Source: Sphaerochaetaceae bacterium
GTDB lineage: Bacteria; Spirochaetota; Spirochaetia; Sphaerochaetales; Sphaerochaetaceae
Reading direction: 5' to 3'
NCBI GenBank assembly: GCA_024684115.1
Contig: JAIKXP010000014.1
Span: 1-38,485 of the forward strand
Length of the DNA: 38,485 bases
How positions within the stretch are numbered: the stretch's first letter is position 1; each line of letters begins with the position of its first letter. Under the pieces are notes generated by a model. That model had not been told where the DNA came from and searched no databases. It was given only the letters and a program-made list of their open reading frames with translations. The position numbers and the translations under genes were made by a program. This document shows positions 1-38,485 of this stretch, in pieces.

Positions 1-51
1 GTATTCTTTTTATTCTTATTCGCCATTTTTCACCTGCCCATGGATGCTATC

Positions 52-1227
52 TTAAAGGTTTGTTTTAAGATTTGAAATCTCTTGAGCAGAAAGTCCTAAC
101 GAAAGAAGGTATTTTTCTGCTTCTGCTGCAAGGTTTGCTCCGTAGAAGTCAGTAATTCCGAAGGCTGCCTTAAGACTTGAAACAATGTTGCTCTCAGCTA
201 TTGTTTCATACTTCTCGGTTCCCTTTTCTACACCATAGAAGTTGTAATAGGTCACCATGTAGTCTTCCACCACTTCTTTTGCAGTAGCTCCCATGAGACA
301 TTCAAGCAGGGCAGAGACAAAGCCGGTGCGGTCCTTGCCCTCTGTACAGTGAATAAAGTATGTTCCCGGGTTTTCAGACAGGAACTTCATGCCCTCTGCA
401 AGACCGCTTTTGAAGTCTGCAGCTGAAAAGTCTACTCCGAGACTCAGGTACTTAATTTTAGTAGTTGAATAGTAAGAGCCTTTGAAGCCCGGGCTGGCTT
501 CTGCATCACTCTGGCTGTCTGAGAGGTTTAGGGCAACGGTCACACCGGAGGCCTTACATGCAGCATCTGCTTCCTTATTTCTTCCAATAAAAGTACTGAT
601 CGGACTGGAACCTCTGTAGAGTTTTCCGTGCATGCCGGAGGTTGTAACGAGGCGGAAGTTTGCAAACTCTTCATCTGTCAGACTTTTGTAATCTTCCCTT
701 TTGTTTGTTCTCTTCAGATCATGGAGATTGTACTCTTCAAGGTATCCACCATCTTCTGCCATGGTAATTAAAAACCTTATAGGGAACTCAATTCCCTCTC
801 TTGCTGTCCAGTACCATGACTTGTCTTCATTGGTTGTCTTATCTCCAATGCCGTAGGTTGAAATAAAGTTGCCCATATTTATGGAAAGCAAAATGCCTCC
901 TGCAGGCTCTCCTGACTCATCCCTGCCTATAATGACTGCCAGCACTCCGGTGTCAACATAGGTAAAGTCCGGAACAACAGGCATAAGAAGACTTGTGTTA
1001 AGAAAGTTTACACGGACAACATCTCCCCAATCAAAACCTCTGGCCATAAACTCTTCAGCCGTTCCGGTTGTTATCAGATGGCCATACTTTGTTGTAAATG
1101 TTTCCGCTTCAAGACTGGGTACTTCTGCCTGATAAAAGTTCTTTTCAATTATAGACTGAGCCACAACAGAAGAAAGAACAACAGCCAGAATAAAAACAAT
1201 GGCGAGTATCTTTTTTACTGTTCTCAC
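52..1227 (-). CDS. Secreted tyrosine-phosphatase-like protein
   Basis: The protein has 391 residues. A signal peptide is visible at residues 1-23 (basic MRTVKK, hydrophobic core, VVAQ end), so it is probably exported. The C-terminal half carries HCTEGKDRTG near residues 292-301, a CX5R phosphatase P-loop of the Y_phosphatase3 (tyrosine/serine phosphatase) type, so a Cys-dependent phosphomonoesterase is likely. The first ~150 mature residues match nothing I recognise with confidence; the segment around TKYGHLITTG only loosely resembles the C-terminal domain of SAM hydrolases. The start is GTG, preceded by GAGGGG at 6 nt. It lies 14 nt downstream of the 141-aa gene and is probably co-transcribed with it. 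The substrate is unknown. Confidence 0.75.
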   Translation of the reverse strand: MRTVKKILAIVFILAVVLSSVVAQSIIEKNFYQAEVPSLEAETFTTKYGHLITTGTAEEFMARGFDWGDVVRVNFLNTSLLMPVVPDFTYVDTGVLAVIIGRDESGEPAGGILLSINMGNFISTYGIGDKTTNEDKSWYWTAREGIEFPIRFLITMAEDGGYLEEYNLHDLKRTNKREDYKSLTDEEFANFRLVTTSGMHGKLYRGSSPISTFIGRNKEADAACKASGVTVALNLSDSQSDAEASPGFKGSYYSTTKIKYLSLGVDFSAADFKSGLAEGMKFLSENPGTYFIHCTEGKDRTGFVSALLECLMGATAKEVVEDYMVTYYNFYGVEKGTEKYETIAESNIVSSLKAAFGITDFYGANLAAEAEKYLLSLGLSAQEISNLKTNL

Positions 1228-1241
1228 TATTTACCCCTCTT

Positions 1242-1667
1242 TCAGTTTCTGTCTGAAACAGTATGACTATATTTCTGCTTTGCCTGGGCAATGCTCAAAA
1301 GCTGTCTGAATTCCTGCCCTTTCATTTCAAAAAACAAAAACTTTTTTCCCTCGAGTTCGAGACACAGTATTCTTGGTGTTGTTATGAACTTAAACGGGCT
1401 GGCCCTGTGTACTTTCGGTATTTTTCCGGTAACGAAATCTATGGCATCTGTTTTAAGAACAAAGTCAGTATAGAGAACATCCAGCGAAGCAAAGGAGAAT
1501 TCAAAGTCTTCACACCAGATTCGGAAGGTGACATCCGTCAGATACAGAAGAACTCCGTCTTCCCTGACGTGTCCAAGACTGTCTGCATAAAAGCTGCATC
1601 TTTTACTCCAGGAAATTTTCCCGCCATATTTTTTTTCTAATATCGATAATACTTTTTCGTCTTCCAT
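1242..1667 (-). CDS. Hypothetical protein, 141 aa
   Basis: No family was recognised. The protein is soluble-looking, with no signal peptide or membrane segment, and its centre is rich in alternating hydrophobic and aromatic residues as in a small beta-sandwich or PH-like fold (inference only). It is the first gene of a two-gene minus-strand unit with the exported phosphatase. No Shine-Dalgarno precedes the ATG; instead a GATAAT hexamer lies 8 nt upstream, so the message may be almost leaderless. Coding status rests on the uninterrupted frame, the tight spacing to the next gene and the promoter. Confidence 0.6.
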   Translation of the reverse strand: MEDEKVLSILEKKYGGKISWSKRCSFYADSLGHVREDGVLLYLTDVTFRIWCEDFEFSFASLDVLYTDFVLKTDAIDFVTGKIPKVHRASPFKFITTPRILCLELEGKKFLFFEMKGQEFRQLLSIAQAKQKYSHTVSDRN

Positions 1668-1675
1668 ATTTATGG

Positions 1676-1705
1676 ATTATCGCATCTCAGATTATCTGTT
1701 TGCAA
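1676..1705 (-). promoter_or_regulatory. Promoter of the 141-aa gene, near-leaderless
   Basis: On the minus strand, TTGCAA (1705-1700), an 18-nt spacer and GATAAT (1681-1676) lie only 8 nt from the ATG at 1667. The predicted start of transcription falls within 0-2 nt of the start codon. The GATAATC core is repeated in the spacer. Confidence 0.45.
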
Positions 1706-1730
1706 GAAAACAATGTCTGTCAAAAAATAA

Positions 1731-1759
1731 TTGTTGGCTAAAATCTTGCATGTTATACT
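1731..1759 (+). promoter_or_regulatory. Promoter of the sodium:solute symporter
   Basis: TTGTTG (1731-1736), a 17-nt spacer and TATACT (1754-1759), with an extended -10 TG at 1751-1752. Transcription should begin near 1766, giving a leader of about 26 nt that contains AAGGAG (1780-1785) 6 nt before the ATG. This is the conventional leadered arrangement. Confidence 0.6.
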
Positions 1760-1791
1760 TTTACACACACTAATATATTAAGGAGAAATAT

Positions 1792-3228
1792 ATGGTAGTA
1801 AACACTAGTGCTCTGATTATCGTTATCGGTTACCTTATCGGTATGCTGATAGTCGGTTATGTAGTCGGAAAGATTAAAATTAAAGGCGCTGAAGACTACA
1901 TGCTTGCCGGAAGAAGAATGGGCGTATTCATGGTTGCATTCTCACTTTCAGCAAACAACATTGGCGGAGGCTGTACAACTGGTCTTGCCCAGAAAGCCTT
2001 CGGATCGTGGGGAATGAGTGCCATGTGGTACGTCCTTGCAGCTTCTATTGCAATGATACCGCTTGCCTACTTTGCCCCTAAAATCAGAAAGACCATGGCT
2101 GTCACCATTCCTGAAGTTGTCGGAAGACGCTTTGGAAAATTCAGTTCAGTATTCACAGCAGTCCTGAACGTTGTTGCCCTGTTCTGTCTGACTTCATCAC
2201 AGGTTGCAGCTTCCGGTTCCGTCGTTGCAACACTCACCGGCCTTAACGTTAAGGTATGTATGATAATTGCCGGTATAGTAATTATCCTTTACACAACCTT
2301 CGGTGGAATGATTGCTGACCAGATTTCTGATATGGTTCAGTTCCTCATCATTCTTATCGGCCTTGCCATTGCTACACCTATCGTCATCTCATCTCTCGGT
2401 GGATGGTCAGCAATTGCAGCCAAGCTTCCTGCAGGACAGACAAGCTTCACAAAGATTGGATGGGCATTCATCTTCGGCTACATTTTCAACTACTTCTGTA
2501 CCTTCCTTTCAGGTCCTGAAATGATTTCAAGATTTGAAACAGCCAAGGACGAGAAGACAGCTAAGAAGGCTTCTTTCGTATCAGCTATCCTCATGGCTGC
2601 CATGTCAGCATTCCCGACACTGCTCGGTCTTGCTGCTCTCGCAGTTAAGGATTCTATTCCAGGCCTCCTCGAAAACGGTTCAAACGCCATGATGGCTGTA
2701 ACTCAGGCTTATGCTCCTACAATTATCACAGGTGTTGTTTCTGCTGCCATTATTTCAGCAACAATGTCATCAGCTGACTCCAACCTGCTCTGTATGTCTA
2801 CCATGATCATCAATGACCTTTACAAGCCTTACTGCAAGTCAGACCTCTCAGGTATGAAAGAAGTCCGTGCAACAAGACTCTGTAACGTCATCTGCTGTGC
2901 AGTTGCCATGGTAATTTCCTTTGCCGGAATCCCAATCACAACAATGAACACATTTGCATTCGGTATTAGATGTGCCGGCCCATTTGCAGCTTACGGTCTT
3001 GGACTCGTAGTTGCAAAGGCAACAAGAAACTCCGGCCGCATATCAATCATTACCGGTACAATCGGCTTCATTATCTGGCAGATTCTTTCTTCTAATGGCC
3101 TTACCATTACAAAGTATCTCATGCCGGTAGTATTCGGATGTCTGGTCAGCGTAGTCACCTTCTACCTCGTCAACGCTATTGAATGGAAGAAAGGTGTCTC
3201 TGCTGCTCCATCTGCTTATGAGGATTAA
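1792..3228 (+). CDS. Sodium:solute symporter family (SSS) transporter
   Basis: The protein has 478 residues and about 12-13 hydrophobic segments from residue 5 to the end, the topology of the SSF/SSS family, which couples uptake of a small organic solute to sodium. The conserved early region LSANNIGGGCTTG (about residues 45-57), with the following GSWG and membrane-face motifs, fits the family. The start is fixed by AAGGAG 6 nt upstream. It is transcribed alone between its own promoter and a strong terminator, so the neighbours give no hint of substrate; sequence alone cannot separate an amino acid, sugar, pantothenate or carboxylate carrier. Codons look like highly expressed genes here (many GCT/GCA, CTC/CTT). 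Confidence 0.88.
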   Translation: MVVNTSALIIVIGYLIGMLIVGYVVGKIKIKGAEDYMLAGRRMGVFMVAFSLSANNIGGGCTTGLAQKAFGSWGMSAMWYVLAASIAMIPLAYFAPKIRKTMAVTIPEVVGRRFGKFSSVFTAVLNVVALFCLTSSQVAASGSVVATLTGLNVKVCMIIAGIVIILYTTFGGMIADQISDMVQFLIILIGLAIATPIVISSLGGWSAIAAKLPAGQTSFTKIGWAFIFGYIFNYFCTFLSGPEMISRFETAKDEKTAKKASFVSAILMAAMSAFPTLLGLAALAVKDSIPGLLENGSNAMMAVTQAYAPTIITGVVSAAIISATMSSADSNLLCMSTMIINDLYKPYCKSDLSGMKEVRATRLCNVICCAVAMVISFAGIPITTMNTFAFGIRCAGPFAAYGLGLVVAKATRNSGRISIITGTIGFIIWQILSSNGLTITKYLMPVVFGCLVSVVTFYLVNAIEWKKGVSAAPSAYED

Positions 3229-3250
3229 ACGTTAACATTTATTTTTCCTG

Positions 3251-3280
3251 GCCCCATGCTCTGGCATGGGGCTTTTCTTT
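3251..3280 (+). terminator. Rho-independent terminator after the symporter
   Basis: Perfect 9-bp stem GCCCCATGC / GCATGGGGC with loop TCTG, followed by TTTTCTTT. It lies between convergent genes; the minus-strand side lacks a clean T run, so it mainly serves the symporter. Confidence 0.9.
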
Positions 3281-3283
3281 GCA

Positions 3284-3865
3284 TCAAAAATGCATATAAA
3301 TTGTCTGCTTTGGACCTGTGTCCTTAATCAGTGTACGGGCGTCTTTATATTTGAAAAGAAGAAGCTTCATCATGTACAGATCTCCCACGCAGCCTCCGAA
3401 GTGCAAGGCAAACAGGATTCCACAGGCAAAAAAGAGCTTCATGCTTACTCCGTGAAGATAAACGGTAAGGGGAATAAGAATAGCAGAATATGTTAAAAAC
3501 GGTGCTGCAAGTGCTATTAGAGCCGTTTTTCTTGAGGTGTAAATATCAGGAACCCCGCAAAAAGCCACTGTAAAAGTAAAGCCAAATGTCAGCTTCTGGT
3601 GCGTCAGAGCCTTATAGGCTGCCCCATGTGTCAGTTCGTGCAGAACTATGTAGCACACATACGACGCCAGGAAAACCAGGAAGTCTAAAGGAGAAATAGA
3701 TCTTCTGACTTCTTCGTAGTTACAGGAAAGCACTGTAGGAAGAGCCGCCAGAAACATAAAGACAAGTGAAAAGACAGTAAACAGAGTAGCTGTCTTTTTA
3801 TCCTTTGCATCTACAACCTTAACTTCCCTGTACCCTTCCGGCAGGGTTCTGAAATAGTTTTCCAT
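3284..3865 (-). CDS. DUF3267-family membrane zinc metalloprotease
   Basis: The protein has 193 residues and four hydrophobic segments. The second ends in VLHELTHG (HExxH, about residues 96-103), the zinc-binding and catalytic signature of the DUF3267 'putative zincin peptidase' family. A later FLTYS/LTVY segment follows the usual layout. It is probably an intramembrane or membrane-associated protease of unknown substrate. It is transcribed alone. No Shine-Dalgarno precedes the ATG; a perfect extended -10 (TGC-TATAAT) ends 6 nt before it, so the mRNA may be leaderless. Confidence 0.82.
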   Translation of the reverse strand: MENYFRTLPEGYREVKVVDAKDKKTATLFTVFSLVFMFLAALPTVLSCNYEEVRRSISPLDFLVFLASYVCYIVLHELTHGAAYKALTHQKLTFGFTFTVAFCGVPDIYTSRKTALIALAAPFLTYSAILIPLTVYLHGVSMKLFFACGILFALHFGGCVGDLYMMKLLLFKYKDARTLIKDTGPKQTIYMHF

Positions 3866-3871
3866 GCCCGC

Positions 3872-3880
3872 ATTATAGCA
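3872..3880 (-). promoter_or_regulatory. Extended -10 promoter of the DUF3267 gene
   Basis: On the minus strand TGC (3880-3878) is followed by consensus TATAAT (3877-3872), 6 nt from the ATG at 3865. The -35 is weak (TTTCTA at 17 nt), as is common with an extended -10. A 7-bp inverted repeat (TGATGGG 3882-3888 / CCCATCA 3902-3908) overlaps the spacer and -35 and could be an operator. Confidence 0.6.
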
Positions 3881-4062
3881 CTGATGGGAAATGATAGAAA
3901 ACCCATCAAAAAAGTAGGTACGAAATTGGTCTTAAATTATTTTAGACCCTTAAAACGAGCAGGTATCTTAAATCTTTATTATTTAATTACAATACAAAGA
4001 ATTGCTTTGTTTTTTCTCTTTCTTTACAGAACAGGAACCCGTTTTGTCTTCTAAAAAATGGT

Positions 4063-4094
4063 GAAAAAAATAACTCCCTACAAAGTAAGGAGTT
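4063..4094 (-). terminator. Terminator after tRNA-Arg
   Basis: Inverted repeat 4072-4081 / 4085-4094 (10 bp, one mismatch, 3-nt loop), followed on the minus strand by a run of T (complement of 4064-4070). It starts 5 nt beyond the tRNA 3' end. Confidence 0.85.
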
Positions 4095-4098
4095 AAGT

Positions 4099-4172
4099 TG
4101 AGACCGGGAAGATTCGAACTTCTGACCCTCAGATCCGCAATCTGATGCTCTATCCAGCTGAGCTACGATCTC
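4099..4172 (-). tRNA. tRNA-Arg (anticodon GCG)
   Basis: The cloverleaf folds with acceptor GAGATCG/CGGTCTC, D arm GCTC-AGCTGGATA-GAGC (A20 as in arginine tRNAs), anticodon stem TCAGA/TCTGA, loop TTGCGGA and T loop TTCGAAT. The anticodon is GCG, reading CGC/CGU. Position 73 is A and CCA is not encoded. The outer T-stem pair is A-C (49/65). Most bacteria use ACG (inosine) for this box, so GCG is unusual. It has its own promoter and terminator. Confidence 0.9.
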
Positions 4173-4192
4173 GTTAGCTTTTCAGCGTTTAA

Positions 4193-4221
4193 ATAATATG
4201 CAAAAAGCATATGTTATTCAA
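4193..4221 (-). promoter_or_regulatory. Promoter of tRNA-Arg
   Basis: On the minus strand TTGAAT (4221-4216), 17-nt spacer, TATTAT (4198-4193). Start expected near 4186, about 14 nt before the tRNA. The spacer holds a small palindrome, GCATAT/ATATGC (4196-4201 / 4207-4212). Confidence 0.6.
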
Positions 4222-4258
4222 GAAAAATAAATCCCTGAGCTTCTCTGCAACAGGGATT
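4221..4258 (-). terminator. Terminator after the tRNA-Ser(TGA)-tRNA-Ser(GCT) unit
   Basis: Stem AATCCCTG/CAGGGATT (4230-4237 / 4251-4258) with a 13-nt loop, followed on the minus strand by TATTTTTCTT. It begins 6 nt beyond tRNA-Ser(GCT) and abuts the -35 of the tRNA-Arg promoter. Confidence 0.8.
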
Positions 4259-4264
4259 ATATCT

Positions 4265-4351
4265 CGGAGTGACGGGGATTTGAACCCCGGATACCGTTAC
4301 CAGTATACTTCCTTAGCAGGGAAGCGCCTTCGACCACTCGGCCATCGCTCC
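4265..4351 (-). tRNA. tRNA-Ser (anticodon GCT)
   Basis: Class II tRNA with a long variable arm. Anticodon stem CTTCC/GGAAG and loop CTGCTAA give anticodon GCT (AGC/AGU codons). T arm CGGGG-TTCAAAT-CCCCG is perfect. Discriminator G73, CCA not encoded. The acceptor stem has one C-A mispair at 5/68 (GGAGCGA / TCACTCC). Confidence 0.92.
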
Positions 4352-4370
4352 AGGTCCCGTCAAGGACAAT

Positions 4371-4455
4371 CGGATGGAGAGGGATTCGAACCGCCGGAGG
4401 CTTGCACCTCAACGGTTTTCAAGACTGCCTCCGTCGGCCTCTCGGACATCCATCC
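4371..4455 (-). tRNA. tRNA-Ser (anticodon TGA)
   Basis: Class II tRNA with acceptor GGATGGA/TCCATCC fully paired, loop CTTGAAA giving anticodon TGA (UCA/UCG codons), and a 4-bp variable arm GAGG/CCTC. Discriminator G73, no CCA. The anticodon stem GCAGT/ACCGT has an internal A-C mispair and the T stem GGCGG/CCCTC an internal C-C mispair, which is odd for the tRNA normally needed for UCA. It is the first gene of a two-tRNA unit, 19 nt upstream of tRNA-Ser(GCT). Confidence 0.85.
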
Positions 4456-4469
4456 AATCTGCTTTATGC

Positions 4470-4498
4470 AATATAAGCAAAGAATAGCTCTTTGTCAA
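4470..4498 (-). promoter_or_regulatory. Strong promoter of the tRNA-Ser(TGA)-Ser(GCT) unit
   Basis: On the minus strand consensus TTGACA (4498-4493), 17-nt spacer, TATATT (4475-4470). Transcription should start near 4463, 8 nt before the mature tRNA end. Confidence 0.75.
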
Positions 4499-4512
4499 GC
4501 AAGAAGAAAAAA

Positions 4513-4610
4513 GGGACAAATCACCCGAATCTCTCTGGCAATCCACTTACCGTTGCTACATTCCTGTCCTGGCGGGGTTGGGCGGCTGTCAGCAGCTCGG
4601 AATCTGTCCC
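4513..4610 (-). ncRNA. ffs: 4.5S signal recognition particle RNA
   Basis: About 98 nt. The minus strand carries the SRP domain IV core: CCAGGACA, a GGAA tetraloop closed by ACA/UGU, then UGUAGCAACGGUAAG. This matches the Ffh-binding hairpin, with the AGCA/CAGG symmetric loop kept and the tetraloop-closing pairs differing from E. coli. The ends pair as GGGACA...TGTCCC and the 3' end runs straight into TTTTTT (complement of 4507-4512), so the long hairpin also acts as its terminator. The RNA pairs with Ffh to target nascent membrane proteins, work that continues with YidC encoded elsewhere in this window. Ends are inferred from pairing. Confidence 0.88.
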
Positions 4611-4616
4611 ACAGAT

Positions 4617-4645
4617 AAATTACTAGATTTTTAAATAAATGAAAA
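4617..4645 (-). promoter_or_regulatory. Probable promoter of the SRP RNA
   Basis: On the minus strand TTTTCA (4645-4640), 17-nt spacer, TAATTT (4622-4617), placing the start at about 4610, the base at which the closing helix of the RNA begins. Both hexamers are moderate matches. Confidence 0.4.
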
Positions 4646-4660
4646 CCCTGTGAGGGCAAG

Positions 4661-4686
4661 AAAAAAGCTCCAGATTTAACTGGAGC
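4661..4686 (-). terminator. Terminator after tRNA-Ser(GGA)
   Basis: Perfect 7-bp stem GCTCCAG/CTGGAGC (4667-4673 / 4680-4686), 6-nt loop, then TTTTTT on the minus strand. Confidence 0.92.
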
Positions 4687-4695
4687 CCATTTTAG

Positions 4696-4781
4696 CGGAG
4701 AGAGGGGGATTCGAACCCCCGATGGCTTTTGACCATACACGACTTCCAATCGTGCACCTTCGACCACTCGGACATCTCTCC
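4696..4781 (-). tRNA. tRNA-Ser (anticodon GGA)
   Basis: Class II tRNA with all stems paired: acceptor GGAGAGA/TCTCTCC, anticodon stem CACGA/TCGTG with loop TTGGAAG (anticodon GGA, UCC/UCU codons), T arm GGGGG-TTCGAAT-CCCCC. Discriminator G73, CCA not encoded. Confidence 0.95.
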
Positions 4782-4793
4782 AGATGCAGACAA

Positions 4794-4823
4794 ACTATAT
4801 CAAAAAAAGGGTTTACTCTTCAA
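4794..4823 (-). promoter_or_regulatory. Promoter of tRNA-Ser(GGA)
   Basis: On the minus strand TTGAAG (4823-4818), 18-nt spacer, TATAGT (4799-4794) with extended -10 TGA. The -35 overlaps the stop codon of the upstream 269-aa gene. Confidence 0.55.
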
Positions 4824-5629
4824 GTATTCTCAACGGCAGTAAAGAACCAGACTTTAAGGGCATCAAGTCTTCTCTGGAATGAACTCTGAAGATCTACCGT
4901 GTAGAAAAGAAGACCGATTGTCGGTTTCTGGTCGTAAACCGTGGCCATTGAACAGACAACTATACCTTCATCACAGAGAAGAACGTCCATGTAGAGTGAC
5001 AGACCTTTTTCCTTCACACAGGTAACACCCATGAATTTCATGGCTGAAAGGTTGTTTATCTTCATGAAAACTTCTGAGCCTTCTGAAGTGTAGTCAACCT
5101 CATAGAAGTTTCCGCCGAACCTGCTGTCGTTCTGATAAGAATAAAGAACATAGGAAGAAGGAACTTCTGTGAAAACCGGATCTTCTGTCCTGCTCTTTTT
5201 ATTTTTAGGATCTGTTACGACAAAAGACTCTGAGAACAGGGTCTTAGGCTTCCCTCCTGCGGTCCTTGAAATGTAGGTAATCCCCTCCTGGGTTGAGATG
5301 GAAGTGAGGATGTTGAAAAGACAAAGCCTCTTTTCCTCAAAGCTCATTTTCTTCCAGTTTTCAGGATAGGCAATAAAGCTTGTAGTGATAATGGAGAAAG
5401 AGTTCTCCTCCTGCTCTGCTTCTTTTGCCCTCTGATAAGCAAGGGTTCCCTGAGGAGCCAGCTGGTAGATTGTTCCACCTTCAAGGGTTGTGTTGTTCAG
5501 GTTCGTTCCCTCAACAAGAAGATCTATGTACTGCCTGTCTACATTCGGGAAAACGGAGTAGACGGATGAAGCAAAAGCAAAGGAACACAAAACAGCTGCA
5601 AGAATCAGAACAGAAACAATCTTTTTCAT
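4820..5629 (-). CDS. Exported hypothetical protein, 269 aa
   Basis: A clear signal peptide (residues 1-20, MKK followed by a hydrophobic run ending FAFAS) points to export. The mature part has no recognised catalytic motif; it contains an N-terminal VDRQYIDLLVEG segment and two Cys near residues 208 and 220-226. It resembles in general character the poorly described spirochaete exported families (possibly DUF6675), but I cannot confirm this by eye. ATG is preceded by GAGGAAAA. It lies 10 nt downstream of the PAP2 gene and is probably co-transcribed with it. No terminator is seen before the tRNA-Ser promoter, which overlaps its stop. Confidence 0.7.
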   Translation of the reverse strand: MKKIVSVLILAAVLCSFAFASSVYSVFPNVDRQYIDLLVEGTNLNNTTLEGGTIYQLAPQGTLAYQRAKEAEQEENSFSIITTSFIAYPENWKKMSFEEKRLCLFNILTSISTQEGITYISRTAGGKPKTLFSESFVVTDPKNKKSRTEDPVFTEVPSSYVLYSYQNDSRFGGNFYEVDYTSEGSEVFMKINNLSAMKFMGVTCVKEKGLSLYMDVLLCDEGIVVCSMATVYDQKPTIGLLFYTVDLQSSFQRRLDALKVWFFTAVENT

Positions 5630-5639
5630 GTTTTTCCTC

Positions 5640-6302
5640 TTATTTATTCTCTGTCATCAGAACAGAGCCGGCATAGGTATAGACACAGGCAAAGCCCAGA
5701 AGAACTCCACCGATTATATCGGTAAGCCAGTGAACTCCACTGAAAAGACGGCTGAAAACCGAGATGATCATAAGTGCAAACAGGCTTCCGAGCACAAGTC
5801 TCTTTGTCTTCGGAAGGAAGATTGAAAGACCCTTTGATGACAGGAATGCAGCTGATGCAACTATGGAAACAGCCATAAATGAGTGGCTTGAGGGAAATGA
5901 AGGAGCAAGAGCTCCATCTTCAAGAACAGGTCTGAAGTTGATAACTACAACATGGTCAAAAATCAGATAAAGGAAAATGACTACAGCGTACAGAGCTCCG
6001 AGATAGACGAGCTTCTTATCAACGAGGAGAAGACTTCTGCGGCTGACCAGCTGCTTGAGTCCTGAAATTGCAAAAAGACCGGCAATAAGATAGTTAAGAA
6101 TTCCGGAAATTACGGAAATAACATACCAGAATCCATTGTATGGAAACATTGCGGCAGCTCCGGCGTTAAGGGTTGCAAAACCAACGCTTGAGTCCATAGG
6201 GCCGATTGCCCTGTAATCAACTTTTCTTAAAAGTACGGCAAGAAGAATAAAAAGAGCAAAAAAACATGCTCCCAACATAAAATCTCTTTTTGATTCCTTC
6301 AT
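5640..6302 (-). CDS. PAP2-family phosphatase, membrane-bound
   Basis: The protein has 220 residues and about six membrane segments. Motif C2 PSSHS (about residues 136-140) and motif C3 SRLFSGVHWLTDIIGG (about 184-199), with its catalytic His, identify the acid phosphatase/PAP2 superfamily, whose members dephosphorylate lipid phosphates such as undecaprenyl pyrophosphate or phosphatidic acid. In motif C1 (K-x6-RP) the Lys position is His (HVVVINFRP), a departure from the usual phosphate-binding residue. AGAGG precedes the ATG and the recR stop lies 10 nt upstream, so the gene probably belongs to the dnaX-ybaB-recR transcript. Confidence 0.85.
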   Translation of the reverse strand: MKESKRDFMLGACFFALFILLAVLLRKVDYRAIGPMDSSVGFATLNAGAAAMFPYNGFWYVISVISGILNYLIAGLFAISGLKQLVSRRSLLLVDKKLVYLGALYAVVIFLYLIFDHVVVINFRPVLEDGALAPSFPSSHSFMAVSIVASAAFLSSKGLSIFLPKTKRLVLGSLFALMIISVFSRLFSGVHWLTDIIGGVLLGFACVYTYAGSVLMTENK

Positions 6303-6312
6303 TTGAACCTCT

Positions 6313-6903
6313 TTAAAATTTAATTCTTCCTCTGAGGGACCTGGTGAGGGTCCTTATGTCAGCATATTCCAGATCTCCACCTATAGGAAGACCGGAAGCA
6401 AGACGGGTAAGGGTAATTTCAGGATAATCCCTGAGAAGGTGCCTTATGTAAAGGGCCGTTGTATCTCCCTCCTCCGTCGGATTGGTAGCAATAATTATCT
6501 CTGTGAAGCTGCCTTCCTTAATCCTTTTCAGAAGCTTGTCAAAGCCCAGATCCTCCGGACCTACTCCTGCAAGAGGATTGATGGCACCACCCAGAACATG
6601 GAAGAGTCCTGAATAGACACCGGAACTCTGAATGGTAATTACATCCTGAGGCTGCTCTACTACGCAGAGAACTGCCCTGTCCCTTGACGGGTCAGAGCAT
6701 ACAGCACACGGGTCTGTTTCGGTAAAGGAACCGCAGACCGGACACTTGTGAACCTTCTCCTTGATTGAGCTTATGCTTTTTCCGAGAAGGCTGTTATATT
6801 CTTCACTCTTGTTAATGAGGCTGTAGCTAATTCTGAGGGCGCTCTTCTTTCCTATGCCGGGAAGCTGTGCCAGAAGGGCCGCAAGATTCTCTATTTCACT
6901 CAT
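6313..6903 (-). CDS. recR: Recombination mediator RecR
   Basis: The protein has 196 residues, the usual length. Order: helix-hairpin-helix LPGIGKKSA (residues 14-22), Cys4 zinc finger (C54, C57, C66, C69), Toprim domain from about residue 78 (CVVEQPQDV) and C-terminal GGDLEYAD segment. It acts with RecF/RecO to load RecA on gapped DNA; recF is also in this window. It overlaps ybaB by 4 nt (ATGA), and the dnaX-ybaB-recR order is the widely conserved one. Confidence 0.97.
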   Translation of the reverse strand: MSEIENLAALLAQLPGIGKKSALRISYSLINKSEEYNSLLGKSISSIKEKVHKCPVCGSFTETDPCAVCSDPSRDRAVLCVVEQPQDVITIQSSGVYSGLFHVLGGAINPLAGVGPEDLGFDKLLKRIKEGSFTEIIIATNPTEEGDTTALYIRHLLRDYPEITLTRLASGLPIGGDLEYADIRTLTRSLRGRIKF

Positions 6904-7187
6904 AGACCGAACTGATTACCAAGGTCCTGAGACATGAGAGCCTTAACATTATCAAGTGCATTGTTTGTTGCAGATGCAAGAAGAACTTCCAGCATGGCCA
7001 CATCCTGAGTCAGAAGGGACGGGTCAATCTTTACGCTTTCTACCTTGAACTCGCCTGTAACAACAACCTCTATCATGTTTCCCATGGCATAGCCTGTTGC
7101 CCTTGTTGTGGCTGCCTTCTTCTTTACTTCTTCTGCTTTCTCCCTGAGACTCTCAAGGTTTTTCATCATTTCAAGCGGATTAATCAT
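6900..7187 (-). CDS. ybaB: Nucleoid-associated protein, YbaB/EbfC family
   Basis: The protein has 95 residues: an N-terminal coiled coil (MMKNLESLREKAEEVKKK), then GYAMGNMIEVVVTGEFKVESVKID typical of the family (GxxGxGxVxVxxNGxxxvxxVxID). It is a dimeric DNA-binding protein; in the spirochaete Borrelia the homologue EbfC binds DNA. It overlaps dnaX by 4 nt and recR by 4 nt, so translation is coupled. Confidence 0.95.
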   Translation of the reverse strand: MINPLEMMKNLESLREKAEEVKKKAATTRATGYAMGNMIEVVVTGEFKVESVKIDPSLLTQDVAMLEVLLASATNNALDNVKALMSQDLGNQFGL

Positions 7188-8932
7188 TTTATTTCCTTTC
7201 CCCTGAATGCTGTAATGATATCTTCACAGTAATCGGGCTTATGTTCTCTAATTTCTGCTTCCTTTCTCTCTTCTTCTTCCTCTTCCTTCTTAATCTTTTC
7301 CTGTTCAAGAACTTCTGAGAAAGATAGCCTTACATTTGAAACGTCCGGAAGAATTCCCTTTATGTCCGCAGTTATTCCATCAAGTCCCTTAAGAGCTGCC
7401 TGATAGAAGAACCTGCTGCCAAATTCAAGAACAACATCCGACCCTTCCCTCTTAAGGTTGACAACTCCCGGAGGAAGCACTGTCCTGAGCTCTTCTTCTG
7501 AATTCTGCTGCTGAGGCACGGGTTCGGGTTCCGGGGCCTGCTCAACTGCTGCAGGAGCCTCTACTACTTCCTCTTCTTCCTCTTCAACATATTCATCTTC
7601 GTAATCAGGACCTTCCGGCTCCGGTTCAACAACCGGCTCTGGTTGTGGCTCAGGTTCCGGTTCAGCTTCAACAACCGGCTCTGGTTGTGGCTGCGGTTCA
7701 ACGACAGGCTCCGGCTGCGGTGCCGGCTGAGGCTGAGGCTTCTCCATTACTTCGAGGCTCTGGCCGGAGTCTTCCTGTACGGTAACCGTACCGGTTAGAA
7801 GGTCGTTCTTAAGCTTTGCAAGCTGCTCTATTACAGTTGCATTTGAAGCCATGTACTTGAGCCTGCAGAGTCTGCTTACGGCAAGGGAGGCCTCAGTGGC
7901 GGGATTTACGGTGTATCTTATATCTCTGTAAAGGTTTACAAACATATCAAGAGCACCTTCAAGCTGCTCGGTGTTGTAGAGGGATAGGGCCTTCTTCTGA
8001 ACCTCTGTTACCACAGTTCCCAGAACGTTCTCACTTCTGACCCCGTTCTTAACCAGAAGCATGGTCCAGAAGTAGTCCGAGAAATCCCTTATTATCTGCT
8101 CTGCGCTGATTCCGGCAGAGAAAAGGTCATTAAGCCTGTCCTGAGCTTCCTTTGAAGAGGAAGAGAGGACTGCAGACATGATTGAATCTATTCCCTCCGG
8201 ACCTGCCAGGGAGAGCTTGCCCCTGATCCCGGCCATGGTAATGTTTCCGTCAGAGAAGGATACAACCTGGTCAAAAAGGGTGTAGGCGTCCCTCATGGAA
8301 CCGTTGCCCTCTTTTGCTATCCACAGAAGAGCCTCATCTTCGGCCTTAATTCCCAGCTCTTCAACCGTATCCCTGAGCTGCTTTCTGATGGTTTCAAGAG
8401 AAAGAAGGCGGAAGTTGAACTGCTGACAGCGGCTTCTGATTGTAGCAGGAACCTTCTGAGACTCTGTAGTTGCAAAGATGAAAACCACGTACTCGGGCGG
8501 CTCTTCAATAGTCTTGAGAAGAGCATTGAAGGCGCTCTGGCTCAGCATATGGACTTCGTCTATTATGTAGATCTTGTAACGGGAAGAGGCAGGAGGAAAC
8601 ATGACTTCCTCCTTGATTACACGCACGTCATTGACACCTGTGTTACTGGCACCGTCTATCTCAATGACATCCATGTTGCTGCCTTTTGCTATTGTGCGGC
8701 AGTTTTCACATTCACCGCACGGCTCGGCCGTAGGTCCGTGAACACAGTTCAGCGCCTTTGCAAGAAGCCTTGCAGTGGTTGTCTTACCGACACCCCTCGG
8801 ACCACAGAAAAGATAGGCATGGGCAATCCTGCCCTGGGCTATTGAGTTTTTAAGTGTAGAGACAACAAATTCCTGTCCTGCGAGTTCCTCAAACTGCTGA
8901 GGTCTTCTTCTCGTTGCGGTTACTTCAAACAT
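7184..8932 (-). CDS. dnaX: DNA polymerase III subunit gamma/tau
   Basis: Clamp-loader ATPase. From ATG at 8932 the protein has 582 residues: Walker A GPRGVGKTT (44-52), zinc site Cys63/72/75/78, Walker B IIDEVHML (123-130), an SRC motif, then an acidic, proline-rich linker of about 80 residues (roughly 396-477, PEP/PQP and poly-Glu) and a C-terminal tau-like domain. The frame extends upstream to a TTG at 8971, but homologues begin at MFEVTATRRRPQ, so I place the start at 8932. No Shine-Dalgarno precedes it; a good promoter ends 6 nt upstream. No slippery frameshift site was noticed. It is the first gene of the dnaX-ybaB-recR unit. Confidence 0.95.
   Translation of the reverse strand: MFEVTATRRRPQQFEELAGQEFVVSTLKNSIAQGRIAHAYLFCGPRGVGKTTTARLLAKALNCVHGPTAEPCGECENCRTIAKGSNMDVIEIDGASNTGVNDVRVIKEEVMFPPASSRYKIYIIDEVHMLSQSAFNALLKTIEEPPEYVVFIFATTESQKVPATIRSRCQQFNFRLLSLETIRKQLRDTVEELGIKAEDEALLWIAKEGNGSMRDAYTLFDQVVSFSDGNITMAGIRGKLSLAGPEGIDSIMSAVLSSSSKEAQDRLNDLFSAGISAEQIIRDFSDYFWTMLLVKNGVRSENVLGTVVTEVQKKALSLYNTEQLEGALDMFVNLYRDIRYTVNPATEASLAVSRLCRLKYMASNATVIEQLAKLKNDLLTGTVTVQEDSGQSLEVMEKPQPQPAPQPEPVVEPQPQPEPVVEAEPEPEPQPEPVVEPEPEGPDYEDEYVEEEEEEVVEAPAAVEQAPEPEPVPQQQNSEEELRTVLPPGVVNLKREGSDVVLEFGSRFFYQAALKGLDGITADIKGILPDVSNVRLSFSEVLEQEKIKKEEEEEERKEAEIREHKPDYCEDIITAFRGKEIK
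7625..7692. repeat. 26-bp direct repeat inside dnaX
   Basis: A perfect 26-nt sequence occurs at 7625-7650 and 7667-7692 (period 42 nt, 14 codons). It encodes the repeated PQPEPVVE block of the DnaX linker and could expand or contract without shifting the frame. Confidence 0.9.
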
Positions 8933-8938
8933 ACTGAA

Positions 8939-8967
8939 AATATAACATAAGAAAGGCTCGGTGTGAA
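8939..8967 (-). promoter_or_regulatory. Promoter of dnaX, leaderless geometry
   Basis: On the minus strand TTCACA (8967-8962), 17-nt spacer, TATATT (8944-8939) with extended TGT. Six bases separate the -10 from the ATG at 8932, so transcription should begin on or next to the start codon. Confidence 0.6.
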
Positions 8968-8974
8968 CCAACGC

Positions 8975-9754
8975 TTACTTGATGCCGCGCTCTCTGCAGA
9001 TCTGTTCGTAAGCGTCCTGAACTTCCTGGAACTTCTTTGCAGCGTAGGCCTTGAACTCTTCCCCTGCCCCTTCCTTGTTGGCCACCCTGTCCGGGTGATA
9101 CTCAAGGATAAGCTTTCTGTAGGCCTTCTTGATTTCTGCTTCTGAGGCATCTTTTGCAACTCCAAGAATTTCATAGGCCCTGGAAGAGGAACCTGCAGCA
9201 GAAGCTGAAGAAGAGACTCCATACTTCCTCTTGAGGTTCTCAACGGCGTCTGATGGAATTCTGAAAAGCCTTACGGCATAATCAATCATTCCCTGCTCGC
9301 GCTCGGAAATCCTGCCGTCAACGGAGGCTACGCTGTAAAGCATCTCAACAAGAACAAAAAGAATGGCCGGCATGCCGGAGAAATTAGAGTAGAACTCCTG
9401 AGCGTAGGATTCAAAGGTCTGAGGACTCTTCAATGCACTGTTAAAAACACTTCTGGCGTATTCGTAGCTCTGATGATCCAGCTTCAGATCGTAGACCATG
9501 AACTGATTGATCCTTGCCCTGGCTGCCTCGGAAACCTGTCCGTCAACGGAGGCAAGCTTTGCCAGCATGGAAAAAGTTCCCTTGAAAAAGGCTTCATTTG
9601 AAGGAGAATAGCCGAAAGAACGGCGCCCGGAAGACTGAGAAGAACCGAAAAGATTCCTGAAGACCCTCGAGATTACAAAAAACAGAAATATAAGGAGAAG
9701 AATGCGGAAGAATCCACCTCCGCCTCCACCACCGAACGGGAAAAAGAAAAACAT
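8975..9754 (-). CDS. Membrane-anchored TerB and J-domain protein
   Basis: The protein has 259 residues. The N-terminus is unusual: FFFFPF, seven glycines, then a hydrophobic segment (about residues 14-32) that should anchor it. Residues about 55-165 resemble a duplicated helical TerB/DjlA-type domain (two similar VDGQVSE / VDGRISE motifs). Residues 194-259 are a J domain with HPD (YHPDRV), which stimulates an Hsp70 (DnaK) ATPase. The architecture recalls DjlA, a membrane co-chaperone. The start is 1 nt after the upstream glycosidase stop, so translation is coupled. DnaX follows with its own promoter in the 42-nt gap. Confidence 0.88.
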
Positions 9755-9755
9755 A

Positions 9756-11183
9756 TTAAAGCTTGTCTATCAGCATGGAACACTTTCCGCTCGGGATAGG
9801 AAGCGTCTTTCTCTTGTCCTCATCAATAATCTCAATTGTAAAGTAGTAGAGTTTTTCACTTTCCAGTCTGATTTCCCAGCCCCTGGTGTTTTTACTGCTC
9901 ATTATCGAAATCAGGTTTCTCTTCAGTGAAAGCTTGTCTATTCCCATGACCTCAAGGCTCGGAACAGTCCAGTTTACCGTCTTTCTCGGAAGAGAAACAT
10001 CAAGACCTATTACATCTTCAATCATCAGCGTAATAGTCATAAGACAGACCTGAGGAAGGAACTTCTTTCTCGGGAATCCGTCTTCTCCTGCTGCAGGAGC
10101 ACCTTCTCTTGAAGGAAGGTATGCTTCCCATACATCTCCCTGCTTGTCTTCATCCGGATTGAGGGTATCAAGCATGAAATAGATGTTTCTGATTGAACAC
10201 TCACGGGCAAAAACCCTTTCTCCGTACTTCTCAAGACCCTTTACGACAAGATAAGTGTTGAAAGGAACAACGGCGCCGCACATATTCTCTGCGTTTTCGC
10301 TGAAGCACGGGCTGTCTGCACTGACGTTAGGGAACGGGTTCTCGGTTCCGAAAAAGGCAGGATCCCTGAGTTTTTCAATCATGAGGGCTGCTTTTTCATC
10401 ATTAGGAATCTCTGCAAGGAGGGTCCAGAAAGCACTGAGGAGCTTAAGAGGAAGCCTGTTACCGTCTGCATCAAGATCATAGTAGAAGGAAGTCTCCGGA
10501 TCCCACATAAGTCCGTTAATCCTTGTCTTGATCATGAAGTAGAGCTTCTTGTACTTAAAGCTCAGTTCCTTGTCATTCAAAATATCTCCAATGTCTGAGA
10601 AAGCAAGGGCATTTATTGCAACAAGTGTATTGAAATCAAGCTGATAGACCGCCTGAGAACGTGGAAGTCCACCGCTCATACAGGCAGAAACGGGAACGGA
10701 GAAAAGACCGTTTTCCATCTGGTATTCAGCCTTAAGCCAGTCAAAATAGGCTTCAAGGCAGGGTACAACTTCCTTAAGGCGCTTCTTGTTTCCAATCTTA
10801 TGGTAGAACATGAATTCAACATAAGGGAGAAGCGGCATACATACGCCCTGAGGATTACTATCTGTAAAAACCGGTTTTCCGTCTTCAAGCCCGTAGTCAC
10901 AACGGATAGCTCCGTTTTCCTCCTGCTTGCTGTAGAAGAAATCCACAGCCTCAAAAGGAGAATAGACCTGGTTGCTGTAGCACAGGAAAAGGGAAGAAAG
11001 ACATGTATCAAAAAGATTCAATGTCTTCTGGCCTTCATGAGAAACATAGCCGGCGGGAACCTGAGTACCCTCTGCTAAAGGGCCCTGTTTCCACAGTTCA
11101 TCAATCCATACCCACGAACGGTTATAGAGATCAACGAAGTCCTGATCGTAGAAAATGATTGATGGTATTGCTTCTTTGTTCAA
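9756..11183 (-). CDS. Six-hairpin glycosidase (GH63/MGH1-like)
   Basis: The protein has 475 residues with no signal peptide, so cytoplasmic. The centre has [18 protein letters not shown] followed by LLSAFWTL and [14 protein letters not shown], the pattern of the (alpha/alpha)6-barrel trehalase/GH63/MGH1-like glycosidases. A small C-terminal beta domain follows (from about residue 400). The substrate, likely an alpha-linked oligosaccharide, is not determinable. The start is TTG; AGGGG 7 nt upstream supports it. It heads a unit with the J-domain gene. Confidence 0.75.
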
Positions 11184-11222
11184 ATTATACCCCTGAAAAG
11201 TTCAAAGAATGACAGTCTAATG

Positions 11223-11231
11223 ATTGTAACA
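11223..11231 (-). promoter_or_regulatory. Extended -10 promoter of the glycosidase gene
   Basis: On the minus strand TGT-TACAAT (11231-11223); no good -35. Transcription would start near 11216, giving a leader of about 33 nt that contains the AGGGG ribosome site. Confidence 0.4.
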
Positions 11232-11304
11232 CACTTTTGTCCATTCTTGAGAAAAAATTTTTTATTTTCTTTGTTTTCTTCTGTTTCTGGCCCTATATTA
11301 AGGC

Positions 11305-12726
11305 TTAATCCGCAATTTCCACCATGTATTTTACAAAGTCATAGAGTCTCTTTGTAGAACTTATGCTCAGGTGCTCATTTACAGTATGAACAGAGAAAAG
11401 ATCTGGACCTAAAGAAATACTGTCCATGCCCTCAATCCTGCTGTTTATTACTCCACACTCAAGTCCTGCGTGGATGGAAGTTACAAGAGGCTTTCTGCCG
11501 GTGCAGGCCTCCCAGGCCTTAACGCAGATTTTAAGGAAATCAGAATCAGGGTTCGGAGTCCATGCCGGATAGGAGTCTTCAAGAACACTCTCAAAGCCGA
11601 AAGCCTCAAGAAGGGTACCTATTCTTCTTACAAGCATGGAGGAAGCGGTATCAACAAGGCTTCTTACGCTGAATTCAACAAAGAACTTCTCCCCGTCCAG
11701 TCTTGCTATTGCAAGGTTGTCAGAAGTCTCAACAACGTTTTCAACGGCAAGACTCATGGAGTACACTCCGTTTGGAGAAGTAAACAGAGCTCCTGCAATC
11801 TTTCTGGAATCAGAAACATTCAGAGCTTCAAAACTTCCGGCACAGGAAGAAATAGTTACCCTGTAGTCTGGCTCTTCATACCTGTTTTCTTCAGCAATTA
11901 CAGCTCTCTCTGCCTCCAGCACCTTACAGGCCTTCTCTGCATCTTTTTCTGAAACAAGGACCTCAAAACAGCATGTGCTTGGAATTACGTTTCTTCTTGT
12001 TCCGCCGTCAAAACTGACCAGACGGTACTCAATTCCTTCTTTTTCAAGACTCATAACCAGCCTTGAAGAAGCGAAGATGGCATTAAGTCTCTGGCGGTTT
12101 ATTTCACCACCGCTGTGGCCGCCCTTAAGCCCGCCTGTACTCACACGGATAAGAACTCCCCCGGCCTTCTCTCTTGAAACCTTAAGAGTTCCCTTAACGT
12201 CCTTTCCTCCGGCGCAGCCTATATAGATCACGCCCTCTTCCTCGCTGTCCAGGTTAAGAAGCTTCCTGCTCCTCACAACCGACGGATCAATCTTGAAAGC
12301 CCCTGTGAGCCCGGTCTCCTCCTCGAAGGTGAAAACGCCCTCAAGCGGTCCGTGCTTGACATCCGGGTCGGTAAACAGAGCCATGGTCATGGCAACAGCC
12401 ACGCCGTTATCTGCTCCGAGACTTGTATCTTTTGCCCTGATGAAATCTCCGTCCACGACAACCTCTATGGGGTCTTTGGTAAAGTCATGGGTGCTGCCCT
12501 CTCTCTTTACACAGACCATATCCATATGGCCCTGAAGGGCAATGCTCTTCCTATTCTCCATTCCTTCCGTTGCCGGAACGCGTACTATTATATTTCCAGC
12601 CTTATCCCTTACGGCTTCAAATCCATTATCTCTGGCCCATGAGAGCAGAAACTGCCTCATCCCCTCTTCATTTCCGGATTCCCTGGGAATCTGGCATATC
12701 TGGTAAAAATAATCAAAAGTATCCAT
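11305..12726 (-). CDS. pepD: Aminoacyl-histidine dipeptidase (M20 family)
   Basis: The protein has 473 residues, full length for the PepD/carnosinase-like clade of peptidase family M20. Metal-site motifs: H67 in LQGHMDMV with D69, D106 in SLGADNGVAVAM, E135-E137 in FTFEEETGLTGA, and a C-terminal His in TSIHAGLECG. It cleaves Xaa-His and other dipeptides in the cytosol, fitting peptide use. It lies 43 nt after the ygjP-like gene but has its own promoter-like sequence; the ATG lacks a Shine-Dalgarno. Confidence 0.93.
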   Translation of the reverse strand: MDTFDYFYQICQIPRESGNEEGMRQFLLSWARDNGFEAVRDKAGNIIVRVPATEGMENRKSIALQGHMDMVCVKREGSTHDFTKDPIEVVVDGDFIRAKDTSLGADNGVAVAMTMALFTDPDVKHGPLEGVFTFEEETGLTGAFKIDPSVVRSRKLLNLDSEEEGVIYIGCAGGKDVKGTLKVSREKAGGVLIRVSTGGLKGGHSGGEINRQRLNAIFASSRLVMSLEKEGIEYRLVSFDGGTRRNVIPSTCCFEVLVSEKDAEKACKVLEAERAVIAEENRYEEPDYRVTISSCAGSFEALNVSDSRKIAGALFTSPNGVYSMSLAVENVVETSDNLAIARLDGEKFFVEFSVRSLVDTASSMLVRRIGTLLEAFGFESVLEDSYPAWTPNPDSDFLKICVKAWEACTGRKPLVTSIHAGLECGVINSRIEGMDSISLGPDLFSVHTVNEHLSISSTKRLYDFVKYMVEIAD

Positions 12727-12735
12727 AACAGTAAG

Positions 12736-12764
12736 ATTTTACTCAGGCACAAAAGAAACGGCAA
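12736..12764 (-). promoter_or_regulatory. Promoter of pepD, short or no leader
   Basis: On the minus strand TTGCCG (12764-12759), 17-nt spacer, TAAAAT (12741-12736), 9 nt from the ATG at 12726. A 7-bp hairpin (12770-12776 / 12780-12786) covering the stop codon of the upstream gene lies just before it; it lacks a T run. Confidence 0.45.
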
Positions 12765-12769
12765 GTTTC

Positions 12770-13438
12770 TCAGAAAAGATTTCTGACAATCCCTGAACGG
12801 GAAATCTCTTTTAATTCTTTTTCTCTTTCCTTTATGTCCGGCACGTACTTCTCAAGCATGGCCTTAAAATCTTCCCCGTGGCCGTCATAGACAAGGTGGC
12901 AAAGCTCGTGAATTATGGTCATGTCTATGAGATTTGGAGGAAGGCAGGCGAGGATTGCGCTGAGCTTTATGAGCTTCTTGAGCCTGTAGCAGCAGCCCCA
13001 GCGGCTTTTTGCATTGCAGATTTCAATTGTGGGAACCTCAAGAGACATTCTTTTACAGAAAACAGGGACTTTTTCCATGGCGTAGGAATAGAGCATGCGG
13101 GAATAGAAGCGGTAGAGCTCTCTCTTCACGCTCTCTTTGTTGTCAGGATGCCTTACAAACACATAAATCCCGTCGTCCCTTAAAAATACGTTCTTCTCTC
13201 CCTTAAAAACGTATAGGGGAAGGCTGCGGCCGAGAAAAGGAAGAGCATCGCCAGAGGCGTAGGTATGAGAGGGGATCTTCGAGCCGTGTTCTTCAATCCA
13301 TGCACTGTTTGCGCTTATGAAGCTGTCAATCTGACTTTTTGTTGCGAACCAGGGGGCAGAGACTATCAGGGTGCCGTGGTCGTCAAAGTGCATTCTGAGG
13401 GACTTCTGGCCACGTCTTTTTCTTACAACCAGGTTCAT
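12770..13438 (-). CDS. YgjP-type zinc metalloprotease (DUF45, SprT-like)
   Basis: The protein has 222 residues. The C-terminal zinc site IIHELCHLVYDGHGEDF has HExxH at 177-181 plus H187, and the conserved SRWGCC segment lies at 145-150; together these mark the YgjP/DUF45 M48-like family. The N-terminus is a basic beta-rich domain (KRRGQKSLRMHF). The cellular role of the family is unclear. It overlaps the glycosyltransferase stop by 4 nt (ATGA) and is co-transcribed with it. Confidence 0.88.
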   Translation of the reverse strand: MNLVVRKRRGQKSLRMHFDDHGTLIVSAPWFATKSQIDSFISANSAWIEEHGSKIPSHTYASGDALPFLGRSLPLYVFKGEKNVFLRDDGIYVFVRHPDNKESVKRELYRFYSRMLYSYAMEKVPVFCKRMSLEVPTIEICNAKSRWGCCYRLKKLIKLSAILACLPPNLIDMTIIHELCHLVYDGHGEDFKAMLEKYVPDIKEREKELKEISRSGIVRNLF

Positions 13439-14517
13439 TTTCCGAGGACCTGCCTAACGTATTCTTCCCACCTGTCAGTTATCTTGTCTGTGGTGTATTC
13501 CTGTGCCCTCTTTCTGGCCTCTTCCCCCATTTTCTGGGCTTTAATGGGGTGTGTGAGTATCTCTTCCATGGCTTTTGAGAGAGCCTCAGGGTCCCCGGGA
13601 GGAACAAGAAGGCCGTTTACTCCGTTTTCTATTAGCATGCGCGGACCCCCGCACGGGCAGTCTGTACTCACCGACGGAACTCCTGCAGCCAGGGCTTCCA
13701 TCAGGGCGTTAGGCATGCCTTCGTAGGCAGAAGAGAGAACAAATAGAGAGGTTTTTGAAAGAACAGAGGGTATGTCTGAAGAGCGGCCAAAGAAAGAGAC
13801 GAACTTTTCCAGCTTCTCTTTTCTGCTTAGCTCCTTAAGCTCTTCTTCAAGTTCTCCTGTCCCGTATATCTGAAGCCGAGCCCTGGGAACCTTTTTAAGA
13901 AGGTCCTTAAAGGCAAGAATAAGACTTCTGTAGTCCTTCTGCTCCGTAAGCCTTCCGCAGGAAGTTACAAGAAACTCCTTAGGCTCTCTTTTTACCTCAA
14001 AGAAGTCCTGTTTCACGGCGTTTGGAATTATCACGGACTTTTTCTGAAGTTTTTCAGGAAAATAAGCCTGTGCATCTGGAGTCTGGAAGACACAGCCATC
14101 GGCCTGTGGAAGAAGACCCTTAGCCAGAGCTGTTGCAAATCTTCCCTCATATTCTTTTTCCGGGTCGTTTCTCACCGAGATTATAGTTTTGATTCCCAGT
14201 CCCGCAGTTCCTGCTACGGTGCGGAAGTTGGATTCAGCCATAAAGGAAATAACTACATCCGGTCTTTCTTTTTTAAGAATTTCCCTGATTCCTCTTATGC
14301 GGCGGAGGTTGCGCTTTAAAAAGGGGTCATTCTGAGAGCTCTCTTCCTCAAGGAAGAACCTTCTTACTCCCTTTTCTACCGGGTAGTCCAGGTCTGTTTT
14401 GAAGCAGTTTATAACCGCAGTGTCATGGCCTCTTAGGGAAAAAGCTGAACAGAGGTTTGAAACAACCCTTTCTGCTCCACCTTCACTGAGTTTCTTACAG
14501 ATAAAGAAAACCTTCAT
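13435..14517 (-). CDS. Glycosyltransferase family 4
   Basis: The protein has 360 residues with a GT-B fold: N-terminal KKLSEGGAERVV, C-terminal domain from about residue 180 (VTSCGRLTEQKDY) and the nucleotide-sugar site EGMPNALMEALAAGVP near residues 265-280. It transfers a sugar from an activated donor onto a glycan or lipid; donor and acceptor are unknown. GGGGAG/AAAGGA precede the ATG. It is divergent from the TraB-like gene, with overlapping promoters, and first of a two-gene unit with the YgjP-like protease. A lone GT4 outside a glycan cluster suggests glycolipid or lipid-anchor synthesis (inference). Confidence 0.9.
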   Translation of the reverse strand: MKVFFICKKLSEGGAERVVSNLCSAFSLRGHDTAVINCFKTDLDYPVEKGVRRFFLEEESSQNDPFLKRNLRRIRGIREILKKERPDVVISFMAESNFRTVAGTAGLGIKTIISVRNDPEKEYEGRFATALAKGLLPQADGCVFQTPDAQAYFPEKLQKKSVIIPNAVKQDFFEVKREPKEFLVTSCGRLTEQKDYRSLILAFKDLLKKVPRARLQIYGTGELEEELKELSRKEKLEKFVSFFGRSSDIPSVLSKTSLFVLSSAYEGMPNALMEALAAGVPSVSTDCPCGGPRMLIENGVNGLLVPPGDPEALSKAMEEILTHPIKAQKMGEEARKRAQEYTTDKITDRWEEYVRQVLGK

Positions 14518-14547
14518 TCCTTTACTCCCCTGTTTCCATGCGCTTTG

Positions 14548-14576
14548 TTGAACTTCCTACATTATAGATATATTAT
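14548..14576 (+). promoter_or_regulatory. Promoter of the TraB-family gene
   Basis: TTGAAC (14548-14553), 17-nt spacer, TATTAT (14571-14576). Start near 14583, just before AAAGGAG (14587-14593). It overlaps the divergent promoter of the glycosyltransferase. Confidence 0.6.
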
Positions 14577-14588
14577 TCAAACAATCAA
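14561..14588 (-). promoter_or_regulatory. Promoter of the glycosyltransferase gene
   Basis: On the minus strand TTGATT (14588-14583), 16-nt spacer, perfect TATAAT (14566-14561). It shares 16 bp with the opposite-facing promoter, so polymerases could exclude each other. Confidence 0.5.
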
Positions 14589-14599
14589 AGGAGTCGCTT

Positions 14600-15793
14600 G
14601 TGAAAACAGAGGCATTAGCTGATACCGTCAAGAAGATTACGCTGGATAACGGAAACACCATAACCCTTATCGGAACCGCACATGTTTCAAAGAACAGCGT
14701 TGAAGACGTAGAAAGAATCATGAATGAGAACCACCCCGACATGGTCTGTATAGAGCTCGACAAGGGCCGCTACTCAAGCAAGACCGAGGGAAAGAAGTAC
14801 TCAGACACCAGCCTCAGGAAGATTTTCAAGGAAGGAAAGACCTTCCTGGTTCTCGCAAACACAGCTCTTGCATCTTTCCAGAAGAAAATGGGGGCACAGA
14901 CAGGAATCTCTCCTGGAGAAGAAATTCTTTCAGCTGCAAAGATTGCTCAGGAGAAAGGAATTCCTTTCACCCTCTGCGACAGAGACATTACCGTAACCCT
15001 CAAGAGAGCCTGGGCCAAGAGTTCTCTGTGGAACAAGGCCAAGCTTCTCGGAGCACTGATCTCTTCTGCCTTTGACAAGGAAGAAATAAAGCCGGAAGAG
15101 CTTGAAGAGCTCAAGAAGGGTGACTCCATTGAGAACATGATGGGAGAGCTTGCAAAAGAACTTCCGCAGGCCAAGGAAGCCCTCATTGATGAAAGAGACA
15201 GATACCTTGCAACAAGCATTTACAAGTGCGAAGGAAAGAACAAGGTTGCAGTAATCGGTGCCGGACACGCAGGCGGAATTATCAAGACAATAGAGAAACT
15301 TGAGAAGAACGAGATAAAGACGGACCTTTCAGACATTTCAACAGTTCCAAAGCCGTCTAAGCTGGGCAAGATTGCCGGCTGGATTATTCCTGCAGCAATC
15401 ATTGCCTTTGTTGTCTACTCCTGCATAACATACGGCTTTGACCAGGGCATAAAGTACTTCCTGCTCTGGGCCGCTTCAAACGCAGGCGGAGCCATGCTTT
15501 TTGCAATCCTTTCAAATGCACACCCGCTTAACTGGCTTGTTGCCGCAATAAGCGCGCCTATTGCCGTCATGAACCCTCTTGTAGGTGTCGGTGTTTTCAC
15601 CGGAATTGCTGAAAGTGAACTCAGAAAACCGACCGTAAATGACTTTGAAAAGATTTCTGATGATATTTCTTCTTTCAAAGGCTGGTACAAAAACAGGGTT
15701 CTTCACGCTTTTCTTGTTTTCATAGCTACAAGCATTGGAAGCATTCTGGGAACTTTTGTAATATTCCCGATAGTAATGAAATTTTTCGGTTAA
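14600..15793 (+). CDS. TraB/PrgY-family membrane protein
   Basis: The protein has 397 residues. The N-terminal domain begins LIGTAHVSKNSVEDV (about 21-35) and continues with CIELDKGRY, the TraB/GumN (Tiki-like) fold with putative metal-site residues. A second GAGHAGGI block lies near residue 219. The C-terminus (about 255-397) has 3-4 membrane segments. TraB/PrgY proteins limit peptide-pheromone activity in enterococci; in this context the function is unknown, possibly membrane proteolysis. The start is GTG with AAAGGAG at 6 nt. It is co-transcribed with the serine acetyltransferase 18 nt downstream. Confidence 0.88.
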   Translation: MKTEALADTVKKITLDNGNTITLIGTAHVSKNSVEDVERIMNENHPDMVCIELDKGRYSSKTEGKKYSDTSLRKIFKEGKTFLVLANTALASFQKKMGAQTGISPGEEILSAAKIAQEKGIPFTLCDRDITVTLKRAWAKSSLWNKAKLLGALISSAFDKEEIKPEELEELKKGDSIENMMGELAKELPQAKEALIDERDRYLATSIYKCEGKNKVAVIGAGHAGGIIKTIEKLEKNEIKTDLSDISTVPKPSKLGKIAGWIIPAAIIAFVVYSCITYGFDQGIKYFLLWAASNAGGAMLFAILSNAHPLNWLVAAISAPIAVMNPLVGVGVFTGIAESELRKPTVNDFEKISDDISSFKGWYKNRVLHAFLVFIATSIGSILGTFVIFPIVMKFFG

Positions 15794-15811
15794 GAGGATA
15801 AAGGAGCAGAT

Positions 15812-16654
15812 ATGTCAGAGATTATTTCTGAAGCCATCAGATTTGCAGTCAATAACCTTCCAACAGAGGAAGACGCCTCCTACTTCGGACTCAAGAAGTC
15901 TGCAAGAAAGGCTGTTCTTCTTCTCAAGCAGGCCATGTTCCCGGCTTTTTCAGAACAGAACGTAGCATACTGTGGAGAAACAAATATTGCAGTTCAGCGC
16001 TCTGCTTCCCTTTCCCTTGCAGCTGAAAGCCTCATTCAGGCCATGATTACAGTCATGCCTGAGCAGGAAGCCATAAGGAAGACTGCGGATTTAATCAGCA
16101 AGACCCCTTCCATTGCCAGGGTTCTTCAGACCGACATAAACGCAGCCTACACGGGAGACCCGGCTGCAAACAGCATGGGTGAAGTAGCCCTTGCCTACCC
16201 CTCATTCCCGGCCATCTGCTTCTACAGAATTGCACACGCCCTGTACCTTGAAAAGGTCCCTCTCATTCCGAGAATTATGACCGAGTACGGCCACGAGCTT
16301 ACCGGTATAGACATTCACCCGGGTGCTGAAATAGGAGAGTACTTCTTCATTGACCACGGTACCGGTGTTGTAATAGGAGAAACCACCACCATAGGCAGCC
16401 ACGTCAAGATCTACCAGCATGTAACTCTCGGAGCCAAGAGCTTCAAGGTCAAGGATGACGGAAGTCTTGTTAAGGGTATAAAGAGGCATCCGGATATCGG
16501 TTCAAACGTAATAATCTACGCCGGAGCTACAATCCTTGGCGGTGAGACAAAAATTGGTGACAACTGTGTAATTGGCGGTAACGTATGGCTTACAAAGAGC
16601 GTTGAAGCCGGCACAACTGTTGTTTCAAAACCGGCTGAAATCCACAAAATCTGA
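15812..16654 (+). CDS. cysE: Serine O-acetyltransferase (EpsC/CysE type)
   Basis: The protein has 280 residues. An all-alpha N-terminal domain (to about 160) is followed by a left-handed beta-helix of hexapeptide repeats with [26 protein letters not shown], the catalytic Asp/His region of serine acetyltransferases; the long N-terminal domain matches the EpsC-type branch. It makes O-acetylserine from serine and acetyl-CoA for cysteine synthesis. AAAGGAG precedes the ATG. Its stop codon abuts the stop of convergent radA with no base between and no terminator hairpin. Confidence 0.92.
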
Positions 16655-18019
16655 TTATCTGGGCCTTGAACTCAGAGCTTTGAATACGTCCCCTATCTTT
16701 CTGCAGCCCAGAAGCTTCACTGAGGTTTTGTCTTTAAGTGAGCTGTACATGGAGGCTGCAAGGAAGGCTTTTTTGAAGCCCATATCCTCTGTGGACTTGA
16801 TTCTTCTCTCCCCGTGGCTTACCGGTCTGACTTCTCCGGACAGGGACAGTTCTCCCATCCACACGGCATCTTTATCAAGTGCAATACCGGTAGCTGCAGA
16901 CCAGATTGCAGCAGCTGTTGCCAGTTCTACGGAAACTTCGTTTACCCTGATTCCTCCGGCAACATTTATGTATATGTCCCTCTCTCCGAGCCTCAGTCCT
17001 GCGTGCCTTTCAAGTATGGCAGCTGTCCTCATAATCCTCTGGCTTTCTATCTTCTCTGAATAGACGCGGGTATAGGAGCCCTTAGCTTCAGTTACAAGGG
17101 CCTGTATTTCAACCACAAAGGTTCTGGAGCCTTCGGATATGGTTGCATATGCAATTCCCGGCGGAAGCTCTTCATTTTCCCTTTTTGAAATGAAGAAGGA
17201 AGAGGCGTCCTTAACCGGAACAAGACCGGAAGAGCCCATTTCAAAGATTCCTATCTCATCTGCTGCTCCAAACCTGTTCTTTGAGGCCCTTATGAGCCTT
17301 ATGTCCAGGGAGGACTCTTCAAAATAGAGCACTGTATCTACCATGTGTTCTATGATCTTAGGTCCGGCTATGGTTCCTTCCTTCGTAACGTGACCTATGA
17401 AGAAAACGGAGCTCTGAACCTGTTTTGCCACGCTGTTTATCTCAAGACAGCAGCCCCTCATCTGGGGAACAGAACCAGGAACGGAGCTGAACTCTTCGCT
17501 GAGAACGGTCTGGAGTGAGTCTATTATTACAAGGGAAGGCTTCTCTGTGCGTATTACGTGGCATATGGCTTCAAGATGTGTTTCACAGAGTATGTTTATC
17601 CTGTCCAGGTCAAGGTTGAGCCTTTCGGCCCTCTGACGCACCTGGGAAGCGCTCTCCTCTCCCGAGACGTACAGCACAAGACCCCTGGCTGCACACAGGT
17701 GGCAGACCTGAAGCATGAGGGTGGATTTTCCAATTCCAGGCTCTCCACCCACAAGAACTGATGAACCATGGACTATTCCTCCTCCCAGAACCCTGTCCAG
17801 TTCGGAGATTCCGCTTGAGAACCTGAATTCCTTCTCTACGGGGATGGAAGAAAGGCTTTGTGAGGAAGCCTTACTAACTGTAGTACCCTTTTTGGAGACC
17901 ACAGTCTTCTCTTCTTCAAACGTATTCCATGATCCGCAGGACGGACAGCGCCCGAGCCACTTTGGGCTCGAGTGTCCGCATTCGCTGCAATAAAATCTTG
18001 TAACTTCAGTCTTAGCCAT
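16655..18019 (-). CDS. radA: DNA repair protein RadA (Sms)
   Basis: The protein has 454 residues, the usual length. Zinc finger C11/C14/C25/C28, Walker A GGEPGIGKST (91-100), the RadA-specific KNRFG motif (about 250-255) and a C-terminal Lon-like domain are all present. It is a RecA-like helicase that promotes branch migration in recombination. The ATG has no Shine-Dalgarno and lies 10 nt after the immunophilin stop codon, so it may be read by coupling or from a weak TCTAAT hexamer 9 nt upstream. Confidence 0.96.
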   Translation of the reverse strand: MAKTEVTRFYCSECGHSSPKWLGRCPSCGSWNTFEEEKTVVSKKGTTVSKASSQSLSSIPVEKEFRFSSGISELDRVLGGGIVHGSSVLVGGEPGIGKSTLMLQVCHLCAARGLVLYVSGEESASQVRQRAERLNLDLDRINILCETHLEAICHVIRTEKPSLVIIDSLQTVLSEEFSSVPGSVPQMRGCCLEINSVAKQVQSSVFFIGHVTKEGTIAGPKIIEHMVDTVLYFEESSLDIRLIRASKNRFGAADEIGIFEMGSSGLVPVKDASSFFISKRENEELPPGIAYATISEGSRTFVVEIQALVTEAKGSYTRVYSEKIESQRIMRTAAILERHAGLRLGERDIYINVAGGIRVNEVSVELATAAAIWSAATGIALDKDAVWMGELSLSGEVRPVSHGERRIKSTEDMGFKKAFLAASMYSSLKDKTSVKLLGCRKIGDVFKALSSRPR

Positions 18020-18029
18020 GATTTATCTA

Positions 18030-18977
18030 TTAGAAATCAAGTAATTCTACTTCAAAAATAAGGAAGGCATTCGGTGGAATGACTCCCGGATAGCCGTGAA
18101 CGCCGTATCCAAGCTCCGGCGGGATGATGAGGGTTCTCTTTTCTCCCTTCTTCATGGTCTGAAGAGCCTCATTCCAGCCTTCAATTACTTCTCCGATCTT
18201 AAACTTTGCAGGAACTCCCCTGTTAACTGATGAGTCGAAGATTCTTCCGTCCATGAGACTTCCTGTGTAGTGTACGGTTACTCTCTGTCCGTATTTAGGA
18301 GTCTTATCCCCCTCTCCTTCTTTTTCTACGGTGTATCTCAGTCCGCTCTTTGTCTTTACGGCGCCCGGGAAGCGGTTGTTGATCTCTTCATCAATCTTAG
18401 CAAGTTCTGCGGCTTTCCTGAGCTCTTCCTCTGCAGCTGCCTTTTCGACAATGTCGCTGAATATCTGCTTTGTGACAATGAACTTAGATGCTTCTTCACC
18501 GACTCTTTCAATCTTGACGGTCTTTATCACATCTCCCTGCTCAATTGCGTTTACTACGTCCTGGCCTTCTACAACATGGCCGAAAACTGCATGTTTTCCG
18601 TCAAGCCACGGTGTCTTTACGTGGGTAATGAAGAACTGGCTTCCATTTGTGCCAGGTCCTGCGTTTGCCATACTCATGACTCCCGGTCCGTCGTGCTTGA
18701 GGTCCTTATGGAACTCATCCGGGAATGTGTATCCAGGTCCGCCTGTTCCGTTTCCGCGCGGGCAGCCTGCCTGAATCATGAAATCAGGGATAACCCTGTG
18801 GAATTTGATTCCTTCATAGAAGTTCTTTCCCGGTTTTTCCAGGTTAAGTTCACCTTCGGTAAGACCTATGAAGTTGGCTACTGTCATAGGTGCCTTTGTA
18901 TATTCGAGAGAAACAACAATATTTCCTTTTGTAGTTTCAATTACTGCATAAATGCCGTCTTTTTCGTTGTATTTCAT
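18030..18977 (-). CDS. Dual-family immunophilin (cyclophilin-FKBP fusion)
   Basis: The protein has 315 residues with two unrelated peptidyl-prolyl isomerase domains. Residues about 8-160 are cyclophilin ([35 protein letters not shown] with the ligand-pocket Trp). A charged helix (about 165-205, [14 protein letters not shown]) links to an FKBP domain (about 215-315; [40 protein letters not shown]). Both active sites look intact. No signal peptide, so cytosolic folding is likely. Such CFBP fusions are known in Treponema and Flavobacterium. AAAGGAT precedes the ATG; radA follows. Confidence 0.93.
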
Positions 18978-19025
18978 GTTCTATCCTTTTTATAGAAAAT
19001 ATTAACAGATAAATAATCCGTCAAA

Positions 19026-19937
19026 TCAGTCTTCAAACAGTTTGTCGTAGGAAGAAAGAAGTCCGTAAATCCTCTCCAGCTCATCAGCTGAATCAAAAGG
19101 AATTACGAGTTTTCCCTTATCAAGCTTTCCCTTTACCTCTACCTGGCAGCCCATAGCAGAGAGGAATTTCTCTTCAACTGCCTCAATTTCCTCTGTTTTA
19201 GGCTTCTTTACGGTCTTTTTATCCTTAACAAAGAGCCTTCCTCCCTTATTAAGGGATGAAGCGAGGGCTTCTGCCTGTCTGACTGACGGCTTTTCCTTAA
19301 GAATCTTGTAGTAAAGAATTTCCCTGTCTGCAGGGTTTTCTACGCTTAAGAGTGCTCTTGCGTGTCCTGCCGTAAAGAGTCCTTCATTGAGGGACTGAAG
19401 CATGTTTGCAGGAAGGGCCAGAAGCCTCATGCTGTTTGTAACAGCCGTTCTGCTCTTCCCGACCCTCTTTGCAAGTTCTTCCTGAGTAATTCCTTGCTCG
19501 GCAATAAGATAATTATAGGCCTTTGCTTCTTCAACAGGGTTTAAATTCTCTCTCTGTATGTTTTCAATGAGGGCAACCTCAAGTCTCTGAAGATCGGAGT
19601 AGGTTCTGATTATACAGGGAACAGTCTTAAGTCCTGCAAGTTTTGCAGCCCTGAATCTTCTTTCTCCGGCTATAATCATGTATTTGTTCGGAGCAACCTC
19701 TTCAACAAGAAGCGGCTGAACAACTCCTACACTCTTAATAGAATCAGAAAGCTCGTTAAGAGCATCCGGATCAAATATCTTTCTAGGCTGATCTGGATTA
19801 GCCTGAATCTTTACTACTTCTATTTCAACAACGTTTGCACCGTTTTCCTCGAGTTTTTCTGTTTCAAAATTAGAGGAATCATAATCTCCGATAAGGGAGC
19901 TTATACCCTTACCAAGTCCATGTTTACCTAGAGACAC
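19026..19937 (-). CDS. parB: Chromosome-partition protein ParB
   Basis: The start chosen is GTG at 19937, with GGAGG 9 nt upstream inside parA; the frame extends further up but family members begin SLGKHGLGKGISSL. 303 residues: CTP-binding ParB/Srx domain with IAGERRFRAA (box II), helix-turn-helix near KRVGKSRTAVTNSMRLL, then a dimerisation C-terminus. It binds parS, clamps DNA as a CTP switch and spreads, loading SMC and guiding origin segregation. It overlaps parA by 14 nt. Two perfect parS sites lie within 1.1 kb upstream. Confidence 0.96.
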   Translation of the reverse strand: MSLGKHGLGKGISSLIGDYDSSNFETEKLEENGANVVEIEVVKIQANPDQPRKIFDPDALNELSDSIKSVGVVQPLLVEEVAPNKYMIIAGERRFRAAKLAGLKTVPCIIRTYSDLQRLEVALIENIQRENLNPVEEAKAYNYLIAEQGITQEELAKRVGKSRTAVTNSMRLLALPANMLQSLNEGLFTAGHARALLSVENPADREILYYKILKEKPSVRQAEALASSLNKGGRLFVKDKKTVKKPKTEEIEAVEEKFLSAMGCQVEVKGKLDKGKLVIPFDSADELERIYGLLSSYDKLFED

Positions 19938-20688
19938 GCTGTAAAACCTCCTTTGCAAGCATATTGTAGGCCTTTGAACCGCTGCAGCTGTTATCATAAG
20001 CATTTATCGGCAGGCCATGAGACGGAGCCTCACTTAATCTGACATTTCTTGGAATCTTAGTTTCAAACACTAAATTAGAAAAATAGGATGAAATATCGTC
20101 CACAACCTCGTTGTTGAGATTTGATCTTTTTGAATACATGGTAAAGACAATTCCAAGCACGCTAAGTGAAGGGTTAAGTTTCTTCTTAACACTAGATATA
20201 GTTCTTATGAGCAGATTCAATCCTTCCATAGCAAAATATTCGCACTGCATGGGGATAATTACGTAGTCTGCAAAGCATAGAGCGTTCATGGTAACAAGAT
20301 CCAGAGCCGGAGGACAGTCTACAAAAATGAAGTCAAACTGGTCTTCTGCGCCCTTTAAAGCATGTTTTAAAAAGAATTCTCTGTGTGGCACGTCTACAAG
20401 CTCAATTGCAAGTCCTGCCATATTGATTCCGCCGGAGAGACAGTAGAGATTATTCACCGGTGTAGCCTGTACAACATCCATATCGAATGTTTCACGTGAA
20501 ACAATTTCATAAATCCCGTCTTTTGTGGTATCAGCAGACACAGCTCCTGAAAGGTTTCCCTGGGAATCAAAATCCACAAGTAGAACCTTGTAACCTTCTT
20601 TTGCAAAAGCTGAACCAAGGTTAACAGCCGTTGTTGTCTTTCCAACTCCACCTTTCTGGTTAAGAAAAATAATCTTTTTAGCTTTCAT
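19924..20688 (-). CDS. parA: Chromosome-partition ATPase ParA (Soj)
   Basis: The protein has 254 residues from ATG at 20688. Deviant Walker A KGGVGKTT (12-19), FVDCPPALD (Walker B region) and the C-terminal RLSEAPSHGLPI motif define the chromosomal ParA/Soj family, a DNA-binding ATPase that positions ParB-parS. The frame extends upstream to TTG, but that codon lies in the promoter. No Shine-Dalgarno; TATTAT ends 6 nt before the ATG. A perfect parS lies within the coding sequence. It is divergent from the NifU-like gene. Confidence 0.96.
   Translation of the reverse strand: MKAKKIIFLNQKGGVGKTTTAVNLGSAFAKEGYKVLLVDFDSQGNLSGAVSADTTKDGIYEIVSRETFDMDVVQATPVNNLYCLSGGINMAGLAIELVDVPHREFFLKHALKGAEDQFDFIFVDCPPALDLVTMNALCFADYVIIPMQCEYFAMEGLNLLIRTISSVKKKLNPSLSVLGIVFTMYSKRSNLNNEVVDDISSYFSNLVFETKIPRNVRLSEAPSHGLPINAYDNSCSGSKAYNMLAKEVLQRVSR
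20488..20503. other. parS site inside parA
   Basis: Perfect 16-bp palindrome TGTTTCACGTGAAACA, identical to the consensus chromosomal parS bound by ParB, located within parA about 5.4 kb from dnaA. Confidence 0.95.
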
Positions 20689-20694
20689 GCCTAT

Positions 20695-20723
20695 ATAATA
20701 TGACAAGAGTTATAAAATGTCAT
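20695..20723 (-). promoter_or_regulatory. Promoter of parAB, leaderless geometry
   Basis: On the minus strand ATGACA (20723-20718), 17-nt spacer, TATTAT (20700-20695), 6 nt from the ATG at 20688. Both hexamers match consensus at 5 of 6. Confidence 0.6.
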
Positions 20724-20729
20724 CTCATG

Positions 20730-20758
20730 TTGCTAATTCGTAGACCTTTTATTATATT
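20730..20758 (+). promoter_or_regulatory. Promoter of the NifU-like gene
   Basis: TTGCTA (20730-20735), 17-nt spacer, TATATT (20753-20758). Start near 20765; the leader of about 14 nt consists almost entirely of the AGGAG ribosome site. It is back to back with the parA promoter. Confidence 0.55.
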
Positions 20759-20778
20759 AATACTCAGGAGAATAAATC

Positions 20779-21018
20779 ATGGATTTAGAAGCTAAAGTAA
20801 AGGAAGCTCTGGAAGTTATCAGACCTTCCCTCCAGAACGATGGCGGAGATATTGTTTTCAACAAGATTGATGGCAAGACAGTATATGTAACACTTACCGG
20901 CTCATGTGCAGGCTGCGCATACGCCGCTATGACACTCAAGGGCGGAGTTGAAAGAATGCTCAGGGTCAGAGTAGATCCTGAAATTGAAGTTATCAACCTT
21001 GCCCAGTTTGACAACTGA
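20779..21018 (+). CDS. NifU-like Fe-S scaffold protein
   Basis: The protein has 79 residues, a stand-alone NifU C-terminal (Nfu) domain. It has RPSLQNDGGDI and the cluster-binding GSCAGCAYA (C43, C46), and should carry a Fe-S cluster to target proteins in the cytosol. CAGGAG precedes the ATG. It is a single gene between a promoter shared back to back with parA and a UUCG-loop terminator; a parS lies in its 3' untranslated part. Confidence 0.93.
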   Translation: MDLEAKVKEALEVIRPSLQNDGGDIVFNKIDGKTVYVTLTGSCAGCAYAAMTLKGGVERMLRVRVDPEIEVINLAQFDN

Positions 21019-21019
21019 T

Positions 21020-21035
21020 TGTTTCACGTGAAACA
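21020..21035. other. parS site after the NifU-like gene
   Basis: Second perfect TGTTTCACGTGAAACA, two bases beyond the stop codon and five before the terminator stem. It is 532 bp from the first site; two sites in one region suit ParB nucleation and spreading. Confidence 0.95.
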
Positions 21036-21039
21036 TTCG

Positions 21040-21068
21040 AACTGCTGCATTCGTGCAGCAGTTTTTTT
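21040..21068 (+). terminator. Terminator of the NifU-like gene
   Basis: 10-bp stem AACTGCTGCA/TGCAGCAGTT with a TTCG tetraloop, then a T run to 21068. The following 21069-21204 is pyrimidine-rich and shows no gene. Confidence 0.93.
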
Positions 21069-21204
21069 ATACCCTTTTCTTTTGTTTATTTTAACCTTTC
21101 CAAATACAGACAGTTTTCTCTGTTAGTTTCTCTCTTTCTAATGTATGCAAATAATGCGGTTTTTCGTTTTTTTCTTTTCCCGGTTCATTTTTTGAATTTT
21201 TCTG

Positions 21205-21248
21205 AAAAACAAAAAACCTGCATTCCAGACGTCTAAAATGCAGGTTTT
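21205..21248 (-). terminator. Terminator after gyrA
   Basis: Stem AAAACCTGCATT/AATGCAGGTTTT (21213-21224 / 21237-21248), 12-nt loop containing the palindrome AGACGTCT, followed on the minus strand by TTTGTTTTT. It lies about 40 nt beyond the gyrA stop. Confidence 0.9.
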
Positions 21249-21289
21249 GATAGTGTTTCTATGTATAGAAACAGATTGTTGTGGTGTTT

Positions 21290-23779
21290 TTATTCTTCTT
21301 TCGGCTCTTCTTCAGACTCCATTTCTTCATCAGAATCTTCGTCTTTCTGGTATTCAGTTGCACACAATGAAACTATTACGTCATCATCATTTTTCATTCT
21401 GAATACGTTTACGCCGGCAGCTGTTCTACCCTGTGTAGAGATGTCCTTTACATGGGTTCTGATGGTAATTCCGTTCTTTGTAATACATACAAGATCGTTA
21501 TTGTCATCTACTGCAAGTCCTGAAACGATAGTTGAAGTATTTTCTCCCAGCTTATAGATTTGCTGTCCGCCTGTGGCTCTGTGGTGAGCGTTGAACTTAT
21601 CAAATTCAACCTGCTTGCCCTTACCCAGTTCGGTTACCATGAGAATCTTTTTCTCAGGGTCTACCTTCATAAGTCCTACAACTTCATCATCGTCAGAAAG
21701 CTTTATTCCTCTGACTCCGTGGGTTGTTCTTCCCATGACTCTGACTTCATCTACGTTGAACCTGAGTCCCTTACCCAGCTTGGTAACTATCATTACCTCG
21801 TCTCCGGCGGAAACGAATTCGCAGTGAAGAAGTACATCTCCCTCATCAAGAATTATGGCTCTGATACCGTTCTTTCTGCCGTTAATGAACTGGTTAAGTG
21901 CAATCTGTTTGACTACGCCTTTTTTAGTACACATAAGCAGATAGAGGTTTTCATCAAACTCCTTGAAGCTGATTACGGAAGTAATTGTCTCTTCCGGATC
22001 CATCTTCGGAAGGACAGCCTTTATGCTGGTACCCTTACCTGTCTTTGTTCCTTCAGGAAGCTCCCATGTTTCAAGAACAAAGGCCTTTCCTGCGTCGGTA
22101 ACGTACATGATCTTGTCATGTGAGTTTGCAGTGAACATGTGTTCAACAAAGTCCTCATCCCTGAGGCTTGCACCCTTAACACCCTTACCGCCGCGGTTCT
22201 GTGTCTTGTATTCCTCTGCAGAAACACGCTTTACAAAGCCTCTGTGGGTTGCAACAACTACACACTCTTCCTTCTTGATGAAGTCCTTGTCCAGGATTCC
22301 GGAAAGCTCTCTGGCCTGGATTTCAGTTCTTCTTGCGTCTCCGAAGTCTGCCTTAAGCTGGATAATCTCCTTCTTGACCTCTCCGAGCATCTTGACCGGA
22401 TCGGAAAGGAGCTCCCTGTAGAAGGCAATCTTTACTTCAAGTTCAGCAAGTTCATCCATAATCTCCTGTGTTTCAAGGTGGCTCAGTCTTCCGAGCCTCA
22501 TCTGGATGATTGCGTTGGCCTGAATGTCTGAGAGTGCAAATCTGGCCTGAAGTGTAAGGCTGGCCTTTTCGTTGTTCTCTGAAGTCTTGATTATCTCAAT
22601 TACTTCGTCAATGTTCTCAAGACCAATCTTAAGTCCGAGCAGTACGTGCTCTCTCTGAAGAGCCTTTTCAAGGTCGAACTTTGTTCTTCTTGTTACAACT
22701 TCCTTTCTGTGCTCAAGGTAGTAGTAGAGCATGTCCTTGAGGGAGAGGAGTTTAGGTCTTCCTGAAACAAGAGCCAGGTTGTTTACGTTGAAGTTGCTTT
22801 CAAGCGGAGTGTTTCTGAAGAGATGGTTTACGACTATCTCTGGAACAGCTCCTGACTTGAGTTCAATTACAAGTCTGATACCGTCACGGTCAGACTCGTC
22901 TCTTACAAGGGAAACATCCTTAAGAATATCGTCCTTCTTAAGCTCTTCTATGCGGTCCCTGAGGGCTCTCTTGTTGACCTGGTAGGGGATTTCAGTGAAG
23001 ACGATTGCTTCGTGGGACTTGTGATCCTCTATGTGGTAGCGGCCCCTCAGGACTACTTTTCCGCGGCCTGTTTCATAGGCGTCCTTGATTCCCTTCTTTC
23101 CGCAGATGATTCCGCTGGTAGGGAAGTCGGGTCCGTGAATGTAATCCATGAGCTCAGTAACCGAGATATCCGGGTTGTCTATCATGGCACAGATTCCGTC
23201 ACAGACCTCACTGAGGTTGTGGGGTGCCATGTTTGTAGCCATACCTACGGCAATACCGCTGGTACCGTTTACAATCATGAACGGGAATCCTGAAGGAAGA
23301 ACTGACGGTTCCTGGAGGGAATCATCAAAGTTGTTTACAAAATCAACCGTGTTCTTCTCTATATCGGAGAGCATGAGTTCACCCATGCGGCTCATCTTGG
23401 CTTCTGTGTATCTGTAAGCTGCAGGCGGGTCTCCGTCTATTGAACCGAAGTTACCCTGAGGCTTGATTACCGGATAGCGCAGGGAGAAGTCCTGGGCAAG
23501 TCTTACCATTGCATCATAGACTGAAGCGTCTCCGTGCGGATGGTACTTACCGAGAACATCACCGACAATTCTTGCACTCTTCTTTGTTCCGCCGCTGGCC
23601 TTTATGCCGAGCTCGTACATATCATAGAGAATTCTTCTGTGAACCGGCTTAAGTCCGTCCCTTACATCCGGAAGGGCACGGCTTACAATTACGCTCATTG
23701 CATAGTCCAGATAGGACTTCTTCATTTCCTGAGAAAGGTCGGAAACAATTATTCTTTCGTTATTATTGTTGATTTCCAT
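21290..23779 (-). CDS. gyrA: DNA gyrase subunit A
   Basis: The protein has 829 residues. The N-terminal breakage-reunion domain has catalytic Tyr124 in [10 protein letters not shown]; the C-terminal beta-pinwheel keeps a GyrA box QNRGGKG (usually QRRGGRG), and an acidic tail ([17 protein letters not shown]) ends the protein. With GyrB it introduces negative supercoils. In the quinolone-contact helix ([14 protein letters not shown]) the E. coli Ser83 position is Ala85, while Asp87 is kept as Asp89. GGAGG overlapping the gyrB stop codon precedes the ATG, so gyrBA is one unit. Confidence 0.98.
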
Positions 23780-23793
23780 TATTTCCGTCCTCC

Positions 23794-25821
23794 TTAAGCG
23801 TCAATATTTGCGTACGTGGCGTTCTCTTCAATATAGAGACGTCTCGGTTCTACATCTTCACCCATCAGCATGCTGAATACATTGTCTGCTTCAATTGCAT
23901 CTGAAAGATGAACTCTCGTTATGAATCTTCTCTCAGGATCCATTGTGGTTTCCCACAGCTGCTCCGGGTTCATCTCACCGAGACCTTTGTAGCGCTGGAT
24001 CTTGTAGCTCTTCTCATCATCAACGTTGAGATTATGGTCTGCCAGGATCTTTACCCTTTCATCTTCGTCATAGGCATAGTATTCCTTGTTCTTGATGGAA
24101 ATCTTGTACAATGGCGGCATGGCAAAGTAGACATATCCTGCGTCAATTAAAGGACGCATGTATCTGAAGAAGAAGGTAAGGAGCAGGGTTCTGATGTGTG
24201 ATCCGTCAACATCAGCATCTGCCATGATTATGACCTTGTGGTATCTTACCTTGTTTATGTCAAAGGTAGCTCCGAGTCCTGCACCGATAGATGCAATTAC
24301 CGGCTGAAGCTTGTCGTTTCCCGCAACCTTGTCTTCACGGGTCTTTTCAACGTTAAGCATCTTTCCCCAGAGGGAGAGGATGGCCTGGGTTCTTCTGTCT
24401 CTGCCCTGGTTTGCAGAGCCTCCTGCAGAATCTCCCTCAACAATGAAAATTTCGCGGTTTGCCGGATCTTTTTCACTGCAGTCTGACAGTTTACTCGGAA
24501 GACTTCCCCCGTCGTTCTTCCTGCGTTCTTTTTCGCGTGCCTTCTTGGCTGCAACTCTGGCTCTTGCAGAATTAACGGTTTTATCGAGGAGGGCTTCAAT
24601 GAAGGAAGGATTCTCATCAAAGAAGTCATTCATCTTCTCGTATACAAAAGAGTAGACAAGACCCTGAACGTAGGAACTGCCGAGCTTCATCTTTGTCTGG
24701 CCTTCAAACTGAGGCTCTGAAAGCTTGACTGATACAACAGCTGAAAGACCTTCCCTTACGTCTGAGTTAAAGCCTTCCTTAAAGTCATCAGTCTGGATGA
24801 ATTCACTTGTCTTCTTGTCCTTCTTGAACTTGTCGCTCTTCTCAAGCTGGCTTCTCACTGAAGCAACAAGACCTGTGGTAAAACCTACCAGGTGCTTACC
24901 GCCTTCACGGGTATTGATGTTGTTTGCAAAGGAGAAGACCCTCTCGTCGTAGCGGTCAGAGTACTGGAGACTTATTTCAATCTCTGCAACTCCGCCTGCA
25001 TTCTGCCTTGTTCCTTCAAAGTAGCAGGGCTCTGAGCCTTCAGGAATGACGCGGCTGTTCTTGTTCATGTAAGAAACAAAGTCTTTAATTCCGCCTTCAA
25101 AGTGAAATGTCTTTTCAACCGGCAGTTCACCCCTGTCATCTACTGCATTTATTGTTATTCCCTTGTTGAGAAATGCAAGTTCCCTGAATCTCTCGCAGAG
25201 AATGCTGAAATCAAAGTTATCTGATTCCATGACATGCTCTGTGTCTCCCTCAAACTTCTTTGCATCCGGATGGAACTTGATTGTTGTTCCGACCCTGTCT
25301 GAGGTGCCTACAACGGCTACCGGTCCCTCAGGAATACCAATGTGGTAGGTCTGCCTGAAAATTTTGCCTTCCCTGTAAACGGTGGCCTCAAGAAAATCTG
25401 AAAGGGCGTTAACGACACTGACACCTACACCGTGAAGACCGCCGGAAACTTTATAGCCTCCATCACCGAACTTACCGCCGGCATGAAGGTTACACAGTGC
25501 AACCTGAAGTGCACTGACTCCCTCGGTCGGGTGCATGTCTGTAGGAATACCACGACCGTTATCCTCAACGGTAACAATGTTCCCTACATCTATCCTGACA
25601 TTGATGGTATCACAATAACCCGCAACAGCCTCATCTATACTGTTATCAACTACTTCATAGACCAGATGGTGTAATCCCTCGGATCCGGTGGATCCAATGT
25701 ACATACCAGGTCTTTTCCTGACAGCTTCAAGTCCATGCAGGACATGAATCTTATCACCCTTGTACTCTTCGGTTACTTTGGTGATGTTGATATCCTGCTG
25801 AATGTTCTGTTCATCTTCCAT
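23794..25821 (-). CDS. gyrB: DNA gyrase subunit B
   Basis: The protein has 675 residues, the short (non-inserted) form. GHKL ATPase domain with NSIDEA (60-65), DNGRGIP (87-93) and GGLHGVGVS; transducer domain; Toprim with EGDSAGG (462-468) and [14 protein letters not shown]. The segment after Toprim is [13 protein letters not shown], where E. coli has PLKGK: Trp485 replaces Lys447. It is transcribed away from dnaA, not downstream of recF as in many bacteria. The ATG follows a G run (GGGGG about 10 nt upstream). Confidence 0.98.
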
Positions 25822-25866
25822 AAATAAAAACCCCCGGGATTTAAACCCTGAATTCCTTCATATACC

Positions 25867-25893
25867 TTATAATATATTTATAATATATATTAT
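25867..25893. repeat. AT-only tandem 11-mers, possible unwinding element
   Basis: Two exact tandem copies of TTATAATATAT (25867-25877, 25878-25888), followed by ATTAT. The 27-bp stretch lacks any G or C. In the gyrB/dnaA spacer it may be the easily melted part of oriC, and it also supplies -10 sequences for gyrB. Confidence 0.6.
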
Positions 25894-25916
25894 CGTATTT
25901 AGATATCTTTATTCAA
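25889..25916 (-). promoter_or_regulatory. Probable promoter of gyrBA
   Basis: On the minus strand TTGAAT (25916-25911), 16-nt spacer, GATAAT (25894-25889); leader of about 60 nt. A GC-rich palindrome CACGCGCGTG (25917-25926) sits immediately upstream and could bind a regulator of either gene. Several other -10 like hexamers occur in the AT tract. Confidence 0.4.
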
Positions 25917-25945
25917 CACGCGCGTGAAAGGGCCATACATGCTTC

Positions 25946-25974
25946 TTGAAAATGCAAATAAATCACTTTATCAT
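25946..25974 (+). promoter_or_regulatory. Promoter of dnaA, near-leaderless
   Basis: TTGAAA (25946-25951), 17-nt spacer, TATCAT (25969-25974), with 8 nt to the ATG at 25983. The expected start is at 25980-25982, leaving no room for a ribosome site. Confidence 0.55.
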
Positions 25975-25982
25975 TTAGAGCT

Positions 25983-27380
25983 ATGGCTTCAGATAATAAA
26001 GACAGAACTGCCGAACTCTGGGAAAGGGCTAACGCAGTCATAAAGGAAAGAATTCCGGAATCAGAGTACAAGACCTGGTTCACAAGAATAAACTTAGGCT
26101 CTCTTGAAGACGGTAAAATCACGCTCTACGCCAATTCTGCCTTCTTCAGGGATAATTTCTCAAAAACTTACAAAAGTCTCGTTGAGGACGCTTTAAACAG
26201 CCTTGGCGAAGGGAATTTCGCTGTAGATGTAAAGATAAAGTCACAGAAGGCCGAATCAGAAAACAAAGCAGCCGATAAGGAAACAGATAAGCTTCCTAAA
26301 GTACAGAAGGATAAACCTTTGGAGAGAAAGACAAACAGAAAAGACGTAGTTTTAAACAGCGCCTATACGTTTGATTCTTTCGTTCCGGGAGACAACAGCA
26401 ACTTTGCCTACAGTGCCTGTCTGGCCATAGCAAAAAATCCGGGCTCGGTATATAACCCGTGTCTGATCTACGGCGGAGTAGGTCTCGGAAAAACACACCT
26501 TCTCCAGAGTATTGGAAACTACGTTCAGCAGAATACAAACCTAAAGGTTATGTATGTTACGGCCGAGAACTTTACAAACGAGTTCATCCAGTCAATCAAC
26601 GACAGAACCACAAGACAGTTTCAGAACAAATACAGAAAGGTCTCCGTTCTGCTCATAGATGATATTCAGTTTCTCCAGAAAAAGGCAGAAACACAGAATG
26701 AGCTCTTCAATACCTTCAATGATCTCTACGACACCGGAAGGCAGATAGTCTTCACCTGTGATAGACCGGTAGAAGAACTTAAAGACATAACGGACAGGCT
26801 GAGAAGCCGCTTCTCCAGAGGCCTAAACATTGACATTCAGCCACCAGATTTCGAGACAAGAATGGCCATTTTGAGGGCCAAGTGCAACGAGAAGAAATTC
26901 CCTATTAATAATGATGTACTTGAGTATATTGCAAACAATATTTCAAGTAACGTCAGGGCTCTCGAATCCTGTATTACAAAGCTCATGGCTTACAGCACTC
27001 TTCTTCAGAAGGACATCTCTATTGAAACAGCAAAAGAGCAGCTGGGTCAGATTATAAATTCCAACAAGGATACGTCCGGAATATCTATTGACCTGATCAT
27101 AAAGACAGTCGCTTCTTACTACAATGTATCTTCTTATGACATAAAAGGTAAGAGCAAGAGTCAGAGCATTGTACTTCCAAGAAAGATTGCCATGTATCTC
27201 TGCCGTAATCTGACTGATTTTTCAACAACCGAGATTGCATCAGAATTCGGAGGAAAGAACCATACTACAGTTATATACAGTATAGAAAAGGTAGAATCTT
27301 TACTCAAATCCTCTGATAACGACACTTCTGCAGTTATTGAAAAGCTCAAGAACCAGATAAAAAACGAGAGTAAAAGGTAA
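25983..27380 (+). CDS. dnaA: Replication initiator DnaA
   Basis: The protein has 465 residues. Domain I (1-80, ELWERANAVIKERIPESEYKTW split around W32), a charged linker (85-125), AAA+ core with Walker A GGVGLGKT (164-171), Walker B LLIDDIQ and arginine-finger region LRSRFSRG, and domain IV with the DnaA signature SEFGGKNHTTV (about 418-428). It opens oriC and binds DnaA boxes. The ATG lacks a Shine-Dalgarno. It is followed by a 224-bp spacer with box-like sites, then dnaN. Confidence 0.98.
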   Translation: MASDNKDRTAELWERANAVIKERIPESEYKTWFTRINLGSLEDGKITLYANSAFFRDNFSKTYKSLVEDALNSLGEGNFAVDVKIKSQKAESENKAADKETDKLPKVQKDKPLERKTNRKDVVLNSAYTFDSFVPGDNSNFAYSACLAIAKNPGSVYNPCLIYGGVGLGKTHLLQSIGNYVQQNTNLKVMYVTAENFTNEFIQSINDRTTRQFQNKYRKVSVLLIDDIQFLQKKAETQNELFNTFNDLYDTGRQIVFTCDRPVEELKDITDRLRSRFSRGLNIDIQPPDFETRMAILRAKCNEKKFPINNDVLEYIANNISSNVRALESCITKLMAYSTLLQKDISIETAKEQLGQIINSNKDTSGISIDLIIKTVASYYNVSSYDIKGKSKSQSIVLPRKIAMYLCRNLTDFSTTEIASEFGGKNHTTVIYSIEKVESLLKSSDNDTSAVIEKLKNQIKNESKR

Positions 27381-27604
27381 AAACAAAGCTGTTCATAACC
27401 TGTGTAATTCCTGATGGATTTCACTCTGCTTCTGTGGAAAAAAATTTTTCTGTGGAATTCATGATTTTCATTTAAGAATTTACGTGTGTTTTATTCTTAT
27501 CAAATACAAGGACTTACTAGGTTATGCACAATTTTTGTGATATTATTACTACGACTACGAAAAAAATTAAATCACTATTAGTTTAGTAACCGGAGATAGA
27601 AAAA
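27381..27604. other. dnaA-dnaN spacer, candidate oriC
   Basis: Non-coding. TTATGCACA (27522-27530) fits TTATNCACA exactly. Near-matches on the other strand: TTATGAACA (27390-27398), TTTTCCACA (27433-27441), AATTCCACA (27451-27459) and AATTACACA (27401-27409). TTCTGTGGAA is repeated at 27430-27439 and 27448-27457. An extended -10 for dnaN (TGATATTAT, 27538-27546) follows the perfect box, which covers the -35 position, so DnaA could repress dnaN. GGAG precedes the dnaN ATG. Confidence 0.6.
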
Positions 27605-28708
27605 ATGAAATTTGTATGTGATAAAGAAACCATTTTAAAAGAAATAACAAATGCCAATGACTTCACTGCACAGAGAAACAGTCTTACAGTTCTCGGAAGC
27701 ATCTATCTTTCACTTGAAGGTAATAACCTCACAGTAAAATCTACTGATCAGAAAATGGGATATGTTTCCTGTATTGAAGTTTCCGGAGAAGAAGACGGAA
27801 CTACTACAGTCATGGGAACAAAATTCCTTGATATCATTAAAACCCTTCCTTCCGGAAATATTATCTTCTTTGAAGAAGACAGACTTCTCAAGATAAAGAC
27901 AGAAAGTGCAAAGGTTGACTTCAAGATTGTCACTGCAGATGCTTCTTCATTCCCTTCAATTGAAATTCCTTCAGAAGATTCTTTCTTCAATGTTTCTCAG
28001 AGAGACCTCACAGACATGATTAACCAGGTTGCTTTTGCTGTCTCTGATGATGAGAGCAAATTTGCCATGAACGGTGCCCTTCTTGAGAAAAATGAAGGAT
28101 CACTTACCATGGTTGCAACAGACGGAAGAAGACTTTCCTATATAAACAGAAAGATTGAAGACCAGATTCCAGAGTTCTCTCCAATTACAATTCCTTCAAA
28201 GTTCCTTTCAATAATCAAAAAGAATTCTTCAAATGAAGGAAACTTCGGAATATGTATTACTGAAACTTCTGTTTACGTAAAGAACAGAAACTTTGTTATC
28301 TTCTCAAGCCTCATCAAGAATGAATTCCCGGCTTACAAGAGGGTAATTCCTCAGTCTCTTTCAAGGAGCTGCATTGTATCCAGAAAAGATCTTGAAGAAG
28401 CCATCAAGAGAATCTCTATTCTTGTTGAAAGCAAGTTCAAGAAGATCATTCTTGATTTTGATAACAATGTTCTTACTGTTTACACACAGAACAACGACCT
28501 CGGAGAAGGTACAGAAGTTCTTGAATGTAAATATGAGGGAGAACATGCAGTATCAGCCATGAACTTCATGTTCCTTCTTGATCCTATCAGAGCCATGGAA
28601 ACTGAATATGTAAATATCTCATTCTCAGACCCTGCCAGACCGTTTGTTGTCAAACCGGAGCCTGAAAGAGATTATCTGCATGTAATCATGCCTATGAATC
28701 TCAACTGA
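27605..28708 (+). CDS. dnaN: DNA polymerase III sliding clamp (beta subunit)
   Basis: The protein has 367 residues, the usual length, with three repeated clamp domains; MVATDGRRLSYIN near residue 165 and the C-terminal HVIMPMNL end are typical. The homodimeric ring tethers polymerase and repair enzymes to DNA and is loaded by the DnaX complex. CGGAG lies 9 nt before the ATG. It heads the dnaN-recF-dciA unit; recF starts 4 nt after the stop. Confidence 0.98.
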   Translation: MKFVCDKETILKEITNANDFTAQRNSLTVLGSIYLSLEGNNLTVKSTDQKMGYVSCIEVSGEEDGTTTVMGTKFLDIIKTLPSGNIIFFEEDRLLKIKTESAKVDFKIVTADASSFPSIEIPSEDSFFNVSQRDLTDMINQVAFAVSDDESKFAMNGALLEKNEGSLTMVATDGRRLSYINRKIEDQIPEFSPITIPSKFLSIIKKNSSNEGNFGICITETSVYVKNRNFVIFSSLIKNEFPAYKRVIPQSLSRSCIVSRKDLEEAIKRISILVESKFKKIILDFDNNVLTVYTQNNDLGEGTEVLECKYEGEHAVSAMNFMFLLDPIRAMETEYVNISFSDPARPFVVKPEPERDYLHVIMPMNLN

Positions 28709-28711
28709 TAA

Positions 28712-29809
28712 ATGCTGATAAGGACCCTTGTTTACTCAGGATTCAGAAATCTCAGGGACGGAAAACTTGATGTCTCATCAAAACAGGTTATTCTCAAAGG
28801 TGAAAACGGACAGGGAAAAACTAACCTGCTTGAGGCTCTCTATATTCTCTGCTACGGATCTTCATTCAGAACTCAGAATTTAAAGGATGCCGTAAAAAAA
28901 GACTCTGATTATTTTTCACTGCGTTCATTTTTCACAGACTCAAACGGCCTTCCAAGGTCAAATGAGGTGGATTTTGACGGCAGCGAGAAAACAATTATTG
29001 TCGACGGAAAACAGATAAGGGACAGAAAGGAGCTTATCTACACAGTTCCATGCATTGTTTTCTCTCATGATGACATGGAGATTGTCAGGGGAGAGCCTGA
29101 AAACAGAAGAAAGTTCTTCAACCAGATTCTCAGTATGTATGACCCTGTCTATTTTGAAGATTTCAGAAAGTATTCAAGGCTTCTCAGACAGAGAAATACG
29201 GTAATAAAGGACAGAAGACTCAACATAATAGACGTTTACGACACGTCACTTGCAAAGGCAGCTATTCCCCTTATAAAAAAAAGAAGGGAGTTCTGTGATG
29301 AATTCTTCAAGATTTTTCCGTCCTACTACAGTAAGGTAAGCGGCTATGACAGCTCAATAAAGATTGAATACAGACCTTCCTGGTCAGATGACATGAGTGA
29401 ATCTGATATTGAAGAGCGCCTTATAAACCAGAGGGAAACAGACATAAGGATGAACACCACTACAAGCGGACCCCACAGGGACAAGTTTGTAATAACAGAT
29501 GAAAAAGGAATCTTTGCAAACACAGCTTCAACAGGTCAGATGAGGCTCGCTTCATTAATCCTCAGGTCTGCACAGGCTCAGTTCTACAGGGAAAAGACAG
29601 GTCAGGACCCTGTTATTCTGATAGATGACGTACTTCTTGAACTTGATTCTCAGAGAAGGGCAAGGTATCTTGAGGCTCTGGGAAACTACAGTCAGGCATT
29701 TTTTACGTTTCTGCCTGAAGAAAAGTATTTTTCTGACATGTTAGACCTCTCAGATACAAAGATTTATAATGTCAGTGAAGGAGGATTTGAACTTGAAAGC
29801 GAAAGATAG
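28712..29809 (+). CDS. recF: Recombination/replication repair protein RecF
   Basis: The protein has 365 residues. SMC-like ATPase: Walker A GENGQGKT (30-37), signature region STGQMRLASLIL (about 270-281) and Walker B VILIDDVLLELD (about 303-314). With RecO and RecR it loads RecA at gaps; recR is also in this window. It starts 4 nt after dnaN without a clear ribosome site, implying re-initiation by ribosomes finishing dnaN. Confidence 0.97.
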   Translation: MLIRTLVYSGFRNLRDGKLDVSSKQVILKGENGQGKTNLLEALYILCYGSSFRTQNLKDAVKKDSDYFSLRSFFTDSNGLPRSNEVDFDGSEKTIIVDGKQIRDRKELIYTVPCIVFSHDDMEIVRGEPENRRKFFNQILSMYDPVYFEDFRKYSRLLRQRNTVIKDRRLNIIDVYDTSLAKAAIPLIKKRREFCDEFFKIFPSYYSKVSGYDSSIKIEYRPSWSDDMSESDIEERLINQRETDIRMNTTTSGPHRDKFVITDEKGIFANTASTGQMRLASLILRSAQAQFYREKTGQDPVILIDDVLLELDSQRRARYLEALGNYSQAFFTFLPEEKYFSDMLDLSDTKIYNVSEGGFELESER

Positions 29810-30116
29810 CCACAGGCATCTGTGCCCTGAAGATCCTCTTGATTCAAAGGTATTTTTTGACCAGGTACTCAAAGACCTCAGAATAGACATGAACTCATCT
29901 GAAAATCAGTTGAAACTTACCTGGAAAATGATAACTGGAGAGCAGATAGGCTCTATGAGCCGCTGCGAAAACATAAAGAACGGAACAGTTTATGTTGAGT
30001 GTACACACCCGGCTTCAGCTGCAGGAATAAGGATGAATTCAAGGGAGCTGATTAAAAAAATAAATTCTGTTTTTCCTGATTTGAATATAAATAAAATCAG
30101 GGTCAGAGTTTGCTGA
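29793..30116 (+). CDS. dciA: DciA-like DUF721 protein
   Basis: The protein has about 107 residues: a KH-like DUF721 domain with TWKMITGEQIGSMSR (about 40-54) and VYVECTHPASAAGI. DciA is the ancestral loader of the replicative helicase DnaB in bacteria lacking DnaC or DnaI; its place after recF is typical. Start choice: TTG at 29793 has AAGGAGG (29778-29784) 8 nt upstream; an ATG at 29769 in the same frame lies before that ribosome site and is less likely. It overlaps recF by 17 nt. Confidence 0.85.
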   Translation: MKAKDSHRHLCPEDPLDSKVFFDQVLKDLRIDMNSSENQLKLTWKMITGEQIGSMSRCENIKNGTVYVECTHPASAAGIRMNSRELIKKINSVFPDLNINKIRVRVC

Positions 30117-30126
30117 AAAACTTAAC

Positions 30127-30155
30127 TTGACCAAACTGAGCTTGAACTATATACT
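30127..30155 (+). promoter_or_regulatory. Promoter of rpmH-rnpA
   Basis: TTGACC (30127-30132), 17-nt spacer, TATACT (30150-30155): among the best in the window. The 7-bp inverted repeat AACTGAG/CTCAGTT (30134-30140 / 30154-30160) spans spacer and -10 and may be an operator or an RNA hairpin. The leader of about 70 nt holds a further CGCATT/AATGCG repeat (30180-30185 / 30205-30210). Confidence 0.65.
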
Positions 30156-30232
30156 CAGTTCTTACCGCGCTTTAAAAAACGCATTTACATAAAAATCCCG
30201 CTTTAATGCGATAAAAATGGAGATAACCCGTT

Positions 30233-30400
30233 ATGAGTTACAAAGGCAAAAGAACCTATCAGCCAAGTAAAGTAAAAAGAAACAGAAAGTTCGGTTTCAG
30301 AGCCCGTATGGCAACAAAGGGCGGCCGTCTTGTTCTTGCAAGAAGAAGAGCAAAGGGCAGACACAGTCTCACAGTTTCTGATGAGAAAAAGCCTTACTAA
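30233..30400 (+). CDS. rpmH: Ribosomal protein L34
   Basis: The protein has 55 residues and is very basic. The family signature is complete: [20 protein letters not shown], then [18 protein letters not shown]. The usual length is 44-50; here the C-terminus is extended by [11 protein letters not shown]. Ribosome site GGAG about 10 nt before the ATG. The gene overlaps the start of rnpA by 20 nt in another frame; the extension provides the overlap. Confidence 0.97.
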
Positions 30401-30728
30401 GAAACAGATAATCAGATCAAAGACAGATATAGATAACCTATTTAAAGCAGGGAAGCGCTATGCTTCGTCCTGCTTTAAATTGTTGGTAAGGCCTAATGGT
30501 CTTGAATACAGCAGGTTTATCGTCATACCTGTCAGACACTTTGGAAATTCAATCAGAAGAAATACCATAAGACGTCAGATAAAAGAAATCTGGCGACTCA
30601 ATCAGGATAAGATTCTTAACGGATTGGATTGTGCATTCATTGTGTATTCGGATTCAGATTTGTCCTATAGCAAGAAAGAAGAAATTTTAATAGATCTACT
30701 CAATAGAAGCGGGTCCCTGAGGGGATGA
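30381..30728 (+). CDS. rnpA: Ribonuclease P protein component
   Basis: The protein has 115 residues from ATG at 30381. The conserved basic helix reads [19 protein letters not shown], an RNR-type motif with Thr in place of the second Arg. It assists the RNase P RNA in maturing tRNA 5' ends. Longer in-frame starts upstream (TTG at 30330) would extend it into rpmH and lack family support. No Shine-Dalgarno is visible, so translation probably couples to rpmH. No yidD follows, unlike many bacteria. Confidence 0.93.
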
Positions 30729-30738
30729 CGCTTTTTTT
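30708..30738 (+). terminator. Possible terminator after rnpA
   Basis: AGCG/CGCT outer stem (30708-30711 / 30729-30732) and TCCC/GGGA inner stem around the rnpA stop, followed by TTTTTTT. The stem is imperfect, so termination may be partial and yidC may be read through. Confidence 0.5.
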
Positions 30739-30793
30739 GTCTTAGAGGGCTTATTACTTCCGTACTCACATACAAAAACTGCGGAGAAACATC

Positions 30794-32611
30794 ATGGAAA
30801 AGAAAACCATATGGATTTTTGTAATTACAATTGTTCTTGTATTTGCATTTATCTTTGTACAGCAGCTTATTACAACATCCAAGGAAGAAAGTACACCTCA
30901 GGCAACAGAAGAAACTGTTGTTGAAGAGGTTGTTGAAAAGAAGGTACTTTCTTCGCTGTATACGCCTGTCTCCCTTTCGGATACCAGACAGACGTTCACT
31001 GTAGAAACAGACTATATTTCAGTAGACTTTGATACAAGAGGCGCATCTGTAAGTTCAATCAAGATGAAGAACTATAATGATGCAAAGGGTGCTCTTGCAG
31101 ACGTTGTTTTCAAGGGAGAGAATGACCATAATGCATTCCTTCTCTACTGGGGAAGCGACCTGGAAGACCCTGTTCTTGACAACTTTGCCTACACAGTCAA
31201 CGAAACTTCTGAGCAGACAGACGTTGTTTTCACAAAAACATACAAAAAGGCTGACGGAAGTACCTTTGATCTTGTTAAGACATTCAGCTTCAAGAACGGT
31301 GAATACCTCTTCCTCGTTACAGTAGACGTAACAGGATCAGAACTCACAGATTCTGACTATATTGTCACACTCGGTTACGAACCGCAGGTTGGACCTACAT
31401 TCAATACTCTGAAGAACAACAACTATGACTACAGACGTTTCTATGTAGGACAGATAAAGAACAACGGAAAGGTTGTCAGAAGTAACGTAAAACTTACAAA
31501 CAACAAGTTCTATTCAACACAGAACTTCAAGTGGATGAGCGTTACCAGTAAGTACTTTACTGTAATCGGTTCTCCTGCTGACGAAGGTTCAAACTACCTC
31601 TATCAGGCAACACAGGGCTCTGGAGACATATACCAGACAAACGGATTCTACATTTCAATCCCGGCTTCTGAAACAGAGAGCAAGACCTTCTACTACTATG
31701 CAGGTCCTCAGCTCAAGGAATTCCTCGGAAGCTACTACAGCGGAACTGACAACGCATGGGGTATCAGAAACCTCAACCTTGATGATGCAATGGAGAGCGG
31801 ATCAATTCTCGGATGGCTTGAAAACATCCTGAAGTTCATCCTTCAGCTTCTCTACAAGATCATTCCTAACTACGGTGTAGGTATTATTCTTGTAACAATT
31901 CTCCTTAAGGTTGTACTGTGGCCTCTTACAAAGAAGAGCACCGCATCTACTGCAAAAATGCAGGCTCTCAACCCGCAGATTGAAGAAATAAAGAAGAAGT
32001 ATCCGGATAATCCTCAGAAGCAGAATATTGAAATGCAGGAGCTGTACAAGAAGTACGGAATCAGTCCTCTCGGAGGCTGTCTCCCAATGCTTATCCAGTT
32101 CCCTATCCTCATTGCTTTCTACGGACTGCTCAACAAGCACTTCGAACTCAGAGGAGCCATGTTCATTCCAGGATGGATTACAGACCTTTCTGTTCCTGAG
32201 ACAGTACTGACACTTGGATTCAACATTCCTCTTATCGGAAACGAAATCCACCTGCTTCCTATCATCTACACGCTGAGTATGATTTTCTCAATGAAGTTCA
32301 CACAGTCTTCAAGCAATTCAAGCGCTCAGAATAAAACAACAATGATGATCATGACATACGGTATGCCGATCATGTTCTTCTTCGTTCTTTATTCTGCTCC
32401 GTCAGGACTGCTTCTCTACTGGACAGTACAGAACTTCCTTTCAATCCTTCAGCAGATTTACACAAACAACAAGCTCAAGAAAGGCGATTTCACAAAGCCT
32501 ATACAGCCTGAAAAGAAGGAATCTGCAGCGGTTCTCAAGTATCAGGAAAAGCTTAAGAAGATGAAGGAAGAAGCTGACAGACAGGCAAAAAACAATAAGA
32601 AGGGTAAATAA
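30794..32611 (+). CDS. yidC: Membrane protein insertase YidC
   Basis: The protein has 605 residues: N-terminal membrane segment (6-26), acidic linker, large extracytoplasmic P1 domain (about 60-310), then the conserved five-helix core (about 350-570), with PLTKKSTASTAKMQALNP and YKKYGISPLGGCLPMLIQFPI, and a basic C-terminal tail. It inserts membrane proteins alone or with SecYEG after SRP delivery. In the first core helix the position of the conserved groove Arg (E. coli Arg366) is Lys372 (VTILLKVVLWPLTK). GCGGAG precedes the ATG. Confidence 0.97.
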   Translation: MEKKTIWIFVITIVLVFAFIFVQQLITTSKEESTPQATEETVVEEVVEKKVLSSLYTPVSLSDTRQTFTVETDYISVDFDTRGASVSSIKMKNYNDAKGALADVVFKGENDHNAFLLYWGSDLEDPVLDNFAYTVNETSEQTDVVFTKTYKKADGSTFDLVKTFSFKNGEYLFLVTVDVTGSELTDSDYIVTLGYEPQVGPTFNTLKNNNYDYRRFYVGQIKNNGKVVRSNVKLTNNKFYSTQNFKWMSVTSKYFTVIGSPADEGSNYLYQATQGSGDIYQTNGFYISIPASETESKTFYYYAGPQLKEFLGSYYSGTDNAWGIRNLNLDDAMESGSILGWLENILKFILQLLYKIIPNYGVGIILVTILLKVVLWPLTKKSTASTAKMQALNPQIEEIKKKYPDNPQKQNIEMQELYKKYGISPLGGCLPMLIQFPILIAFYGLLNKHFELRGAMFIPGWITDLSVPETVLTLGFNIPLIGNEIHLLPIIYTLSMIFSMKFTQSSSNSSAQNKTTMMIMTYGMPIMFFFVLYSAPSGLLLYWTVQNFLSILQQIYTNNKLKKGDFTKPIQPEKKESAAVLKYQEKLKKMKEEADRQAKNNKKGK

Positions 32612-32613
32612 CA

Positions 32614-33348
32614 ATGACCAGAGATTTTGAAGGTAAGACAGAACAGGATGCCATCAGAATGGCAATTGAAGAGCTTCATATTGAAAGAGAAGACTTTGAT
32701 GTTGAGGTCATAGACAACGGAAAACATGGCCTTTTCAAGAGAGGAAATGTTAAGATCCGTGTCCACATTGACACAGATACAGAGCCTGAGCAGGAAAAAG
32801 AAATTAAGCTCCCTGAGGCACCTGAGTATGATTATGAAGAAGATTCCCTCGAAGAAGGAGAAGAGGAAGAAGAGACACTTGAGCCGGATGAGGAATTTGA
32901 AAGCTCAGTGTGCTCCTTCATTGAAGGAATCGTAAAGCACATGGGTTATGACTGTAAGGCAAAAGTCGTTTCAAGAAAGGGCAGAAAGATCTGCATTGAT
33001 ATTGAAAGTGACGACTCAAGCATAATCATAGGCAGAAAGGGAAAGAACCTTGATGCTCTTCAGGTTCTTGCAAACGTCTACGGCGGCAAGACTGATTCCG
33101 AGAGAAAGATTATTGTCGACTCTGAGGATTACAGGGAACGCCACGAAGAACAGATTGTACGTTCAGCATACAAGGTAGCCCAGCAGGTCAGAAAGACAGG
33201 CCGCAGCCGCCTTCTCGAGCCAATGAACCCGTATGAGAGAAGACTTGTCCACACAGCCCTCAATGACGTAACAGGCATTGAGACCAAGAGTGAAGGAACA
33301 GGCCTCTACAAACAGGTCAGAATCAGCTCTACAAAGAAATACAGATAA
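32614..33348 (+). CDS. khpB: RNA-binding protein KhpB (Jag)
   Basis: The protein has 244 residues. Jag N-terminal domain (1-50, EGKTEQDAIRMAIEELHIE), a strongly acidic linker (about 55-108), KH domain with IIIGRKGKNLDAL and R3H domain RSRLLEPMNPYERRLVHTAL. It binds many RNAs and acts in cell-envelope and division control. It starts 2 nt after the yidC stop, the usual yidC-jag pair, and a strong terminator closes the unit. Confidence 0.95.
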   Translation: MTRDFEGKTEQDAIRMAIEELHIEREDFDVEVIDNGKHGLFKRGNVKIRVHIDTDTEPEQEKEIKLPEAPEYDYEEDSLEEGEEEEETLEPDEEFESSVCSFIEGIVKHMGYDCKAKVVSRKGRKICIDIESDDSSIIIGRKGKNLDALQVLANVYGGKTDSERKIIVDSEDYRERHEEQIVRSAYKVAQQVRKTGRSRLLEPMNPYERRLVHTALNDVTGIETKSEGTGLYKQVRISSTKKYR

Positions 33349-33370
33349 TCTGGATAAAAGATTAATTATG

Positions 33371-33404
33371 GGATCATGACAAAAAAGTCATGATCCTTTT
33401 TTTT
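33371..33404 (+). terminator. Terminator of yidC-khpB
   Basis: Perfect 10-bp stem GGATCATGAC/GTCATGATCC, AAAAAA loop, then eight T. It lies between convergent khpB and the kinase gene. Confidence 0.95.
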
Positions 33405-33433
33405 CAAAGAGAACAAATCTTGGAATGGTTTTG

Positions 33434-34453
33434 TCAGTTCTGATTTCTCCAGCTTCCTGATTCAAGCATGGCCTTAAGTTCCTTTCCCTTTTCTTCGGTG
33501 AACTGGGCACCGACCTGCTTGATTATCTGGCCTGCGAGGATGGAGGCAATGGTGCCGCTGTCAACAACATCATAACCCTTGCAGAGGCCGTACAGGAAAC
33601 CGGCTGCATAGGTGTCTCCGGCTCCTGTGGTATCTACAGGAACAGATGGACCCTTAACCGGAATCTCAAAGATTTCTCCTCTGTAGGAGATGAATGAACC
33701 CTTCTTTCCGTTCTTGACTATGGCTGTCTCACAGAGTTTGCCCATGCTCTTGCAGCAAAGCTCAGGATCGTAGTTGTCAAACATGATTCTGGCTTCTTCC
33801 TTGTTTGCAAAAACAATGTCACAGCTGGATTTGATTATGTCCAGGAAGGCATCTCTGTTTCTTCCTACGGCAAACTGATCGGCTATGTCAAAGGAAATCC
33901 TGGCTCCGCTTGATTTGGCAGTGTCTATGGCCTTGTAGATGGCCTCAGTCTGGTTCTTTGTATCAAGCATGTAACCGGTGAAGTGGAAGAAATCAGCCTT
34001 TTTGAGAGTTTCAGTGTTTATGTCTGAAAGACAGAAGTCCCTGTTTGCACCAAGGAAGGTGTTCATGGTTCTGTCAGAATCCGGAGTAATAAGGATTATG
34101 GATGAACCGGTCGGATTCTCTGAAATGCACAGATTATCTTCTACGCTGAGATTCTTGAGGTTCTTTTTATAGATTTCTCCATATTCATCATTACCGACCT
34201 TACCTGCCAGAGCGGTATCTACGCCCATGGCCCTGAGGGTAATTATTGTGTTAGGGCAGGATCCTCCGCATGAGAAGGAAGGTGTCTTATTCTCCTTGAT
34301 GTATTTTGAAAGCTCAAGGCGCTTGTCAACATCAATAAGATTCATGGTTCCCTTGTACAGACCAAGATCCTTAAGTTCTTCGTAAGAAACGGGAACAATT
34401 ACGTCTATAAGGGGATTACCAATTCCATAAACAAAAGGAGTCTGATTCTTCAT
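33434..34453 (-). CDS. PfkB-family sugar/nucleoside kinase
   Basis: The protein has 339 residues from ATG at 34453 (MKNQTPFVYGIGNPLIDVIV). Glycine-rich SCGGSCPNTI in the substrate lid and C-terminal DTTGAGDTYAAGFLYG with the catalytic Asp identify a ribokinase-fold kinase; overall order is closest to adenosine-kinase or ribokinase-like members, substrate unproven. The frame runs upstream to 34594, but that extension has no family character; ATG at 34462 (MNH) is an alternative. An extended -10 TGATAGAAT ends 7 nt before 34453, suggesting a leaderless message. An inverted repeat covers this area. Confidence 0.88.
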   Translation of the reverse strand: MKNQTPFVYGIGNPLIDVIVPVSYEELKDLGLYKGTMNLIDVDKRLELSKYIKENKTPSFSCGGSCPNTIITLRAMGVDTALAGKVGNDEYGEIYKKNLKNLSVEDNLCISENPTGSSIILITPDSDRTMNTFLGANRDFCLSDINTETLKKADFFHFTGYMLDTKNQTEAIYKAIDTAKSSGARISFDIADQFAVGRNRDAFLDIIKSSCDIVFANKEEARIMFDNYDPELCCKSMGKLCETAIVKNGKKGSFISYRGEIFEIPVKGPSVPVDTTGAGDTYAAGFLYGLCKGYDVVDSGTIASILAGQIIKQVGAQFTEEKGKELKAMLESGSWRNQN

Positions 34454-34472
34454 GTGATTCATTCTATCACAT
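34452..34472. promoter_or_regulatory. Inverted repeat over the kinase -10 and start codon
   Basis: Perfect 7-bp arms ATGTGAT (34452-34458) and ATCACAT (34466-34472) with a 7-bp centre. On the minus strand it overlaps the -10 (TAGAAT, 34466-34461), the transcription start and the first ATG bases: an operator-like dyad. The spacing (TGTGA-N9-TCACA) is wider than a CRP site (N6). Confidence 0.6.
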
Positions 34473-34831
34473 AAACCTCTAGTGCATACATTCAGTTTTT
34501 TCTTATTAAGTAATTTTTTTATATTTTCATGCAACAGCAAGAGAAAAAGGGTTAACAGAAAATTTATACACACACTATTGCACAAGAATTGCACAACTTC
34601 ATGTATAAAACTGTGAAATTATGTGTCTGCGTATCGCGGAAAAACTCGGAAGGATAGGTTTACAACGGAACAATTTGATGAATAATTCCTTTTAATGAAA
34701 TAAGTTATTTATTCTCTTTTTATTTCCGTCTATTTAAAAGTTATATAGAAATTAATTTGAAATAATTTGAAAAAACATGGGTTTCTGAGAGTTTTATCAA
34801 AGGGTTTTGCACAAGAATTGCACAAGCTGTT
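34473..34831. other. Non-coding region with iterons and a DnaA box
   Basis: 359 bp without a convincing gene. A perfect 19-bp repeat, TTGCACAAGAATTGCACAA, occurs at 34578-34596 and 34807-34825 in the same orientation; each copy holds two TTGCACAA units 11 bp apart. TTATACACA (34564-34572) is a consensus DnaA box. TTTATACA/TGTATAAA (34563-34570 / 34602-34609) flank the first copy. The middle is AT-rich. ORFs of 18 and 24 codons starting at 34601 and 34621 lack ribosome sites. Confidence 0.8.
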
Positions 34832-35593
34832 TTAAAGTGATTCTGAAATGGTCTGAAGGGCTGCTACAGCGTACAAAGCTGCCGTTTCACAGCGTAAAAT
34901 GTTGGTTTTCAGTAAAATAGGCTCGAATCCGCCGGCCATCAGCAGCTCACATTCTTCGTCGGTAAACCCACCCTCAGGACCTATGATGACGGCGTATGGA
35001 CCGGCTGTTCCCTGAAGAGCCTGAAGGAGGTTTCTCTGCGTCTCTGTGAGTCTGTTCTGGTGGAAGAAAAAACCTTTTTCGCCGCAGTAGGTGTTTTTGA
35101 AATTAAGCGGAACATCCTTTATATCGACCGGGGCTGTGACCTCGGTCGGAACAAGACTTCCGCTCTGCTGGACAGCTTCCTTCACCATGGCCATATAACG
35201 TGTTGTCCTATTTTCATTTGCTTCGGCTATACAGTTTCTGCTCCTGACCGGAACTATGGCCCTGACGCCCATTTCTGTGGCCCTCTTGATAATCTCATCT
35301 ATCTTCCTTCCCTTGGGCAGGCACTGGTAGAGGATGATTTCTCTTGAGGGTCTGTTTTCCGGAAGAGTGTCCGTAGTCTGCGGAGTCTCTGAAACTTCAC
35401 GGACTGAAAGGGTGCAGCTGCCCTTCCTGATTTTTGTAAGGGTAAGAAGCCAGGTCTTACCAGAGGCATCTCTGCCTGTGATTTCACGCCCTTCCTTCAG
35501 GCGCAGGACGTTGACTATATAGTTGCAGTCGCTGCCTGAGAGGGTGAGTGTTTCCTGGCCACAGAAATCAGGGGGTAGCAGAAAGATTCTCAT
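34832..35593 (-). CDS. rsmE: 16S rRNA m3U1498 methyltransferase RsmE
   Basis: The protein has 253 residues from ATG at 35593 (MRIFLLPPDF). N-terminal PUA-like domain (to about 70) and SPOUT domain with IIGPEGGFTDEE and ILRCETAALYAV, the knotted SAM-binding signature of RsmE. It methylates U1498 of 16S rRNA. The frame extends upstream, but the chosen ATG overlaps the pepP stop by 4 nt (ATGA), the same coupling as lgt-pepP. No terminator hairpin follows. Confidence 0.95.
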   Translation of the reverse strand: MRIFLLPPDFCGQETLTLSGSDCNYIVNVLRLKEGREITGRDASGKTWLLTLTKIRKGSCTLSVREVSETPQTTDTLPENRPSREIILYQCLPKGRKIDEIIKRATEMGVRAIVPVRSRNCIAEANENRTTRYMAMVKEAVQQSGSLVPTEVTAPVDIKDVPLNFKNTYCGEKGFFFHQNRLTETQRNLLQALQGTAGPYAVIIGPEGGFTDEECELLMAGGFEPILLKTNILRCETAALYAVAALQTISESL

Positions 35594-37353
35594 AGCGGTC
35601 TTGTTGCCTTCTTGAGGTAGGCTCTGGCACGTTTGTCTACAAGGGAGATGAGGCTGTTGTAAACCCATTCGTGGTAGCAGTCTATGAGGTGGATTTCCTC
35701 GTCTGTGAGCATTTCCTTCAGGATAAGGCGTCTTTCATAAGGACAGCAGGTGAGCTCTTCAAAGGTGAGGAACTGACCGAACTCAGTCTTTTTGTACTTT
35801 GTGACGGAGATGAGGTTTTCAATCCTGATTCCGTGGCTTCCCTCGCGGTAGAGGCCCGGCTCATCACTTACAACCATGCCTTCCTTGAGGAAGATTCCTG
35901 CACTGGACGGAGCGCTGCTTATTCTCTGAGGTCCTTCATGAACTGCAAGGCGGTGTCCGACTCCGTGACCTGTTCCGTGGAAGAAGTTAAGACCCCTGTT
36001 CCACAGGAACATGTGGGCAAGTATGTCCAGCTGGTGACCGTCAGTGTTGTCCGGGAAAACCTGGGCAGCAAGGGCAAGGTGTCCCTTGAGAACCATGGTG
36101 TAGTCTTCCTTCTGCTGTTTCGTTGCCTTTCCGAAAAGAAGGGTTCTTGTAATATCTGTTGTTCCGAACATGTACTGTCCGCCGGAATCCAGGACGAGAA
36201 GGCCGTTACCGGTAATCTTCCTGTCTGTCTCTTCTGTTGCACTGTAGTGAACTACAGCGCCGTGGTCTGCAAAACCTGCAATTGTGCTGAAAGACGGTCC
36301 AAGATATTCTTTCATCTTCTTTCTCTCGTCCTCGAGGGCTTTGGAGATGGACAGTTCTGTGTAGTAGCCGTCTTTTGACTTGTTTCTCTCAACGTCTGAA
36401 AGGAAGTTGACAAGGGCCACACCGTCAAGAATGTGGGCCTTTCTCATGCCGGCAATCTCTGTTCTGTTCTTGCATGCCTTGAAGTCCGTTGAGTACTCAA
36501 GACCTTCCTGAATCTTAACGGAAGGATCAAGGGCGTTGAAAAGCTCCATGTTTATCCTTGCCGGGTTGAGGCGAAGGGTTACATCTTTAAGCTTTGAGAG
36601 GTGGGAAGCTGTCTCTTCATAAGGAAAGAGTTCAAAGGCTTCCTTTGAAATATCATAGGAAGAGAATCTCTCTGGAGGAGTGAAGAGCTCAACAGTGTCC
36701 TTTCCGATAAGAAGGTGGGATAGGAAGACAGGAGTATCTTCTACATCATCAGCTCTCATGTTGAGAATCCAGGCAATGTCATCAAGGGAGGAGATGAGCA
36801 TGTAGTCAGCCTTGTCCTCCGCTGCCTTCTTCCTCATTCTTTCAATCTTGCTCTTTGTTGTTTCTCCTGAGTACTTGACGCTCATCTTATCAACAGGGGT
36901 TGAAGGCATGTCAGGTCTGTCCGTCCAGATTCTGTTCAACAGATCATCCATGGCGCAGATGGAGATTCCGTTTTTCTCGTAGTTTCTCTTTTCCTTTACC
37001 ATGAGGGTTTCAGCTGCAATTCCGACCCTGTCCTCTTTTGTAAAGGTGTTCTTCAGATAGTCAACGGGACTTGTTGCCTCGGGACCGTTAGTCTTTCTCA
37101 TTTCAAAGACAGTTCCCTTAATCTGGTCTGCACACTGGACAAAATATCTTGAGTCAACCCAGATGAGGGCCTTTTCCAGGGTAACAATTACGGTTCCGGC
37201 GCTTCCGGAGAAGCCGCTTATGAACTTCCTGCTCTGCCATCTTGGGCATACATATTCGCTTTCATGCGGGTCTGTTCCGTTTATAATCCAGGCCTTAAGG
37301 TTATTTTCCCTGAGGACTTCCCTCAGTTTTTCAACTTTTTCATTAACTGTCAT
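35590..37353 (-). CDS. pepP: Xaa-Pro aminopeptidase (M24B family)
   Basis: The protein has 587 residues: two creatinase-like N-terminal domains and a pita-bread catalytic domain with metal ligands D in VLDSGGQY and D in TTDITRT, H in FHGTGHGVG, E in SDEPGLY and E in GIRIENL; a short C-terminal domain follows. This three-domain length matches the cytosolic aminopeptidase P group (like XPNPEP1). It removes N-terminal residues before proline. It overlaps lgt by 4 nt and rsmE by 4 nt, so the three form an operon. Confidence 0.95.
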   Translation of the reverse strand: MTVNEKVEKLREVLRENNLKAWIINGTDPHESEYVCPRWQSRKFISGFSGSAGTVIVTLEKALIWVDSRYFVQCADQIKGTVFEMRKTNGPEATSPVDYLKNTFTKEDRVGIAAETLMVKEKRNYEKNGISICAMDDLLNRIWTDRPDMPSTPVDKMSVKYSGETTKSKIERMRKKAAEDKADYMLISSLDDIAWILNMRADDVEDTPVFLSHLLIGKDTVELFTPPERFSSYDISKEAFELFPYEETASHLSKLKDVTLRLNPARINMELFNALDPSVKIQEGLEYSTDFKACKNRTEIAGMRKAHILDGVALVNFLSDVERNKSKDGYYTELSISKALEDERKKMKEYLGPSFSTIAGFADHGAVVHYSATEETDRKITGNGLLVLDSGGQYMFGTTDITRTLLFGKATKQQKEDYTMVLKGHLALAAQVFPDNTDGHQLDILAHMFLWNRGLNFFHGTGHGVGHRLAVHEGPQRISSAPSSAGIFLKEGMVVSDEPGLYREGSHGIRIENLISVTKYKKTEFGQFLTFEELTCCPYERRLILKEMLTDEEIHLIDCYHEWVYNSLISLVDKRARAYLKKATRPL

Positions 37354-38348
37354 TTTTTCTTTCCTTTACCTTTTGCGTTTCCTTTTGCTGCCTTGAATAC
37401 TGTGGGTTCCTGACGCAGCGACCACAGGACAATTGCTACACCTGCTACTATCATTATGAAGCATAGAATCTGTCCGAGGGAAATATTGAGAAGAGACTTG
37501 AACAGGGCAGTAGGTTCTGTTTCCTTTCCAAGAGCAATTATAAAACCAAGCTGGGAATCCGGTTCCCTGAAGTACTCAATGATAAATCTTACAAGTCCGT
37601 AACCTGCAAAGTAGCATCCGGTTATGAAGCCTCTTCCGATCTTTTTCTTTTCTGCAAGAGGGCAGAGAACGAACCAGAGGATTACAAACAGGAAAATTCC
37701 TTCAAAGAAGGCCTCGTAGAGCTGGGACGGATGGCGGGGAAGATTTACCATATCTCCCACGGTGTAGCTGATTCCGGCCTTATCTGCTGCCTGTCTGACC
37801 CACTCGATGGAGGTGGAAAAAGACGGGGCATAGGGGAAGATCATTCCGTAGGATGTGCCTGTGCACCTGCCCCAGAGTTCTCCGTTTATGAAGTTTCCGA
37901 GTCTTCCGAAGGTGTAGCCAAGGGGGATTCCGGGAATTATTGCATCTGCCAGGTCGAAGAACCTGTATTTATATTTTTTACCGAAAAGCAGGGCTCCGAT
38001 TATGGCTCCGACAACTCCACCGTGGTAGCTCATTCCGGGCAGTCCTACAAAGACACCGTTCTGGAATGGCCAGAATATCATCCATGGATGGGTCCAGTAA
38101 TAGCTTGAACCTTCATAGAGAAGGACTGAGAAGAGTCTTGCACCGAGGATGAGACCTATGATTACATAGAAAAGCAGGGTAGAGCCAAGGTCTTCGTTCA
38201 TGTAACCGAGGGCGCCGGCCTTACACCTTTTTCGGAAAAGAAAGTAGGCAATGGCAAAGGCTACCAGGTACATGACGGCATACCATCTTACAGGAAGAAA
38301 GGAAACAACCGTCGGCGAAATCCATGACGGAAAATCAACATATAACAT
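37350..38348 (-). CDS. lgt: Prolipoprotein diacylglyceryl transferase
   Basis: The protein has 332 residues with seven membrane segments. Conserved MSYHGGVVGA (His essential in the family) and the Lgt signature GRLGNFINGELWGR (about 150-163). It transfers diacylglycerol from phosphatidylglycerol to the lipobox Cys of prelipoproteins, the first step of lipoprotein maturation, important in spirochaetes which are rich in lipoproteins. The C-terminus is basic (KGKGKKK). No Shine-Dalgarno precedes the ATG. It is the first gene of lgt-pepP-rsmE. Confidence 0.97.
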   Translation of the reverse strand: MLYVDFPSWISPTVVSFLPVRWYAVMYLVAFAIAYFLFRKRCKAGALGYMNEDLGSTLLFYVIIGLILGARLFSVLLYEGSSYYWTHPWMIFWPFQNGVFVGLPGMSYHGGVVGAIIGALLFGKKYKYRFFDLADAIIPGIPLGYTFGRLGNFINGELWGRCTGTSYGMIFPYAPSFSTSIEWVRQAADKAGISYTVGDMVNLPRHPSQLYEAFFEGIFLFVILWFVLCPLAEKKKIGRGFITGCYFAGYGLVRFIIEYFREPDSQLGFIIALGKETEPTALFKSLLNISLGQILCFIMIVAGVAIVLWSLRQEPTVFKAAKGNAKGKGKKK

Positions 38349-38354
38349 ATCTGA

Positions 38355-38383
38355 AGTTTAATGAGACGCTCAGGCCTTTGCAA
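38355..38383 (-). promoter_or_regulatory. Proximal promoter of lgt, leaderless geometry
   Basis: On the minus strand TTGCAA (38383-38378), 17-nt spacer, TAAACT (38360-38355), 6 nt from the ATG. The hexamers are moderate matches. Confidence 0.4.
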
Positions 38384-38406
38384 CACTTCACAATAATACA
38401 TATATA

Positions 38407-38435
38407 TCTATACGGCTTTGATATTTTACTGTCAA
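38407..38435 (-). promoter_or_regulatory. Distal promoter of lgt
   Basis: On the minus strand perfect TTGACA (38435-38430), 17-nt spacer, TATAGA (38412-38407). It would give a leader of about 50 nt lacking a ribosome site. Confidence 0.5.
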
Positions 38436-38446
38436 AACGATATATT
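38418..38446 (+). promoter_or_regulatory. Promoter of the right-edge gene
   Basis: TTGATA (38418-38423), 17-nt spacer, TATATT (38441-38446), 7 nt before ATG 38454. It overlaps the distal lgt promoter by 18 bp in the opposite direction. Confidence 0.5.
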
Positions 38447-38453
38447 TATGTTC

Positions 38454-38485
38454 ATGAAAAAGACTTTTAAAAAAATAACGGTATT
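38454..38485 (+). CDS. Start of an unknown gene, cut by the window edge
   Basis: Only MKKTFKKITV is visible, a basic beginning that would suit a signal peptide. Support is the promoter ending 7 nt upstream; no ribosome site is present. An alternative in-frame ATG lies at 38448. Function cannot be inferred. Confidence 0.4.
   Translation, partial: MKKTFKKITV

Follow-up and report, generated by a model that had tools for sequence, protein, structure and literature searches.

What purpose could a short AT-rich interval serve that carries the same 19 bp twice, some 7 kb from dnaA? The earlier note on this DNA had proposed a DnaA-titrating or auxiliary origin element, the binding array of a separate regulator, or a small-RNA locus. 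In the window (the whole stretch of 38,485 nt analysed), the 19-mer TTGCACAAGAATTGCACAA is present as that note had read it, in two perfect copies (34578–34596 and 34807–34825) lying 229 bp apart from start to start. At up to three mismatches the window contains 2 occurrences where 0.02 would be expected by chance, and the genome search suggested in the note found only these two, the 1.58-Mb assembly having no third copy at up to three mismatches. Evidence for the pair comes from pattern searches and reading of the sequence, because the automated repeat finder did not report it. The unit TTGCACAA occurs exactly four times in the window, every time inside the 19-mer copies, each of which holds two units 11 bp apart. 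Four iterons had been proposed; the units are there, but comparison with relatives, described below, identifies them not as plain iterons but as drifted DnaA boxes belonging to a lineage whose DnaA is altered.

Alignments, weight-matrix scans and an information profile delimit the whole paired DnaA-box element to 34564–34826; the wider limits drawn earlier (34473–34831) enclose a real element, but the functional stretch is better placed between these narrower coordinates. Its outermost left box, L1 (34564–34572, plus strand), is the exact consensus match TTATACACA already noticed beside the first repeat, and the alignment has TTACGCACA, TTTTACACA and TTATGCACA at this position in the three sister species. 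The left tandem pair, TATTGCACA + AATTGCACA (34576–34595, plus strand; weight-matrix score 30.0), has its boxes 11 bp apart, contains copy 1 of the 19-mer and is kept in 4/4 genus genomes. The right tandem pair (34805–34824, plus strand; score 30.5) has the same 11-bp distance and contains copy 2; it consists of TTTTGCACA (34805–34813), the near-consensus box previously seen to overlap the second repeat, and AATTGCACA. The spacer is AT-rich, as had been claimed, with an AT content of 0.72. It holds two cores: core 1 (34679–34706), an AT-rich motif with the family consensus TgtcAAnTTnTTnTAtnnaAAAnAAaTAA, and core 2, AAAnTTATATAAgTTTT (34736–34751), with TATATA at 34742–34747. Single DnaA-box matches are not enriched in the window (25 observed, 28.9 expected by chance); what is non-random is the arrangement of the boxes and its conservation, not their number.

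The element starts 7.2 kb beyond the stop of dnaA (25983–27380, plus strand), in line with the earlier estimate of about 7 kb. In the recognition helix of its product the signature reads GGKNHTTV, N replacing the D of most relatives. The dnaA–dnaN intergenic region (27381–27604), the probable oriC, has DnaA boxes of its own, namely TTATGAACA (27390, minus), TTTTCCACA (27433, minus) and TTATGCACA (27522, plus), and a skew change adjoins it. The gene rsmE (34832–35593, minus strand; the name is taken from the earlier note) has ended before the element, as stated there; it abuts the element with its 3′ end, which faces it because the gene ends at 34832 on the minus strand. A gene at 33434–34462 (minus strand), which we take by likeness to encode a PfkB-type sugar/nucleoside kinase, points its 5′ end at the element in this species; the start-proximal promoter that the earlier note gave it is at most a candidate. 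The names murA, jag and recF, and the labels ahcY-like and gcvT-like, are likewise putative, assigned by sequence likeness rather than by family search. A strong terminator-like hairpin follows jag at 33370–33397, the position that is home to the element in many other families. Elsewhere in the window, four tRNA genes are clustered with an SRP small RNA (Rfam) on the minus strand at 4099–4781.

The earlier note had pointed to related Treponema. The nearest named relatives are instead Sphaerochaetaceae and Spirochaetales MAGs, several from rumen or gut; Treponema was rejected as the host on this ground, the attribution being wrong at the level of the family. Absence of the repeats from close relatives, which the earlier note would have counted against its reading, was not found: both 19-mer copies stand 229 bp apart next to the rsmE stop in 4/4 species of the genus. 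The element aligns without a gap in the four genomes, with a spacer identity of only 43–77%, and no small ORF across the spacer is common to the four species. In G003 (L145), a 463-aa ORF lies between the element and the kinase, and a shorter insert is found in G001, pointing to recent insertion.

These sequences also bear on the suggestion that the locus is a small-RNA gene or encodes a structured RNA, a disfavoured reading that we regard as very improbable. RNAalifold does fold the four genus sequences better than column shuffles (z −6.6, plus strand), and helix 2 contains 5 pairs changed on both sides, but the structure itself derives from these four AT-rich sequences, of which one is an outlier. 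Plus-strand folds of 40 of 67 elements are near shuffles (mean z −0.52); on the minus strand, these 40 fold slightly better than shuffles (mean z −1.24), a signal that may stem from terminators of inward-reading genes. No Rfam family reaches its gathering score (best 21.3 bits vs 75), and the spacer sequence is not conserved.

In the rest of Sphaerochaetaceae, the element reads NNTTNCACAAGTTATCCACA, that is, two same-strand DnaA boxes 11 bp apart, occurring twice, with a pair-to-pair distance of mostly 208–237 bp around fixed AT-rich cores. Other genera possess a two-cluster element downstream of rsmE with the units TTATGCACA (G010, G011, G015) or TTATCCACA (G012). When 21 stretches surrounding dnaA and rsmE were scanned, most family genomes showed a paired cluster in addition to that in the dnaA–dnaN gap. 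Fifteen aligned elements share two tandem same-strand boxes 11 bp apart per side and an invariant TATATA between the sides. A weight matrix trained on these 15 elements finds the pair in non-training genomes (G004, G006, G007, G009, G014, G017) and outside the family (G027, G034, G037), the score in per-locus shuffles being at most 18.

Named species genomes, scanned with a kinase alignment, provided 80 loci, Sphaerochaeta halotolerans and Ornithospirochaeta among them; their presence puts the window within Sphaerochaetaceae or beside it. With a score of at least 35 counted as presence, the pair lies upstream of the kinase in 61/80 loci (9 of the 61 being training genomes) and in 53/62 where the upstream sequence is at least 4 kb long. 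Scores this high occur in 2/80 loci on the opposite strand or on the downstream side, and in 0/80 after shuffling. It is absent in 19/80, several of which have short flanks. Conservation of the repeats thus extends to family-level loci, and a recognisable form is found in other families. Spacings in the 61 loci are 208 (6 loci), 211 (1), 220–223 (12), 228–233 (41) and 237 bp (1). Helical phasing of the pair spacings (p 0.023; within-family resultant 0.54; a hand-made list of 39 spacings) is only suggestive, as the signal is weak. For the inner anatomy, 56 of 67 elements were anchored on TATATA (effective number 35), and the 11 without this anchor were left out. In the resulting profile, the left pair lies about 165 bp before TATATA, core 1 occupies positions −63 to −36, and core 2 follows, sitting 53–54 or 62–64 bp before the right pair.

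Two promoter readings were considered. The 19-mer resembles a sigma-54 promoter (TTGCAC-N5-TTGCA), lacking only the first G of the −24/−12 consensus. This candidate was dropped because neither the first-G position nor the −12 GC is constant from species to species, because the two copies would fire towards rsmE in antisense direction, and because the family consensus is the DnaA box. A sigma-70 scan found sites no commoner than in shuffles (3 vs 3.7), one of them at 34659, within the element.

The second reading is a DnaA-controlled promoter whose boxes regulate a neighbouring gene, here the kinase; we judge it very unlikely. DnaA can serve as a transcription factor, according to the accessible part of PMC9879097, and in the genus studied here the kinase start faces the element at a distance of about 100 bp; however, the distance from element to kinase is about 0.47 kb in G001 and about 2 kb in G003, compared with about 0.12 kb in G002, and this inserted DNA indicates that in G001 and G003 the element stays with rsmE, not with the kinase. 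Over a wider range the neighbours change (kinase, murA, rsmE, a response-regulator-like gene and others) and the element stays. Both flanking genes end at it in 12/22 genomes (G004, G006, G008, G012, G014, G017, G018, G020, G022, G023, G024 and G027, with G024 counted via murA from a separate gene-order placement), so that it is not a fixed promoter; flanks do not converge in the genus studied here, G011, G005 and others.

Which protein, then, would recognise the boxes? In 38 genomes with both the element and a dnaA–dnaN gap, four box types were distinguished (TTATGCACA-like, TTATCC, TTTTCC and TTTTCA; G018 and G022 are borderline). For 4/4 types, the type found in the element is the commonest in the gap of the same group, with matching-type densities of 4.7, 4.9, 8.0 and 7.6 per kb. 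This match was reached in 0/5000 permutations, a figure that overstates independence, since the groups are clades and the co-change is spread over few of them. The recognition helix of DnaA varies in parallel, reading KNHTT in 8 of the 38 genomes, KEHTT in 1 and having D elsewhere. Among element boxes, position 5 is G in 31/36 from the 9 genomes with N or E in DnaA versus 3/116 from the 29 genomes with D; in the dnaA–dnaN gap the corresponding counts are 5/10 and 5/90. Co-evolution of DnaA and its boxes is stated in the available text of PMC4285127. Since the element boxes change together with the gap boxes and the recognition helix, DnaA is very probably the ligand of the element.

An array for a different regulator recognising TTGCACAA is, by the same comparison, highly improbable. 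The second box of each pair in this genus, AATTGCACA, does depart from the DnaA consensus, but the same positions outside the genus read TTATGCACA, TTATCCACA or TTTTCCACA, AATTGCACA itself also occurs in the dnaA–dnaN gap of G002 and G010, and the box type follows both the oriC boxes and the DnaA helix. The substitution of GGKNHTTV for GGRDHTTV in this and nearby genera, together with G at box position 5, would represent a natural specificity shift of DnaA. A further variant is found in genus g12 (L126, L272, L280 and relatives), where the entire set of boxes has shifted to TTTTCAACA in both the dnaA–dnaN gap and the element, and the aligned recognition-helix region of DnaA has a one-residue gap.

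Within the class Spirochaetia, some 12 families have similar pairs 6–30 kb downstream of dnaA. Of 198 class genomes, 117 contain a match to a 20-mer tandem-box pattern and none to its reversed control; among the matches listed, many are paired 171–270 bp apart (families f3, f4, f12, f17, f26, f28, f31, f38). Gene order placed 29 genomes, a partly biased sample in that some were picked for having matches, and the element is present in 19 of them. It occupies two homes. In the first, 3′ of jag, it lies 7.2–8.3 kb from the dnaA start and its boxes are on the opposite strand from dnaA (mostly f18, one f26, f27, f28, f31, f34, f38, f40, f43); in the second, 3′ of murA or nearby, the distance is 8.6–30 kb and the boxes share the strand of dnaA (f1, f4, f17, one f26). 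No clear element was found on the dnaN side in 10/29 placed genomes, including those of f19 and f24, and G161, which gave no gene matches, carries no claim. In a less biased set, 22 genomes searched for dnaA yielded 20 stretches, 17 of them long enough to scan; a paired or multiple-box cluster lies near jag in 7/17 (f18, f27, f28, f31, f34, f40, f43), and no such cluster was found there in the other 10/17.

The gene after jag varies (ahcY-like, gcvT-like and others; the G273, G200 and G199 rows were left out). The central sequence differs in other families, and the spacer of G253 is not AT-rich (AT 0.46). Additional tandem-pair elements are found elsewhere in some genomes, at 16946–17212 of L299 (G200), 21701–21992 of L297 (G234) and 1838227–1838463 of L290 (G199) in contig coordinates; such additional elements in other-family genomes have shared central sequences of their own. 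Families f11 and f25 carry a tandem pair immediately upstream of dnaA, not past jag or murA (L207 of G034; L316 of G162).

With DnaA boxes and an AT-rich region, the element resembles an oriC, and its size (about 260 bp), fixed spacing and layout of DnaA clusters around an AT-rich core are origin-like. It could thus be an auxiliary or second origin, where the two DnaA clusters would open the AT-rich centre so that replication begins, either there alone or jointly with the dnaA–dnaN region as a split origin. The core containing TTATATAA could also be a melting site. Against an origin here, core 2 lies at least 50 bp from the nearest boxes, and a separate box cluster persists in most dnaA–dnaN gaps. 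The cumulative skew minimum falls 5.6–5.9 kb past the middle of dnaA in G000, G005, G020, G012 and G008, but in a one-step skew model dnaA beats the element in 7/7 genomes, with log-likelihood deficits of 56.6, 9.2, 3.4, 6.7, 7.2, 10.7 and 5.8 for the element and 1.7, 6.2, 0.2, 3.8, 1.3, 0.8 and 1.1 for dnaA in the same genomes. A skew switch at the element was not seen in these seven genomes, a result decisive only in G024, because the freely fitted change point drifted to −61 kb in G012 and fell at +5.9 kb in G005 and G008. In G024, the element is 29.7 kb from dnaA and the log-likelihood gap is 56.6, which argues decisively against an origin at the element. For the genes that separate dnaA from the element, fourfold-site skew looks leading-like in four of six genomes (G024, G005, G012, G023) and lagging-like in G008; G020 is uninformative. 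The position of oriC between dnaA and dnaN in Borrelia, as given in the accessible text of PMC9879097, also counts against an origin at the element, and we regard this alternative as unlikely.

The titrating or auxiliary option of the earlier note fits the conservation of the boxes and their co-change with DnaA, with binding as the predicted step. We consider the element probably a non-coding DnaA-control locus, proximal to the origin but separate from oriC, and its job quite likely the control of initiation rather than initiation itself or transcription. Its anatomy, conservation, separateness from oriC and co-change with DnaA and the oriC boxes are supported by sequence; from there we infer that DnaA occupies it and does so cooperatively, that the DNA is bent or looped, and in which direction initiation is affected. 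Two tandem box pairs, with the outer left box in this genus, stand about 20–22 helical turns apart around the AT-rich centre. DnaA would bind each pair cooperatively, and the two DnaA clusters could be brought together if the centre is bent, perhaps by the single HU-family protein. Being replicated shortly after initiation, the locus may then lower free or ATP-bound DnaA, by titration or stimulated hydrolysis, in the manner of datA or DnaA-box clusters (DBCs), or alternatively reset DnaA in the manner of DARS; re-initiation would be limited as the outcome. The genome studied here encodes one HU/IHF-family protein, and none of 41 relatives has a match above the cut-off of the Hda profile; E. 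coli-type RIDA is therefore not seen among them. The analogy with datA, DARS and DBC, the one HU/IHF protein and the lack of an Hda match together suggest a locus that soaks up or resets DnaA directly following initiation.

Like these systems, the element has several close DnaA boxes away from oriC, and on our best reading it would share the mode of action of datA, DARS or DnaA-box clusters while differing from them in build. It lies 8–30 kb from oriC in another phylum, and datA and DARS of E. coli are much farther from their oriC than that, which counts against the reading. Both datA and the element are non-coding, intergenic and outside oriC; datA has several DnaA boxes and an IHF site, with a spacing between boxes 2–3 and the IHF site that matters (PMC10950094 and PMC4585315, in their accessible parts), whereas the element has two tandem 11-bp pairs, a rigid spacing and at most a putative IHF-like site. 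Core 1 is perhaps loosely like an HU/IHF-type site: its consensus TGTCAANNNNTT resembles, with a changed base, the consensus WATCAANNNNTTR quoted in the available text of PMC4585315, a weak likeness. The same text describes DARS1 and DARS2 of E. coli as short conserved box clusters with conserved spacings, with IHF and Fis sites in DARS2; the element differs in box arrangement and place. The DARS core consists of three DnaA boxes and stimulates ADP release; the left cluster of the element has three boxes here, but the family consensus is 2+2. Bacillus subtilis has six DBCs outside the origin, whose joint removal leads to early initiation (PMC5295017, as far as accessible), in contrast to one syntenic, geometrically fixed element near oriC here, with extra pairs in some other Spirochaetia families. 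A bipartite oriC, such as that of B. subtilis in the same portion of PMC5295017, likewise has two DnaA-box regions near dnaA, but here the second region is 6–30 kb past dnaA on the dnaN side, and the skew speaks against initiation there.

No publication on such a locus in Spirochaetia was found in the literature searched, in which subscription papers were mostly out of reach. Once-per-cycle initiation control in spirochaetes appears little studied in the searchable literature. More tentatively, as a serious possibility that we would not yet call probable, the element may be an ancient origin satellite of Spirochaetia: a DnaA switch of fixed geometry, 6–30 kb downstream of dnaA and 3′ of jag or murA, that would do the work of RIDA, datA or DARS of Escherichia coli and co-evolve with the recognition helix of DnaA. 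As a conserved and syntenic DnaA element, it lends itself to ChIP, deletion and biochemical work, and the natural box variants with their matching DnaA variants form a ready-made specificity series.
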